From Atopobiaceae bacterium (GTDB lineage: Bacteria > Actinomycetota > Coriobacteriia > Coriobacteriales > Atopobiaceae): a stretch of 59,572 bases of DNA. The position numbers and the translations under genes are program-made. Numbering within the stretch: the stretch's first letter is position 1; every line of letters begins with the position of its first letter. Below are positions 1 through 59,572 of the stretch, one piece after another. The notes beneath the pieces were generated by a model that saw nothing but the letters and a program-made list of their open reading frames with translations, was not told the DNA's origin and ran no database searches. The DNA lies in NCBI GenBank assembly GCA_017459605.1, contig JAFUCQ010000011.1, positions 1 through 59,572 of the forward strand, read 5' to 3'.

Positions 1-146
1 CATACCGCACACTACCGTACCAAACAAATACAAATAATTTGACAAAATAATAGCCCTATTTGGGCTGGTAGACAAGCAAATGTTATGAGGAAATCAAGTC
101 ATACAACTGCGGAAGAACAGCGGTTGCCTAGCCGGCAGCCGCTTTC
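1..146. other. Left edge, non-coding; possible -35 and small hairpin
   Basis: No gene is seen here. A TTGACA hexamer lies at 39-44, but no good -10 follows at 16-18 bases. A short dyad (AGCCC, five-base loop, GGGCT) lies at about 52-66. It may be the leader of the Abi_2 remnant that follows. Confidence 0.2.
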
Positions 147-644
147 TTGTATGACAGGAGCTTAGTGGATAAGCCTTTCCGCTCTATTGATGAGCAAATT
201 GAACTACTGCAATCCCGTGGTATCGAAACTGACGAGAAGACAGGTTCGATTTTGCTGAGGGAAGGCTACTATCAAATCATCAATGGCTATAAGGACCCAT
301 TCATCAACAAAGATGTAACCAAAAAATCGAGAAAAACGTGCTCGACTGTCCCTCTTCTAACCCTCTTGCCCAAGCAGCCTGCGAATCCTGAAAAGCCCGA
401 GCAGCCCGCGAATCCTGAAGAACCCGAGAAGTCCGAGAAGCCCAAGCAGCCTGCGAATCCTGAAAAGCCCGAGAAGCCCGAAAAGCCCGAGAGCCCGCCA
501 ACTAACCCCCGTCCAACCCCACCTGCAAGCTCAGGCAGTCAAAAGCGCGGGCTACATGAGCTGTGGAGAAAATGTGACTCACAGCAAGAAACTGAAAAAA
601 ATTCAAAAACTAGTAGTAAAAAAACCAGCTTTAAGCTAACCTAA
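147..644 (+). pseudogene. Abi_2-family N-terminal fragment joined to a Pro/Glu/Lys repeat tail
   Basis: The first ~50 residues read as the start of an Abi_2 (abortive-infection-like) protein: KPF, then IDEQIELLQSRGI, then YYQIINGYKDPF. The rest of that ~300-residue family is missing. From about residue 70 the frame becomes repeats of NPEKP, EKPEQP and PANPE units like a wall-spanning segment, then a Ser/Lys-rich end. The start is a TTG at 147; a GTG at 165 is an alternative. No convincing ribosome-binding site is seen. The 1918-residue wall protein downstream also contains an NPEKP run near its C-terminus, so this could be debris from recombination between a defence gene and a surface-protein gene. 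It is probably not functional. Confidence 0.5.
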
Positions 645-1014
645 AACAGATTTATGCTGTTTCATGAGATTATGTTGCGTCGACTATAGCCGCAGCAGCT
701 CTAGAGGCAACAAAAAAGCCTCGCAAGCTGCAAAAATCACGGACTCAGCAATACACGAGGCAGGTCGCACATGTGCTGAGATGAGCGACCGAGGATTTAA
801 GCGAGACCTATCAGCAGAGAGGGCAAGGTGATGAGATGAGTGCACATACAAGGCACGAAGTGGCGCATGCGTGGTTAGTGCAAACATGTATGCCCTACAC
901 AGTGCCTTTACCGCGCGGCATTCCAGAATCGCTCGGGCATCTTCTCTGCCAATTGAGAGAATGAACAGGCACTAGGTATCGAACTGAAATAGAAGCACGA
1001 TTTTAGGAGGTATT
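645..1014. other. 370-base intergenic region upstream of the adhesin
   Basis: No supported gene is present; short minus-strand frames look like noise. The only clear element is the strong Shine-Dalgarno sequence AGGAGG at about 1004-1010, just before the GTG start at 1015. A promoter must lie here for the wall-protein gene, but no convincing -35/-10 pair was found. Confidence 0.3.
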
Positions 1015-4000
1015 GTGGAACAATCGAGAAAGACAAGGATCAAGGGGGGGCTGTTCGCCCTGCTCGCCGTGCTTGCCGTCGCGTTTGGGCTGGCGATAGG
1101 TCCACTGAGTGCATCGGCGCAGGATGGTAGTTGGCGGATTAAGGCTGATAAAGATGCCCCGTATACCGATGAGGTAGCATTTTCAATCGATAATAGACCA
1201 GCCTATTGTGCAGAATACAGAGTTGATAAGATTCCAACGATCAACGGCGATATCTACCAGCACCGTTATGATAATGCAAATGACTACGAGGCGAACTCGC
1301 AGGAAAGAGATGAGAGTACTAGCTGGTTAAACGGCGAGAACCATTGGGATAAGATCCGCGCTGTATTATATGCGGGTTATCCACATGATAGGGTAGGAAT
1401 CGGTGCGAGTTATAGGGACACAGCAGCGGCGATTTGGCATTACACTAATGACCACCCTGCTTACCCAGACGACACGAACAAAATGAATCAGCTGATTGAC
1501 TGGGCTGAAGCTCATGCGTCAGAGGTTCCCAGTAGTGCCAAGTTGTATTTCTACACAAAGGACACCGACTATTATCAGTGGCAATCAGTTTTCCAGCTTG
1601 AAGTGGACGATACTCCCACACCCTCCATCACCAACACCACCGCAAGTGCTGGCGATGCGACGGCTACGGAGAGCGCTCCGGCTGCCGTGACGATCCAGCA
1701 GGGTGATCAGCTCATCATTACCGATGCCGTTTATTTCGAGAACCTTGCTGCGGGCACGACCTATGTGATTACGTCGCAGCTGTGGTCGAACGATGAGGTG
1801 CAGCAGACCAAGACTACCGAGGTCACTTCTGCTTCCACGTCTCCTGTGACGGTCACCTTTGATGCTGTGACTCCCACAAACAATCAGCAGTTCAATATCC
1901 GCACCACTCTGAAGGAGCAGGGTGGCGAGCAAGAAATCGTCCACAACGACAGCCGCAATATCATGAGCGAGCGTGTGACGGTCACCGTTGAAGAGCCCCC
2001 GACACCTCCAACTCCCCCCACTCCCAGCAAATCCGAAGTGAGCTTCATTAAGGTTGACGAAAACGGCGACCCAATGGTTGGTGCCATGCTGCATGTGGAA
2101 GATACAAATGGCAACACTGTCGTCGAACAGTGGACGAGCACCACAGAGGCAAAGGTTTGCCAGCTTGCTGCCGGTACGTACTATCCGGTAGAAGACGAAG
2201 CTCCCGAAGGCTACGTAAGGGCAGAGAGAAAGCAATTTACCGTCGAGGCCGGCGAGGTCTACGCTAGCCCCACGAATGGTCAGGTCGGACAGCTCAATAA
2301 CGTTGCTGATACGGGCTTCCTCAGTGATCTTGACTGGAGTGAAGGACATGCAGAGGCAGGTTACGTTCCCTTGAACTGGTCTCCAAAGAAGACAAGCCCA
2401 ATAAGCATTCCGGCTTACTGCATCGACAAGCAGGCCGGATCTCCCGAGGGTGGTCATGTCAACATGAGTGACATGGTTATGCTTGGTAGTATACAAAGCG
2501 ATGCGGTGAAGTATCACCCCAACGACCCCGCTGCAACGGGCACAGCAGACCAAATCCTTCGCATCCTGTTCGTTGGCGCGTCGGGCGACGGCAAGAATTA
2601 CAGTGCCGACCTTGGCGAGGCGAGTGCACAGCGCACCAATCTTATGAAGCGCGGTACGCAACTCGCTATTTGGAAAATCACGAACAACGTTGATCCTGTA
2701 TATCGCGCAGACGATACTGATGCTTTCAAGGCATATGTGAACAAGCTCATTGCTGCTGCAGACGATACAAGCATCGTGCTTCCAGAGAGGTATGAGGCGC
2801 GTATCGGCTATGAAGGAGCAGAGGGAAACAACCAGCCTGTCGTCGTTGCAACTTTCCCAAGTGGCACTTCCTCTTCAAGCAGTACTCCCGTTGAGGTAAG
2901 CCTGGCCAATCAGCCAGAAAAGATTTCCATTACCGCTACCAAGAAGTGGGTCGACACCGATGGAGAAACGGCTGTTAATGCACCTGAAGGCGCATCCGTG
3001 CGCTTCGAGCTTTACAAGAAGGTTGGAGCCGAAGATGTGTATGTAGACGGCGCAACCCTCAGCCAGAGCTATGGTTGGACAGTTACGTTTAGGGACCTTC
3101 CCAAGGCAAATGCAAATGGTCTGATTACTTATACTGTCAGAGAGAGTGCGTTTACTGGCGAGGGCTTTACCAAAGGTAGCGTCACGGGCGATGCCGAAAA
3201 CGGCTTTGTCGTGACCAACATCAAGAATGCTCCTCAGACCACGAGCATTTCCGTAATCAAAGCATGGTCTGACAACAACAACCAAGATGGCATTCGACCG
3301 GCAAGCGTTACCGTGCGCCTGCTCGCCAACGACGACCCGACCGGCGCCACCCTCGTGCTCAACGAGGCCAACGGCTGGCAGGGCTCCTTCGCAGACCTGC
3401 CTATGACCGACGATCAGGGCAACGCGATCACTTACAAGGTCACCGAGGACGCCGTCTCCGGGTACTCCATGACCAGCGCGGTTGAGGGCACGGCTGTAAC
3501 CATCACCAACACCCACACGCCCGAGACCATCACGGTCTCTGGCTCCAAGACCTGGTCTGACTCCGCCAACCAAGACGGCAGGCGCCCGGCGTCCATCACC
3601 ATCCGCTTGCATGCAGACGGCACCGAGGTCGACTCCAAAACCGTGACTTCCGCCGACCAGTGGAGCTGGAGCTTCACCGGTCTTCCCAGGTACGCGGGCG
3701 GCAACGAGATCGTCTACACCATCACCGAGGATGCCGTAGACGACTACTCGAGCGAGGTTAGGGGCTACAACGTCAACAACACCTACACCCCAGGCAAGAC
3801 CAGCCTGAGCGTAGAGAAGGTTTGGAACGACGCAAACGACCAGGACGGCATCCGTCCTGCATCCGTCACAATCAGGCTTCTCGCCGATGGCGCCGACACG
3901 GGCAAAACCGTAACGCTGAACGAGTCCAACAACTGGGAAGCTACTTTCTCAGGCTTGGATGAGTACAACAACGGTCAGCGAATCGTCTACACGGTGGCAG

Positions 4001-6771
4001 AAGACGCACCGGCCGGCTACACCGTTAGCATCACCGGTGACGCAAGAACGGGCTTCACGGTAACCAACACCCACACGCCCGAGGAGCCACAGGAGTTCCC
4101 CGTCTCCATCAACAAGACCGACCTTGGTGGCACGGAACTTGAGGGCGCTCAGATTGTGGTCTACGACGCAGACGGCAACACAATTGCTAGCTGGACTTCT
4201 GCAGCAGGCGAGACCTGTGACCTCAACCTCACTGCAGGTACCTATTCCTTCAAGGAGACCGTGGCTCCCGCAGGCTATCAGCAAGTGACCACGGAGATTT
4301 TCTTCACCGTTGACGCTGAGGGCAATGTTACCGTCACCACTACCACCGTCGACAACGGCGGCGAGGTCAGCGTAACAGAAGGCATCATCACCTTGGCCGA
4401 CGCTCCTGTTCCCGAGGAGCCACAGGATGTAACCATTAACATCTCCAAGACTGACATGGACGGCGTCGAGGTTTCAGGTGCACATATTGTGGTCAGAGAC
4501 TCCGAAGGCAACGTTGTTGAGGAGTGGGACTCCACAACCGAGACCCACGCTGTAACCGTACAGCCTGGCGACTACACCCTTGAAGAGACAGTGGCTCCCA
4601 CTGGCTTCAAGAGGGTAGAGACCACCATCAGCTTCACCGTGGCAGAAGACGGCTCCGTTACCGTGAACACCACCGAGGTTGTCAATGGTCTGGTCGAGGT
4701 TGCCGCGGACGGCACCCTCATCCTCAAAGATGAGCCTGAAGCTCCCGAGAACCCCTACGTCCAGATTCGCAAGACCGACGCGGCTAGCACAGAAGAGCTT
4801 GCAGGCGCCAAGCTCACCTTAACTGACGCTGAGGGCAATGTCGTCGACTCGTGGACCAGCGATGGTTCCGCGCACGTCATCCAGCTTGCACCTGGTACCT
4901 ACACCCTGACCGAGGATCAGGCTCCTGTTGGCTACAACATCGCTGAGTCCATCACCTTCCAAGTAGATGAGAACGGTGTTGTGGGCGAGCCTGTCGAGAT
5001 GAAAGACGCTCCTTACGTTGAGGTCAGCTTCACCAAGAAAGCTCTGGGTGGAGACGAGCTTGAGGGTGCCACAATTCAAATCCTCGACAAGGATGGCAAT
5101 GTTGTTGAGCAGTGGACCTCAACCACAGAGCCGCACAGGATTTCACTTCCCGATGGAAACTACGTCATGCACGAAGAAGCTGCACCAGAGGGCTACTACG
5201 TAGCTACCGACATTCCATTTACCGTCAAGTCTGGTGATGCTAGCGCTACCACCTCTGTCAACATGGATGACAGGCGTTGGGGTGAAGTCACTATCTCCAA
5301 GACCGACGCTGCTACGAGCGAAGAGCTGCCCGGTGCCACCCTCATTATCAAGAAGGGTGACACCGAGATTGCCAGGTGGGAATCCACCACCGAGCCGCAC
5401 AAGATTCGCCTCGAGGCCGGCACCTACACCCTCACCGAGATTACGGCACCTAACGGTTACAACGTAGCCGAGACCATCACCTTTGAGGTCAACGAAGACG
5501 GCCTTGTCGAGGGCGAAAAGGTTGAGATGAAAGATCACCCCTACACTGAGGTCACCTTCACCAAGAGCGACCTTGGCGGCAAAGAGGTCGTAGGTGCCAA
5601 GATTCAAATCCTCCAGGACGGCAAAGTTATCGATGAGTGGACCTCGACCACTGAAGCCCACAAGATTGAGCTTCCTGATGGCAACTATGTCATGCACGAG
5701 GAGGCTGCACCTCACGGCTACTTCGTCGCTACCGACATTCCATTCACCGTCAAGGCTGGCTCTGCTACCAACACCACTAAGGTAAACATGACCGACGACG
5801 CTTGGCCTACCGTTGAGATTTCAAAGACGAGCACCACTGATACCGCAGAGCTTCCTGGCGCTAAGCTCATCATTACCAAGAAGGGTACGGATGAGGTTGT
5901 TGCTCAGCACACCTCAACGAATGAGCCTTGGAAGATTCAGCTTGAGCCAGGCGAGTACACCCTCACCGAGGTCACTGCTCCCAATGGCTATCAAGTGGCT
6001 GAGTCCATCGACTTTACGGTTGACGTGAATGGTCTTGTTGGCTCTGATAAGGTTCACATGCAGGATGCTCCTGTGCCTCCCGAGGAGCCAGACGAGGGCG
6101 AGCCTGACAATCCCAACAAGCCGAGCCGCACAACCAAGACCGGTAACTTCGACTTCATCTTCAACAAACTCCTTGATGGCAAGGCTGCTACCAGCGCTGG
6201 TCAGTTCAGCTTCGATCTTATCGGCACGGGTCTGGCCGACGGCATCAACCTCAGCGCCACCAACGACGCTCAGGGCCGCATCGTCTTTAAGGACCTCGGC
6301 CTCAAGCTCACCCAGCCTGGACACTATACCTTCACACTCAGTGAGATTGTTCCTGAAGACACCAAGGGCATCGTGTATGACAAGGCCGTCTACACTTTGC
6401 ATGTCAATGTGTATCGCAGGGGCGGCGAGCTCAATTATGAGTGCTGGGTAACCACGGACAAGGATGTCGAGCTCGAGCTTATCGACTACAAGTTCGAGAA
6501 CACTACCGAACCCGAAGAGCCAACGGATACTCCCAATCCCGAGAAGCCCAACAACGACACTCCCGCTAACCCGAACCAACAGAACAACACCAATCCTGGT
6601 AACGTTACGAGTGGCTCAAGCTACAACACCGCCACTAGAACTGCTACCACCGGCGCTGCCCGTACCGCAACCGCCAAGACCGGTGACGCAACGAATCTCG
6701 CTCTTATGGGTGGCATGCTTGCTGCAGGTCTGCTGGTACTGGTAGCAGCACGTAAGGTTCGTGAGAACTAG
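1015..6771 (+). CDS. Large wall-anchored adhesin with two thioester-type domains and Cna-B/SpaA stalk
   Basis: A 1918-residue surface protein starting at GTG with AGGAGG upstream. Residues 1-36 form a signal peptide ending near ASA. A thioester-type fold follows, with Cys65, but the TQxAIW motif reads TAAAIW (Ala137 replaces the bond-forming Gln). Next come a VaFE/T-Q-like Ig domain (about 195-325) and one SpaA-like domain. A second thioester domain keeps Cys469 and TQLAIW (Gln549). The stalk has about four Cna-B domains (KxWxD starts, 640-1020) and about seven SpaA-like domains with alternating sequence types (1025-1690). It ends in a FctA-like pilin isopeptide domain (about 1705-1830), a Pro/Asn/Thr-rich wall segment, a TAKTGD sorting motif near 1886, a hydrophobic stretch and a basic tail. 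Known thioester domains bind host surfaces covalently, and a similar role is inferred here. The sorting motif differs from LPXTG, so a sortase of other specificity is likely. The gene appears monocistronic. Confidence 0.9.
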   Translation: MEQSRKTRIKGGLFALLAVLAVAFGLAIGPLSASAQDGSWRIKADKDAPYTDEVAFSIDNRPAYCAEYRVDKIPTINGDIYQHRYDNANDYEANSQERDESTSWLNGENHWDKIRAVLYAGYPHDRVGIGASYRDTAAAIWHYTNDHPAYPDDTNKMNQLIDWAEAHASEVPSSAKLYFYTKDTDYYQWQSVFQLEVDDTPTPSITNTTASAGDATATESAPAAVTIQQGDQLIITDAVYFENLAAGTTYVITSQLWSNDEVQQTKTTEVTSASTSPVTVTFDAVTPTNNQQFNIRTTLKEQGGEQEIVHNDSRNIMSERVTVTVEEPPTPPTPPTPSKSEVSFIKVDENGDPMVGAMLHVEDTNGNTVVEQWTSTTEAKVCQLAAGTYYPVEDEAPEGYVRAERKQFTVEAGEVYASPTNGQVGQLNNVADTGFLSDLDWSEGHAEAGYVPLNWSPKKTSPISIPAYCIDKQAGSPEGGHVNMSDMVMLGSIQSDAVKYHPNDPAATGTADQILRILFVGASGDGKNYSADLGEASAQRTNLMKRGTQLAIWKITNNVDPVYRADDTDAFKAYVNKLIAAADDTSIVLPERYEARIGYEGAEGNNQPVVVATFPSGTSSSSSTPVEVSLANQPEKISITATKKWVDTDGETAVNAPEGASVRFELYKKVGAEDVYVDGATLSQSYGWTVTFRDLPKANANGLITYTVRESAFTGEGFTKGSVTGDAENGFVVTNIKNAPQTTSISVIKAWSDNNNQDGIRPASVTVRLLANDDPTGATLVLNEANGWQGSFADLPMTDDQGNAITYKVTEDAVSGYSMTSAVEGTAVTITNTHTPETITVSGSKTWSDSANQDGRRPASITIRLHADGTEVDSKTVTSADQWSWSFTGLPRYAGGNEIVYTITEDAVDDYSSEVRGYNVNNTYTPGKTSLSVEKVWNDANDQDGIRPASVTIRLLADGADTGKTVTLNESNNWEATFSGLDEYNNGQRIVYTVAEDAPAGYTVSITGDARTGFTVTNTHTPEEPQEFPVSINKTDLGGTELEGAQIVVYDADGNTIASWTSAAGETCDLNLTAGTYSFKETVAPAGYQQVTTEIFFTVDAEGNVTVTTTTVDNGGEVSVTEGIITLADAPVPEEPQDVTINISKTDMDGVEVSGAHIVVRDSEGNVVEEWDSTTETHAVTVQPGDYTLEETVAPTGFKRVETTISFTVAEDGSVTVNTTEVVNGLVEVAADGTLILKDEPEAPENPYVQIRKTDAASTEELAGAKLTLTDAEGNVVDSWTSDGSAHVIQLAPGTYTLTEDQAPVGYNIAESITFQVDENGVVGEPVEMKDAPYVEVSFTKKALGGDELEGATIQILDKDGNVVEQWTSTTEPHRISLPDGNYVMHEEAAPEGYYVATDIPFTVKSGDASATTSVNMDDRRWGEVTISKTDAATSEELPGATLIIKKGDTEIARWESTTEPHKIRLEAGTYTLTEITAPNGYNVAETITFEVNEDGLVEGEKVEMKDHPYTEVTFTKSDLGGKEVVGAKIQILQDGKVIDEWTSTTEAHKIELPDGNYVMHEEAAPHGYFVATDIPFTVKAGSATNTTKVNMTDDAWPTVEISKTSTTDTAELPGAKLIITKKGTDEVVAQHTSTNEPWKIQLEPGEYTLTEVTAPNGYQVAESIDFTVDVNGLVGSDKVHMQDAPVPPEEPDEGEPDNPNKPSRTTKTGNFDFIFNKLLDGKAATSAGQFSFDLIGTGLADGINLSATNDAQGRIVFKDLGLKLTQPGHYTFTLSEIVPEDTKGIVYDKAVYTLHVNVYRRGGELNYECWVTTDKDVELELIDYKFENTTEPEEPTDTPNPEKPNNDTPANPNQQNNTNPGNVTSGSSYNTATRTATTGAARTATAKTGDATNLALMGGMLAAGLLVLVAARKVREN

Positions 6772-6784
6772 GAACGTACACACA

Positions 6785-6812
6785 GAAACGGAGGTCTTAT
6801 AGAGCCTCCGTT
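6785..6812 (+). terminator. Hairpin after adhesin gene
   Basis: ACGGAGG and CCTCCGT pair across a ten-base loop, 14 bases after the adhesin stop. The T-run is weak, so this may be an auxiliary terminator. Confidence 0.5.
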
Positions 6813-6851
6813 CCTCTAAGGCCTAGCAGACGCACAGAGGCTCTACACCAA

Positions 6852-6887
6852 AAGGGCACCTCGCATATCGCGGGGTGCCCTTTTTTG
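6852..6887 (+). terminator. Rho-independent terminator of adhesin gene
   Basis: GGGCACC and GGTGCCC form the core stem, extended by TCGC/GCGG, with a short AT loop and a TTTTTT run. It lies in the gap between convergent genes and may act mainly on the plus strand. Confidence 0.8.
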
Positions 6888-6907
6888 AAGTTGGTATGAT
6901 GTATGAG

Positions 6908-7834
6908 CTACGACTCTGTATCCAATTGCTCTATGAGTTTGAGAATGCCAGGGCGGTCTGCGAGAGGAATCTGAAGCGCCTCGAGGGCGGCATCTCTATC
7001 AAGCCCAAGTGTTTGTATGAGGCTTAGCACAGACTGTGCAGTTGCTTCAGCCCGGCCTTCAGCCCGGCCTTCAGCTCGGCCTTCAGCCCGGCCCTCAGCA
7101 CGACCCTCGGCTAATCCCTGAACACGACCTTCAGCACGACCCTCCTCCAGCCCCTCTTCTCGAGCCTTTTTTCCTGCTATCCTCGCTCGGTAGGCAATCT
7201 CTTGTTCTACTAACATGGCTGTCCTCCTTACGGTGGGATCGAGAGCAAGCATCTGAACCTTAGCGTCAACTTGATTTACAAAGCTATCCGCACTATCAGA
7301 CTCGGGCGTAGCACCTCCTACATATTCCAAGAAAGCCTTGAGTTCGGGAGCTTCGTTGCCTTCCCCCTTGCTTGACAGCAGTATAGCTTGTCTACCTATG
7401 GCATAGGGCTCATTATCTTCAACTGAATAATCGGCAATGGTTGTGCGCATACGACCCTTACCAGTAGGGTCAAAGTTGCATATAAAGATGACGTAGGCAT
7501 CAGGAAGTTCTTCAAAGTCCTTACCTTCTGAGAGCTCAGAGCTATCGAGGCTAGACTCATAAAAACGGATTCGCTTAGCGAGATGTTCTTCTTTTGCCGC
7601 CTGCATTTCAACGTCATAGGCAGTTTCATTTTCGTCTTTTACAAAAACATCAAAGCGAACGCCTCGCAAGGCCGGGGCTTCTTTTATGCTGTGCTCGGTA
7701 TGAATAACCTCTACCTTTTTAATCTCTACACCAAATACAAGTTCTAAGAACTGCTTGGCTATCGTCTCGTCTTCAAAGACTGAGGTAAAGATGACGCTAT
7801 TGGTAATACTTAAGGGGTGGGGCTGTGTGCTCAT
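6908..7834 (-). CDS. Rpn-family PD-(D/E)XK nuclease/putative transposase protein
   Basis: A 308-residue protein of the PD-(D/E)XK family often labelled transposase or invertase (PDDEXK_2, Rpn-like). The N-terminus has the usual NSVIFTSVFEDE start, followed by VRFDVFVKDENETAYDVEMQ, which carries the nuclease-type acidic residue and E-x-Q core. The C-terminal third holds tandem AEGR/EEGR repeats (about 225-265), seen as 12-base DNA repeats, as in many members. The ATG at 7834 has AAAGGAG seven bases upstream. Members nick DNA and promote RecA-independent recombination in Escherichia coli; here the activity is inferred. It stands alone, convergent with the adhesin gene. Confidence 0.8.
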   Translation of the reverse strand: MSTQPHPLSITNSVIFTSVFEDETIAKQFLELVFGVEIKKVEVIHTEHSIKEAPALRGVRFDVFVKDENETAYDVEMQAAKEEHLAKRIRFYESSLDSSELSEGKDFEELPDAYVIFICNFDPTGKGRMRTTIADYSVEDNEPYAIGRQAILLSSKGEGNEAPELKAFLEYVGGATPESDSADSFVNQVDAKVQMLALDPTVRRTAMLVEQEIAYRARIAGKKAREEGLEEGRAEGRVQGLAEGRAEGRAEGRAEGRAEGRAEATAQSVLSLIQTLGLDRDAALEALQIPLADRPGILKLIEQLDTES

Positions 7835-7943
7835 GTACCAACTCCTTTATAGAACTCAAAATGTGCAATGTGCAGCTTCTAAGTCTACGAATGGGACCTA
7901 ACAAAAATTCCCCTTGTAATAACAAGAATCTAACAAAAAGTTT

Positions 7944-8300
7944 TCAACATTCTTCACATCTCAACATTGATGCTGCTAGATAGGCCTGTTTTTGTGAAGA
8001 CAAACCATCGTCACATGTTTTTTGCCCAAATTTGGGATTTGGAGAATCCAGAAAGCGCACACAACTGTCGAAGATACGGTCTAAGTCGTCACGCAGTCTC
8101 ACGCCATGGCGTTTGACCACATCATCGAGGTAGACCTTGGCCACGAAGTTCTGTAGATACGAACCTCGTCGTCGCAACCTCGGAAGCAGATTCTTGTTGA
8201 AATGGCTATAGATAGAACAGAGGAGCGGATATATGTAACTAGTAATAGTTGCTATATCTTTTGGGGCTTGATTGACACGAAATTTCAACGTTTGTGACAC
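7944..8300 (-). CDS. Weak hypothetical ORF, start overlapping an inverted repeat
   Basis: A 118-residue frame rich in basic and Cys residues that I do not recognise. Its only start (GTG at 8300) lies inside the terminal repeat of a 152-bp dispersed element, and no ribosome-binding site is evident. It could be a C-terminal remnant of a gene interrupted by that element, or not a gene at all. Confidence 0.25.
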   Translation of the reverse strand: MSQTLKFRVNQAPKDIATITSYIYPLLCSIYSHFNKNLLPRLRRRGSYLQNFVAKVYLDDVVKRHGVRLRDDLDRIFDSCVRFLDSPNPKFGQKTCDDGLSSQKQAYLAASMLRCEEC

Positions 8301-8446
8301 TTTTTTACGATTTTCTGGGTTTTTAGGGTGTCATTTCGCTATCCGGGAAACACAGCACTTGTATCGCCGCAGGTAGATGGCAGTCCCTAAATAAAGGATA
8401 CTTCAACGGACTCATCTGAAACCAAGAAAATCGTAAAAAAGTGTCA
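8295..8446. repeat. 152-bp inverted-repeat element, copy 1 (MITE-like)
   Basis: The element begins TGACACTTTTTTACGATTTT and ends with the inverse sequence ending AAAAAAGTGTCA, giving terminal inverted repeats of about 20 bases. A second copy of exactly 152 bases lies at 33922-34073. The two share the ends and an inner block (CCGGGAAACACAGCAC), while the middle has diverged. It has no coding capacity. Paired copies with conserved ends suggest a small non-autonomous transposable element, but no clear target-site duplication is seen. Confidence 0.7.
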
Positions 8447-8596
8447 CAAAACGCCTAATTTACTGTCAATAGATTAGTGGACTGTCGCTCGGGTCTAACA
8501 TGGACATGCGCAACGGTGCATGCCGTTACCCTTACTGAGCGAGGCTCTTTCGACGGGTTGTATTTTCACCTCATTTTCGTGTGCGGTATGGTGTTT

Positions 8597-8684
8597 CGTG
8601 GCAAAGGGGTTTTGTGAGTATGGGTTAGATGTGCCTCAACTATGTCCTGTTCTTTTGCATTCGAGACTTCTGCTAATTTGTGTC
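8597..8684. repeat. 88-bp direct repeat, copy 1
   Basis: Runs from CGTGGCAA to GCTAATTTGTGTC and matches 11073-11160 over its whole length with roughly ten differences. The shared core includes TATGGGTTAGATGTGCC and TTCTTTTGCATTCG. It abuts the 3' end of the broken nuclease gene. The two copies bracket the 8.7-11.0 kb segment. Confidence 0.65.
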
Positions 8685-8690
8685 ACTAAC

Positions 8691-9918
8691 TTACAGCAGC
8701 ACGCACTCGATCTCACAGCTGTGCTCGCAGCTCTCTGAGTCATATGTAATACCAACAAGCACACACTCTCCTTCAAGCTCAGCGAGGGCTGCTGGATAAT
8801 TGCGAGAGCGGATTTGGCCTAATGCAGCATTAACAGGTTGGTTCCATTTTAGCTCCACGACTAATGGAGGCAGGGAGCTTCCACTTCGTGGTATGAATAC
8901 AAGATCGGCGTATCCTCTACCACCTGGGAGCTCGTCAATGCGCAAATAGTCGTCTATCGACCAAATATAAGCAAGCTTTACCGCAGCTCTCAGTGCTTGC
9001 TCTGAGTTGTAGTAATGCGGACCAGCTGCAGAGTTGTGCGCCCTCTCAATAGCATCTGCCACATACTCTGTATCCCCTTCAAACGTGCGTCTTTGCAGCT
9101 CCCGACTATCGTGAACCAAACGCGCCAGATGGGGGCGAGCGCCCGCCTCGATAGCATTTCCAAACTCGCGACGAATCTCTTCGTTGGGGATAAACACTGT
9201 ACGCTCAACTTGGTCATACCCAAGATATCCCAGGTGGACAAGTAAGGCATAAACATCGTCTTTGGATTTGAACTCGGTCATGCTGTTTTCAAAAAGACCA
9301 ACATTGGTGGGGATGTGAGCACCGTCGAGCATAACAACCAAGTCTCGTGCAATCCCGTCAAAGTCCATGTCAATGTAAACAGACAGTGCCTCGTACGTTT
9401 CAGTAGAGGTCCAAAAACTTGAGTAGCTCTTCTCCGCGATAGCCCCAGCCACGCTTCGGGGGTTGTATACATGGATGCGCTCTTCGCCCAACAGATAGCC
9501 GTCATACCAATAGGCCATCTCTGAATAGTCCATACCAAAGCGTTTGCATAAGCGTTCAACATCATCGGCATTGAAGCCAAATAAACGTGTGAGGGTCTTT
9601 GGACTCGTCACAGTGTACTCGGTAAAGATATTGAGCGCAGAGTGATGCGCGTTGAGATGTGTTTCAAACGACGGGTCACGCGAGATATCGAGCCCCTCGA
9701 ACAAAGCTCGAGAGTCACAACCTTTGCTGTAGTAGGCAACTAACATATCGGCGTCTACCGACTTACCAAAGCGACGGGGTCTCGATACGCAGGTAAATGC
9801 CTCAGCTAAACCCGATGCGTTCGTTGATAAATGAAGCGAGCCCCGTTTTGTCGACATAAAACCTGCCGTTCAAAACAGATTGAAACATCCTGTTACCCGG
9901 ATTGAGAAATAAGCCCAT
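8691..9918 (-). pseudogene. Broken AAA-ATPase-like / PD-(D/E)XK protein gene
   Basis: The family (AAA-ATPase_like plus PDDEXK_9) normally starts MGIYLNPGN..., then a VDKT block, then CVSRPRRFGKS. Here the start ATG at 9918 gives MGLFLNPGN and FYVDKTGLASFINERIG, then a TGA at 9802-9804. The following CVSRPRRFGKS block is in another frame, so one indel near 9804 separates them. Inside the long frame, SFETHLN runs straight into HSALNIFTEY. In full-length relatives about 100 residues, including the acidic ATPase motif, lie between. The C-terminal nuclease core is present: YADLVFIP, then VVELKW. The result is about 410 residues rather than about 520. Two independent lesions make it very likely dead. 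Confidence 0.7.
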
Positions 9919-10031
9919 GGCAACCACCTCAGTTCGCGTGTGATGTGCTTCTATTATACTTTGTTCTTCATGCCTTCTTTGAGCATGTTATAAAGGCGCA
10001 TGTCTACAGGTTGGGCGTGGCTCTGAATCAC

Positions 10032-10066
10032 ACCTGCGCAATCTACAAGACATTGCGCAGGTTTTG
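10032..10066. terminator. Strong hairpin between divergent genes
   Basis: ACCTGCGCAAT pairs perfectly with ATTGCGCAGGT across a nine-base loop, followed by TTTT. Reading plus, it lies 170 bases before the hydrolase start with no plus gene upstream, so it may be an orphan terminator or an attenuator. Confidence 0.55.
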
Positions 10067-10236
10067 CTCAGCAAGTATGATTGCAAGCGAGGACGTGAGA
10101 GCACACTTTGAGAAGCGGGTTGCGCATGCGCACTAGAATTACCTACTCGCCACAAGCTCTCGACAATCTTGATACCATTATGGGAGGCATTAGGGGCTCG
10201 CGCCGCAGACGTATATTATCAAGCTGAGGAGAACTC

Positions 10237-11010
10237 GTGAAAGCACGTCGCACTGTCGCACAAAAATCACTCATCATCCTTGCTGGTGCCATTGCACTTC
10301 TCGCCCTTGCATTTACGGTCTACGTAAACATCTACTACCACGGCGATAGCACAGCGTATGCCGCCATTGCCGACACAGATGGTCCTGCCGACGGAGTAAC
10401 TGTCGAGCCCTTGTCTGACGGATCGATTGCTTTTGTTGCCGAGAAACCCCTCGCTGGCATGGTTTTCTACCCCGGAGCAAAAGTTGAAGCCGAAGCCTAC
10501 GCGCCACTGCTTACAAACTGTGCCCGCGCGGGCATTACTTCCATCGTAGTTAGACCCCCTTTCAATCTTGCGATACTAAACGCAGGAGCAGCTGGTGGCG
10601 TTCTCGAACAATTCCCAGAGATTGAGACATGGGTTTTAGCTGGTCATTCTTTGGGAGGATCAATGGCCGGAGACTATACTGCCGACCACGCAGATACCAT
10701 CTCACTCCTTGTCTTTTTGGCTGCCTATCCCCACTTAGATCTTTCCAACTATGGCGGCGCAGTTCTTTCCATTGTCGGCAGCGAGGACACAGTAATTAAC
10801 CGAACAAACTACGAAGAGGCAAAGGACAAGTGCCCTCACAATACACAAGAGGTAGTTATCAGCGGAGGCAACCATGCCGGTTTTGGCAACTACGGAGAAC
10901 AAGATGGTGACGGCAAGGCAACCATCACTTCTGAGCAACAGCAAGCGCAAACAGTCGCAGCCATCCTCAATGCGGTTGAGTCCACAGAAGCCAACTCCAG
11001 AAGGTCCTAA
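10237..11010 (+). CDS. Membrane-anchored alpha/beta hydrolase
   Basis: A 257-residue protein with one N-terminal membrane segment (about 11-30) and an extracytoplasmic alpha/beta hydrolase domain. The likely catalytic triad is visible: Ser138 in GHSLGG, Asp184 in GSEDTV and His213 in GGNHAGFG. This arrangement matches the alpha/beta hydrolase family often annotated as carboxymethylenebutenolidase-like. The substrate cannot be told from sequence. The GTG start at 10237 follows GAGGAG at about 10224. It stands alone between two copies of an 88-bp repeat. Confidence 0.8.
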   Translation: MKARRTVAQKSLIILAGAIALLALAFTVYVNIYYHGDSTAYAAIADTDGPADGVTVEPLSDGSIAFVAEKPLAGMVFYPGAKVEAEAYAPLLTNCARAGITSIVVRPPFNLAILNAGAAGGVLEQFPEIETWVLAGHSLGGSMAGDYTADHADTISLLVFLAAYPHLDLSNYGGAVLSIVGSEDTVINRTNYEEAKDKCPHNTQEVVISGGNHAGFGNYGEQDGDGKATITSEQQQAQTVAAILNAVESTEANSRRS

Positions 11011-11072
11011 AGGCGCGTGGCTACAAGCTGGACGTGGCTTTACTCGCCTAAGCCTCCATGTTTGTAAGCTCT

Positions 11073-11160
11073 CGTGGCAAGGAGGTTTTGTGCGTATGGG
11101 TTAGATGTGCCTTAACTTTGCCCTTTTCTTTTGCATTCGGGACTTCTGCTAATTTGTGTC
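11073..11160. repeat. 88-bp direct repeat, copy 2
   Basis: The partner of 8597-8684, same orientation and length. It lies just downstream of the hydrolase and upstream of the LRR gene. Confidence 0.65.
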
Positions 11161-11232
11161 GCCTTGGTGCGCTATAACAGTAAGTAGCTAGTAGATTTTG
11201 GATATGACACCAACAACATTTACGGGGGAGCT

Positions 11233-12609
11233 ATGACATATACTGCTAAACACTCTCGAGCCTTGACAATGCTTATCTCGGCGTTTGCTCTGCTTGTACT
11301 CGCAATAGGACTTCTCAGTCCTCAGCGAGCTTTGGCAGCTGAGCTTGAGCAAACGCAAGATCTTGCGACAGGCATGAGCGCTCCGCTCGAATCTGCCAAT
11401 ACGCTCACAACTTCGGCACAAGCCACACCCGAGCTTGAGGCTCTGCTTGAGGCACAAGTTGCACTCAGCCCAGAGGCAGTAACTACGGGCACCTGCGGCG
11501 CCAATCTTGTGTGGTCGATTACGTCAGATGGTGTGCTCGTTGTGAGTGGATCTGGCGCCATGACCAGCGCTCCGTGGCTTCAAACCGGCATCGACATTCG
11601 TGCGGTTGCTCTGCCAACCGAGCTCACCGCAATCTGCGACGGAGCCTTTGCAGGCTGCGCTTCTCTGCCGTCTATCGATCTTCCAGCCAACCTAACAACT
11701 ATCGGACGCGAGGCCTTCTCGGGTTGCAACTCGCTGACAAGCCTCACGCTTCCTTCCAAGCTCACCACCATCAAGCCAATGGCGTTCAAAGACTGCGTAG
11801 GACTCACTGAGCTCACCCTGCCAAACACTGTCACGAGTCTCGGCTATTCCTTCATCGAAGGAACGTCCATCACGAGCATTACTATCCCGGCGAGCCTCAA
11901 GAGCGCCAGCTATGTGCGCACAGATGGCGTCGTTACCAAGGGCATCCTTACTGGAGCAGACCAGCTCCAGTCGGTCACCTTTGCAGACGGATTATCGCTT
12001 GTGCCCATTGGAAGCTGCAAGGGTCTTGCCAATCTCAAGAGCGTGTCAATCCCGGGTTCTGCTACCAAGATTAGCGAATACGCTTTTGACGGCTGCAAGG
12101 GTTTGGAGACGCTCAGCTATGGCTCTGCAGACAAGATTCCTGCCGAGCTCACTATCGAGCACCACAATGTAGATCTCGCTCCGTTTGTCGAGGTCATTGT
12201 AATTCCTATGCACCGTCTGTATAACCCCAACTCCGGCGAGCACTTCTACACGGGCTCCACCGCTGAGAAAAACAACGTTGTCGCGGCTGGCTGGCGCTAC
12301 GAGGGGATTGGCTGGTACGCACCGTCGTGGTCGCGCACGCCGGTGTATCGCCTGTATAATCCCAATGCGGGTGACCACCACTACACCACCAACGAGGGCG
12401 AGAAGAACTATCTCGTCAAAGTTGGCTGGCGCGACGAAGGCATTGGCTGGTATTCAGACGACGCCAAGTCTGTGCCGCTATATCGCCAGTACAACCCAAA
12501 TGCCAAGGCTGGGTCGCACAACTTTACAACTAGCCTCGGCGAGAACAACATGCTGGTGAGTGTTGGCTGGCGTGCAGAAGGAATTGGCTGGTATGGCGTA
12601 AAGGCATAG
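11233..12609 (+). CDS. Secreted BspA-type leucine-rich repeat protein with DUF5648 repeats
   Basis: A 458-residue secreted protein. A signal peptide (about 1-36, ending AALA/AAE) is followed by a linker, then BspA-like LRR_5 repeats (about 95-300; units such as IGREAFSGCNSLTSLTLPSKL). The C-terminus has three DUF5648-type repeats (YRLYNPNSGEHFYT, then AEKNNVVAAGW, then EGIGWY) at about 325-458. BspA-type LRR domains in oral bacteria bind host matrix proteins or other bacteria. DUF5648 has no known function and is usually at the surface-exposed end. No LPXTG or membrane anchor is present, so attachment may depend on the repeats. The ATG follows GGGGGAGCT. The next gene encodes a second DUF5648 protein. 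Confidence 0.85.
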   Translation: MTYTAKHSRALTMLISAFALLVLAIGLLSPQRALAAELEQTQDLATGMSAPLESANTLTTSAQATPELEALLEAQVALSPEAVTTGTCGANLVWSITSDGVLVVSGSGAMTSAPWLQTGIDIRAVALPTELTAICDGAFAGCASLPSIDLPANLTTIGREAFSGCNSLTSLTLPSKLTTIKPMAFKDCVGLTELTLPNTVTSLGYSFIEGTSITSITIPASLKSASYVRTDGVVTKGILTGADQLQSVTFADGLSLVPIGSCKGLANLKSVSIPGSATKISEYAFDGCKGLETLSYGSADKIPAELTIEHHNVDLAPFVEVIVIPMHRLYNPNSGEHFYTGSTAEKNNVVAAGWRYEGIGWYAPSWSRTPVYRLYNPNAGDHHYTTNEGEKNYLVKVGWRDEGIGWYSDDAKSVPLYRQYNPNAKAGSHNFTTSLGENNMLVSVGWRAEGIGWYGVKA

Positions 12610-12630
12610 CTGGCAGCGCCTAAATCGATG

Positions 12631-12663
12631 AGCGCCCGTACGAATCACCTTCGTGCGGGCGCT
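12631..12663 (+). terminator. Hairpin between LRR and DUF5648 genes
   Basis: AGCGCCCG and CGGGCGCT form an eight-base stem with further pairing (CGAA/TTCG) inside. The T-run is absent, so termination may be partial. Confidence 0.45.
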
Positions 12664-12733
12664 GGCATATCTCGACGATATACAATGGAGGCTAACGATT
12701 TGATTGGCAAAAAAGAGAATCGAGGAGTGTGAC

Positions 12734-13663
12734 ATGGGCGCTCATCAGGTGAAGACACATAACTGCTTGTCAAACAAAGCTTGGCGCATGCTGGTATTTG
12801 CGAGCATGCTTCTGTTCTGCATCGCTTTTGCCGGAACTCCTCGTGCATTTGCGCAGGATAGTGCAGAATCTCAGCTCATGTATCGACTCTACAACCCCAA
12901 TTCTGGCGAACACTTCTATACCGCTTCCTCAGCCGAGAAAAACTCCGTTGTAGCTGCAGGTTGGATCTACGAGGGCATTGGTTGGATAGCTCCTCAGACC
13001 TCGGCGGTGCCGGTGTATCGCCTGTACAATCCTAACGCCGGAGACCACCACTACACCATGAATAGCCATGAGCGCGACCATCTTGTTTCGGTTGGCTGGC
13101 GCTATGAGGGGATTTCGTGGTACAGCTCAGATTCCAAGGCAGTACAGATATTGCGCCAATACAATCCCAACGCGACGTCTGGAGCCCACAATTATTCGAG
13201 CTCAGTGCCAGAAAACGAGATGCTCGTTTTGCTTGGATGGAAGCCAGAAGGCGTTGCGTGGTACGGGCGAAACCTCAACGTGCGCACAGCATCAGACAGA
13301 CCAACACTCTACGCCCATCGAGCCATGAGTTTTATCAAGGAGTATTGCGCAACGGGAATGTTGCTCGACCAGAAAAATGAACTCACACTGATAAAACGCC
13401 CAGGTTGGTCGCTTACGAGTTTAAATTACGTCATGCCTGAGAGCGCCTTGTGGAAAACGATTCGCAGCGCGTCAGATAACAAAACGTTGAGTATTGTTAA
13501 GAACTGCGAGCTGGTGCGCGTTGATGATAAAAACGTGACAGTAACCGTGACAACGGCATCAACCTCGGGAGCTCAGTTGGGCTGGACAAGTAAAACCCAG
13601 AAGTGCAGCTTCGTGCTGACTTTTAACGACCTCGGGCTCATTGTTTCTTGCCAGGCAGCGTAA
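12734..13663 (+). CDS. Secreted DUF5648-repeat protein
   Basis: The chosen ATG at 12734 has GAGGAG six bases upstream and gives 309 residues; a TTG at 12704 is less likely. After a signal peptide (about 15-40, cleaved near AFA) come three DUF5648 repeats (YRLYNPNSGEHFYT, YRLYNPNAGDHHYT, LRQYNPNATSGAHNY) closely resembling those of the preceding LRR protein. The remaining ~120 residues are an unrecognised domain with no membrane segment. The two genes probably arose by duplication of the repeat module. The stop overlaps the start of the LtaS-like gene (TAATG), implying translational coupling. Confidence 0.75.
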   Translation: MGAHQVKTHNCLSNKAWRMLVFASMLLFCIAFAGTPRAFAQDSAESQLMYRLYNPNSGEHFYTASSAEKNSVVAAGWIYEGIGWIAPQTSAVPVYRLYNPNAGDHHYTMNSHERDHLVSVGWRYEGISWYSSDSKAVQILRQYNPNATSGAHNYSSSVPENEMLVLLGWKPEGVAWYGRNLNVRTASDRPTLYAHRAMSFIKEYCATGMLLDQKNELTLIKRPGWSLTSLNYVMPESALWKTIRSASDNKTLSIVKNCELVRVDDKNVTVTVTTASTSGAQLGWTSKTQKCSFVLTFNDLGLIVSCQAA

Positions 13664-16401
13664 TGGCAAACGAGGGTTTATCTGCAGATACGAACTCACG
13701 CCTCACACGAGGGGCGTTTGTTTTCAAGGCAGCAGCCAAAAAACAGGCCGTTGCATCAGGAGCTGACCAGCTTGCGGCCGGCGCAGATAAGTCCGCAACG
13801 GAGGCAAGTACAGACGCTGACCAGCCCGTAGCAGGTGCAGACCAAACGGCAGCAAACACAAATGAAGCTGCGGCAGTCGAGGCGCACAGTACGCCCGCCC
13901 ATTTTGCTCCGAGTAGCATTGCACCCACAGTCGACACCTCTGAGGGCACTCGCTCCACCGCACCCGCTCATTTTGCCGCAGGCTCGAGCGACGCTACTAC
14001 AGACGAAGCCAACTCAGGCGTCAGCACTTCTGCGACCTTGAGTACTTCCAATACGCCCTCTCCTAGCACCTCAGTCACTGGCAGCACTTCCGCTGCTCCC
14101 GACAGCGAGACCACTGCATCCAGCTCTCCTCGAGGTTTCCACCAGCTTTTCAAGCCAGCGCTCTTCATCCCTGTGTCAGTCCTTATCTTTGAGCTTGCCT
14201 TGAGGCTTTCAACAGCGTCTGAGCCCTACTACGCACTTCTCGTCATAGGACTCTTTGCTCTTGCATGGGGATGTCTCTTGGAGCTTCCGCCGGCACTCAT
14301 AAAAAACGAGCGCGTATCAGCAGGGATACGTGTTGCTATCCTAGCGCTGCTTGGGGTGCTTTTCTCGGTTCAGTATTTTGTGTTTCGCAAGTTCAAGCTG
14401 TTCTACGATCCCAAAACGATTGTCACGGGGGCAACGGATGCCATGGGTCAGTTTGGCGACTCAGCGGCAGCGCTTATCCTGTCTCCCTCGGGTCTTGTTC
14501 ACCTTACCATCTTTTTGGCACCTGCTCTCATCGCTGCATTCTTTGCCTGCCGCAAAAGACTCAAAAAGCAGGTGGGTCCAACCCCGCTCCCGTCCACTGC
14601 CTCTGACTCGCTCCCGTCCACTGCCCCTGACTCGCTCCCGTCCGCTGCGCCTGACTCGTCCCATCCTGCAGCAAAAGCTCCGCTCCAGCCCGTAACTGCC
14701 GCACCGATTCCCGAGCCACGTCATTTACTCACCACTGCAGTACTAGCCGCCGTTTGTGCGTTGGGACTTACCGTCTCGCTTGGCAACCTCTGGTCGCTTT
14801 GGACCGAACACTACAACTTCCAGAGCGCGGTGAGTTCGTTTGGCCTGCTCACGAGCCTTGGCAAGGAAGCTCATGCAGCAATCTTCAAACCGGTCGGCTC
14901 GATGGGCTCCCTCGTGCTTCAGGATGGAGGAGCGCTCAGTCAAGGCTCGTCCAGCTCAGACGCCTCAAGTGTCACAGACGCCGAAAGAACAGAAGCATCT
15001 GCAGCATCCGCGTCTGGCAAAACAGAGCCTGCGAGCTACGAACCCAGCGTAATGGACATCGACTTCGAAGCCCTCGCCCAAACAACAGACGGCACGTGGG
15101 CAGATGTCGACCGTTACGTAGCAAGCCTTACTCCCAGCTCAAAGAACAAGTACACTGGCTTGTTCGAGGGCTACAACCTCATCTTTATCTCTGCCGAAGC
15201 CCTGAGTTCAGAGGCAATTCGCCCCGATACAACGCCCACTCTTTGGCGCATGGCAGAGAAGGGCATCCAGCTCACGGACTACTATCAGTTTGATAACGCT
15301 GGAACTACCGGTGGCGAGTGCGCCAACATCTTTGGTCTGTATGCAACAGAGGGCGGCAGCTCGGTTAAGATGACCGCCGACCACAACAACTACCTCACCA
15401 TGGGAAACGCACTCAACCGTTTGGGCTATGAAGGCTGGGCGTTTCATAACAACTCGTACGAGTTCTACGACCGCCATCTCACCCACAACAATCTGGGTTA
15501 CAGCCACGGTTACATGGGCTACGGAAACGGTATGGAACAGTGGGTTGAATGGCAGTGGCCGCAAAGCGACCTCGAGATGGTCAAGGGTACCTTCGATAAC
15601 ATTTACGGAAACGTCGAGCGCTTTAATGTGTACTACATGTCGGTGAGTGGCCACAGCGACTACGGTCCCGGCGAGAACAAGATGGCTGAGAAAAACAAAG
15701 ATGCTGTAGCAGACCTCGACTATTCTGAACCGATAAAAAACTATCTCGCTTCAAATGTCGAGCTTGATCACGCTATGGAATACCTACTCAAGCAGCTAAA
15801 AGACAAGGGTATCGACAAGCGTACGGTTGTGGTGGTTGCTGCCGATCACTTCCCTTACGGTCTTGATGACGATGCTCCAGTGGGTCAGCTCAACTACACG
15901 TCTGAGTTGTACGGCTACGAGGTGAGCGACGTATTCCAGAGAGATCACAACCGAGCAATTATCTGGAGCGCCTCGCTCGAAGGCAAAGACCCAATCGTGG
16001 CAAACGGACCCTGCGCGAGCATTGACTTGTTGCCAACACTACTCAACCTTTTTGGCTGCGAGTGGGATTCGCGCCTTTTGCCAGGACGCGATGTACTTTC
16101 CGATGCTGAACCCCTCGTGTTTGACACCAACTACAACTGGAAAAGCGCACGTGGGACCTACTGGGCAAGTACGGGAAAGTTTGAACCAACCGAAGGAGCG
16201 GATGTTCCCGAAGGCTATGTCGAGGCCACGAGCGCCACGGTTGCCCGCAAGCTCTCATACTGCGAGGCCGTGCTTACAACTGACTACTGGCGCCACGTCT
16301 TTGGCAATCCGGCGCCCGTTTCTGCAAGCAAGCAGGTGGGCAACGTTTCGCTGTGTTTACACGCTGAATTTTTAGGAGACTCCACGCGCAAATGCTGCTA
16401 G
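13663..16401 (+). CDS. LTA-synthase-like phosphoglycerol transferase (sulfatase fold)
   Basis: A 912-residue membrane enzyme of the LtaS/alkaline-phosphatase superfamily. The ATG at 13663 overlaps the previous stop as TAATG. Residues 1-160 are hydrophilic and rich in Ala/Asp/Ser/Thr repeats. About five membrane segments follow (roughly 165-390), interrupted by a PST/SAPDS repeat. An extracytoplasmic catalytic domain spans about 500-860. The residues matching the LtaS metal and nucleophile sites are visible: Glu512 in ISAEALSSE, Thr549 in NAGTTGGE, and Asp728-His729 in VAADHFPYG. LtaS enzymes transfer glycerol phosphate from phosphatidylglycerol to a glycolipid anchor or glycan. The exact acceptor here is unknown. 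The very long low-complexity N-terminus is unusual for the family. Confidence 0.85.
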   Translation: MANEGLSADTNSRLTRGAFVFKAAAKKQAVASGADQLAAGADKSATEASTDADQPVAGADQTAANTNEAAAVEAHSTPAHFAPSSIAPTVDTSEGTRSTAPAHFAAGSSDATTDEANSGVSTSATLSTSNTPSPSTSVTGSTSAAPDSETTASSSPRGFHQLFKPALFIPVSVLIFELALRLSTASEPYYALLVIGLFALAWGCLLELPPALIKNERVSAGIRVAILALLGVLFSVQYFVFRKFKLFYDPKTIVTGATDAMGQFGDSAAALILSPSGLVHLTIFLAPALIAAFFACRKRLKKQVGPTPLPSTASDSLPSTAPDSLPSAAPDSSHPAAKAPLQPVTAAPIPEPRHLLTTAVLAAVCALGLTVSLGNLWSLWTEHYNFQSAVSSFGLLTSLGKEAHAAIFKPVGSMGSLVLQDGGALSQGSSSSDASSVTDAERTEASAASASGKTEPASYEPSVMDIDFEALAQTTDGTWADVDRYVASLTPSSKNKYTGLFEGYNLIFISAEALSSEAIRPDTTPTLWRMAEKGIQLTDYYQFDNAGTTGGECANIFGLYATEGGSSVKMTADHNNYLTMGNALNRLGYEGWAFHNNSYEFYDRHLTHNNLGYSHGYMGYGNGMEQWVEWQWPQSDLEMVKGTFDNIYGNVERFNVYYMSVSGHSDYGPGENKMAEKNKDAVADLDYSEPIKNYLASNVELDHAMEYLLKQLKDKGIDKRTVVVVAADHFPYGLDDDAPVGQLNYTSELYGYEVSDVFQRDHNRAIIWSASLEGKDPIVANGPCASIDLLPTLLNLFGCEWDSRLLPGRDVLSDAEPLVFDTNYNWKSARGTYWASTGKFEPTEGADVPEGYVEATSATVARKLSYCEAVLTTDYWRHVFGNPAPVSASKQVGNVSLCLHAEFLGDSTRKCC

Positions 16402-16519
16402 GATGGCATGAACGCAGTGGAGCTGGAGCAAACAGCTCATACGCAAACCGCCTCAACAGCCATGTCAGCTAGAGATAGATTCTGGCTCCGTGGACTACGA
16501 CGAGTCAAAGGAGTGCACT

Positions 16520-17392
16520 ATGAATGCTGTGCGCATTGCCGATATTCTCCGAGAGAAGCAGACCTTCTCCTTTGAGATCTTCCCGCCAAAAGACGAGTTG
16601 CCCGTTGAGGCTGGTCGACAAATAGTCTCGGAGCTCGCAACTTACGGTCCTGACTACATGTCGGTAACTTTCTCTGCTGGGGGTTCTGGAAACTCCGAGC
16701 ACAGCATCGATATTGCCGCTCACATGCAAGACGAGCAGCAGGTCACAGCCCTCGCTCACCTCACCTGCATTGGGTCGACTCGCGAACAAATTGCCCACAA
16801 CGTCAAAGAGCTCACCAGCCGTGGCGTCAACAATATCTTGGCACTTCGCGGAGATCGCGTGCCCGGACAGACTGAAGGCGATTTTCGCTACGCGTCTGAC
16901 CTCATCTCCTATCTTAAAGAGCAGGATGTCTGCGTGGGAGCTGCGTGCTACCCCGAAGGCCATGTCGAATGTGAGGACGATGCCCGTTCGATGGAGCACC
17001 TCAAGATGAAACAAGATGCCGGCGCCGACTTCTTGGTGACCCAGCTCTTCTTTGATAACGAGCTGTTCTACCGCTTCCGCGAAGCATGCGACCGCGCGCG
17101 AATCAAGATTCCGGTTGTGGCAGGCATCATGCCGTTTACCAGTGAATCGCAGGTCAAGCGCATGGCGTTTACCTGTGGGGCAACTATTCCGGCACGTCTC
17201 ATCAAGCGTCTGGTTGCCCTTGGCAACAGCCCCGAGGATCTCAAAAAAGCCGGCATCGAGTACGCGTGCGACCAGCTGACAGACCTTGCTGCAAACGGCG
17301 TAGACGGGCTGCACGTGTATTGCATGAATCGTCCCGAGGTTGGCAAGGCTGCCCGTGATGCCCTGCTGGACTGCGCCTATCTCGAGGCATAG
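16520..17392 (+). CDS. metF: 5,10-methylenetetrahydrofolate reductase MetF
   Basis: The chosen ATG at 16520 has AAAGGAG upstream and gives 290 residues, the normal MTHFR length. Family motifs include FSFEIFPPKDE (N-terminal catalytic Glu), YMSVTFSAGGSG, NNILALRGDR and the C-terminal DGLHVYCMNRPE. It reduces methylene-THF to methyl-THF with an FAD cofactor, supplying the methyl donor for methionine synthase. It leads a three-gene cluster with the MetH reactivation protein (12 bases downstream) and MetH. The 118-base gap before it was checked by eye for known riboswitch cores, and none was recognised. Confidence 0.93.
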   Translation: MNAVRIADILREKQTFSFEIFPPKDELPVEAGRQIVSELATYGPDYMSVTFSAGGSGNSEHSIDIAAHMQDEQQVTALAHLTCIGSTREQIAHNVKELTSRGVNNILALRGDRVPGQTEGDFRYASDLISYLKEQDVCVGAACYPEGHVECEDDARSMEHLKMKQDAGADFLVTQLFFDNELFYRFREACDRARIKIPVVAGIMPFTSESQVKRMAFTCGATIPARLIKRLVALGNSPEDLKKAGIEYACDQLTDLAANGVDGLHVYCMNRPEVGKAARDALLDCAYLEA

Positions 17393-17404
17393 GAGCGTGG
17401 CTGT

Positions 17405-18175
17405 GTGAGTGCTGATGAGCTAGTCATACCACGTGAGTCATTGCAGATAGCATCTGTTGACCGCCGAGAAGTACTGCGCTACCTTGGCCATCGCGAACAA
17501 GAACTCACTTCTGAGTTCGAGGCGCTGCTCGACGAGACAATCGCGCGCTGTTTGAACGTGGCAACGCCTCGTATGGCGCTGCGTTCGTTTGCACTGGCAA
17601 ACACTGAGAGCGCTGCAGCTGTGAATGATGCCGCATATGGGACGACCGCTACAGCGGGGGAGCCTGCGGCGTTGCGGCTTGTGGGCAGCCAACTCGAGCT
17701 TGTTGGGTGCGACATTGCCAAGCATCTCGCAGGTGCAGATCGAGTTGTCCTCATGGCAGTGACCACGGGAAACGCTATCGACCAAGAGCTCCGTCGCCTG
17801 TCCTTTGGCAACTCGCTCGAACAGCTGGTGTTCGATGCGGCTGCTACGGCTCTCGTTGAGCGTGTGGCCGACGTCGCAGAAGCCCGCGTTCGTGATTGGG
17901 CAGCCAGCATGCAACGCTTTACAAGCTGGCGTTTCTCGCCTGGCTATGGAGACCTACCCTTAGAGACACAGCGTCTCTTATTGGCATCGCTCGACGCAAC
18001 GCGACAACTAGGAATCACACTTACCGATTCGCTTTTGATGGCCCCAACCAAAAGCGTAAGTGCCATTATGGGAGTACATGCCGTTCCGCAAAGCGGCATG
18101 GCGTCGTCGTGCTCGATTTGCTCGCTCTTTGAGTTTTGCACGCAACGCCTGCAAGGAAGGACCTGCTGTGGATAA
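17405..18175 (+). CDS. Stand-alone methionine synthase reactivation-domain protein
   Basis: A 256-residue protein resembling the C-terminal activation domain of cobalamin-dependent MetH. The SAM-site signature SPGYGDLPL and the helix LGITLTDSLLMAPTKSVSAIMG are clear. It ends in a Cys-rich tail (CSIC...C...CC). In E. coli this domain is fused to MetH and binds SAM during reductive methylation of cob(II)alamin. Here it is a separate gene between metF and metH, as in some anaerobes. GTG at 17405 is used as start, with AGGAG about eight bases upstream. Its 3' end overlaps the metH start by eight bases. The Cys tail could bind a metal or an Fe-S cluster, but this is unproven. Confidence 0.85.
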   Translation: MSADELVIPRESLQIASVDRREVLRYLGHREQELTSEFEALLDETIARCLNVATPRMALRSFALANTESAAAVNDAAYGTTATAGEPAALRLVGSQLELVGCDIAKHLAGADRVVLMAVTTGNAIDQELRRLSFGNSLEQLVFDAAATALVERVADVAEARVRDWAASMQRFTSWRFSPGYGDLPLETQRLLLASLDATRQLGITLTDSLLMAPTKSVSAIMGVHAVPQSGMASSCSICSLFEFCTQRLQGRTCCG

Positions 18176-20984
18176 CACCAACACTGCCGAGAAGCCCGCT
18201 GCCTCAGAGGAAGGATTTGGGGCTGCTGGGATATCGCCTGCCGAGAAGCCCACTGCCACGAAAGCCGCATCCAAGGCTGCCACGAAAGCTGCATCCGTGA
18301 CACCGAGCATCCCAAACTACCCCCGTTGCGTTCGCATCAAAGACGACCACCTCGCTCGTGTACTCGCAGGTACAGAGTTTCTCCTGTTTGACGGAGCCAT
18401 GGGAACCCAGCTGCAAGAGGCAGGTCTTGAGGCAGGAGAGCTTCCTGAGCTCCTGTGCCTCACCGAACCCGAGAAAATCACCCAGATTCACGAGCGCTAC
18501 GTCACCGCTGGAAGCGAGGTTGTGACCACCAACACCTTTGGAGCAAACGCAAAAAAGCTTGGTTCTGCTGCCACCGTTGAGCAGGTATTCTCGGCAGCAA
18601 TAGCCTGTGCACGGGCAGCTCATCCGCGCTACGTCGCGGCCGATATCGGCCCGACGGGAGCCCTGCTCAGACCACTCGGAACCATGCCCTTCGACGAAGC
18701 GTATGAGCTCTTTGCCCAGCAAGTGCGTGCGGCAGACGCGGCAGGAGCAGACCTCTTTATCATCGAAACCATGGCAGACATCCTTGAAACAAAAGCAGCA
18801 ATCCTTGCTGCCAAGGAAAACTCTGACTTGCCCATTTTTTGCACCATGACCTTTGGCGAGGATGGCAGAAGCTTTCTTGGCACCACACCCGAGCTGGCGG
18901 CAGTAACGCTGAGCGCGCTGGGCGTAGATGTTGTGGGCATCAACTGCTCGCTTGGTCCGGCAGACGTAGCGCCTCTTGTGGCACGTATGACAGAGTGGGC
19001 GAGCTGTCCGGTTATGGCGCAGGCAAATGCGGGACTTCCCAGTGTGGTTGACGGCAAAACCGTTTACAGCATTGGACCTGATGAGTATTGCCAAGCGCTC
19101 GTTCCCATGCTTGACGCGGGAGTGACCATTCTTGGTGGCTGCTGTGGCACCAGCCCGACATACATTGCTGGTGAGCGATCCTTGCTCGACTCACGTCAAC
19201 CCGCAGCGCGGGCGCCTCACAACATGCTTACGACTACTAGCGCCCAAGAACTCTTTTCTCTGGCGGCAGGCGAGGTGGGAATCATCGGCGAGCGCATCAA
19301 CCCCACAGGAAAGCCGCGCCTCAAAGAAGCCCTCAAGACAGGCAATTTTGACTACGTAATGGGCGAGGCAATTTCGCAGGTAAAAGCAGGTGCGCAGGTG
19401 CTCGATGTCAATGCCGGTCTTCCCGAGATAGACGAACAAGCGACACTTGTTCGCTTAGTCGAAGACCTTCAGGGCATCACCACCAAGCCGCTGCAAATCG
19501 ACTCCGCTGACCCCAAAGCAATCGAGGCTGCGGTTCGCATATATCCTGGAAAACCTATTATCAACTCGGTAAACGCCAAGGACAGCTCGCTCAAAACTAT
19601 CATCCCCATCGCCAAGCACTATGGATGTGCGCTCGTGGGTCTTTGCTTGGGCGATGCTGGCATTCCAGATACGGCTGAGGGCCGCTTTGAGCTGGCACAA
19701 CGCATCGTCTATGCCTGCGATGAGGCTGGAATTGCCCGCCAAGACATACTGATAGATTGCCTTACCATGGCGGTGTCGACCGACCAACAGGCGCCACGCA
19801 TTGTGCTCGACACCATCAAGCTGGTGAAAAGCCGCCTTGAAGGTGTGCGTTGCGTGCTCGGTGTCTCTAACGTAAGCTTTGGCCTGCCTTACCGAGACCT
19901 ACTTAACGCTACGTTTTTGGTGGCTGCCTTCGAGGCGGGCCTTGACATGGCCATCATGAATCCACTTTCGCAGCGCTTCATGGATGCGGTGGATGCGTGG
20001 CGCGTTTTCAATGGTGATGACGAGCGATCGACTCACTATATCGAGGCAAATGCAAACAGAAGCGACACAGTGTCGCCTGTGTCTGGCGCCACGGATGCTG
20101 GAGGCAAAAAGTCTGCAGCTGCCGAGACAAACGGGCTGTCTCCAGACCGCGAACCGACGGCAGAATCTGCGGGTACATCCACTTCTGGCGGTGTATTGAG
20201 TCCAGCCGAGGCAATCCGCGAAAACATTATCGCAGGGCGAAAGGAGCCCGTTGCTCGTGCGGTGGCTGAGCTGCTTGCAAGCGCGGCCGACTCCGCCGCC
20301 TCGGACGCTAGTGCCTCAACCGCCGTCGACGCCAGCGACTCTGCCAGCGACTCTGCCAGCGACCCGGATGCCAGCGACCCGGCTGCCAGCGACCCGGATG
20401 CCAGCGCCCCAACCGCCAGCGACCCCACCGCCAGCGACCCGGACACCACCGCCCCTCTCACCATCATCGACGAGATGCTCATTCCCGCCCTCGACGAAGT
20501 GGGCGACCTCTTCGAAAAGGGTCGGTTCTTCTTACCGCAGCTCATGGCATCAGCCGAAGCCGCCAAAGCGGGATTTGAGGTCATCCGCCAAAACAGCACA
20601 GCAGACAGCCTTGCCCAAAAGGAGCATATCGCACTTGCTACCGTCAAAGGTGATATCCACGATATTGGTAAGAACATCGTTAAGATGCTCCTTGAAAACT
20701 ATGGCTACCAAGTCCATGACCTTGGTCGAGACGTCGATCCACAGGTCGTTGTCAACGAGGTTGTTGCCCACAACATAAAGCTCGCGGGTCTCTCGGCACT
20801 CATGACCACAACCGTTCCTGCTATGGCAGAGACCATCGAGCTCTTGCGCGAGCAGGCTCCGTGGTGCAAGGTCATGGTGGGTGGTGCGGTGCTCAATCCC
20901 GAGTATGCTGAGCTTGTGGGTGCGGACTTCTACGCAAAAGACGCAAACGAGTCAGCTAAGATTGCTGCAGAGGTGCTCGGCTAA
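18168..20984 (+). CDS. metH: Cobalamin-dependent methionine synthase MetH without activation domain
   Basis: The GTG at 18168, preceded by AAGGA, gives 938 residues; upstream in-frame codons lie inside the previous gene. Domain order: Ala/Lys-rich leader (1-45), homocysteine-binding barrel with zinc ligands Cys260, Cys325 and Cys326, pterin-binding barrel (about 365-610; GERINPTGKPR, LDVNAGLPEID), B12 cap and B12-binding domain with D829-x-H831-x-x-G (GDIHDIGKN), where the His is the lower cobalt ligand. The activation domain is absent and supplied by the overlapping upstream gene. Within the helical cap, residues about 705-763 are a Ser/Ala/Asp/Pro repeat (ASDPD units), and another low-complexity run precedes the cap at about 630-670. 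The enzyme methylates homocysteine to methionine using methyl-THF from MetF. Confidence 0.93.
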   Translation: MDNTNTAEKPAASEEGFGAAGISPAEKPTATKAASKAATKAASVTPSIPNYPRCVRIKDDHLARVLAGTEFLLFDGAMGTQLQEAGLEAGELPELLCLTEPEKITQIHERYVTAGSEVVTTNTFGANAKKLGSAATVEQVFSAAIACARAAHPRYVAADIGPTGALLRPLGTMPFDEAYELFAQQVRAADAAGADLFIIETMADILETKAAILAAKENSDLPIFCTMTFGEDGRSFLGTTPELAAVTLSALGVDVVGINCSLGPADVAPLVARMTEWASCPVMAQANAGLPSVVDGKTVYSIGPDEYCQALVPMLDAGVTILGGCCGTSPTYIAGERSLLDSRQPAARAPHNMLTTTSAQELFSLAAGEVGIIGERINPTGKPRLKEALKTGNFDYVMGEAISQVKAGAQVLDVNAGLPEIDEQATLVRLVEDLQGITTKPLQIDSADPKAIEAAVRIYPGKPIINSVNAKDSSLKTIIPIAKHYGCALVGLCLGDAGIPDTAEGRFELAQRIVYACDEAGIARQDILIDCLTMAVSTDQQAPRIVLDTIKLVKSRLEGVRCVLGVSNVSFGLPYRDLLNATFLVAAFEAGLDMAIMNPLSQRFMDAVDAWRVFNGDDERSTHYIEANANRSDTVSPVSGATDAGGKKSAAAETNGLSPDREPTAESAGTSTSGGVLSPAEAIRENIIAGRKEPVARAVAELLASAADSAASDASASTAVDASDSASDSASDPDASDPAASDPDASAPTASDPTASDPDTTAPLTIIDEMLIPALDEVGDLFEKGRFFLPQLMASAEAAKAGFEVIRQNSTADSLAQKEHIALATVKGDIHDIGKNIVKMLLENYGYQVHDLGRDVDPQVVVNEVVAHNIKLAGLSALMTTTVPAMAETIELLREQAPWCKVMVGGAVLNPEYAELVGADFYAKDANESAKIAAEVLG

Positions 20985-21045
20985 TCAGGGGTGACTTGCT
21001 GAGTATGTGCGGGAACAGTACAAACAAACAACGAATCGAGGGATC

Positions 21046-22761
21046 ATGACCAACAACGCAAGTAGCAGCACGTCTGCCATAACGCCAGCTCACGATGTCA
21101 GCAAGCTTCCAGCGTGGACTGAGCTCAAAGAGCACCATGCGCGTCTTACAAACTCCGGTGAGCAGCTCAAAGACTGGTTTGCAAGCGACCCAAACCGCAC
21201 GAATGCCTTCACGCGTGAGGCAGGCAATCTCTACGTTGACCTCTCCAAAAACTTTGTAACGAGCGAGACCCTCGACCTGCTCATCAAGCTCGCTCGCGAG
21301 TGCGGTCTTGAACAACGCCGCGACGCTATGCTCTCTGGCGAGCATATCAACACCACCGAAGACCGCGCTGTTTTGCATACTGCGCTTCGCCTTCCTGCGT
21401 CTGAGGCAGGTTCTCTTGTGGTAGACGGCCAAGATGTTGTGGCAGACGTACACGAGGTGCTCAGCCGCATGTATGCCTTTGCCGAGCGTGTTCGTAGTGG
21501 CGCATGGACGGGTGTTTCGGGCAAGTCCATCGAGCGCGTTGTGTCTATTGGTATTGGTGGTTCCGACCTTGGCCCCGTGATGATTTACGAGGCGCTCAAG
21601 CCATACAGAACTGGTCCAGAATGCCGCTATGTATCGAACATCGACCCCAATGACCTCGCAGAAAAACTCAGCGGAGCAGATCCTGAGACCACCCTGTTTG
21701 TTGTGGTCTCCAAGACTTTTACCACGCTTGAGACCATGGTCAATGCCCGCAGCGCTCGCGCGTGGCTGCTCGACCAGCTGCAGGACAAAGGTATTATCGA
21801 CGGCTCAGATGCCAACATCGCCGAGGCAATTAAGCGACACTTTGTCGCCGTATCAACCAACCTCGACCTTGTCAGTGAGTTTGGTATCAATCCCGAGAAT
21901 GCGTTTGGTTTTTGGAGCTGGGTGGGAGGGCGCTACAGCACCGACTCCGCCGTGGGTCTCTCGCTCATCATCTCGCTCGGTCCCGATGTCTTTACCCAGC
22001 TACTCGACGGCTTTCACGCTATGGACAAGCACTTTGCAAGCGCTCCGCTCAACCAAAACATTCCGATTCTCATGGGCCTCATCAATGTGTGGTACAACAA
22101 CTTCTGCGGCTATGCCACGCACGCCGTGTTGCCCTATAACCAGTACATGCACCGTTTTCCGGCATATCTCCAGCAGCTCACGATGGAGTCAAACGGCAAG
22201 GGCGTTCGCTGGGATGGGACAGCGGTAAGCTGCAACACGGGCGAGATATTCTGGGGTGAGCCGGGAACCAACGGACAGCACGCGTTTTACCAGCTCATTC
22301 ACCAAGGAACCCGCGTTGTGCCCTGCGATTTTATTGCGTTTGTGAACACCGCTCATCCCACGCAAGATGGCGAGCAGGACATCCACGAGCTCTTCTTGTC
22401 TAACTTCCTTGCACAAACCAAGGCGCTCGCCTTTGGCAAAACAGCAGATGAGGTTCGGGCAGAAGGCACAGCTGAGTCCATTGTTCCTGCGCGCGTGTTT
22501 GAGGGCAACCGTCCAACGACCTCGATATTTGCACCCCAACTCGATGCTCATACGCTCGGCGAGCTCATTGCGCTCTACGAGCACATTACCTTTGTCGAGG
22601 GAGCCGTGTGGGGGATTGACTCTTACGACCAGTGGGGAGTTGAGCTTGGAAAACAGCTGGCTCAGCAAATCGCCCCGGCATTCCATGACGACACAGCCCT
22701 TGCCGAGCAGGACAGCTCAACCCAAGCGCTTATCGCCTACTATCGCAAACACCGCCGATAA
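21046..22761 (+). CDS. pgi: Glucose-6-phosphate isomerase
   Basis: A 571-residue phosphoglucose isomerase, starting at the ATG at 21046 (CGAGGG upstream). The in-frame GTG at 21007 would add 13 unlikely residues. Signatures are clear: [40 protein letters not shown], and [25 protein letters not shown] carrying the second family signature. It interconverts glucose-6-phosphate and fructose-6-phosphate in the cytoplasm. It lies 61 bases after metH and may be co-transcribed, although no functional link is apparent. The length matches the long bacterial type (E. coli 549 residues). Confidence 0.96.
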
Positions 22762-22785
22762 CGAGCATGCCTAGCAGACAACAAT

Positions 22786-22813
22786 CCACAACACGCCCAG
22801 CGTGTGTTGTGTG
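22786..22813 (+). terminator. Hairpin downstream of pgi
   Basis: CACAACACGC pairs with GCGTGTGTTGTG with a small bulge. No T-run follows, so strength is uncertain. Confidence 0.45.
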
Positions 22814-22862
22814 ATGCCTGCGAATCATATCTCTCGCCAGAATGCTGAGATGACTGCGAATC

Positions 22863-23118
22863 ATACACATTGAACAGGTTATTCGTACTCGAATTTTTGG
22901 GCAACGAATAATCGCCCAAGGGTGCATACTTCTATTCCACACGAGAATGCCGAGACGACCGCAAACCATACACTTTGCACACACTATTCGTACTCGAAAA
23001 AAATTTGTCCGAATAAATGCAAAAATGTGCATGGACTGCACAAATCAAAGTATACACATTTAACTAACTATTCGGACAATTGAAACCGAAAACTCGAATA
23101 ATGACCAAAGAGTGTATA
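22863..23118. promoter_or_regulatory. Three ~66-bp dyad units (candidate operator/iteron array)
   Basis: Three units, at 22863-22928, 22968-23033 and 23052-23118, share one plan. The left arm reads ATACACnTT...TATTCG, a 19-20-base spacer follows (TACTCGAA-starting in the first two), and the right arm is its inverse, CGAATAAT...GTGCAT or GTGTAT. The outer (ATACAC/GTGTAT) and inner (TATTCG/CGAATA) hexamers are best conserved. Units 1 and 2 are also preceded by a related ~25-base block. This suggests binding sites for a dimeric DNA-binding protein or a recombinase, upstream of the CapA gene. No matching protein can be assigned. Confidence 0.6.
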
Positions 23119-23205
23119 GTTGGTCCTCCGATGATAATCACAGCGCAACTGAATTGCCCGCAATTAAGGCTCATGTTGCGAGCAGTTGAACATGCATACC
23201 TTTGT

Positions 23206-23297
23206 CAGCTCTTCCCGTATACCCTCAGCAGCTCTCCCCGTATGCCTTCGGCAGCTTCTCTCGTACACTCGCACAGCTCTCGATTGTATGCAGCCCA
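23206..23297. repeat. Four imperfect 22-23-bp direct repeats
   Basis: Units starting CAGCTCTTCCCGTATAC, CAGCTCTCCCCGTATGC, CAGCTTCTCTCGTACAC and CAGCTCTCGATTGTATG recur with period 23, 23 and 22. They lie between the dyad array and the CapA start and do not form a supported reading frame. Confidence 0.55.
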
Positions 23298-23425
23298 GAG
23301 AGTCCGGCGATGGATGGCTTCCATACGTTACATCTCACGTAAAAATCGGAGATATACCACCACTTTATCTCGCCAGCGCGGCGCATTTGGGGTAATGTTG
23401 TGCTACCTGTGAAAAGGGGGAAACC

Positions 23426-25627
23426 GTGGATCAATCAAACAATAGACAACGTTCTCAACGTCCAAATTCAACGCTCACCGAGCAGGAGCGCCGCGAAGCT
23501 CGAGAGAGGCGTGCGCGTGAACGGGCAGCACGCCGAGCAGCAGAAGAAGCTGCTGTCAACGACACCGTTGCTCGCGATGAGTTCGGCGAGGCAGAATACC
23601 TTTCCGAAGATGTTGACACGTTTACAGATAATCAGCCTGTTGCGTACGACAATCAGCCCGTCGAATACAACAATCAGCCCGTCGAGTACGATGACCAGCC
23701 CATCGAGTACGACGGCCAGCCCATCGAGTACCTCGACGACGAGCTTGTCGACTATAACGACCAATCCAGCGAGTACCTCGACGACGAGCTTGTCGACTAT
23801 AACGACCAATCCAGCGAGTACCTCGACGACGAGCTTGTCGACTACAACGACCAATTCGGCGAGTATGACGAATACTACGATGACGAGCTGAGCGAAAACA
23901 CCAGCGACGTCTATGAGGAAGTCTCGCATAAAGGTTTCGAGACCTATGATTCACCAACAAGCAGCTCGTTGGCCGAACGCACCCGTCGTCTCAATGAGCG
24001 CTCGCGCCGCACGAACGGCACGGGACGAGCCAACGGCACCAATCGTGCCAACCGCATAAGCGGCTCAAACGGACCAAGCCAAGAGTTCCCGCTCTCATCG
24101 GTTCTCATTGGAGCCGGTGTTGTGCTCTTAGGTCTTCTGCTTGCCATCTGGCTTTTGTCCTCACTCCTCAGGGGTTGCTCAGGACCAGCCGATTCAACTG
24201 CCCCCGTAGTGAGCGCAACCGAAGCCTCCCAATCAAGCACAGAAGGCCAAGCAGAAGGTCAAACTGATGGGCAAACAGACGGGCAGACCACCAGCTCAGA
24301 GACCACAACCACGAGCTCTCAGGTGCCCACCAAGAGCCTAAATCTGGGAACCACAAGCACTTCGAGTAACCGCTTTAGCCTTGTTGCCGCAGGCGACAAC
24401 GTTATTGGCAACTACCTCCTGCAAATGGGCGACCGCGAAGGCGGCTCAGCAGACGACGGTGTCTACGATTTCTCTGGTCTTTACAGCAACATCAAGTCGT
24501 TTGTGAGCAAGTTCGATGCCGCTCTCATCAACCAAGAGACGGTTCTGGGCGGTTCGAGCTTCGACTACGCGGGCTATCCGGTGTACAACACCCCCGACGC
24601 AATCGCCGACGCCATCTCAAAGGCTGGCTTCAACGTGGTCAACATCAACTCCAATCACCTCTTTGACATGGGCAAAGAGGGCGTCGAGCAGGCTCAAAAG
24701 ACTTGGGCGAGCTACAGCGATTTGCTCACCATTGGTTCGTACGAGTCGCAAACAGACCGCGAGACAGTGCGTGTCGTTGAGGCTAACGGCATCAAGGTTG
24801 CGTTCCTGTCCTACTGCTACGGACAAGATGCCGCAACGGATACAGACTCATCAAGCTCCAACGAGAGTTCTTCGACAAGCTCGTCGTCGAGCTCATCGAA
24901 ATCAAACGACTATTACACGGCTGACTTCGATGAAGATGCCATCAAAGATGACGTCGCCCGTGCAAAGAAGGCTGCCGACGCGGTGGTTGTCTACATGCAC
25001 TGGGGAACCGAGTACGAGGGCGAGGTAACTTCGCAGCAGCGCCACTTTGCCCAGCTCTGCGCCGACGAAGGTGTCGACGTTGTCATCGGCAGCAACGCCC
25101 ACGTGGTACAACCTATCGAGTGGATCACCGCAACTGGCGGCAAGAAGATGCTGTGCGCTTACGGCATTGGCGACTTCATCACAGCTGGCGCCTTTGGCAC
25201 CGACGGTTTAGCTTCAGGTATGCTGAGCCTCGAGTTTGTGCGCGAGCCGGGCGGCTCCGACGTGACTGTCCAAAAGGTGGTGTGGCATCCGATTGTCGAG
25301 CACTGGGAAAACGAGAGCGACACCGTCTACCTCATGAAAGACTACACCGAGAGTATGGCTGCAAATAACGTTTTGCTCGGTGGCAACGGCACCGATGCCC
25401 TCTACGAGCTGAGTGTTGCACGCGTGGGCAGCGATGTCGAAATTGACATGGCTGTCGAGACGGTGAGTGACGAAACCACGTACGACACTGATGACGAGAC
25501 CAGCGATGAGAGCTCGGAAGAAGACAGTGAATCTAGCTCCGAAGAGAGCGAAGCGAGCTATGATTCCGAGACAAGCGAGGCAACAGACACCGAGCAGACC
25601 TCAGCCGAGGAGAGCGAAGCGAACTAA
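23426..25627 (+). CDS. CapA-family (PGA_cap) membrane protein with repeat-rich cytoplasmic tail
   Basis: A 733-residue protein starting at GTG 23426 with AAGGGGG upstream. Residues 1-50 are highly charged (RRARERAARRA). Residues 65-160 are tandem acidic repeats (NQPVEY and LDDELVDYNDQSSEY units). A membrane helix spans about 228-252 and ends at Cys. After a Thr/Ser/Gln linker comes a CapA/PgsA-type metallophosphoesterase-like domain (about 312-680): VAAGDNVIGN, INQETVLGG, NINSNHLFD, VYMHWGTEYE, IGSNAHVVQP, YGIGDFITAG. A Ser-rich insert sits within it, and the C-terminus is Ser/Glu-rich. CapA homologues take part in poly-gamma-glutamate capsule assembly, but capB/capC are not nearby, so the substrate is unknown. 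Multiple repeats upstream may regulate it. Confidence 0.85.
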   Translation: MDQSNNRQRSQRPNSTLTEQERREARERRARERAARRAAEEAAVNDTVARDEFGEAEYLSEDVDTFTDNQPVAYDNQPVEYNNQPVEYDDQPIEYDGQPIEYLDDELVDYNDQSSEYLDDELVDYNDQSSEYLDDELVDYNDQFGEYDEYYDDELSENTSDVYEEVSHKGFETYDSPTSSSLAERTRRLNERSRRTNGTGRANGTNRANRISGSNGPSQEFPLSSVLIGAGVVLLGLLLAIWLLSSLLRGCSGPADSTAPVVSATEASQSSTEGQAEGQTDGQTDGQTTSSETTTTSSQVPTKSLNLGTTSTSSNRFSLVAAGDNVIGNYLLQMGDREGGSADDGVYDFSGLYSNIKSFVSKFDAALINQETVLGGSSFDYAGYPVYNTPDAIADAISKAGFNVVNINSNHLFDMGKEGVEQAQKTWASYSDLLTIGSYESQTDRETVRVVEANGIKVAFLSYCYGQDAATDTDSSSSNESSSTSSSSSSSKSNDYYTADFDEDAIKDDVARAKKAADAVVVYMHWGTEYEGEVTSQQRHFAQLCADEGVDVVIGSNAHVVQPIEWITATGGKKMLCAYGIGDFITAGAFGTDGLASGMLSLEFVREPGGSDVTVQKVVWHPIVEHWENESDTVYLMKDYTESMAANNVLLGGNGTDALYELSVARVGSDVEIDMAVETVSDETTYDTDDETSDESSEEDSESSSEESEASYDSETSEATDTEQTSAEESEAN

Positions 25628-25861
25628 CCTTACAGCTGTACCGCCCAAGGTACGCGCCGCTACTCGGCACCCGACTAGCTCACCACAGCTCACAGCTCAA
25701 GCTTATGAAGCTGTTTTGGTGGCTTAGTGTAGGAAATTTGATGGCGCTGTGATCTGCGGACGTTTGCCCGAGATATGATGCCGTTTGTCCCCGCCGGCGA
25801 CTCAAAGAGTCCCAAAAGGGATACAAAGATAGTGGTCGTCTCGTCTTCCCCTTCCTGACGA

Positions 25862-25968
25862 TTGGCGGCCTGGTTGGAACTGCCAACGCGACAGACTCGG
25901 AGCGTTGGAGCGGATGTAGTCCGCCAAACGACTGCGGCTTTCGGCACCCCGATGGCCGCAGTCGTTTT
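25862..25968 (+). ncRNA. Candidate structured RNA or leader ending in a strong terminator
   Basis: GGCGG (25864-25868) can pair with CCGCC (25921-25925), enclosing CCAACGC/GCGTTGG (25883-25908). CCAAC (25883-25887) can instead pair with GTTGG at 25873-25877, giving two mutually exclusive folds. A perfect 11-base terminator stem (25928-25938 with 25955-25965) and TTTT follow. Small hairpins at 25799-25820 (GACTC/GAGTC and CCC/GGG) may extend it 5'. I do not recognise the family. It could be a stand-alone RNA or a termination-controlled leader of the MFS gene 154 bases downstream. Confidence 0.4.
25928..25968 (+). terminator. Strong rho-independent terminator
   Basis: ACGACTGCGGC pairs perfectly with GCCGCAGTCGT across a 16-base loop, followed by TTTTG. 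It ends the capA transcript, the candidate RNA, or both. Confidence 0.8.
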
Positions 25969-26016
25969 GTCATTCTTGCGAAGTGGTGCAAAGCACAATC
26001 TCCCAAATTCGAACTT

Positions 26017-26025
26017 TGATACAAT
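26017..26025 (+). promoter_or_regulatory. Extended -10 candidate for the MFS gene
   Basis: TGATACAAT fits an extended -10 (TGnTAnAAT). No -35 is obvious. It lies 97 bases before the MFS start, upstream of a terminator-like hairpin. Confidence 0.35.
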
Positions 26026-26052
26026 CGTTTCAAGTCGAGTAGCGGAAAGCTC

Positions 26053-26087
26053 AACGCGTAAATCCAGGCTTGGGTTTGCGCGTTTTT
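26053..26087 (+). terminator. Terminator-like hairpin in the MFS leader
   Basis: AACGCGTAAATCC pairs with GGGTTTGCGCGTT (13 pairs with two G-T pairs) around a six-base loop, followed by TTTTT. It sits between the only -10-like element and the MFS start, as an attenuator would. Confidence 0.6.
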
Positions 26088-26121
26088 GCGCTCATCTAAG
26101 CCTTGAAAGATTGAGAGGTTC

Positions 26122-27450
26122 ATGATGAGCAGCCCCGAGAAAACTCCCGCACAGAATGCCGCACAAAGCTCCGAGAAAACCCCCGCACAGAATGCCGTCC
26201 AAAGTCTCGAGAAAACTCCCGCACAGCCCTCCGTCCAACGCGCAACACATGGCTCAGTTGCGAGTGCCGCACGCAGCACGCAGCCGGCCAAGCACGTGCA
26301 GCTCTGGTCGAAGAATTTCACTCTCGTCATCATCATTAACCTGCTGGTCTTTACCAACCACCTGATGAATCTCTCCACCTTCCCGTTCTACGTTGAGAGT
26401 TTGGGGGGAACAGAAGCCCTCGCAGGAGCTGCTGCCACGATATTCTCGTTTGTGGCCGTGCTCTGCAGACCATTCATTGGCTGGATGCTCGATCGTGGTA
26501 AGCGTCGCGCAATTCTCATCGTTGGTCTCATTGGTTTGACGCTTGCACCTCTGGGCTATCTCTTCATGTCCGTGCTTTTTGCGGTGGTCGCGTTTAGGAT
26601 GCTCCACGGCGCGTCACTTGCTTGCTCCAATACCACAACGGCAACCATCGCATCCGATGTCATCCCAAAGCCCCGTTTTGCAGAAGGTATGGGCTTGTTT
26701 GGTATGGCAACCGCGCTTGCAACTGCCGCAGCGCCAGCCCTTGGTCTTTGGCTCATGAGTGCACTTGGCTTTCCAGCGCTTTTTGCGGTTGCAGCAGGGT
26801 GCGCGGTGCTCGCGATTGTTTTGTTCATGCTCATGAACCCACCCCACATCGAAGGCACAAAAAAGCCCCTCGACTTCAAAGCCCTGTTCAATGCCGACGC
26901 TCTTCCAGCATCTGCCATCATGCTGGTATTTATGCTTACCTTTGGTGCGCTCGAAAATTTTCTTGCTATCTTTGCCGCCAACAACAATCTTCCTTCTGGC
27001 GGCTTATTCTTTGCCGTGATGGCTGTGATGCTCCTGCTTGTGCGTGTCTTTTTGGGCAAGCTCGTTGACCAGCGCGGCGAGGCAGTCTTTGTCTATACCT
27101 GTAATGCCGCTATGCTTGTTGCTTTTTTGCTGCTGGCGTTTGTGCCCAATACAGTGACGTTTTTTGTTGCAGCAATTCTGGCGGGCTACGGCTTTGGTGG
27201 ACTTGAGCCCGCGCTTCAGTCGATGGCGGTGCATACGGCATCTGAGGAGAGTCGTGGGTCTGCCAACTCAACCTTTCTCTGTGCCTACGATATTGGCATC
27301 GGTTTAGGTGGTGGCATTGCAGGTGTTCTTATCTCGAGCTTAGGCTACTCACAGATGTTCACCATCCTGTCGCTTGCCTGCATCGCGAGTGTTGTGCTGT
27401 ATATAGCATGGGGCCGCCATCATCCGTCAAGCTTTACCTACAAGGGATAA
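26122..27450 (+). CDS. MFS transporter with tandem-repeat N-terminus
   Basis: A 442-residue major facilitator protein with about 12 hydrophobic segments beginning near residue 65. Family features include the loop GWMLDRGKRRAI after the second helix (GxxxDRxGRR-type motif A) and its degenerate echo GKLVDQRGEA in the second half. The charged N-terminal ~50 residues carry three copies of a 12-13-residue EKTPAQNA unit, rare for this family. The start at 26122 (an ATGATG pair) follows GAGAGG. Substrate is unknown; the closest feel is drug or sugar efflux. A hairpin with a T-run lies in its leader, so expression may be attenuated. Confidence 0.85.
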   Translation: MMSSPEKTPAQNAAQSSEKTPAQNAVQSLEKTPAQPSVQRATHGSVASAARSTQPAKHVQLWSKNFTLVIIINLLVFTNHLMNLSTFPFYVESLGGTEALAGAAATIFSFVAVLCRPFIGWMLDRGKRRAILIVGLIGLTLAPLGYLFMSVLFAVVAFRMLHGASLACSNTTTATIASDVIPKPRFAEGMGLFGMATALATAAAPALGLWLMSALGFPALFAVAAGCAVLAIVLFMLMNPPHIEGTKKPLDFKALFNADALPASAIMLVFMLTFGALENFLAIFAANNNLPSGGLFFAVMAVMLLLVRVFLGKLVDQRGEAVFVYTCNAAMLVAFLLLAFVPNTVTFFVAAILAGYGFGGLEPALQSMAVHTASEESRGSANSTFLCAYDIGIGLGGGIAGVLISSLGYSQMFTILSLACIASVVLYIAWGRHHPSSFTYKG

Positions 27451-27597
27451 TTCTCGCCGGTGGCTTGGAACCCAAAAGCGGCTCACTTCTCCTGATAATA
27501 GCTCGGACAACTGGCGATTGTCATGCTTACTTCCACAAATAGGCTCTCATCAAGCGCTCATGCCAAAACAAATAGGTGCACGCCAAGCCTTCAAATA
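27451..27597. other. Intergenic, nothing recognised
   Basis: The gap between the MFS gene and the 200-bp inverted-repeat element. No gene or clear signal is seen. Confidence 0.3.
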
Positions 27598-27612
27598 GTC
27601 CCTTAATAAGTT

Positions 27613-27812
27613 TTGCGTTCTAAAAACTCAGTTTCATGTTCGAAATTCCCCTCCGTGGACGGTTTTTGAGGCAACTTTTCCCACCAGCGCCATAGAGCAC
27701 CCCTCAAAAGCGCAGGTCACAGATACCGCGTTTCAGACCCCGTAAAATCTGAGACCAAAAAACCGTCCACAGAGGGGATTTTCAGACATGAAACGCTCAA
27801 TTTACAACGCAA
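27613..27812. repeat. 200-bp inverted-repeat element, copy 1 (MITE-like)
   Basis: Starts TTGCGTTCTAAA and ends TTTACAACGCAA. The outer ~60 bases on each side are imperfect inverse repeats, including CCGTGGACGGTTTTT and its complement. It is almost identical (two differences seen) to 44561-44760, in the same orientation. Fifteen bases to the left (GTCCCTTAATAAGTT) are also shared, so the true left edge may be 27598. It has no coding capacity. The near-identity implies recent movement, copying or gene conversion. Confidence 0.8.
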
Positions 27813-28089
27813 TAGCGTCTCCGTGGGGCAGATGTCCGTTAATTTAAATGCGATGTGGGACTTTTACCTGTATCAGAGTTCACATCAGAGCCTCACCCAC
27901 AGCCAGTTTACAGAACGAGACTCAGCACGCACAACAGAACCCCGTGCTCAGCGTGCAACAGACTCTCACCAACTGGCCGTCCATGGATATTGTGCACATG
28001 TTGTGACAAATAACACGTGTTTTATGAACGAGCGCCCCTCTGAGCGCCACGCCACGCGCGTTCTTTGGTAGAGTGTCTGTGAGCGCGCC
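27813..28089. other. Intergenic stretch before the SRP RNA
   Basis: No supported gene. A perfect palindrome AACACGTGTT lies at about 28012-28021, and TAGAGT near 28070 could be a -10 for the SRP RNA. An 82-residue frame here lacks any recognisable feature. Confidence 0.3.
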
Positions 28090-28172
28090 GTGCGGGTGCG
28101 GGCGACACCATGTTCCGAACCTGGTCAGGGTCGGAAGGCAGCAGCCATAAGGAGCCTCTGGTGGGCGCCCGT
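28090..28172 (+). ncRNA. ffs: Small signal recognition particle RNA (4.5S type)
   Basis: The conserved apical hairpin is unmistakable: GAACCTGGTCAGG, then GGAAGGCAGCAGCC. The flanks pair as the long SRP helix (CGGGTGCGGGCGACACCA with TGGTGGGCGCCCG), giving about 80-90 bases. It binds Ffh and targets ribosomes to the membrane. SRP RNA near dnaX-ybaB-recR is a common Gram-positive arrangement. Ends are estimated from the helix. Confidence 0.9.
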
Positions 28173-28214
28173 TCCCGCTCGACGCGCTTATCTGTTCACA
28201 AACGACGGGATACC

Positions 28215-28856
28215 ATGGGCTTTATTAACTTCATCGTAGAACTCCTCAAAGACCCACGTGCCGCCATTGCAAGTTGGATCGCAGCAGGACCACTTGCCGC
28301 GTACGGCTTTGTTTTCCTCATCATTTTTATCGAGACAGGTGTGGTGTTTTTCCCATTCCTGCCGGGCGATTCACTCCTGTTTGCCAGCGGTTTTTTCGCG
28401 CAGGGTGGAGGCTTCAACATTTATGTCCTGCTCGGCATTGCATGGTGCGCAGCCATTTTGGGCGACCAGTGTAACTTTGCCATCGGACACTTTTTTGGGC
28501 AGAAGATTATCCACTCAGGCAAGGTCAAGGCAATGACGCCTGAGCGCATCGCAAAAAGCGAGGCTTTTCTCGACAAGTGGGGAAAGCTCGCCATCTTCTT
28601 GGGTCGCTTTTTCCCATTCATCCGTACCTTTGTGCCGTTTTTGGCGGGCATGGGTGGCATGAAGTGGCACAGCTTTGTGGTGTTCAACATTTTGGGCGGC
28701 ATTACGTGGTCGACCCTGTTCATCCTTCTCGGATACTTCTTTGGAGGTATTCCCTTTGTGCAAGAACACTTTGAGCTGCTCATTGTTGCAATCGTGGCGG
28801 TCTCGCTCATACCTACGGTCGTGGGCCTTGTGAGAAGCAGAATCAAAAAAGCGTAA
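28215..28856 (+). CDS. DedA-family membrane protein
   Basis: A 213-residue polytopic protein. The ATG at 28215 is chosen because the longer frame would run through the SRP RNA. Family features are present: the re-entrant E-x-G motif in FIETGVVFFPFLPGDSLLF and the second-half GRFFPFIRTFVPFLAGMGGM, whose FxRFxPxxR-like core is essential in characterised DedA proteins. DedA proteins act in membrane homeostasis, and some translocate polyprenyl phosphate or phospholipid. Four to six hydrophobic segments are visible. It lies between the SRP RNA and dnaX. Confidence 0.9.
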   Translation: MGFINFIVELLKDPRAAIASWIAAGPLAAYGFVFLIIFIETGVVFFPFLPGDSLLFASGFFAQGGGFNIYVLLGIAWCAAILGDQCNFAIGHFFGQKIIHSGKVKAMTPERIAKSEAFLDKWGKLAIFLGRFFPFIRTFVPFLAGMGGMKWHSFVVFNILGGITWSTLFILLGYFFGGIPFVQEHFELLIVAIVAVSLIPTVVGLVRSRIKKA

Positions 28857-28985
28857 GCCACTTCCTGCCATAAGTCGGCTCCTGCGCTCGCATACAAGTC
28901 CGCATGCAATATACTTGAGTAAGCGCGCCGGCCACCTGCACAGGCGTGCTCATCCAATATGACATTTTCCAAGCACGGAGGCATT

Positions 28986-31685
28986 ATGGAGTCGCTCTAT
29001 CGCCTGTATCGTCCGCAAACTTTTGGCGACGTTGTTGGTCAGACGCACGTCGTTGACACGCTCTCACGAGCGGTTACAGAAAAGCGCGTAGGGCATGCGT
29101 ATTTGTTCAGTGGCCCCCGCGGAACAGGCAAAACTACGATGGCGCGTATCTTGGCAAAGGCGCTCATGTGCTCCTGTGGTGAGGGTCAGCTTCCTGATGG
29201 CAGCTGTGAGCAGTGCACCAAGATTGCCGACGGAACCCACCCCGACGTCTACGAGCTCGACGCCGCAAGTAGAACAGGCGTAGACAACGTACGCGAAGAG
29301 ATTATCAATAGCGTGGCATTTGCGCCTATAGAGGGCAGGCCCAAGGTCTACCTCATCGACGAGGTTCACATGCTCACAACCTCAGCGTTTAATGCCCTGC
29401 TCAAGACCCTCGAGGAACCTCCTGCGCACGTAGTGTTTATTCTGTGCACCACCGATCCGCAAAAGATTATGCCCACCATTCTGTCGCGCGTGCAGCGCTT
29501 CGACTTCCATGCGATTTCTGCGTCTGACATGCGTGAACGCCTTGCTTATGTGTGCGAGCGCGAAGGGTTTAGCTACGAAGATGGCGTGCTCGACCTGATT
29601 TGCGAGCATGCCCGCGGCGGCATGCGCGATGCCCTCAACGACCTCGAGCAGCTGTCGGTATTTTGCGACAGGGCAATCACGGTCGACGCTGTCCGAGACA
29701 TGCTGGGCGAGCTCCCGGCTACCCGCGTCGATGCCATAATGGATGCCTTGGCACGACGAGATGTGGCAACTATGTTTGGTGCTTTGGCGGCGCTTGTGGC
29801 TGAGGGATACGACCTATCGCAGCTTGCAAAAACACTCGCTCAACGCACGCGCGACCTGCTTGTGCTTAGCATGGGCGGAACCCTCCTAGAAAGCGACGAG
29901 ATGAGTGCTGAAGAGACGGCGCGGTTGTCCGCACAAGCGCAGGCGTTTGGTACAGCTGCGCGACTGTCTCGTACGCTCGAGATACTCGGCGATTGCATGC
30001 AGGTGCTAAAAACGTCGACTAACCAGCGCCTTGATCTGGAGATTGCGCTGACCCGCGCAGCACGTCCAGACTCGGAGCTGACGCTTGCAGCGCTTGCCGA
30101 GAGAATCGCTGAGCTTGAAGCTCGTGTGTCATCGCCTCCCGTTGCTGCAGTTGCAGCTCCGTCGGCTCCCGCTGCTGCAGTCGCTGCTCCGTCGTCCACA
30201 CCCACCGCTGCCCCGGTTCCATCCACACCCACCGCTGCTCTGGCGCCATCCACACCTGCGTCACCTGCGCCACCCGCGCCAACGCCGGCGTCCACATCCG
30301 CTGCATCAGCAACACCATCGACACCTGCGCCACCTGCGCCAACGCCTGAATCCCCAGCCGCTGCTCCGGTTCCATCCACACCTGCGTCACCGGCGCCACC
30401 CGCGCCAACGCCTGAATCCCCAGCCGACCCCGTTCAAGCTTCTGTGCCAGCACCCCTGCGCGACGCAGCTGAGATCTCTCGGGCGTGGACCAATGTGGTT
30501 ACTGACATGGCTCAGCAGCATCCCTCCAAGGGAACCTTGCTCATTGGCTCGCACGCCTCTGCAACCTCAGACGACGAGCTTGCAATCGAGCTGCCTGCTG
30601 GCAATGCCTTTGTTGTACACATGGTCGACAAACCTGACTATCGAGAAACACTCATGAGTTTTGTGAGACCAGTTTTTGGCAACCGTGAGTTGCGCTTCAA
30701 GGTTGCTCAGACCAATCAGCCTTCGCACAGTTCGGAGGCGACTCAACAGGTAGCGCCAGCACCTGTTCAAACTTCAGCTCCACAACAAGCAGGACACCCT
30801 CAGCTTGAGTTGCCAACGCAACAACAAGCTCAACCAGAGACTCAGCCAATCCCGCAGGCTGCACAGACTCCTCAAGCCCCGCAGGTTGCTCAAGCTCCTC
30901 AGGCCGTACAAGCCCAGCAGGCAGTCCAAGCCCCGCAGATTCAAGCCCCGCAGGCAGTCCAAGCACAGCAGATTCAGACGCCGCAGGGGGTTCAAACCCC
31001 GCAGGTTCAAACGCCACAGGCTTCTCAGGCTCTGCAGACTCATGAAATCCCGCTGGCTCAAGCCATGCAGACCACTCAAGTCCCAGAATCCAATCCATAT
31101 TCCTCTCAGAATTTTACACACAGCCAGCCCGACACCCCCGACTACTACGACGTAGGAGATGCTGGTTACTACGATGACGAGGGCGTCCCTGTCGACTACT
31201 ACGGCGACGAGAGTCTTGACTATCCCGATGAGAAAACACCCGATTCATACAACACCGAGCTTCCAGCTGTGCCAAGCTCCCAAAACTTGCCATTTGATGA
31301 TGAGAGTACGGCCCAAGCGGTTGCTTCCTCAGTTCAACCTACAAGTTCCGTTCCAGCTGCAGCACCCACGCCTGCAGTGCCTGCACCCGCAGCACCAGCA
31401 GCCTCAACACCGCCCGCCGCAGCCGCACCCACGCCCTCAGCTCCAGAAACACCCGTTTCCGCAGCATCTGCGCCAGAGACAGCTCCTGTCTTCGCCCCCA
31501 CTGAAACTGCTCCCGCCGCAGGCACTCCCGCTCAATCCACCCCAGTCCCCAGCCCAGCAGCAGAAGCGGGCAGCAGCTCGCCCATCTCCGAAAAGCTCAA
31601 AAGGGATCTCGACGAGGTATTTCACGGAGCAGCAATTCGTTATATTCCACCAGAAGAAGCATCTTCGTCAGATGAGCACTCATAA
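28986..31685 (+). CDS. dnaX: DNA polymerase III subunit gamma/tau
   Basis: An 899-residue clamp-loader subunit. The ATG at 28986 follows CGGAGG. Residues 1-365 are the conserved ATPase and collar: Walker A GPRGTGKTT, zinc-binding Cys cluster (CSCGEG...CEQC), Walker B LIDEVH, sensor and Arg-finger region LSRVQRFDF. After that comes a Pro/Ala/Ser/Thr tandem-repeat linker (about 380-480), a small conserved domain (about 485-575), a Gln/Pro/Ala-rich run (QAPQAVQ units, about 590-690), an acidic Tyr/Asp-rich segment, another Ala/Pro linker and a short conserved C-terminus ending near RYIPPEEASSS. The low-complexity content is far above most DnaX proteins. It sits upstream of ybaB and recR in the usual order. 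Confidence 0.95.
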   Translation: MESLYRLYRPQTFGDVVGQTHVVDTLSRAVTEKRVGHAYLFSGPRGTGKTTMARILAKALMCSCGEGQLPDGSCEQCTKIADGTHPDVYELDAASRTGVDNVREEIINSVAFAPIEGRPKVYLIDEVHMLTTSAFNALLKTLEEPPAHVVFILCTTDPQKIMPTILSRVQRFDFHAISASDMRERLAYVCEREGFSYEDGVLDLICEHARGGMRDALNDLEQLSVFCDRAITVDAVRDMLGELPATRVDAIMDALARRDVATMFGALAALVAEGYDLSQLAKTLAQRTRDLLVLSMGGTLLESDEMSAEETARLSAQAQAFGTAARLSRTLEILGDCMQVLKTSTNQRLDLEIALTRAARPDSELTLAALAERIAELEARVSSPPVAAVAAPSAPAAAVAAPSSTPTAAPVPSTPTAALAPSTPASPAPPAPTPASTSAASATPSTPAPPAPTPESPAAAPVPSTPASPAPPAPTPESPADPVQASVPAPLRDAAEISRAWTNVVTDMAQQHPSKGTLLIGSHASATSDDELAIELPAGNAFVVHMVDKPDYRETLMSFVRPVFGNRELRFKVAQTNQPSHSSEATQQVAPAPVQTSAPQQAGHPQLELPTQQQAQPETQPIPQAAQTPQAPQVAQAPQAVQAQQAVQAPQIQAPQAVQAQQIQTPQGVQTPQVQTPQASQALQTHEIPLAQAMQTTQVPESNPYSSQNFTHSQPDTPDYYDVGDAGYYDDEGVPVDYYGDESLDYPDEKTPDSYNTELPAVPSSQNLPFDDESTAQAVASSVQPTSSVPAAAPTPAVPAPAAPAASTPPAAAAPTPSAPETPVSAASAPETAPVFAPTETAPAAGTPAQSTPVPSPAAEAGSSSPISEKLKRDLDEVFHGAAIRYIPPEEASSSDEHS

Positions 31686-31807
31686 ACGAAAGAACCAAAA
31701 GCTCTGCACAGCACAGAAGCGCTAAATATCCTAGAATGCAAACGTCAAACGTTGACCCAACCAAACTTCTCGCGTCGCATGAGGCGCAATCAACAACGGA
31801 GGTAGTC

Positions 31808-32125
31808 ATGGCACAGATGAACATGCAACAAATGATGAAACAGGCCCGCAAGATGCAAGAGCAGCTCCTCGCCGCTCAAGATAAGCTCAAAGATGTTGAA
31901 GTGAGCTCGTCGGCAGGCGGTGGCATGGTTAAGGTGACTGCTACGGCAGATATGCAGATTACCTCGGTCAAGATTGACCCCGAAGCCGTTGACCCCGACG
32001 ACGTCGAGCTTCTCGAGGACATGATTGTCGCCACCATCAACGATGCTCTCAATTCTGCACAGGACGTCGCCAACCAGCAGATGAGCTCGCTCACTGGTGG
32101 AATGAACATTCCGGGTCTGTTCTAA
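31808..32125 (+). CDS. ybaB: YbaB/EbfC-family nucleoid-associated protein
   Basis: A 105-residue DNA-binding protein. The ATG at 31808 (GGAGGTAGTC upstream) is chosen; the upstream frame from 31736 is not conserved in character. The typical start NMQQMMKQARKMQEQL, the middle GGGMVKVTATADMQI and the C-terminal amphipathic helix are all present. YbaB dimers bind DNA and are usually encoded between dnaX and recR, as here. Confidence 0.95.
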   Translation: MAQMNMQQMMKQARKMQEQLLAAQDKLKDVEVSSSAGGGMVKVTATADMQITSVKIDPEAVDPDDVELLEDMIVATINDALNSAQDVANQQMSSLTGGMNIPGLF

Positions 32126-32179
32126 GACAGCTCTGCAGTTCAGCTAGCTCACACAAGACTCACGCGAGAACCCTTAACG

Positions 32180-32791
32180 ATGGAACATTCACTTTCCAAT
32201 GATGGTCGTGCCCTGCAACGACTGCTCGACGAACTTGGCAGACTGCCCGGCATTGGTCCCAAAAGTGCGCAACGCATCGCATACTACATCCTTGGGCAGG
32301 ATGCTGAGGAAGCGCGCCGGCTTGCCCAAGCACTGCTCGACGTCAAAAGTCAGGTGCACTTTTGCCCGGACTGCTTCAGTTACGCCACACGCGAGCGTTG
32401 CGACGTGTGTGAGGACAACTCACGTGACCGCAGCATGATTTGCGTGGTGTCCGAACCCCGCGATGTAACAGCAATCGAACGAACGGGCAGCTATCACGGC
32501 CTGTACCATGTGCTCGGTGGCGTGATTTCGCCCATGGAGCGTATTGGCCCTGAGCAGCTTCATATCAGAGAGCTGCTTGGTCGGCTTGCGGAATCCGAGG
32601 TGAGCGAGGTTATCCTCGCCACCAACGCCGATGTCGAAGGTGAGGCCACGGCCACGTATTTGTCACGCACGATAAAACCGCTTGGGCTAACCGTCACGCG
32701 TCTGGCAAGTGGACTTCCCGTGGGCGGCGAGCTTGAATACGCAGATGAGGTCACGCTTGGGCGTGCCATCGAAGCGAGACGAGCGGTCTAG
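32180..32791 (+). CDS. recR: Recombination mediator RecR
   Basis: A 203-residue protein with the expected order: helix-hairpin-helix ([15 protein letters not shown]), C4 zinc finger (CPDC...CDVC), Toprim domain ([30 protein letters not shown]) and the Walker-B-like C-terminal strand ([25 protein letters not shown]). With RecF/RecO it loads RecA at gaps. It is the third gene of the dnaX-ybaB-recR group. Confidence 0.97.
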
Positions 32792-32950
32792 CTAACATGT
32801 AAAGCGCGTGTACTCTTTTCTTGAGTGTATTTTCAGGATGCTCCAAACGTATTATTAAAGTGAGTTAGACGGGCGTCGCGATGACGCAGATGCCCCCAAG
32901 ATTCAACGCCGAGCAGGCAAAACAGGTGATAGAAAGGCGCGGCTGATTTC

Positions 32951-33724
32951 ATGGCGGCACATATGGGTGGCACACAAAACACAGCAAACAAGTCTGAGAG
33001 GCCGTCGATTGTCTCGTCAGAAAGTCCTCAGCCGGTCCATGTAGATCCGTCAACTGGTCCTTTCGAGAAGCTCAAGGCGGGTGAAGGAGCGCTTATTACC
33101 ACGCGAGCTAACCATGCAGAAGGTGCTGAGGCCGCTCTCGGAAAGCATGGGGGAAAAGGTGCTTCTAAAAGGCTGTCAGGTGCGCATAAACCCCAAGTTG
33201 AAGCGAACAGGCCCAAGATAAAGACGGATAAGCGGATAATCGCAGGGCTTACAGTAGCTGCGCTTGCGGTAATTGCAGCTCTTGGATTTGTGTTTTGGCG
33301 AGCCATGGGCTCGACAGGTGCCGCCACACCAGAGACCTCCATTGTTGAGCAGGCTGCAATCGATCCGAGCGAGTCCTTCAACTACGGTGGCTATGACTAT
33401 GCGTTAACGCAGGTAAATGGTGCAAAGCATGCGCTTACCCGCACGGCTTCGGGGGCAAGTGAGCCACTAGTGTTGATGGAACTTGAAGGAACGCCTGTTG
33501 CAATGATTCTCTACAAAGGGGCGTTTTTGATTCCGGAGAATCTCGAGAACTCGTGGGATGTTATGGCCTATACCTTAGGCGACGGATCAATGCCATCGCG
33601 CTTAGTGGACTCTACTGGTTCGGACTTTGTAGGCACAGGCATGTTGGTTTCTGCTGAGCTTGAAGGCAACCGACTGGTTTTGGTAGATGACCAATCTCGT
33701 ACCGTTACAACTCCCCTTGATTAG
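32951..33724 (+). CDS. Single-pass membrane protein of unknown function
   Basis: A 257-residue protein with a hydrophilic, probably cytoplasmic N-terminus (1-95), one membrane helix (about 98-116) and an extracytoplasmic C-terminal domain (about 130-257) of beta character, beginning near FNYGGYDYALTQV. I do not recognise it. The start follows GAAAGGCGCGGC. It may be transcribed after recR but lies 160 bases downstream. Confidence 0.65.
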   Translation: MAAHMGGTQNTANKSERPSIVSSESPQPVHVDPSTGPFEKLKAGEGALITTRANHAEGAEAALGKHGGKGASKRLSGAHKPQVEANRPKIKTDKRIIAGLTVAALAVIAALGFVFWRAMGSTGAATPETSIVEQAAIDPSESFNYGGYDYALTQVNGAKHALTRTASGASEPLVLMELEGTPVAMILYKGAFLIPENLENSWDVMAYTLGDGSMPSRLVDSTGSDFVGTGMLVSAELEGNRLVLVDDQSRTVTTPLD

Positions 33725-33921
33725 ATGAGGCTCACGTCTGGATTACTAGTCGCATAACCTCGCGTTTCTTTGTGCGGCTTGAGATGGCAAACTTACATGT
33801 TGAGCTAGAGCAAATTATCACTTCTGGTTAATGCAAAACTCGTGATGCGAGTTGGCAGCAAAACTCGCATCTGGTGCTGACGACAAATCTAGCCCAGAGT
33901 GACATGAAAATCAGCACTGCA
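33725..33921. other. Intergenic, nothing recognised
   Basis: Contains short AACTCG-type direct repeats (33837-33870) but no gene or clear terminator. Confidence 0.25.
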
Positions 33922-34073
33922 TGACACTTTTTTACGATTTTCTGCGTTTTGGGGGTGCGGTTTTGCTACCCGGGAAACACAGCACTCACGAAACTACAGG
34001 TAGATATGAGTCCTTTAATAGGAGCAACTCCAGAAGCCCTTTCCAATCCACTGAAAAACGTAAAAAAGTGTCA
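33922..34073. repeat. 152-bp inverted-repeat element, copy 2 (MITE-like)
   Basis: Same length and same terminal repeats (TGACACTTTTTTACGATTTT and its inverse) as 8295-8446. The central part has diverged except for CCCGGGAAACACAGCACT. It lies about 190 bases upstream of the tRNA-Asp gene. Confidence 0.7.
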
Positions 34074-34217
34074 TCCAGAGCTCATTTTAGTGTCATAAAT
34101 CCAACGGAGGTAGGCTTTCGATGCTAACGAAAGAGGGTTCACACGGACTTAAACACAACCAGCGACTCAATCGAGCCTCAACAAAACCTCAATTAGCCGA
34201 TATTTTCAAATAGACTA

Positions 34218-34247
34218 TAGACATTACGACCCAAAGTCGTGTATCAT
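34218..34247 (+). promoter_or_regulatory. Promoter for tRNA-Asp
   Basis: TAGACA and TATCAT are separated by 18 bases and lie 20 bases upstream of the tRNA. Confidence 0.5.
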
Positions 34248-34266
34248 TGCTCCCGCACCAAGAGAC

Positions 34267-34343
<77 letters not shown>

Positions 34344-34354
34344 CTCGCTCATTC

Positions 34355-34391
34355 TGGTCGCCCTGTTTCTTTCTCAGGGCGGCTTTTTTGT
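34355..34391 (+). terminator. Terminator of tRNA-Asp
   Basis: CGCCCTG pairs with CAGGGCG across a nine-base loop, followed by TTTTTT. Confidence 0.85.
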
Positions 34392-34593
34392 TTTGCAAGT
34401 ACGGTGGGGCTATAGGACAAAACGGTGGTGTCTGTCCCGAGCTAAAGAACAAAGCGGGCCCCAAAGGGCTCATGCGCTACGATTTTGAAGCATCACGGCA
34501 GATCATGGCCAGTGAAAAGCAGAGACTGCGTCCCCGAAGGTACACAGCCTCTGTTTACAACTACACGTTTGCAAGAGTAAGGGCAAGCACGAT

Positions 34594-35634
34594 TTACGCA
34601 GCGTGTTTTGCGCCTTGTGCGGTCAGCTCACCAACATGTGCTGGATCGTGCCTAACGTCTTCTCTGCGATCGGTGGCCTTCCGCCAGTCGTGTGTACCCT
34701 CAAAGACGTCGCCTGTGTAGGGATTTACACCAAGCTTGCGGGCACGATAGATGATATAGATGATGGCAAGTACGTTTGCTGCAAGAGCTGCTGCAGAAAC
34801 AATAGTTGCAACGTTGGGGTCGAGCGTGCTTGTGGTACGGAAGATCGACTCTTCTTGGAAATAGGGGAATACCTGTGCAAACATGCACCAAATAGCCAAC
34901 GTGTTTGCTCGGTTTTGAATCCAGCCGCCTTTGTTCCACAGCGCGTTAGCAACGGTTGGCGCCAGCAAGAGCGCAAAGCCGCAGAAGAACGAGTGGTGAG
35001 GTAGGCAGTTATACGTGTAGGCAAAGTTCCAGATGTCGTATGCAATGATGAACACCCAAGTCATGTCTGGCCACAGCATGTCCTTCTCGCCTTCAGAGGC
35101 GTACACGCTCCACCATGCCGTCATGCAAAAGATATTGATGATACCCGCGACACCATTAAAAACATTGTTCCAACCAGCAAGCTGGGTTGCTCCTTCAGAG
35201 GTAACCCAAGTTGTTTCGCCAAGCGCGAAGAAGTGATACGCACTTTCGAAGTCCGAGACAACAGCAATCAAAATGTTGATTGCCACAATCAAAAATGGAA
35301 AAGCCCTGAACCAGTGGGCTTTGCCAAGTGGTCCCCACTTGTATTTGATGGCCATAAAGCCAATGCAGCCAGTGAGTGCAGCATAGACTTTCGCATAGTG
35401 AAACCAGCTATTTTGGTACACGTGCGTGGGATTGGTGAGCGCCCATTCCCAGCCCTGTGAAACCCCAAAAGCTATAACTCCGCAGTAAATGGTCATCAAA
35501 ACAGGGAGCAAAACAAACATAATGAGGCCGCCCGCTTTCGACCTTCGAGCAAATTCGTTTGCAAGAATGAGACCAAAAAACACCATTGCCCATCCAGCCC
35601 ACTGAATAGGATCGCTAATATTCCACAAACCCAT
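34594..35634 (-). CDS. DUF5692-like polytopic membrane protein
   Basis: A 346-residue protein with about nine hydrophobic segments over residues 10-310 and a charged cytoplasmic tail. Aromatic-rich runs such as WVFIIAYDIWNFAYTYNCLPHH and YFQEESIF recall the DUF5692 family known from Coriobacteriia. The function is unknown. The ATG at 35634 follows AAAGGATGG. It lies convergent with the tRNA unit. Confidence 0.7.
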   Translation of the reverse strand: MGLWNISDPIQWAGWAMVFFGLILANEFARRSKAGGLIMFVLLPVLMTIYCGVIAFGVSQGWEWALTNPTHVYQNSWFHYAKVYAALTGCIGFMAIKYKWGPLGKAHWFRAFPFLIVAINILIAVVSDFESAYHFFALGETTWVTSEGATQLAGWNNVFNGVAGIINIFCMTAWWSVYASEGEKDMLWPDMTWVFIIAYDIWNFAYTYNCLPHHSFFCGFALLLAPTVANALWNKGGWIQNRANTLAIWCMFAQVFPYFQEESIFRTTSTLDPNVATIVSAAALAANVLAIIYIIYRARKLGVNPYTGDVFEGTHDWRKATDRREDVRHDPAHVGELTAQGAKHAA

Positions 35635-35853
35635 AACTCGCCCATCCTTTCGTTTTCACGTGTACAACAGAGCACCATAGCCCTGCTGAATTCGCCTATC
35701 CGCTCGCTCATGCCACGCGCAATAATCGCCCGTCCTGTCAGCTGTGAAGAGCTTATAGACGGCTGGAATATACCACGTGATTTGGATTACTGGCCGGGAC
35801 GTATAGCTCAAAGGGTGCAAGTTTGTCCGTCTGCGTGAGAGTTACCAAAGCGT

Positions 35854-37077
35854 TTATGCTTCTGGCGTGTTCGAGCGAGGAAGCACATGGTAGAGAAGCT
35901 CAAGAAAAGCAAAGAACGAACCCATGCCAACAAGACTGCCGTCTAAAACGTCGTCGCTGGCTGAGTCGATGAGGCTGTCAAGCAGAGGAAGCAATCCCCA
36001 GATAGCAAGCGTTGCTACCGCTGTATAGAACAACGAGTTTTGCAGGCACACCTGCCCACGGAAATTGAAAGGCATATCGCGATAATCCCAGAGTTCAAAG
36101 TTTCTATTCGCAACCATGCCGGTTCCATAGTCAATACCCGTGCATACCACGAGGTTGGCAGCAAAGCTGCCGAGAATTGCTAGGGTGGTTGCAAGCTTAG
36201 GCAGTGCAGATCCAAGCGGACTCACCGTAAGTCTGTTGTGCATCGCCTCTTTTGCAGGCAGCAAAAACAGCTCGGCCAAAACTGCTGCCGTGCCCTCAGC
36301 TGGGAAAGGAAAGAGCCACTGATCCCAGAGCATGTGATTGTTGCGATCGTATCCACCCTGAAAAACACCGTATTTGATGCCTGTACAAAAAAGCATCTCG
36401 CCCCAGTGACCCAGAATCGAAAACGGCATGTAATAGAGAGCAAGCTTGCGCACCAAAGGATACCAAGGACGAGTACTGAGGGGCTGAGAGTTACCAGCCT
36501 GTCTCAGGGCACGGGCCACACCACTTGCGCCACTCGCGCCACTCGTGCCACTTGCACGGGTCACACCACTCGCACCACTCGCGCCACTCGTGCCACTTGC
36601 ACGAGCCACGCCACTCGCGCCACTCGTGCCACTTGCACAGCTCACACCACTCGCGCCACTCGCGCCACCGCGAACAGGCAATCGACTTAAAGCGCTGTGC
36701 CTGAGCATAGCCTTTCCTGTATCAGAAGCGATAGTATGTTTCTTAAATCGCACATAGGCCGAGGCACCAACTGCAACTGCCGAGCTTGCCACATGAACAG
36801 CTGGCATAATCTTGTTGAATGCCTTTTCTTTCCATGACGAGACATCCCATGTGCGTGTTACGTATGAGCCTTTGAGTTTCTCATTGAGTGCCCCCAAGAC
36901 ACCCGTTGCAGCTACGGTTGCTGCAGCAACGGGCAGAGCCGCCTTCGAGCGTTTGGAGATAAGCCAGCCCGTAAGGGCGGTGCCCACAACACTTGCCTCT
37001 GAGCGCCAAAAACTCAAATCGTACGGAAGTTTGTCGGGGTCTGATGCTGCAGCATATGACAACCACGAAACAAGCAT
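35854..37077 (-). CDS. PF06541-like membrane protein (putative ABC-transporter type IV) with repeat insert
   Basis: A 407-residue membrane protein. The C-terminal half has two related blocks: CTGIKYGVFQ...WDQWLFPFP and CTGIDYGTGM...WDYRDMPFNFRGQVCL. The second matches the WDY-x-x-x-PFN-x-RG-x-[IV]C signature of PF06541 (CmpB-like). Between the N-terminal helices and this core (about 135-185) is a run of GASGxSGAS units, collagen-like in composition, seen in DNA as 36-42-base tandem repeats. Its function is not known. The ATG follows GGAGAGG at some distance. Confidence 0.6.
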   Translation of the reverse strand: MLVSWLSYAAASDPDKLPYDLSFWRSEASVVGTALTGWLISKRSKAALPVAAATVAATGVLGALNEKLKGSYVTRTWDVSSWKEKAFNKIMPAVHVASSAVAVGASAYVRFKKHTIASDTGKAMLRHSALSRLPVRGGASGASGVSCASGTSGASGVARASGTSGASGASGVTRASGTSGASGASGVARALRQAGNSQPLSTRPWYPLVRKLALYYMPFSILGHWGEMLFCTGIKYGVFQGGYDRNNHMLWDQWLFPFPAEGTAAVLAELFLLPAKEAMHNRLTVSPLGSALPKLATTLAILGSFAANLVVCTGIDYGTGMVANRNFELWDYRDMPFNFRGQVCLQNSLFYTAVATLAIWGLLPLLDSLIDSASDDVLDGSLVGMGSFFAFLELLYHVLPRSNTPEA

Positions 37078-37310
37078 TGTCTATCAAATCCTCTCCATTG
37101 GGGTGCAAAGGCTCGGTGCTACAGGGACTGATGGACGGGTTTTGAGCTGCTTACATGATACCCATGTTAGCTTGTGACAACCCGCATTTTTGTCTGTGTC
37201 TCGATGGGCAATGCACTCTACGGTCGCTGGATTCATGTTCATCACATCTTTACATGGCGTGCTGACAACCCATACAATGGTGAGCGTTATTCAGTCAAGG
37301 AGTTGCGATT

Positions 37311-38102
37311 ATGGCACAGAGATTTACCCATGCAATTGCGAGAAAGCCAGCAACGAGTATCGCTCGAGGCCTTTCTCGGTATTTCCAAGAAGGAAAGCCT
37401 GATTACGAGCTTGCGTGCGAACAGCATGCAGCCTATGTTGAAGCGCTTAAAACGGCTGGTCTTGAGGTTATGGTTTTGCCTCCGCTTGAGGAGTATCCCG
37501 ACAGTATTTTTGTCGAGGATACCTGCATAGTTACTCCGCAGGGTGTAGTGCTTGACCGACCCGGAGCAAAGACGCGCTTTCATGAGCCAGAGTTTGTAGT
37601 TGCAGCCCTACGAGAGTTTTTCTCAGATGAGGATATGGTTCGGATTTCAGAGCCCGGCACCCTTGAAGGTGGCGACGTCATGTTTGCCGATAATCACTTT
37701 TTTGTAGGTAAGTCCACTCGGACAAATGATGATGGATTTCGCCAGTTTGCAGAGGCAGTTGGTAGATGGGGCTACACAGCAGAGCAGGTTCCTGTTGAGC
37801 AAACCTTGCATCTCAAAACGGGCAGCACCTACATGGACGATGGGCACCTGCTTGTTTCGGGAGAGTTTTGTAACTGGGAGCCGTTCTTTAACAAGAAACG
37901 CTTTTCAGAGACGTATTGTGTGCCACAGGAAGAGACCTATGCTGCGTGCTGTCTGCATTTGAATGACGTGGTACTGATGTCTGCGGGCTACCCTGCGGTG
38001 CGTGCCCAGCTTGAGGCGTGGGGGCTTAATGTTATCGAGCTTGAGATGAGTGAGTTCAGAAAGATTGACGGCTCTATCACGTGCTTATCACTTCGCTGGT
38101 AG
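37311..38102 (+). CDS. Dimethylargininase-like amidinotransferase-fold hydrolase
   Basis: A 263-residue protein of the DDAH branch of the guanidino-modifying superfamily. Active-site landmarks are visible: DSIFVEDTC, GTLEGGDVM, His167 in LHLKTGSTY and the nucleophile Cys258 in KIDGSITCLSLRW. DDAH hydrolyses methylated arginine to citrulline and methylamine. Arginine deiminase-like or agmatine-related activity is less likely at this length. The ATG at 37311 has AAGGAG eight bases upstream. No arginine deiminase operon is nearby. Confidence 0.88.
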   Translation: MAQRFTHAIARKPATSIARGLSRYFQEGKPDYELACEQHAAYVEALKTAGLEVMVLPPLEEYPDSIFVEDTCIVTPQGVVLDRPGAKTRFHEPEFVVAALREFFSDEDMVRISEPGTLEGGDVMFADNHFFVGKSTRTNDDGFRQFAEAVGRWGYTAEQVPVEQTLHLKTGSTYMDDGHLLVSGEFCNWEPFFNKKRFSETYCVPQEETYAACCLHLNDVVLMSAGYPAVRAQLEAWGLNVIELEMSEFRKIDGSITCLSLRW

Positions 38103-38283
38103 CCAGCATCTCTGTTGGTATTTCTGGATAGAGAAAGCCCACAGATTCGCAGGTAGCGTGTGTGTTTGTATCGCCAGAACCCCGCTGGGGGATACACAGA
38201 GAATTGCCATGCGTTAATCCTACTTTTAGCGGATAATAGGGGAGCCCAAGAGGTAACTGAAATGCCGCAAGAGAGGATACATC

Positions 38284-38586
38284 ATGCAATACATCACAAG
38301 TGACCCAAAGATTCACCTGGTTGAACGTATTCTCAAAGAGCCTCAACTTACGGTTACTCACCTAGTACTTCGTGCTGGTGAGGTTATGCATGAGCATCTT
38401 GCACCGTCGGATGCCTTGGTGATTCCTTTCAAGGGAAAGCTTATGTTCTTTGGTGAAGCTGGCTCAAACGCCCAAGAGATACAGCCGGGTATGATAGTGC
38501 GCTTGACTGAGGGAGAAGCTCATGCACTCGAGGCGCTCGAGGACAGTGAGCTTATGGTTGTAAAAATGATCCTTGCCAGCGCATAG
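38284..38586 (+). CDS. Small cupin-domain protein
   Basis: A 100-residue single-domain cupin: HLVLRAGEVMHEHLAPSDALVIPFKG, then IQPGMIVRLTEGEAHALEALEDSELMVVK. Two His of the metal-binding set (MHEH) and the second His (EAHAL) are present. The ligand or reaction is not predictable. It follows the DDAH-like gene by 181 bases. Confidence 0.75.
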   Translation: MQYITSDPKIHLVERILKEPQLTVTHLVLRAGEVMHEHLAPSDALVIPFKGKLMFFGEAGSNAQEIQPGMIVRLTEGEAHALEALEDSELMVVKMILASA

Positions 38587-38608
38587 ACGCCTGAGTTCAG
38601 CTACGGTC

Positions 38609-38763
38609 ATGGTCGATGACGGCATTGTTCATGAGGCTAAGCCATTCGACACAGTGCTTGCCTTGTTGGAGCGGGTGTCTCTGCAGTATTCTCGGTCATT
38701 GTGATGCTCATTGCGTTGAGGCGTATTCCTCAGTTTAAGCTCACAGATGTTGGCCGTATGTAG
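38609..38763 (+). pseudogene. Possible small membrane-protein remnant
   Basis: An ATG at 38609 begins a frame reading MVDDGIVHEAKPFDTVLALL. Another frame from about 38660 reads as a membrane helix plus ALRRIPQFKLTDVGRM and a stop at 38761-38763. Joining them needs a frameshift. This may be a degraded gene or chance. Confidence 0.2.
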
Positions 38764-38785
38764 GATATGGATGCGATTGTCTCGG

Positions 38786-38791
38786 TATAAT
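38786..38791 (+). promoter_or_regulatory. -10 candidate TATAAT
   Basis: A perfect TATAAT lies 35 bases before the following start; no good -35 is visible. Confidence 0.3.
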
Positions 38792-38825
38792 GACGGTAGG
38801 TAAATTCTCATAGATAGGAGAACTT

Positions 38826-39194
38826 ATGGATAAAGAGTTATTTGATTTTGTGGCTGAGCGTGTAGATATCCTTAAGGTGTCGAACGCAAGCTTACAAGAG
38901 ACAAAGGATCGGGCGACAGCTTGGAAAAAGGCGGTGTCTGCCGACAGTAGCGATGAGGTCTTTGAGACTGAGACAAATGCTTTGCTCGACTATCTTATGA
39001 CTCGCCTTGTGACCATTGATCAAGCAATTGCATTTGCTGAGGGTCCTGCTAAAGACATGTTTGGTGCTGAGGCAGCAGCAAACATGCTCGCTGAGCAGAA
39101 AGAGCGCAAGGAGAATGGCGAGAAGTATTGCAACTGTGAGAATCACACAGCATCCACACAGCTTCTTGCCAAGTTTGGTCGCATTGAGTTGTAG
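38826..39194 (+). CDS. Small helical hypothetical protein
   Basis: A 122-residue, mostly helical, acidic protein with a CNC pair near the C-terminus (KYCNCENH). The ATG follows ATAGGAG. It has a -10-like TATAAT upstream and a good terminator downstream, so it is probably a real single-gene unit. I do not recognise the family. Confidence 0.6.
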   Translation: MDKELFDFVAERVDILKVSNASLQETKDRATAWKKAVSADSSDEVFETETNALLDYLMTRLVTIDQAIAFAEGPAKDMFGAEAAANMLAEQKERKENGEKYCNCENHTASTQLLAKFGRIEL

Positions 39195-39296
39195 TACTTA
39201 GGCACAAGCTTGGGCGCATTGTGACGGGCAAGCTCATGTCTTGGGTTGTATTGAGTGGCTAAGTGGCAGTGCTTGGGTCACATAGGTTTGAGCTGA

Positions 39297-39332
39297 CACA
39301 CCTCCGACATCACATTGGGGGTGTGTTTTTTC
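39297..39332 (+). terminator. Terminator of the small helical protein gene
   Basis: ACACACC-TCC pairs with GGGGGTGTGT, followed by TTTTTT. Confidence 0.8.
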
Positions 39333-39374
39333 ACGCATGAATACCACTGGCGATTATCCGTGTGTAGGGGCAGG

Positions 39375-39419
39375 GGTGAGAGGGCGTGCGGTGAGAGGGC
39401 GTGCGGTGAGAGAACGTGT
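39375..39419. repeat. Three 15-bp tandem repeats after tdk
   Basis: GGTGAGAGGGCGTGC occurs twice exactly and once with changes (GGTGAGAGAACGTGT). The block lies just beyond the stop of the minus-strand tdk. Confidence 0.7.
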
Positions 39420-39436
39420 CGGTTCGAAAGATGTGC

Positions 39437-40018
39437 CTATTCAGGCTGTGTTGGAGGGTGAATTTGTCTGAGTTTGTGATGCCGCCGACAGACCGAGGTG
39501 TATTTGTCGTTTGCACCGAGCACAACTTGGCTACCCTCGGTAACCATTGTTCCTGTCTCGTCAAATCGAGCAACGCAGGTGGCAGCTTTGCCGCACCAAC
39601 AAACCGTCTTGACCTCCTCGATGACATCTGCCCATGCAAGTGCCCACATGGAGCCCTCAAAGAGCTTTCTCTGAAAGTCTGTGCGCAGACCATAGCAAAT
39701 GACAGGAACGTTGAGTAGGTCAACAATGTCACAGAGTCGTTCTATGTTTTCCTTGGTGCAGAACTGAACCTCATCAACGATGATGCAGTCAAAGTCCTGT
39801 ATATCTGCATCGCTCATGCCCATGAGCTTCTCTACTGAAATACACGACTCTGCCAAGCCAATACGTGAAGCCATGACATCATTGCCATCACGATTATCGA
39901 GAGCAGGCTTGGCAAGTAAAGCTTGCTGTCCCTTCTCTTTGTAGTTGTAGGCAACCATGAGTGCATTGGCAGTCTTTGAGCTTCCCATTGCCCCATAACG
40001 AAAATAGAGTTTTGCCAT
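39437..40018 (-). CDS. tdk: Thymidine kinase (type II)
   Basis: A 193-residue TK1-type kinase. It has P-loop GAMGSSKT (residues 9-16), Walker B IIVDEVQFC, lasso-region residues, and the four zinc-binding Cys (CWC near 143, CVARF, VCRRHH). The signature YGLRTDFQ is complete. It phosphorylates thymidine in the salvage pathway. The ATG follows AGGAG. It lies downstream of a MazG-like gene on the same strand, forming a small nucleotide-handling pair. Confidence 0.95.
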   Translation of the reverse strand: MAKLYFRYGAMGSSKTANALMVAYNYKEKGQQALLAKPALDNRDGNDVMASRIGLAESCISVEKLMGMSDADIQDFDCIIVDEVQFCTKENIERLCDIVDLLNVPVICYGLRTDFQRKLFEGSMWALAWADVIEEVKTVCWCGKAATCVARFDETGTMVTEGSQVVLGANDKYTSVCRRHHKLRQIHPPTQPE

Positions 40019-40069
40019 GGTTTTCTCCTCGTCTGGTTTTTAGCTACACCCTTGTAGTTTGTTTTCCCG

Positions 40070-40417
40070 TTAGCTGTGAGTCGTTGAAGTGCTCGCATCT
40101 CGTTTGAGTGAGCTTTCGACTGTAAAGCCTTCAGGATAGCGCCGTGCAAGCTTGTCAATGTTTCTTTGCAGAACCTCATCGAGCTCGCAATCAAGAGCAT
40201 GAGCGGTCTCTGCTAAGTACCATGCAATATCTCCAAGCTCGCCTATGAGCGCCTCTCGGTCGAGTTCATGACCTTGTGCAAGGTGCTTTTTTACAAGGTC
40301 TATGGCTTCTCCCGCCTCGCCGCACAGCCCCATAACGCCATTAATAAGCACGTCTTGCTGAGAAAGGGCAGGATTGAGGGTTTTAAGTGCAAGTTTTTGG
40401 TAGTGGTTAGCCTCCAT
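40070..40417 (-). CDS. MazG-like nucleotide pyrophosphohydrolase
   Basis: The chosen ATG at 40417 (GGAGG five bases upstream) gives 115 residues; the longer TTG start would lie on the ribosome-binding site. The MazG/dUTPase-like metal motif is visible as GEAGEAIDLVKKH followed by ELGDIAWYLAE. Such proteins hydrolyse (d)NTPs to monophosphates. It is 51 bases upstream of tdk, so the two probably share a transcript. Confidence 0.85.
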   Translation of the reverse strand: MEANHYQKLALKTLNPALSQQDVLINGVMGLCGEAGEAIDLVKKHLAQGHELDREALIGELGDIAWYLAETAHALDCELDEVLQRNIDKLARRYPEGFTVESSLKRDASTSTTHS

Positions 40418-40540
40418 AGATACCTCCAAATCATGCGAACCTCGTGACGCTGGCTTACGAATCTTTGCACGCTTGTCGTATGATGAGAAGCGTGCAAACT
40501 TGTGTGCACAGCGGTGTCTGTCGTTTCATAGGGAGTATAT

Positions 40541-41578
40541 ATGAGCAAGTCGACAACAATTCGTTCGTCAGACAAACAGGGCGATTCTCATGGTGTCGCA
40601 AACACTGCTGAGCCTGTAATGATGCACCGGCCTCGTGCGCTCAATTCGCCCGAACTTACGCCGCGTCTCGTTGCAGATACAAAGGCGATGCCCGCTATTG
40701 AGCCGCCCGAACTTACGCCGCGTCTCGCTGCAGATACAAAGGCGGTGCCCGCTATTGAGCCGCCCGAACTTGCAGCAAAGTTCCAAGCGCTTCTCGATTA
40801 CTTCCTCGCCAAAAAGGAACAAGGCATTGGCGTTGCTTTTTCAGGAGGAATAGACTCAACCCTTGTGCTTTGGGCTGCTCATCAGGCGCTTGGGGATCGC
40901 GCACGTGCTTACAACGGTGTTGCCTCGATTTTTCCCTCGTATGAGACCGATGAAGCGCGCGAGTTTTGTAAGGAACACAATATCGCTTACACAGCTGTTG
41001 TGCTCAATCCGCTCGAGATAGAGGGATACCGAGACAATCCTCCTGAGCGCTGCTATATCTGCAAACACATGATTTTCTCGACTCTGATAGAACAAGCCGC
41101 GCGTGATGGTTTTGCCGTGATAGTTGACGGTACTAACGCAGATGACAATGCCGACGACCGTCCGGGTATGAAAGCCCTCGTTGAGCTCGGTGTACAGAGT
41201 CCGCTCAAAGAGCTGGGCATTGCTAAGGCTGAGATTCGAGAACTTTCTCGACTGCTGGGGCTTCCATGCTGGAGCAAAGGAAGCTTTGCATGTTTGATGA
41301 CACGCTTTGGCCAAGGACAGCATATAAGCGACGATATGTTGCTTATGGTTGGAGAGGCTGAGAGCTACCTCTATGAATTGGGCTTCACGCAGTTTCGGGT
41401 TCGCTGGCACGCAGGAAATCTTGCCCGCATTGAGCTCGGCGATCAGGATATGAAACGCATGCTCGACCCAGCACGTATGGAAGACATCAACCATCAGCTC
41501 AAAGAACTCGGCTTTTCTCAGGTGACCCTCGATTTGGGTGGCTTTGTCAGCGGTTCTATGGCGAGACCAGCTGTCTGA
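40541..41578 (+). CDS. larE: LarE-like ATP-dependent sacrificial sulfur transferase
   Basis: A 345-residue PP-loop protein. The ATP pyrophosphatase motif SGGIDSTLV is near residue 105. ERCYICKHMIF and SKGSFACLMTRF follow; the Cys in the second matches the LarE sacrificial sulfur donor. LarE helps make the nickel-pincer cofactor of lactate racemase, and LarB/LarC/LarA are not seen here. The N-terminal ~80 residues are not part of the family and hold about 2.5 copies of a 20-residue unit (PELTPRLAADTKAVPAIEP), from a tandem DNA duplication at about 40650-40780. The following gene starts 16 bases downstream. Confidence 0.8.
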   Translation: MSKSTTIRSSDKQGDSHGVANTAEPVMMHRPRALNSPELTPRLVADTKAMPAIEPPELTPRLAADTKAVPAIEPPELAAKFQALLDYFLAKKEQGIGVAFSGGIDSTLVLWAAHQALGDRARAYNGVASIFPSYETDEAREFCKEHNIAYTAVVLNPLEIEGYRDNPPERCYICKHMIFSTLIEQAARDGFAVIVDGTNADDNADDRPGMKALVELGVQSPLKELGIAKAEIRELSRLLGLPCWSKGSFACLMTRFGQGQHISDDMLLMVGEAESYLYELGFTQFRVRWHAGNLARIELGDQDMKRMLDPARMEDINHQLKELGFSQVTLDLGGFVSGSMARPAV

Positions 41579-41594
41579 GCTTGAGAGTTGCATT

Positions 41595-42776
41595 ATGAGC
41601 AAGCGCGCACCGTCTGACGCATCGACTTACACTGAGGCACTACAGGACGCTAACTCACCCCAGCACGCCGCACCACAGCGCACCGCGGCGCCCCAGCACG
41701 CCGCCGTGCCACAACACGCAACAGCGCCCCAGCGTACAACAGCGTCCCAACACAGTGACGCACCCCAGCGTACAACAGCGCCACAACTCAGCAACGCGCT
41801 GTACTACATATACATTATCCGCTGTGAAGACAACTCGCTCTATACCGGCATTACCACCGATATCGTGCGACGCCTGTCCGAACACCGAAGCCAGAGTTCT
41901 CGCGCGGCACGTTACACGCGGACACACAAAGCAACAGAGCTGTGTGGATTGTGGACGGCTCCAAATCGAGCCAGCGCAAGCAAGCTCGAATATCGCATCA
42001 AGCAGCTCAGCCGCCCAGAAAAAGATAGGCTTTTAGAGATGCCAGACGCAGTTGGTGAACCCTATCGAGCACTTCCGTCGGTGCATTTTCGCCATGTGTG
42101 GGCTCAGGCGTTGATGGCATCCGGCGAGTCCGTCTACGTTGCTGCTCGTGATGACGAGCTGACATATCTCAAGGAGAAGGACGCTCAACTCGCCGAGGTT
42201 ATCAAGACGCTTGGTCCACTTAAGCGACAAGTTGACCCAAATCTCTTCACATCAGTGGTAAATAGCATCGTTGGCCAGCAAATATCGTCAAAGGCGCACC
42301 AAACAGTATGGGAACGCTTACTAAACAGCTGTGGCGAAATAAGCCCCGCTACCCTCTTGTCTCTTGGGCAAGATAAGCTCTCGTCGCTCGGCATGAGTCA
42401 GCGCAAGGCAAGCTACATTCTCGATTTTGCGTCAAAAGTTGATAGCGGACTCTTTGATCTCGACGCAGTATCTCAAATGGACGACAAAGAAGCGATTGCT
42501 GCCCTTGCCTCCCTTCGAGGCATTGGTGATTGGACCGCAGAGATGACCTTGCTCTTTTGTTTACAGCGTCCCAATATCCTGAGCTTTGGAGACTTTGGCA
42601 TTCAAAAGGGCATGCGCATGGTCTATCACCACAGAAAGATTGACCGCGCACGTTTCGATCGTTACCGCAGACGTTTGAGTCCGTATTGTAGCGTTGCGAG
42701 TCTCTACTTTTGGGCAGTGGCAAACGGGGCTATCCCTGACATGAAAGACTATGCGCCAAAGAAAAAGCGCCCGTGA
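41595..42776 (+). CDS. GIY-YIG nuclease fused to AlkA-type DNA glycosylase
   Basis: The ATG at 41595 (GAGAG upstream) gives 393 residues. Residues 1-70 are PQHA/PQRT tandem repeats. A YhbQ/Slx1-like GIY-YIG domain spans about 72-155: YIYIIRC, YTGITTD, catalytic-type Arg in RRLSEH and Glu in SKLEYRIKQLS. From about 205 to 385 comes a HhH-GPD base-excision glycosylase: SIVGQQISSKA, helix-hairpin-helix LRGIGDWTAEM, and the Asp of FGDFGIQKGM matching the AlkA catalytic Asp. A single protein with glycosylase and nicking-type nuclease domains suggests coupled removal of alkylated bases and strand cleavage. That coupling is inferred. Confidence 0.85.
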   Translation: MSKRAPSDASTYTEALQDANSPQHAAPQRTAAPQHAAVPQHATAPQRTTASQHSDAPQRTTAPQLSNALYYIYIIRCEDNSLYTGITTDIVRRLSEHRSQSSRAARYTRTHKATELCGLWTAPNRASASKLEYRIKQLSRPEKDRLLEMPDAVGEPYRALPSVHFRHVWAQALMASGESVYVAARDDELTYLKEKDAQLAEVIKTLGPLKRQVDPNLFTSVVNSIVGQQISSKAHQTVWERLLNSCGEISPATLLSLGQDKLSSLGMSQRKASYILDFASKVDSGLFDLDAVSQMDDKEAIAALASLRGIGDWTAEMTLLFCLQRPNILSFGDFGIQKGMRMVYHHRKIDRARFDRYRRRLSPYCSVASLYFWAVANGAIPDMKDYAPKKKRP

Positions 42777-42981
42777 GCTAGACTCGGCGACGACCATGCG
42801 GAGCTGAGGAGCTTTACCTACACGCAGCTGCTGCTTTGCTGCCGATACCCCAGCTTCCCCCAATCATACAGAGCTTGCCTACACACAGTCATCACCTTCA
42901 GCGTTGGCGACGATTTCTCACCTCCGAAATGTGCAACAGCCTGTACCATGGACACATAACCCTCAGGAAAGGCATTAGCAC

Positions 42982-44376
42982 ATGGAACAGCTCGACCTCA
43001 ATGCACTTATCACTAAGTCCTACGAGATTTGCGACGCCCTCACCGATGCTAACGTGGGCAAACTTCGCGACGAGCATCGCAAGCTCAAAAAGATACTCCA
43101 CAACGACTTGGTGACGTTTGGGGCTTATCTGGCAGAAGAAGACGGAACAGTGAGTGCTGAGGAAGTTGAGTTTATCTGCTCGACGCTCGAGCTCGACGAG
43201 AGCGCGTATATTACTAAGCAGCTCCGACAAGGAAAGACCGATACCTCACCTGCAGAATCAACGCCCTTCTCGCTCAAGTACGCAATTTTGTCGGATGCGG
43301 GCGGCAAACTCACCCCCGACCCGTTCAAAGCTCAGGCTTCGTCGGTGTTCTACGACACGTTCAAGGTTTTTGGCGAGACGTTTTTGTCGCTGCGCTCTCA
43401 TGAGGTGACCAACCGCGAGGCGAGTCGTTTTACCTCCTACATGCAGCGCATGAAAGCCATGCTCAAGGAGTACAGCGTATGGCGCACAGGAGCGCAAAAG
43501 TCCTACCAGATTAAAGGCGCTGCAGCTACGGGGCAAGCGCCAGTAGAAAACGAGCGTGAGCTCGAGGAGTTGCTCGCCGAGTTGGCATCGCTCATTGGAC
43601 TTGAGGGCGTGAAGCACCAAGTCAACATCATGGTGAATCTCATTCAGGTGCAGCGTATGCGTGAGGCGCAAAACATGAAAGTGGCAGACATTTCCAAGCA
43701 CATGGTGTTTCTTGGCAATCCGGGCACGGGAAAAACAACGGTCGCGCGCATGCTTGCCAGTATTTACCGAGCACTTGGCGTGCTGCGTACGGGTCAGCTC
43801 GTTGAGGTTGACCGATCGGGGTTGGTGCGCGGATACATTGGACAGACTGCAACGCGTACGCAAGAAGTTATTGAAGAGGCCCTGGGCGGTGTGCTTTTTA
43901 TTGACGAAGCCTATGCGTTGACGGTTGACAAAAGCCAAGGTGACTTTGGGCAAGAGGCTGTTGATACGCTGCTCAAAGCCATGGAGGACCACCGCGATGA
44001 CCTTGTGGTCATCGTAGCAGGCTATACTGACCTCATGGAGCGTTTCTTAGACTCAAATCCTGGTCTTCGTTCGCGATTTGGTACGAGTATTCACTTTGAC
44101 GATTACAGTTCAGATGAGCTTTTTGCCATTCTTGAGCAGAACCTCAATAAGCAGGACTACCACCTTTCACCTGCGGCAAAGAAACGCGCGCGTGCTCTCA
44201 TTAAGGTTCGCGTGACCGATAAACCTGAGAACTTTGCAAACGCACGAGATATTCGAAACTTCATGGAGCGAGCCATCGCTAACCATGCGGTGCGCGTGGC
44301 AAATCTCAAGGATGCAAAGGAAAGTGTCGAGATTTTGAGCACTATCGAAGCAGATGACCTTGAAGATTGGGAGTAA
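42982..44376 (+). CDS. AAA ATPase of the CbbX/SpoVK type
   Basis: A 464-residue protein. The N-terminal ~185 residues resemble a TerB-like helical domain (FGAYLAEEDGTVSAEEVEFI). The AAA domain follows: Walker A GNPGTGKTT, pore-type loop RSGLVRGYIGQT, Walker B VLFIDEAYAL, sensor VIVAGYTD and Arg fingers NPGLRSRF, ending with a lid (ARDIRNFMERA). The ATG follows CAGGAAAGG. Relatives remodel protein complexes; the partner here is unknown. A tandem TACAACCAG repeat begins right after the stop codon. Confidence 0.88.
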   Translation: MEQLDLNALITKSYEICDALTDANVGKLRDEHRKLKKILHNDLVTFGAYLAEEDGTVSAEEVEFICSTLELDESAYITKQLRQGKTDTSPAESTPFSLKYAILSDAGGKLTPDPFKAQASSVFYDTFKVFGETFLSLRSHEVTNREASRFTSYMQRMKAMLKEYSVWRTGAQKSYQIKGAAATGQAPVENERELEELLAELASLIGLEGVKHQVNIMVNLIQVQRMREAQNMKVADISKHMVFLGNPGTGKTTVARMLASIYRALGVLRTGQLVEVDRSGLVRGYIGQTATRTQEVIEEALGGVLFIDEAYALTVDKSQGDFGQEAVDTLLKAMEDHRDDLVVIVAGYTDLMERFLDSNPGLRSRFGTSIHFDDYSSDELFAILEQNLNKQDYHLSPAAKKRARALIKVRVTDKPENFANARDIRNFMERAIANHAVRVANLKDAKESVEILSTIEADDLEDWE

Positions 44377-44379
44377 CAG

Positions 44380-44527
44380 CTACAACCAGTACGAACAGTA
44401 CAACCAGTACAACCAGTACGAACAGTCCAGCCAGCTACAACCAGTACGGACAGTACAACCAGTACGACCAGCCTCAACCAGTACAACCAGTCCAGCCAGC
44501 TACAACCAGTACAACCAGTACAACCAG
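44380..44527 (+). repeat. Tandem 9-bp TACAACCAG repeats after the AAA gene
   Basis: About 14 imperfect units of TACAACCAG/TACGAACAG follow the stop codon directly. One base off the ATPase frame they read as Tyr/Asn/Gln repeats (SYNQYEQYNQYNQYEQ). In the ATPase frame, after the stop, they read QPV/STTS units. Confidence 0.75.
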
Positions 44528-44560
44528 CCAAGGATTGCGCTTAACGTCCCTTAATAAGTT

Positions 44561-44760
44561 TTGCGTTCTAAAAACTCAGTTTCATGTTCGAAATTCCCCT
44601 CCGTGGACGGTTTTTGAGGCAACTTTTCCCACCAGCGCCATAGAGCACCACTCAAAAGCGCAGGTCACAGATACCGCGTTTCAGACCCCGTAAAATCTGA
44701 GACCAAAAAACCGTCCACGGAGGGGATTTTCAGACATGAAACGCTCAATTTACAACGCAA
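44561..44760. repeat. 200-bp inverted-repeat element, copy 2 (MITE-like)
   Basis: Nearly identical to 27613-27812 and in the same orientation. Shared sequence extends left to 44546, while the right flanks differ at once. It sits between the AAA gene and the ACT gene. Confidence 0.8.
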
Positions 44761-44838
44761 ACTTTTCTGGGCAAGCGTTATTCTGGGCAAGCGCTATTCT
44801 GTTTGGGAATTGGGAGTCTTTTTACGAGGGGAACTGTT

Positions 44839-45204
44839 ATGCAGCTCAAGGTACTCGACCAAGAATTAAGTGTGTGCAAGGTTGCTGAGATACCTCAGGC
44901 AATTTATGACACGGAGCTTTATTTCATTGCACAAACCGACGAAGAGCTCTCGCTTGTGTGTGAGACGAATATGGCACCGACATCTGCCCATGAGCGAGAA
45001 GATGGCTGGCGAGCTTTTCGCATTGAGGGAGTACTCGATTTTTCTCTGGTAGGTATCCTGTCCAAAATCTCGGGTGTGCTGGCAGAAGCAAAGGTGGGCA
45101 TATTTGCTATATCAACATTCAACACTGACTACATCTTGGTAAAGGCTGAGCAGCTCAACCGAGCGCTCGCTGCATTAGAGATTGCGGGCTACCGTATTGT
45201 CTAG
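44839..45204 (+). CDS. ACT-domain protein
   Basis: The ATG at 44839 (GAGGGGAACTG upstream) gives 121 residues. The C-terminal half is an ACT_7/CASTOR-type domain: VGILSKISGVLAEAKVGIFAISTFNTDYILVK. Such small proteins usually bind an amino acid and act as regulators. The target is unknown. Confidence 0.8.
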   Translation: MQLKVLDQELSVCKVAEIPQAIYDTELYFIAQTDEELSLVCETNMAPTSAHEREDGWRAFRIEGVLDFSLVGILSKISGVLAEAKVGIFAISTFNTDYILVKAEQLNRALAALEIAGYRIV

Positions 45205-45233
45205 CTGGTAGCAAATCCCTGCAGACTTTGAGC

Positions 45234-45956
45234 CTAATGCAAGGACGAGAAAAGCGAGCGTCCTTCGTACTTCAAGCCCAGCCCACGCAAACCATGTATC
45301 CACTGACGAGCAAGCTGTGCATGGCCGCGCGCGTTGGGATGTGCCCCATCGGGGGCGTCGTAGCGCTTGCCAAAAGAAGCCAAATCGACCAGCTTTGCAT
45401 TGGTACGTGCGACAGCTGCACGAATGGCCTCGTCATAGTGGGCAAGCTCAAGACCGGTTTCGTTATGTTCAGGCATGGCCTGAATGTGCCTGAAACGGCC
45501 GGGCCAGTTGCTGCGCATAATGGTGGCACAACAGATAGCCGCTTGCGGATAGCGCGACTCAAGCTCTTCAAGCATCATGAGATAGGCATCGGCGAAATAG
45601 TGTGCAACACGAGGACCATCGCTCGTTTGTCTTCCAATCGGGACGCAAAACATGAAGTCATTTACGCCGAGATAAATCAGAATCAGGTCAGGGGATTGAC
45701 CGTCTTTCCCAAGGTTGGACAAGCGTTGTTCGTTGGTAGCCGCAGGAAAGATTCCGCTGCTCACGGTACTTCCCGAGTATGAATCGTTGACGAGCAGCTC
45801 GCCGCCAAGAGCCATAATGGTTTGCATCCACCAACAATCGGCACTCTTGCGTACATCAAGCGACAGAATGTCGCTTGCATCATAGTAGACGGCATAGCCC
45901 GGTGGATTGTATCCCTCAAAAGTTGATATAGAGTCCCCGAATACCGAGACCAGCAT
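45234..45956 (-). CDS. SGNH/GDSL-family hydrolase
   Basis: A 240-residue esterase-like protein. Block I GDSIST (Ser9), block III GVNDF, and the C-terminal DGAHPNARGH with catalytic Asp and His are present. No signal peptide is seen, so it is cytoplasmic. It is the last gene of a minus-strand group with a methyltransferase and an EFR1-type protein. Substrate is unknown. Confidence 0.85.
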   Translation of the reverse strand: MLVSVFGDSISTFEGYNPPGYAVYYDASDILSLDVRKSADCWWMQTIMALGGELLVNDSYSGSTVSSGIFPAATNEQRLSNLGKDGQSPDLILIYLGVNDFMFCVPIGRQTSDGPRVAHYFADAYLMMLEELESRYPQAAICCATIMRSNWPGRFRHIQAMPEHNETGLELAHYDEAIRAAVARTNAKLVDLASFGKRYDAPDGAHPNARGHAQLARQWIHGLRGLGLKYEGRSLFSSLH

Positions 45957-46036
45957 GCGCTCTCCTTACGCCATATGTGCGAACATCAACGCTCAGCTTA
46001 CACCATGGTCCTGATGGTGAATCTTGGATGTGGCTT

Positions 46037-46807
46037 TCACGCCTTGTGTGCCTTGAGGGCGAGCATCGTGGGAATGCCAAGCTCTGAGAGCCTACCTTCT
46101 CCATTGATGTCATCGAAAGCGTCATCAAGGACAAGGCCAGCGGCAAGTATCCCGTGTAGCAGTTCGCCCACCGTGTGGGAAAACTGAATACCCCACTCAG
46201 CCACATCAAGACCTTCCATCAGCTCAGGATGAGCAATAGGGTCGTACGGAAGTCCTCGAACTACCTCGCGCTCGTCATCATCAAATATGTAGTTGAGACC
46301 TAAGTCGAGACCTGCCAAAAGTGCTCCGCCCGGCTTCAGCACCCGTGCGACCTCGGCCCATATTCCATCAATCTCGCGAACATAACAAAGGCTCACGGGG
46401 TTAAAAACCAAATCGAAAGACGCGTCCGCAAAGGGGAGTGGCTGAGACATGTCGGCTTGTACAAGGGTGATGTCATAGCCTTCACGCTCAGCCACCACAC
46501 GTTCGCTTTCAATCTGTTCAGACGAGTAATCAAGTACGGTACAGTGAGCCCCTGCAAGGCTCAGGATTGGCATTTGCTGACCCCCGCCAGACGCTAAACC
46601 GAGCACTTGCGTGCCAGCGAGTTCGCCGAACCACTCGCGTGGCACGGGTTTTGTAGGTGTAAGCAGAATCGACCAGTCTCCTGCAGCCGCGCGTGCGCAG
46701 ACTTCGTGGTCAACGGGAATGCCCCATTGCCATCCGTCTGCAATCCACTGATCAATCACGTGGGCATTGACGGCCTGATAGTTGGTGTTATCAAATCCGT
46801 TAGCCAT
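46037..46807 (-). CDS. SAM-dependent methyltransferase (class I)
   Basis: The ATG at 46807 (AAAGGCAGGC upstream) gives 256 residues. Motif I is VLGLASGGGQQ, followed by the acidic ribose-binding D in CTVLDYSSEQ, motif II ADMSQPLPFADASFDLVF and motif III LKPGGALLAGLD. This is the Methyltransf_11 pattern. Substrate is unknown. It starts 13 bases after the EFR1-type gene ends, so the two are co-transcribed. Confidence 0.87.
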   Translation of the reverse strand: MANGFDNTNYQAVNAHVIDQWIADGWQWGIPVDHEVCARAAAGDWSILLTPTKPVPREWFGELAGTQVLGLASGGGQQMPILSLAGAHCTVLDYSSEQIESERVVAEREGYDITLVQADMSQPLPFADASFDLVFNPVSLCYVREIDGIWAEVARVLKPGGALLAGLDLGLNYIFDDDEREVVRGLPYDPIAHPELMEGLDVAEWGIQFSHTVGELLHGILAAGLVLDDAFDDINGEGRLSELGIPTMLALKAHKA

Positions 46808-46820
46808 GCCTGCCTTTCGT

Positions 46821-47654
46821 TTAGACAAACCACACGGGCTCTGCTCGCCGTTGGTAGTCTCGCTCGAGCATACCACGATGCGAGAGAAACGCTGGATCCT
46901 CAAAGCTCTTGGCACCCTGCGGGCAAAGCCTCACACATGCATGACATTTGATGCAGGTGCCAGGGGTCTGACTCACGTCGTTAAAGTCGATTGCCGCCAT
47001 GGGACAGCGCCGAGGACACAGCCCACACTGGTCACAGAGACTCATATCCGTAACCGGTTTTGCCTTGAGAAAAACGGTGGGCTCGCCATCCAAGCCAATA
47101 GGACGATAGTAGGGCGCTTCAGCATCACCGGGCACGTCGAGAGGACTCGTTGCCTCGCGCTTGCCGCGTACAACATCGGCAATTGCGCAGGCAAATTGGT
47201 TGAGCTCTGAAAGGTCTGCCTCGTCGGGCCTGTCAGCTGCGAGCGTCTGAGAAAAAGCATGGCGGTTAGAAAACGCTCCGGCTCCTACGAGAGAAAAACC
47301 ATCACCTTCAAGGCAACTCACAAGTTCAGCGAGCGCGTTGTCAAAGCTACGGTTACCAAAGCCAATCAGAGCAACCGCAGGAGCGCCATTGCCAACAAAG
47401 CCAGAGCTGATATAGGGTAGCAGCTTGTTGGGAAGCTTGCCCGCGTATGTGGGCGAGGCAAACAGAACAAGCTCGCTGGGGGAGAACTCGTAGCTTGTCT
47501 CACGCGCTTGAGGCAGGGTGAAGTCCGTTTTTGCAATGGGTAGGTCAAGCTGTTGAGCAAAATCTTGAGCGAGTGTTGTCACGAGTTTTCGGACGCCGCC
47601 CGTGGGGCTGAAAAAGACCGTTCGTATACCGCTGAGTTCGAGGGGTGCAGACAT
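46821..47654 (-). CDS. EFR1-family flavodoxin/ferredoxin protein
   Basis: A 277-residue protein with an N-terminal flavodoxin-like domain (FFSPTGGVRKL phosphate loop, SPTYAGKLP) and two 4Fe-4S motifs near the C-terminus: CDQCGLCPRRCP and CIKCHACVRLCP. EFR1 proteins are electron carriers of anaerobes with unknown partners. It is the first gene of the minus-strand group that includes the methyltransferase. Confidence 0.9.
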   Translation of the reverse strand: MSAPLELSGIRTVFFSPTGGVRKLVTTLAQDFAQQLDLPIAKTDFTLPQARETSYEFSPSELVLFASPTYAGKLPNKLLPYISSGFVGNGAPAVALIGFGNRSFDNALAELVSCLEGDGFSLVGAGAFSNRHAFSQTLAADRPDEADLSELNQFACAIADVVRGKREATSPLDVPGDAEAPYYRPIGLDGEPTVFLKAKPVTDMSLCDQCGLCPRRCPMAAIDFNDVSQTPGTCIKCHACVRLCPQGAKSFEDPAFLSHRGMLERDYQRRAEPVWFV

Positions 47655-47740
47655 ACAAACTCCTCTCCATGCATAGTGTGGGAATCCTCAGTGTCTAATG
47701 AGCATGTCTCGGCGAGCTCCTCCACAGGCTCAAGCGAGAC

Positions 47741-47780
47741 AAAAAAGACGCTCTCATCATCCGTGACGAGAGCGTCTTTG
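47741..47780 (-). terminator. Terminator of the four-helix membrane protein gene
   Basis: AAGACGCTCTC pairs with GAGAGCGTCTT. On the minus strand it is followed by TTTTTT, so it ends the transcript of the gene at 47904-48362. Confidence 0.8.
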
Positions 47781-47903
47781 TAAATACTAACGAGGTGAGC
47801 GGTGGTTAAGCGTTATCTGCTGTGGACAGCTTTACGTGCACGTTGTGCCCAATTGGCAGACAAAAGTAACCGCTCAGGCCTGCTTAGAGCCACTGAGCTT
47901 GGC

Positions 47904-48362
47904 TTAACGGCCAGCCTCACGCTTGATGTTGTTAGCGATCCAGAAGATCAAAGCACTAAGGACGATGGTGAGCACGGTTGAAAGGATGTCAACCGGCTGG
48001 CCTTGAACGATATTCATGATGATACCAACAACATTCAAAACGAGAGAAATCAGCGAGAGCCACCACACAGGCATAATCTTTTGAGCGTCATTTGAAGCAC
48101 GCAGGCCAAGAATACCGATGATAATCTCAAGAATGCAGACTACGATGAGTGAGATGCCGCCAGCAACGAGAAACGTTCCTCCGAGACCAACCTGCGCAGT
48201 GGTGAGGCTTGTTTCAGAAGCAGCCTCTGCAGCAATTTGGGGATTGCCTACGATAACGCCTCCAATAAGCGAGAAAATTCCCAACAGCAGCAGGATTGCG
48301 CTGAGAATGATGTTTATTACCGAGATAACGAGCAGTGCCTTTTGACTTCCAGAACGTTGCAT
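47904..48362 (-). CDS. Small four-helix membrane protein
   Basis: The ATG at 48362 has GGAGG upstream and gives 152 residues; longer frames lack a site. Four hydrophobic helices (about 10-35, 60-85, 95-115, 122-142) make up nearly the whole protein. No family is recognised. Single-gene unit with its own terminator. Confidence 0.7.
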   Translation of the reverse strand: MQRSGSQKALLVISVINIILSAILLLLGIFSLIGGVIVGNPQIAAEAASETSLTTAQVGLGGTFLVAGGISLIVVCILEIIIGILGLRASNDAQKIMPVWWLSLISLVLNVVGIIMNIVQGQPVDILSTVLTIVLSALIFWIANNIKREAGR

Positions 48363-48565
48363 GATATTCCCTTCCTCCAAGGATTCTATTTCTGGTCGCG
48401 CTTGAGCGCGAAGGTATTCTACTCCTTTTGGTCTTAATACACAATTAATTAGTAAACACACGCTCGGTGGGTGGATTCTTTGCTTGTATGGTCGATGGAG
48501 CACGTGCTTACGGCTTTGCGTGTCGTCTACGGGTAATACTTTGTCTGTCGGAGGGCTGAGCGGGT

Positions 48566-48721
48566 ATTATGAGAAAGTAACCGCTGTGAGAAAAGTGAGC
48601 ACTGTCAGAAAAGCGGCTACTGTGAGAAAAGTGCCACTGTGAGAAAAGTGCGACTATGAGAAAAGTGCCACTGTGAGAAAAGTGCGACTATGAGAAATGT
48701 GCCACTATGAGAAAAGCGACC
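48566..48721. repeat. Nine tandem 17-18-bp repeats upstream of thioesterase gene
   Basis: Units follow ACTGTGAGAAAAGTGCC with small changes. Unit lengths alternate between 17 and 18, so no frame is kept and the array is non-coding. Each unit has CACT...AGTG dyad ends. It ends 22 bases before the thioesterase start, in the place of a promoter or leader. Confidence 0.8.
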
Positions 48722-48743
48722 ACTCGCATATGGGGGAGAAGTT

Positions 48744-49139
48744 ATGCTTGAAACAGGTTTGACGACTCAGCTCGAGCGCTTCGTTGGCGAAAACGATACG
48801 GCGCGGGTGCGAGGGAGCGGATCCCTCGATGTTTTTGCAACACCTGCCTTGGCGGAGCTGGTTGAGGCATGTTGTTGTGCGTGCATCGAAGGCAAACTTG
48901 AGGCTGGCGAGACAAGCGTCGGTTCGCGTCTGGACTTGCAGCATGTGGCGCCAACGCCAGTTGGCATGCGCGTGACGTGTACCTGCGAGCTGGTCGAGAT
49001 TGATGGGAGGGTGTTGAGCTTTGACGTTCAGGCCTCCGATGAATGCGGACTAATTGGACAGGCACATCATACGCGGGCAGTGGTGCAGGCAGAGCGCTTT
49101 CAGAGTAAGACCGACGCTAAGGGACAGGTTGTCTCGTAA
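48744..49139 (+). CDS. FlK-like hotdog thioesterase
   Basis: A 131-residue hotdog-fold protein close to fluoroacetyl-CoA thioesterase FlK. It has VFATPALAELVEACC with Thr and Glu at catalytic positions and LQHVAPTPVGMRV with the catalytic-type His, then IGQAHHTRAVV. Most relatives act on unknown acyl-CoAs, and fluoroacetate resistance should not be assumed. The ATG follows GGGGGAG. The stop overlaps the next start (TAATG). Confidence 0.85.
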   Translation: MLETGLTTQLERFVGENDTARVRGSGSLDVFATPALAELVEACCCACIEGKLEAGETSVGSRLDLQHVAPTPVGMRVTCTCELVEIDGRVLSFDVQASDECGLIGQAHHTRAVVQAERFQSKTDAKGQVVS

Positions 49140-49855
49140 TGACGGATGATGGCGCGACGCATATTCCGGGTTCTGATTTCATGCTCCCCCATAATGAAGG
49201 GGAGTCTCAGCATGTAAGCAGGGCGGATGAGACGCCCTCTGAAGCGCCAACCACGAGTGTGCCAAGCACCGTAGATCCGAGCGACAGTGACGTGAACGCC
49301 GTAGAGGCGAGCGCTGGCGGAGCGAACGCCGCAGAGGCGGGCGCTGGCGGAGCGAACGCCGTAGAGCCGAGCGCCAGTGGAGTGAACGCCAACGCACCAG
49401 CTGACAATTCAGCGACCGACAGCGACTTGCAGGGCGAATCATCCCAAAAAAGCAATACCTCAACTCCACTCGACGCAGCGGGTAAGGTTGCCATGTCGGC
49501 AGTGCTTGCAACAACGCTCGCAGGCGCTTTGAGCCAGCCTCCGCGCCGTGACCTCATGACGCTTCCCGATCCCGTACCTATCATTCGGGTGATAGAGCCA
49601 CCGGTGGTCGACGTTCCCGCAGACACAGATGAGGAGCCTGACAAACGAGCAGAGCGCATCAAACGACTCCTCAAGCTGCTCAAGTTTTTGGTCGTCGCCC
49701 TGTTGTTAGGCGCGGCGGTTGTATTTGGAGCGCTCAAAGGCTGTGCGTCATGCAGCGCGGGAGTGCTTACTCACAATGATGAGGTTTCTGCTTCTGAGTC
49801 TTCAGAAAGCAACGAAAGCTCTGCATCGGACTCTGGAAACGCTGTACAACGCTGA
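49139..49855 (+). CDS. Low-complexity single-pass membrane protein
   Basis: A 238-residue protein translationally coupled to the thioesterase (TAATG). Residues 45-95 are repeats of NAVEASAGGA type. A basic segment (about 160-180) precedes one membrane helix (about 182-200), and a short Ser/Glu tail follows a GCASC motif. No family is recognised. Confidence 0.6.
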   Translation: MTDDGATHIPGSDFMLPHNEGESQHVSRADETPSEAPTTSVPSTVDPSDSDVNAVEASAGGANAAEAGAGGANAVEPSASGVNANAPADNSATDSDLQGESSQKSNTSTPLDAAGKVAMSAVLATTLAGALSQPPRRDLMTLPDPVPIIRVIEPPVVDVPADTDEEPDKRAERIKRLLKLLKFLVVALLLGAAVVFGALKGCASCSAGVLTHNDEVSASESSESNESSASDSGNAVQR

Positions 49856-49898
49856 GTACGCGAGCCGCAAGCTGCATGAGCTGCAGCCTATACGAACT

Positions 49899-50357
49899 TT
49901 ACTGCACTACCTCGCCAGTCCAGTTGATGATGCCACCAAAATCGATAACGTTTGTGTAGCCAGCCTGCGCAAGCATTGCTGATGCTTGGCGCGAACGATT
50001 TCCGCTACGGCAATAGACGAGAATGAGCTGGTCTTTGTTCGGCAGCTCGGCAATGTCGGCAGAGCCAATGGTCTCAACGGGGATGTTAAGGGCGTCGGGG
50101 ATGTGTCCCTCTGCAAACTCAGCTGCGGTGCGCACGTCAACGATAACATAGTCGCTCTCACTTTCCATCATCTGCTGAGCCTCGCTGGAGCTGATGGTTT
50201 TGAAGCTCGGTGTCTCGGCAACGGCAGCAACAGATGTACTACTGGAGGCGGAGGCTTCACTCGAGCTTGGGGCAGTACCCGCTCCGCATCCTACCAAGAG
50301 GCTAACGCTCAAGAGTGCAGCAGCGCTGCTTACAGCAAGTTTGTTGGTGATTGTCAT
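49899..50357 (-). CDS. Rhodanese-domain lipoprotein
   Basis: The ATG at 50357 (AGGAG upstream) gives 152 residues. A lipoprotein signal ends at LLVGC. After a Ser/Ala linker there is a rhodanese domain with DVRTAAEFAEGHIPDALN and active-site loop CRSGNRSRQ. Surface-attached rhodaneses handle sulfur transfer or redox stress; the role here is inferred only. Confidence 0.9.
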   Translation of the reverse strand: MTITNKLAVSSAAALLSVSLLVGCGAGTAPSSSEASASSSTSVAAVAETPSFKTISSSEAQQMMESESDYVIVDVRTAAEFAEGHIPDALNIPVETIGSADIAELPNKDQLILVYCRSGNRSRQASAMLAQAGYTNVIDFGGIINWTGEVVQ

Positions 50358-50523
50358 GACTTCTCCTTCCCACATATTCGCTTCCACAGTGTATCCATTT
50401 GCTTGCATGGGGTACGTGACGTGGTCACGAGAAACTTTGCGAGAGCCTCCAAAACAACAGACGAGCCGAGAGGAGACACTGTGGGTGGGCTCAGCGGGTC
50501 AATCTCAATATAAGGAAGAGGCG

Positions 50524-51987
50524 TTAGCGTTCGTTGAGGCTATCCTCGGCATGGTCGAGGGCGCCGAGGTAGTGTTCTGGATGGTCGAGAGTGCCGATGT
50601 TGTTTTCTGCAGTGTCGAGGGCGCCGAGGTAGTGTTCTGCCACAAACTGAGCCACACGGTTGAGCAGACGATTCGCAGGCGCGTGCGGAGAAACCACGTC
50701 ATCGCGGAGAGAAAACTCAGATCTAAATCCGAGTGCAAGCGACGGCGCAAGCCGCAAGGCGCAGCTCAGGGCAAGCAAAGGGCCATCCAGAGAAAGACCG
50801 AGCTTGCGAAACGGCGACAAAATCCACGCCACAACCGAGACAAGCTGGGCGGCGTCGAGAGTAGCCGTCACGGCAACGCTGATCCCTACAAGGGCGAGTA
50901 AGCGCAACGCCATAGTAACTGTAGTCATGAGAGCATCGCTTGTTATGAGGACCGTTCCAAACGTAATAACAGGTACACCGGTTTGTGTGCTAAGAATCTG
51001 GGCGATGGCACTCACAACAATGAACGGAACGGTTGGGAGAAGTGCTTTTGCTACAGAGCTGAATTGCGCCCGGCTCACGAGCAGGAAAATCACGGCAAGC
51101 GTGAGCAATACCAGCAAACTGCTCAGGCGCGACACTCTCAAAACTGCGACGCAAAACACGGCAAAGCCAGCAAAAATGAGCTTGGCTGACGTGCTGGCTT
51201 GAGTCGTGAATGCTGTGTCAGCGGAGAAGGGCGGAAGGGCTGAGGCTTCCAAGGACGAGAAGGGCGGAAGGGTTGAGGCTTCCGAGGACGAGACGGACGA
51301 GAGGGTTGAGGCTTCCGAGGACGAGACGGACGAGAGGGCTGAGACCCCCATCGGCGAGGCGGGCTGCTGTGAGGCTTCCGAGGACGAGGCGGGCTGTCGC
51401 GAGGCTTCCGGGGACGAAGCGGGCTGCTCACCCGGATAATCGTGTTGTGTAGACCCATCTACAAGATGCGCGGTCTTAGCAGCCACAACACCAAGTACAA
51501 GCCCACATACACTACCCGCCACGGCAAGAACAGGAGCACTGTACCAAACGAGCGGCGTTCCCAAGATGAGCATGGCTACTACGAGCTGCCCTGCTTCATG
51601 GGCAAGCGCACCTACAACAGAAACCATCTCAAGGCGCATCGTGGGAAGCAGACTGAGTGCTGCCATTACAGCGAGCGACATCGCTGTGCCCACAGCAGAA
51701 AATGCCAGCGAGACAGGCGAGCCAAAGAGCAGGCCAGCTGCCACAACTTTGATAGCGGCAATGTAGCAGGCTCCGATACGGTCGTGCTGAGCGAGTGAGA
51801 GCAGAACAGGTAGGTTAGCAAGGCCAAGTTTGACTCCTGGAATAGGGATGGGGATGAACGTTTCGAGGTAGCTCAAGGCAAGGGCAAAGGCCGCCAGCAC
51901 ACCAGTGCGCGCCCAACGCGTACGTTGAGCATCACTGAGGGTGTTGTCGCTGCTTGCGGCGGCGCGGTCTGTAGGGGAACTGCTCAT
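50524..51987 (-). CDS. Gx-transporter (Hpre_diP_synt_I) fused to an EcfT/CbiQ-like domain
   Basis: A 487-residue membrane protein. Residues 25-175 match the Gx transporter family (IPIPGVKLGLANLPVLL, GSPVSLAFSAVGT). Residues 290-455 look like an ECF-transporter T component (LPTVPFIVVSAI, repeated helices, the ALSCALRLAPSL coupling-type helix). Between them is a Pro/Ser repeat (SSEASTLSSVS units, about 185-265). The Gx family includes EetB of flavin-based electron-transfer loci, which also hold EcfT. The start codon is nine bases after the NusG-II stop, so the two form one transcript. It ends in another repeat (EHYLGALDHAE). Confidence 0.75.
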   Translation of the reverse strand: MSSSPTDRAAASSDNTLSDAQRTRWARTGVLAAFALALSYLETFIPIPIPGVKLGLANLPVLLSLAQHDRIGACYIAAIKVVAAGLLFGSPVSLAFSAVGTAMSLAVMAALSLLPTMRLEMVSVVGALAHEAGQLVVAMLILGTPLVWYSAPVLAVAGSVCGLVLGVVAAKTAHLVDGSTQHDYPGEQPASSPEASRQPASSSEASQQPASPMGVSALSSVSSSEASTLSSVSSSEASTLPPFSSLEASALPPFSADTAFTTQASTSAKLIFAGFAVFCVAVLRVSRLSSLLVLLTLAVIFLLVSRAQFSSVAKALLPTVPFIVVSAIAQILSTQTGVPVITFGTVLITSDALMTTVTMALRLLALVGISVAVTATLDAAQLVSVVAWILSPFRKLGLSLDGPLLALSCALRLAPSLALGFRSEFSLRDDVVSPHAPANRLLNRVAQFVAEHYLGALDTAENNIGTLDHPEHYLGALDHAEDSLNER

Positions 51988-51996
51988 GGTCTTTGC

Positions 51997-52560
51997 TTAC
52001 CTTGCCACAAAGTCAACGTCGCTGGATTCGTCGGCTTCTGGCGAGCTGGCGTCCGTATCTGGTCGGTCGCCCGAGGGTGAGCTGGCGTCCGTAGCTGGGT
52101 GGTCGCCCGTGGACGGGCGGTCGTACGTAGCTGAGTCGGAACCCTCACTTTTCACAGCCCCAATATCCATCTCAGTGCTTTGTGTCGAGTCAGCTTGGAC
52201 TATCTCAATCCAGAGCTTGTGAGGCATGCAGATGATTTGCTGGCCGGGCTGAGAAATCGCAGTTTGGTGCACGCAGTCTTTGCTCGGACAGTCAGCATCG
52301 ATGACCGATACTGCGCCCGACGATACTTCGACAACATTGACACCAAGCGAGCTCGACACGGTAAGGGATTCATACTGCTGCAGTGGTAGCTCATGGGTTT
52401 GTCCGTCTCCATCATGGATTCGCGCCACTAAGGGCAGCTCGGCGTGAGGGGCTCTTCGGGAGATGAACAGCCAAGCAAGTGCTCCCATGACAATAAGGAG
52501 CACCAGCGTGCCTGCCACAATAGTGGCGCGGTTGTGCTGCCATGTGTGCCGTAAACTCAT
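51997..52560 (-). CDS. NusG domain II-containing membrane protein (EetA-like)
   Basis: A 187-residue protein with one membrane anchor (about 14-33) and an extracytoplasmic NusG-II domain. The CPSKDC pair and CMPHKLWIEI are typical of this family. The C-terminal 60 residues are low-complexity repeats (DASSPSGDRPDT). The ATG follows AAAGGAG. It is encoded with the Gx/EcfT fusion and divergent from apbE. Confidence 0.8.
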   Translation of the reverse strand: MSLRHTWQHNRATIVAGTLVLLIVMGALAWLFISRRAPHAELPLVARIHDGDGQTHELPLQQYESLTVSSSLGVNVVEVSSGAVSVIDADCPSKDCVHQTAISQPGQQIICMPHKLWIEIVQADSTQSTEMDIGAVKSEGSDSATYDRPSTGDHPATDASSPSGDRPDTDASSPEADESSDVDFVAR

Positions 52561-52645
52561 ACCATGCTCCTTTGAATTGGCGTTAGACTAGCATAAGCAG
52601 CAAACACAGGACTCTGAATGGACGCTTCGTATTGAAAGGTTTGCA

Positions 52646-53767
52646 ATGCGGTTTGCAGTGCGCAGACAGGCGCGACGAGCACATAGTGACACACTCGAGC
52701 CTGCGACAGGTTTGTCTCGGCGTGAGTTTGTGCTTGGAGCTGCGGGTGCCGTGGGGGCTGTGGGTGCCGCGGGGGTGTCGTTAGCTCTTGGTGGGTGTGC
52801 ATTTGGACAGCAGGCATCGCCCGAGTCCGAGCAGGGCGGCTCGCAATCACAGGCGCAACAGGCAGACGACATGCTTCGCCGGAGCTTCTTTGCCCTCGAT
52901 ACGCTCTGCGTTGTGGGGGGAGACCTCACCACAGAGCTGCTCGATGAGGTGGAGCAGCGCTGTCTCACCTACGAAGCGCTCTTCTCGGCATATATCGAGA
53001 CAAGCGACGTCTCTCGCGTGAACACCGCTCAAGGCAAGCCTGTGGAGCTTCATCCAGACACAGCCGAGCTCATATCACAAGCGCTGGTATATTGCGAGAA
53101 GTCCAGCGGGTTGTTTGACATTACCATTGGGGCGGTAAGCCAGCTCTGGGATTTTCACAACGCTGTGGTGCCTGACGATGAGGCGATACGCCAAGCGTGC
53201 GCCCATGTGGACTATCGGCTGGTGTCGCTCGATGGTACGACGCTTCGCTTGGATGACCCCGATGCCGTGCTCGACCTAGGTGGCATCGCCAAAGGTTTTA
53301 TTGCCGATAAGATTCGCGATTATCTGCGTGAGCAGGGAGTAACAAGCGCGTACGTCAATTTGGGTGGCAACGTGTGCGTGCTCGGCTCAAAGCCAGATGG
53401 CAGTGCTTGGAATGTGGGGGTGCGCGACCCATGGGCAACAGACGATACCCAGCTTGTTGCCCGTGCCAAGATTCGCGACGCTGCCTTGGTGACGAGTGGT
53501 CTGTACGAGCGAAGCTTTGAGCAAAACGGGAAGCGGTATTGGCACATTCTCGATCCGAGAACGGGCTATCCGGTGGAAACAGAGCTGGTCTCGGCAAGCA
53601 TAGTGTCGGAGCTCTCGATTGACGGGGAAGGCTACACCAAGCCGCTGTTCATGCTCGACAAACAATCCGCACTCGATTACCTTGCAGGCCACGATAGTCT
53701 GCAAGGCTTTTTTGTCATGGCTGACGGCTCACGTTTTACGAGCGAGGGAAGCGTATTCGAGAGCTGA
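52646..53767 (+). CDS. apbE: FAD:protein FMN transferase, Tat-type lipoprotein
   Basis: A 373-residue ApbE/FmnB protein. The N-terminus carries a twin-arginine motif (SRREFVLG) and a lipobox ending LGGC, so it is probably Tat-exported and lipidated. The domain has SAYIETSDVSRVN, FDITIGAVSQLWDF, DLGGIAKGFIADK, YVNLGGNV and HILDPRTGYP, which together hold FAD and Mg2+. It attaches FMN covalently to Thr/Ser of exported flavoproteins. No obvious FMN-binding target lies in the window. Confidence 0.93.
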   Translation: MRFAVRRQARRAHSDTLEPATGLSRREFVLGAAGAVGAVGAAGVSLALGGCAFGQQASPESEQGGSQSQAQQADDMLRRSFFALDTLCVVGGDLTTELLDEVEQRCLTYEALFSAYIETSDVSRVNTAQGKPVELHPDTAELISQALVYCEKSSGLFDITIGAVSQLWDFHNAVVPDDEAIRQACAHVDYRLVSLDGTTLRLDDPDAVLDLGGIAKGFIADKIRDYLREQGVTSAYVNLGGNVCVLGSKPDGSAWNVGVRDPWATDDTQLVARAKIRDAALVTSGLYERSFEQNGKRYWHILDPRTGYPVETELVSASIVSELSIDGEGYTKPLFMLDKQSALDYLAGHDSLQGFFVMADGSRFTSEGSVFES

Positions 53768-54030
53768 TGGCTTGCGCGAGGCGCTATGCACAAAACCGCC
53801 AAAACGCCAGACTATCGGACTCTATTGCACAAAAGCAGAAACCGCACAGGTGCCAAACGTTCTGTGACACCTCAAGACAACCCGAGCACCTCCCGATTCT
53901 AAGGTGGCGTCGAGCAGTAGGGGCGTGTGCTCCATATACAGAAAGCTATAGTTAAACAAGCTGATGACAGAGCTCATTTTGCCAGCTCTATCTATTCATA
54001 TCACCCAAACAAGATTCGTAAGGAGGAACG

Positions 54031-55251
54031 ATGGCAGCAGACGTAAAAATCTTTGCTCAGGATTTGGAGAAAAGCGCACAACAGCAAATTGCGAGGCTTG
54101 CAGAGCTCCCACCTTACGATGGGGCAACAATTCGCATCATGCCTGACGCGCATGCTGGGGCAGGCTGTGTTGTTGGTTTTACCGCCAACGTGACAGACCA
54201 TGTTATTCCTAACGTGATTGGTGTTGATATTGGCTGCGGTCTTCTCGCTGTGCGCTTGGATGAAAAGGCAGACGAGGCTCTCGCTCGAAAACTGGATGCC
54301 TGTGCACATGAGCGGGTACCCGTGGGCATGGAAGTTCACGAGACTCCCACGCTCGATAAATCACGCCTCAGCGAGCTTTCCTGTAGTGCAGATTTGAAAG
54401 CTCATGACCGCCTTGTCCGCTCACTGGGAACCCTTGGGGGAGGCAACCACTTTATCGAGTGTGATGTTGATCCTGATGGAGCTCCGTGGCTGGTGATTCA
54501 TACGGGGTCACGAAACATTGGAAAGCAGGTTGCTGAGATTTATCAGGCCTTGGCGGCGGCTCGTCATAGGGGAAACTCAAAGTCTGACCGAGAAGAACTC
54601 ATCGCACGGCTCAAAGAAGAAGGTCGCGAGCGAGAGATAGCGTCGGCACTTGCAGATTTGGTTCGAAAAGCATCAGATAATGAACAAACCACGCCAGATG
54701 ATTTGTGGTGGCTCTCTGGTAGTGATAAGGACGACTACCTTCATGACATGGGAATATGTCAAGCATTGGCTCACGAGAACCGCTGGCGTATTGTGGAGCA
54801 ACTCAAATCAGGAGGCATCCGCGTAACAGACGACGTGGTGAGTTCTGTCCACAACTATATCGACTTAGAGAACGGTGTGTCGCGTAAAGGAGCGATTGCA
54901 GCATACGAGGGTCAACGACTCATCATTCCGCTCAACATGGCGGCGGGCTGTGTCATAGGAACGGGACGGGGAAACGCCGACTGGAACAACTCAGCTCCCC
55001 ATGGAGCTGGCAGGCGCATGTCTCGTGGAGCGGCGCGGCGCGAGCTTGTTATGGAGGAATACCGACACATGATGGAGGGGGTATTTTCTACGACGGTTTG
55101 CGAGCAGACCATTGATGAGGCGCCTCAAGCCTATAAAGATCCGCGCACCATTGTGGATTCGCTTGGACCAACGGTTGATGTTGACTTTGTTATGCGTCCT
55201 ATTTGGAACTTCAAGGCAACTCAGGACAAGCCCGTGTGGAAACGAAAGTAG
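54031..55251 (+). CDS. rtcB: RtcB-family RNA ligase
   Basis: A 406-residue RNA-splicing/repair ligase. Metal and active-site motifs are complete: MPDAHAG, GVDIGCG, GGGNHFIE, HTGSRNIG, VHNYID and the guanylylated His324 in APHGAGRRMSR. RtcB joins 2',3'-cyclic-phosphate or 3'-phosphate ends to 5'-OH RNA using GTP. The ATG has AAGGAGGAA upstream. It starts a four-gene same-strand group; the next gene is RlaP-like, a known partner in bacterial RNA-repair operons. Confidence 0.96.
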   Translation: MAADVKIFAQDLEKSAQQQIARLAELPPYDGATIRIMPDAHAGAGCVVGFTANVTDHVIPNVIGVDIGCGLLAVRLDEKADEALARKLDACAHERVPVGMEVHETPTLDKSRLSELSCSADLKAHDRLVRSLGTLGGGNHFIECDVDPDGAPWLVIHTGSRNIGKQVAEIYQALAAARHRGNSKSDREELIARLKEEGREREIASALADLVRKASDNEQTTPDDLWWLSGSDKDDYLHDMGICQALAHENRWRIVEQLKSGGIRVTDDVVSSVHNYIDLENGVSRKGAIAAYEGQRLIIPLNMAAGCVIGTGRGNADWNNSAPHGAGRRMSRGAARRELVMEEYRHMMEGVFSTTVCEQTIDEAPQAYKDPRTIVDSLGPTVDVDFVMRPIWNFKATQDKPVWKRK

Positions 55252-55346
55252 TGCGAAAGGCGACGGCGAGAACAAAGGCGAGGACGAGGGTGAGGCGAAA
55301 GCAGGGCGAAGGTCGAGGCTCGTGAAAGGCGAGGGCAAAACGAAAG
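55252..55346. repeat. Degenerate GGCGAGG-rich repeats between rtcB and rlaP
   Basis: About eight imperfect GGCGAR(G/A)ACGARGG units fill the short gap after the rtcB stop. They cover the likely ribosome-binding site of the next gene. Confidence 0.5.
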
Positions 55347-56159
55347 GTGAGGCTCGTGAAAGACGCATCGGATTACGCACCATCTTTGGTTGGAGCTGCT
55401 CATGCACTACTTGCAGAACAAGCACCTGGAGCACGGCTTATCTTGCTCGTAAGGACAGGTAGTCACTTATGGGGCTGTGCGGACTCGACAAGTGATGATG
55501 ATGTTTGTGGCATATATGTCAAGCAGCTCGAGGATTACCTCACCGTAGATAATCAGCCTGAGATGGTGAAGAAAACGATAGCTAGTTTTGAGCCAACAGG
55601 CAGAGAACTTGACCTGTCGTTGTGGGACGTTCGAAAGCTGGTTCGTTTACTTGGTAAATCGAATCCTTCGGCACTAGAATGGCTGCTTTCGGCGGCATCT
55701 TTGTATGAGGATTTGGGTGCTGGAATGCTCAGAGAGCTGGCTTGGGAGATGATGCAACCACGCACTCTTGCCCTGCACTATTTAGGGTTATGCAAGCGGC
55801 ATGGTCAGCGCACTGCGGCGAGCGATGCGTATCTGGCAAAACGCTATCTTCACTTCTACCGTGGTCTTTTGTCGTGTAACTATGTCATAAACCATGAAGA
55901 CATGCCCCCTGCAGATGTTCGAGAGCTGGCCAGAGCATGTGGAGTCGAAGAGCTCAAGCGTATGGAAGGCCTTGTTGAGGCAAAGCTGTCGTTGCGTGAA
56001 ATGCCGCGAGATGAACAGCTCGAACACGAGTTTTCTCTGATGGTAGAGCGTTTGCACATGCAAGCGAGTGGTATAGCGCAGCGAAAACCCGATACAAGCA
56101 AACTCGATAGGGTTTTTAGGCAGCTCGTTCTTGGCGTGGTTGAGGAGAGTAACGATTAA
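55347..56159 (+). CDS. RlaP-like nucleotidyltransferase (PF10127)
   Basis: A 270-residue pol-beta-fold nucleotidyltransferase of the RlaP type. The G-S motif and acidic site are visible as TGSHLWGCADSTSDDDVCGIYV, followed by DLSLWDVRKLVRLLGKSNPSALEWL, typical of this family. RlaP proteins are often encoded beside RtcB and are thought to repair RNA ends. GTG at 55347 is used; GTG at 55356 (AAGG eight bases upstream) would shorten it by three residues. Confidence 0.85.
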   Translation: MRLVKDASDYAPSLVGAAHALLAEQAPGARLILLVRTGSHLWGCADSTSDDDVCGIYVKQLEDYLTVDNQPEMVKKTIASFEPTGRELDLSLWDVRKLVRLLGKSNPSALEWLLSAASLYEDLGAGMLRELAWEMMQPRTLALHYLGLCKRHGQRTAASDAYLAKRYLHFYRGLLSCNYVINHEDMPPADVRELARACGVEELKRMEGLVEAKLSLREMPRDEQLEHEFSLMVERLHMQASGIAQRKPDTSKLDRVFRQLVLGVVEESND

Positions 56160-56198
56160 CGGCGTTTACTAAGGCAGCTGTCCAGTTTGGAGAGAACG

Positions 56199-56948
56199 AT
56201 GATTTACCTTACCGGTGGTTTTCATGGTGGCACGTTTGCCGAGAAACTAGAGGAATATAATACGCCTGAGCTATATAGCACTAGTCGCGAGGACTTTTTG
56301 ATTATAGTTGGTGATTTTGGTCTTCCGTGGCCGGGAGAAGACTTCTCGGATTTGAATTGTGCATGGCTTGAGAAACGGCCGTGGACAACCCTTTTTATTG
56401 ATGGCAACCATGAAAACTATCCGGTATTGTACAGCCTAGAAGAAGAGTCATTCTACGGAGGAAAGGCATCACGCCTACCAGACTATCCGCATCTTATACA
56501 TCTCAAGCGTGGGGAGGTTTACGATCTACCAAACGGATTGGATACTGTCCGTATATTTTGCATGGGAGGTGCTGAATCGGTAGTAGATAGACGATATCGC
56601 TGTGAGGGTATTGATTGGTGGCCAGAGGAACTGCCCAGCGAAGAAGAGCTTGCACATGGCGAGGCATCACTTAATAGGGCGGAGTGGCTGGTGGATTATG
56701 TCATCAGCCATTGCTCAAGCACGCGCCTGCAAGCTCAGGCAATCTGGCCTTCGGTAGCTTTTGCAACTGCACAACCAAATCGTCTTACAAATTGGCTTGA
56801 TGCGCTTGAAGATAAGCTCACTTTTGACTACTGGTATATGGGTCATTACCACAAAGACATAGGTCTTGATGAAAAACATGCTGTGATTTTTGACGCAGTA
56901 ATTCCTTTAGGAGAACAGCTGTCATTGGATTCAGACAGAAGGTGGTGA
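56199..56948 (+). CDS. Metallophosphoesterase with altered first metal motif
   Basis: The ATG at 56199 (TTTGGAGAG upstream) gives 249 residues. Calcineurin-like motifs are seen: VGDFGLPW, DGNHENY, DYVISHCSS and GHYHKD. The first motif, normally GDxH, reads GGFH (Gly7 for Asp), so one metal ligand is missing. The protein may still bind metal, be weakened, or be inactive. It follows the RlaP gene by 39 bases and precedes the next gene by six. Confidence 0.82.
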   Translation: MIYLTGGFHGGTFAEKLEEYNTPELYSTSREDFLIIVGDFGLPWPGEDFSDLNCAWLEKRPWTTLFIDGNHENYPVLYSLEEESFYGGKASRLPDYPHLIHLKRGEVYDLPNGLDTVRIFCMGGAESVVDRRYRCEGIDWWPEELPSEEELAHGEASLNRAEWLVDYVISHCSSTRLQAQAIWPSVAFATAQPNRLTNWLDALEDKLTFDYWYMGHYHKDIGLDEKHAVIFDAVIPLGEQLSLDSDRRW

Positions 56949-56954
56949 TATCTA

Positions 56955-57530
56955 ATGAATGCGCTTAATAATGCAATAACAAATATATTGATTTATGAAG
57001 ATGCAATAGAAAGGGATCCTGCATTTCGGATTACAAAGCCAAAAATCGGATACATAGAACTCTCGGAGAGAGTAAAAGAAATGAGCGATAAAGATTTGCT
57101 GGCTTATGGCAAAAAATGTGTTGAGTACAATACATTTGGAGCCGATATTGATGATATTAGAGACACTATGTTTCCCGAGATATTAAATATGAGCGTGATT
57201 GTCTGTAATGTTAGACCAGCAGTATATAAAGATGTCATCCCAGATAGTTTGCCGATAACCTGCACCCAAAAACATCTGTTTCAAATTATGGCGAGTGGGC
57301 ATGCTCGCAACAGGGATATACACGGAATAAAACCAGAGCTCTTGAAGAGAATCCCAGAGCTTCTTGAGAAGCCAGTATCAGTTGCAGTGGATTCTGAGAA
57401 CAAAGGTTGTTTGCTCGTGACGCTTGCAGCAAGCAATAATGTTGGAGACAGCCAGTCATTTACGGTATCCATAAAAGCAAGTGGATTAAGTTCTTACGAA
57501 ATGCTGATACTTGATAGTTCGCAACATTAG
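56955..57530 (+). CDS. A+T-rich protein of unknown function, weakly MuF-C-like
   Basis: A 191-residue cytoplasmic protein starting six bases after the phosphoesterase, with AGAAGGTGG upstream. The C-terminal ~90 residues (HGIKPELLKRIPELLEKPVSVAVDS..., then LLVTLAA, then FTVSIKASG) resemble the C-terminal domain seen in phage MuF-type polyvalent proteins, some of which carry nuclease toxins. This resemblance is weak and from memory. The gene is visibly richer in A+T than its neighbours, suggesting recent acquisition. Its place behind RNA-repair genes hints at a conflict role, which is inference. Confidence 0.5.
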   Translation: MNALNNAITNILIYEDAIERDPAFRITKPKIGYIELSERVKEMSDKDLLAYGKKCVEYNTFGADIDDIRDTMFPEILNMSVIVCNVRPAVYKDVIPDSLPITCTQKHLFQIMASGHARNRDIHGIKPELLKRIPELLEKPVSVAVDSENKGCLLVTLAASNNVGDSQSFTVSIKASGLSSYEMLILDSSQH

Positions 57531-57787
57531 AACTAGCGCTCGTAAGGTTGAAGCTAACGAACAGGTTTCACGGGCGAGCTAACTTACCGCTTGGCAGACA
57601 TCGGACATGAGCGCAATCGCGAGAGGCAAGATGCAGCCTTCTGCTATGTCCTGACCGTATGGGTTGAGGAGCAGGTGTAGAGCAACTGAGTTTTTCGCAA
57701 GACTTAGCCGACGGGTAGAATGGCAACGACGCCTTCAGCTTGCATTCGCCGCCATAGTTCCGCAGCATAGTTTTTGATTTTTGCCCA
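57531..57787. other. Intergenic region before the IS
   Basis: No intact gene. A plus-strand frame near 57583-57678 (ending WVEEQV) could be a degraded coding remnant but is not recognised. Confidence 0.25.
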
Positions 57788-57813
57788 AAAGCCCCTGTTC
57801 TAGGGGCTTTTCC
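57788..57813 (+). terminator. Hairpin AAAGCCCC/GGGGCTTT
   Basis: AAAGCCCC pairs with GGGGCTTTT across an eight-base loop. It could end the rtcB transcript and shield the transposase from readthrough. Confidence 0.65.
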
Positions 57814-57861
57814 TATGTCAAATTATAAGATTGTTATTACTCGCGAATACTGGCGCATTGT

Positions 57862-57870
57862 GATATAATG
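57862..57870 (+). promoter_or_regulatory. Extended -10 of transposase gene
   Basis: TGATATAAT (TG-A-TATAAT) lies just upstream of GTTAGGAGG and the ATG at 57893. Confidence 0.5.
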
Positions 57871-57892
57871 ACAGGTGGAGTTAGGAGGGCCC

Positions 57893-59572
57893 ATGCACCT
57901 GAAGCAGACGCGCCAGAAGAGTGGTAAGACCAACCTGTCGATAGTGGAGAGCTGGTGGGACCCAGCGATGAAGCGCTCACGCCAGCGCACAATTGAAAAC
58001 CTCGGCTACCTTGAGGACCTCACCTGCAAACACGACGACCCTGTGGCTTGGGCAAGAGCGCTTGCAGCCGAGATGACCGAGGCCAAGAGGGTCTGCGAAC
58101 AGGCAGTGTCCATCGAAATTCACCCTACCCAAAAGATTGATAAGCGCACCGACAACGTGAAGAATATTGGGTGTGCAGCTGTACTCTCGCAGTATGCGGC
58201 ACTCGGAATTGAGCGGGCACTGCGCAACCACATGAGAGGCTCAGACGCACAATACGACCTGAATGCTGTGTGCAGGCTGCTTGTGTGTGAGCGCATCGTA
58301 GAGCCTGGCTCTAAGCTCTCAGCCTTCAACAATCGCGGCCGCTACTTTTTCAGGACAGAGTTTTCAGAAGACGACGTATACCGCGCCCTCGACGAGCTTG
58401 TAGCCGCAAAGAGCGCGGTCATCTCCGCCATGAACCGCTCGGTAGCTCAAGCAGGCATGCGCGATATGTCGTGTGTGTACTACGACGTGACGAACTACTA
58501 CTTCGAGACAGACACAGAAGACGAACTCAGATGCAAAGGTGTTAGCAAAGAGCACCGAGCGGGCCCTATTGTGCAGATGGGGCTTTTGCAAGACGTACGC
58601 GGTATCCCCATTTCATATCGTAAGTTTTCTGGAAACACCTCAGATAGCACCACTATGATACCGGTGCTTTCAGACTTGAAAAAAGACTACAAACTCAATC
58701 GGGTTATATGTGTAGCTGACAAAGCTCTGAACTGCTCAGATAACATAGCTGCTGCTGTTGCTTTAGGTGATGGCTTTGTGTTTTCTCAGTCGGTGAGAGG
58801 CACTAAATCCGACACAGCACTTAAAGCCTGGGTGCTCAGCGATTCTGGATATGCTAGCCAGACAGAAGATGGCTCTACGTTTAAGTCCAAGTCCAAGCAA
58901 GGATACAAGACCGTCCACTTGAAGGCAGCCGATACAGCCTCAGGTAAGGCCCAAGACATCCAGGTCGAAGTTAAATATGTTGCCTTTTGGTCGCAGAAGT
59001 ACGAGCGACGTGCTCGCCACGAGCGAGAGAAGCTTATCGAGAAAGCTAGAAAGCTCGTCTCCAGTCCCAGCTCCTACACACGCGCGACAAGCTACGGTGC
59101 TGCCCAGTACGTAAAGAACTTACATTTTGACAAGGAGACCGGAGAGGTGGTAGATGGCGCTAAGCTTGAACTTGACCTTGATGCAATAGCCGAAGCACAA
59201 AAATACGACGGCTACTACCTCATAGTTACGAGCGAGACTGACTGGGCTGATAGCCGCATTATCGACACGTACCGGGAGCTCTGGCGGATAGAGGAGTCCT
59301 TCAAAGTAACGAAGTCAGAACTCAAAACACGTCCTGTCTACGTCTGGACACCTGAGCACATAGAGGCACACTTTCTCATCTGCTATATCGCCCTTGTTAT
59401 CTTGAGGTTATTACAGCTGGCATGCGGCCTTTCATGCAGCCGGATACGTGAGGAAATCGCGGCTATGAACGGAATAAACATGGACGCGAACTGGTGGGTA
59501 TTCGGACACCGCACCGACGAGTCTGATCTTCTGGCAGAAGCGCTGGGACTTGAAGAGCTCAAACTCAAAAAC
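57893..59572 (+). CDS. IS1634-type (IS4 superfamily) DDE transposase, cut by window end
   Basis: The frame runs open for 560 codons from the ATG at 57893 (TTAGGAGG upstream) to the last base, with no stop inside the window. The DDE core is visible: VYYDVTNYYFE, VICVADKALN, then LWRIEESFKVTKSELKTRPVYVW with the catalytic Glu and the K/R motif. N-terminal and C-terminal helices match IS1634-family lengths (about 550-600 residues). It therefore seems intact so far. Left terminal repeat and target duplication were not identified. Confidence 0.88.
   Translation, partial: MHLKQTRQKSGKTNLSIVESWWDPAMKRSRQRTIENLGYLEDLTCKHDDPVAWARALAAEMTEAKRVCEQAVSIEIHPTQKIDKRTDNVKNIGCAAVLSQYAALGIERALRNHMRGSDAQYDLNAVCRLLVCERIVEPGSKLSAFNNRGRYFFRTEFSEDDVYRALDELVAAKSAVISAMNRSVAQAGMRDMSCVYYDVTNYYFETDTEDELRCKGVSKEHRAGPIVQMGLLQDVRGIPISYRKFSGNTSDSTTMIPVLSDLKKDYKLNRVICVADKALNCSDNIAAAVALGDGFVFSQSVRGTKSDTALKAWVLSDSGYASQTEDGSTFKSKSKQGYKTVHLKAADTASGKAQDIQVEVKYVAFWSQKYERRARHEREKLIEKARKLVSSPSSYTRATSYGAAQYVKNLHFDKETGEVVDGAKLELDLDAIAEAQKYDGYYLIVTSETDWADSRIIDTYRELWRIEESFKVTKSELKTRPVYVWTPEHIEAHFLICYIALVILRLLQLACGLSCSRIREEIAAMNGINMDANWWVFGHRTDESDLLAEALGLEELKLKN

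Follow-up and report, generated by a model that had tools for sequence, protein, structure and literature searches.

Fusions of a DNA glycosylase with a GIY-YIG domain have a precedent in MJ0613 and MMP0538 of two Methanococcales, in which endonuclease III is joined to a COG1833 GIY-YIG domain and cooperation in base excision has been suggested (Dunin-Horkawicz et al. 2006, PMC1564403). The same authors warned that domain mobility may account for many GIY-YIG fusions, particularly those with a single occurrence. In the MJ0613 type, the endonuclease III-type glycosylase, itself an AP lyase, is N-terminal, and the COG1833 domain with its His/Cys-rich tail is C-terminal.

UPF0213/YhbQ/YazA GIY-YIG proteins (1zg2, 1ywl), of which YhbQ has been grouped with Slx1 (PMC7017083), are free-standing in the relatives examined, with lengths of about 80–150 aa. 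AlkA2-type glycosylases, including 2yg8 of D. radiodurans, 2h56 of B. halodurans and S. pombe Mag1, are usually free-standing proteins of about 210–240 aa. Slx1 and HIGLE, the closest relatives of this GIY-YIG lineage with a characterised structure, cleave branched DNA, and single-strand-specific enzymes have reportedly been described in recent work on the YhbQ/UPF0213 GIY-YIG family. We know of no AP-site activity in the Slx1/YhbQ lineage.

The window, the whole 59,572-nt stretch of DNA analysed here, comes from a gut-type actinobacterium and contains a gene that joins members of these two families, with the GIY-YIG nuclease N-terminal and the HhH-GPD glycosylase C-terminal. Like the MJ0613 type, it combines a GIY-YIG domain with an HhH-GPD glycosylase in a single polypeptide; unlike that type, it has the reversed order, an AlkA-type glycosylase and a UPF0213/Slx1-type nuclease, and it falls outside the MJ0613 type. 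The pairing of AlkA-type and UPF0213-type domains is new, whereas the idea of pairing a glycosylase with a GIY-YIG domain is not. An earlier note on this DNA knew of no characterised example, and the literature searched likewise yielded no experimental study of any AlkA-GIY-YIG protein.

Fusion gene and neighbouring genes

The fusion gene (41595..42776, forward strand) runs from an ATG at 41595 to a TGA at 42774–42776 and encodes 393 residues with no internal stop. Both Pfam domains, PF01541 and PF00730, score over their cut-offs within this uninterrupted frame, which bears out the GIY-YIG–AlkA fusion proposed in the earlier note. Codon usage favours the annotated frame, which scores best along most of the gene and through the junction of the halves. 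Translation and conserved residues confirm 41595–42776 as a real in-frame fusion in which both active sites are predicted to be intact. No second copy of either half, that is, no other UPF0213-like or AlkA2-like gene, was found in the host genome.

The N-terminal residues 1–64 (41595..41786, forward strand) form a low-complexity tail rich in Pro, Gln, Ala, His and Thr. It contains an in-frame alternative start, GTG at 41706 (V38), and tandem DNA repeats at 41708–41799. Such repeats are frequent in the window: 46 were listed within the 60 kb, between 368 and 52775, many of them inside coding frames. Others lie close by, at 40647–40771 in the N-terminus of the upstream gene and at 44381–44527 just after the downstream gene.

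The upstream gene encodes the sulfur transferase LarE (40541..41578, forward strand; TIGR00268, 275 bits) and ends 16 bp before the fusion gene, a spacing from which the two are probably co-transcribed. Downstream lies a gene for a CbbX/SpoVK-like AAA ATPase (42982..44376, forward strand; NCBIfam and Pfam matches). Neither LarE nor the AAA gene adjoins the relatives' glycosylase copies in the stretches compared.

Nuclease half, glycosylase half and their junction

The GIY-YIG domain occupies approximately residues 68–150 (41796..42044, forward strand). PF01541 matches residues 70–142 with 55.7 bits against a cut-off of 22.6 (E 6e-15), and sequence searches against solved structures retrieved the UPF0213 protein 1zg2 (E 5e-16) and 1ywl. 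The active-site codons are those of Y73 (41811), Y83 (41841), R93 (41871) and E132 (41988), together with G85 and H97. Y73, Y83-x-G85, R93, H97 and E132 are invariant across the 21 nuclease sequences aligned, and all are present in the fusion. The AlphaFold2 model of this half has a pLDDT of 92.9, and its closest structures are Slx1-Slx4 and UPF0213. By sequence, fold and active-site residues, which it has in common with UPF0213/YhbQ/YazA proteins, the N-terminal half is a GIY-YIG domain of the UPF0213/YhbQ type (Slx1 lineage) and a predicted nuclease; it differs from its relatives in being joined to a glycosylase. In the tree, this half is sister to free-standing copies from the host's own family with support of 95/90, a grouping that led us to reject a recent horizontal origin.

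The glycosylase half begins at M174 (ATG at 42114; 42114..42773, forward strand), near the position at which its free-standing relatives begin. PF00730 (HhH-GPD) matches residues 222–349 with 52.2 bits against a cut-off of 26.2 (E 9e-14), and the best solved structures are 2h56 of B. halodurans (E 3e-28) and D. radiodurans AlkA2, 2yg8 (E 3e-26). The Pfam and structure matches of both halves are far beyond what chance would predict, and by sequence the C-terminal half is an AlkA-type HhH-GPD glycosylase closest to these two proteins. In the two-domain model, the second half matches the AlkA2 (2yg8/2h56) and Mag1 folds, with the C-terminus of the glycosylase at low confidence because the alignment is thin. 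The likeness to the AlkA2 type extends over the whole half, including the HhH motif and the catalytic Asp; the difference is the nuclease at its N-terminus. In the tree, this half lies among Coriobacteriia and Clostridia relatives. Raoultibacter timonensis (Eggerthellaceae; L037) has one of the closest glycosylases, and the same glycosylase also occurs in genomes of the host's order, which places the host in the Coriobacteriia.

The HhH motif, LRGIGDWTAE, includes W313, and the catalytic Asp is D333 (codon 42591–42593). Both columns are invariant in 32 glycosylase sequences, two of them distant, and both residues are present in the fusion; with the nuclease residues given above, this agrees with the intact catalytic residues that the earlier note had read in both domains. 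We take the W313 column, as known from endonuclease III, to be the catalytic Lys position of bifunctional HhH glycosylases. The Lys of the endonuclease III/OGG1 motif is replaced here by Trp, as in all relatives aligned, so the glycosylase half is expected to be monofunctional, its product an intact AP site that needs a nuclease. From its relatives 2yg8, 2h56 and Mag1, it is predicted to excise alkylated bases.

The nuclease might serve another step than that cut. Its structural proximity to Slx1-Slx4 and UPF0213 is consistent with Slx1-like cleavage of flap or single-stranded intermediates in later repair instead of the abasic site, with the glycosylase acting as a recruiter to damaged DNA, and a role in double-strand break repair has been predicted for prokaryotic members of the Slx1-like GIY-YIG lineage (PMC1564403). 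Bacterial members of the lineage are hardly characterised in the literature searched, and we regard this role as very improbable.

Between the two domains, residues 151–175 (42045..42119, forward strand) correspond to the C-terminal tail and helix of the family's free-standing GIY-YIG proteins, as seen from an alignment with same-family homologues and from the model, which places a helix at residues 162–175. In the free-standing proteins of the same bacterial family, the terminal tail contains a conserved Trp, and the fusion retains this tail (DAVGEPYRALPSVHFRHVWAQAL), including W169, before the glycosylase. From the alignments, the join is end to end, between two full-length halves with almost no linker. 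The sequence TGATG (42112..42116, forward strand; within TTGATGG) carries a TGA in the +1 frame that overlaps the in-frame ATG of M174. It may be a relic of an older overlapping stop-start gene pair that a small indel or the loss of a stop turned into one gene, and it may also be due to chance.

The same motif, the position of M174 at the start of free-standing glycosylases and the draft state of the assembly (144 contigs) would fit two separate proteins in life, produced either because an indel of sequencing or assembly origin merged overlapping genes or because translation restarts at M174 to give a separate glycosylase. In-frame homology of the nuclease tail extends to about W169, so such an artefact would need its indel within the last few codons; the rest of the window is tiled by long intact frames. 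As for restart, only a weak AGG precedes M174. Two separate products are considered unlikely.

Distribution among genomes

Searches with the whole protein for further cases of the fusion covered about 1,470 genomes and found none. There is no second case among 140 genomes of the host's family, which include no other genome of its genus, and none in 398 genomes of its class or 396 of its phylum. It was likewise missing from 391 genomes of the class to which a Clostridia genome belongs and from 295 of that of a Proteiniphilum genome. Short exact peptides, a method limited to close relatives, were also matched against 84,980 species genomes and gave no other fusion, and none was present in the plasmids, phages and viral contigs searched. 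The fusion is lineage-specific and known from one draft genome. A conserved fusion family is accordingly rejected for now. Several matches with long frames, including L055 (match from residue 96), L109 and L119, are free-standing glycosylases preceded by open frames, not GIY-YIG fusions.

In relatives, the two halves are separate, unlinked genes. In genomes where both were listed, they were never neighbours, being separated by tens of kb or placed on different contigs, which leaves an ancestral operon of both genes unsupported. The earlier note had named as evidence against the fusion homologues with separate halves together with a frameshift at this site: separate genes were found in every relative examined, and no frameshift interrupts the assembled frame.

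A fusion known from one genome provides no evidence that selection has favoured it. This singleton status, the two full-length halves without a linker, the TGATG at the junction and the grouping of the GIY-YIG half with same-family free-standing copies are what a recent neutral fusion of two neighbouring genes, by stop loss or a small indel, would leave behind, and single-instance GIY-YIG fusions may be accidental (PMC1564403). The domains would then keep independent jobs with no hand-over, the nuclease on single-stranded or branched DNA and the glycosylase on alkylated bases. Such a history fits less well with two genes never seen side by side in relatives, with a biochemically sensible pairing of domains and with a fused frame that retains intact residues in both halves. 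Accidental fusion with independent halves is the simplest competing view and almost as likely as functional coupling.

Possible functions and related repair fusions

The reading we tentatively prefer, at a probability of about 0.4, is that two complete ancestral proteins fused end to end most likely form an excision enzyme with two activities. An alkylated base would be flipped out and removed by the glycosylase domain through D333 chemistry, and the tethered nuclease would then cleave a phosphodiester bond within the abasic strand so produced or close to it, which would lessen the dependence of the cell on a separate AP endonuclease. We infer expression as one protein with both activities, of which the abasic-site-directed cut is especially conjectural. 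The single frame, the conserved residues, both domains over their cut-offs and the model and fold matches speak for two activities, as do the invariant Trp with its expected intact AP site, the lack of a second copy of the halves, the unmatched endonuclease IV and the fusion of the same glycosylase to other repair domains in relatives. Against it stand the singleton status, a lineage without known AP-site activity, the unlinked halves in relatives and the absence of a linker.

The repair background of the genome bears on the need for such an enzyme. Exonuclease III is present (L077, TIGR00633). Endonuclease IV (Nfo) gave no match in the host genome with either the PF01261 model or a relative's protein (L137, TIGR00587), in an assembly that is 89% complete; it may lie in the absent 11%, which also weighs against the two-activity reading. 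A PF01261 protein occurs in 58 of 61 family genomes (51 of the 52 more complete ones), a model that also covers sugar isomerases, a further point against the two-activity reading, with the best match confirmed as endonuclease IV in two relatives. Compensation for a lost AP endonuclease is a hint, not evidence, and it is distinctly unlikely that the GIY-YIG domain replaces an endonuclease IV lost in the lineage by cutting the AP site that its AlkA partner generates.

If the self-contained reading is true, the protein would be, to our knowledge, the first AlkA-type glycosylase to carry its own hydrolytic strand-cutting domain, and its GIY-YIG domain the first to act as an AP endonuclease. With coupled activities, this one protein would be a base-excision enzyme acting on alkylation damage and would give a handle on the targets of the widespread, little characterised YhbQ/UPF0213 nucleases; uncoupled activities would mean an ordinary accidental fusion.

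Other Coriobacteriia carry glycosylases of the same family joined to another repair domain, with the partner, a methyltransferase or the Vsr mismatch endonuclease, at the C-terminus. AlkA2-type glycosylases with a C-terminal O6-methylguanine methyltransferase (Ogt/MGMT) were found in several Coriobacteriia of two families, at L005:895-2172 and L061:1483-2835 by Pfam and in L063, L067 and L068 by reading the sequence. An AlkA2-type glycosylase with a C-terminal Vsr endonuclease (TIGR00632, 112 bits; PF03852) is encoded at L013:1480-2601 (G022:C3:56247-57365) and is a singleton among the 140 family genomes, in most of which Vsr-like domains are otherwise separate genes. A possible reversed order, with an Ogt-like domain before AlkA2, was observed at L110:632-1867, where the Ogt match is weak and below the cut-off.
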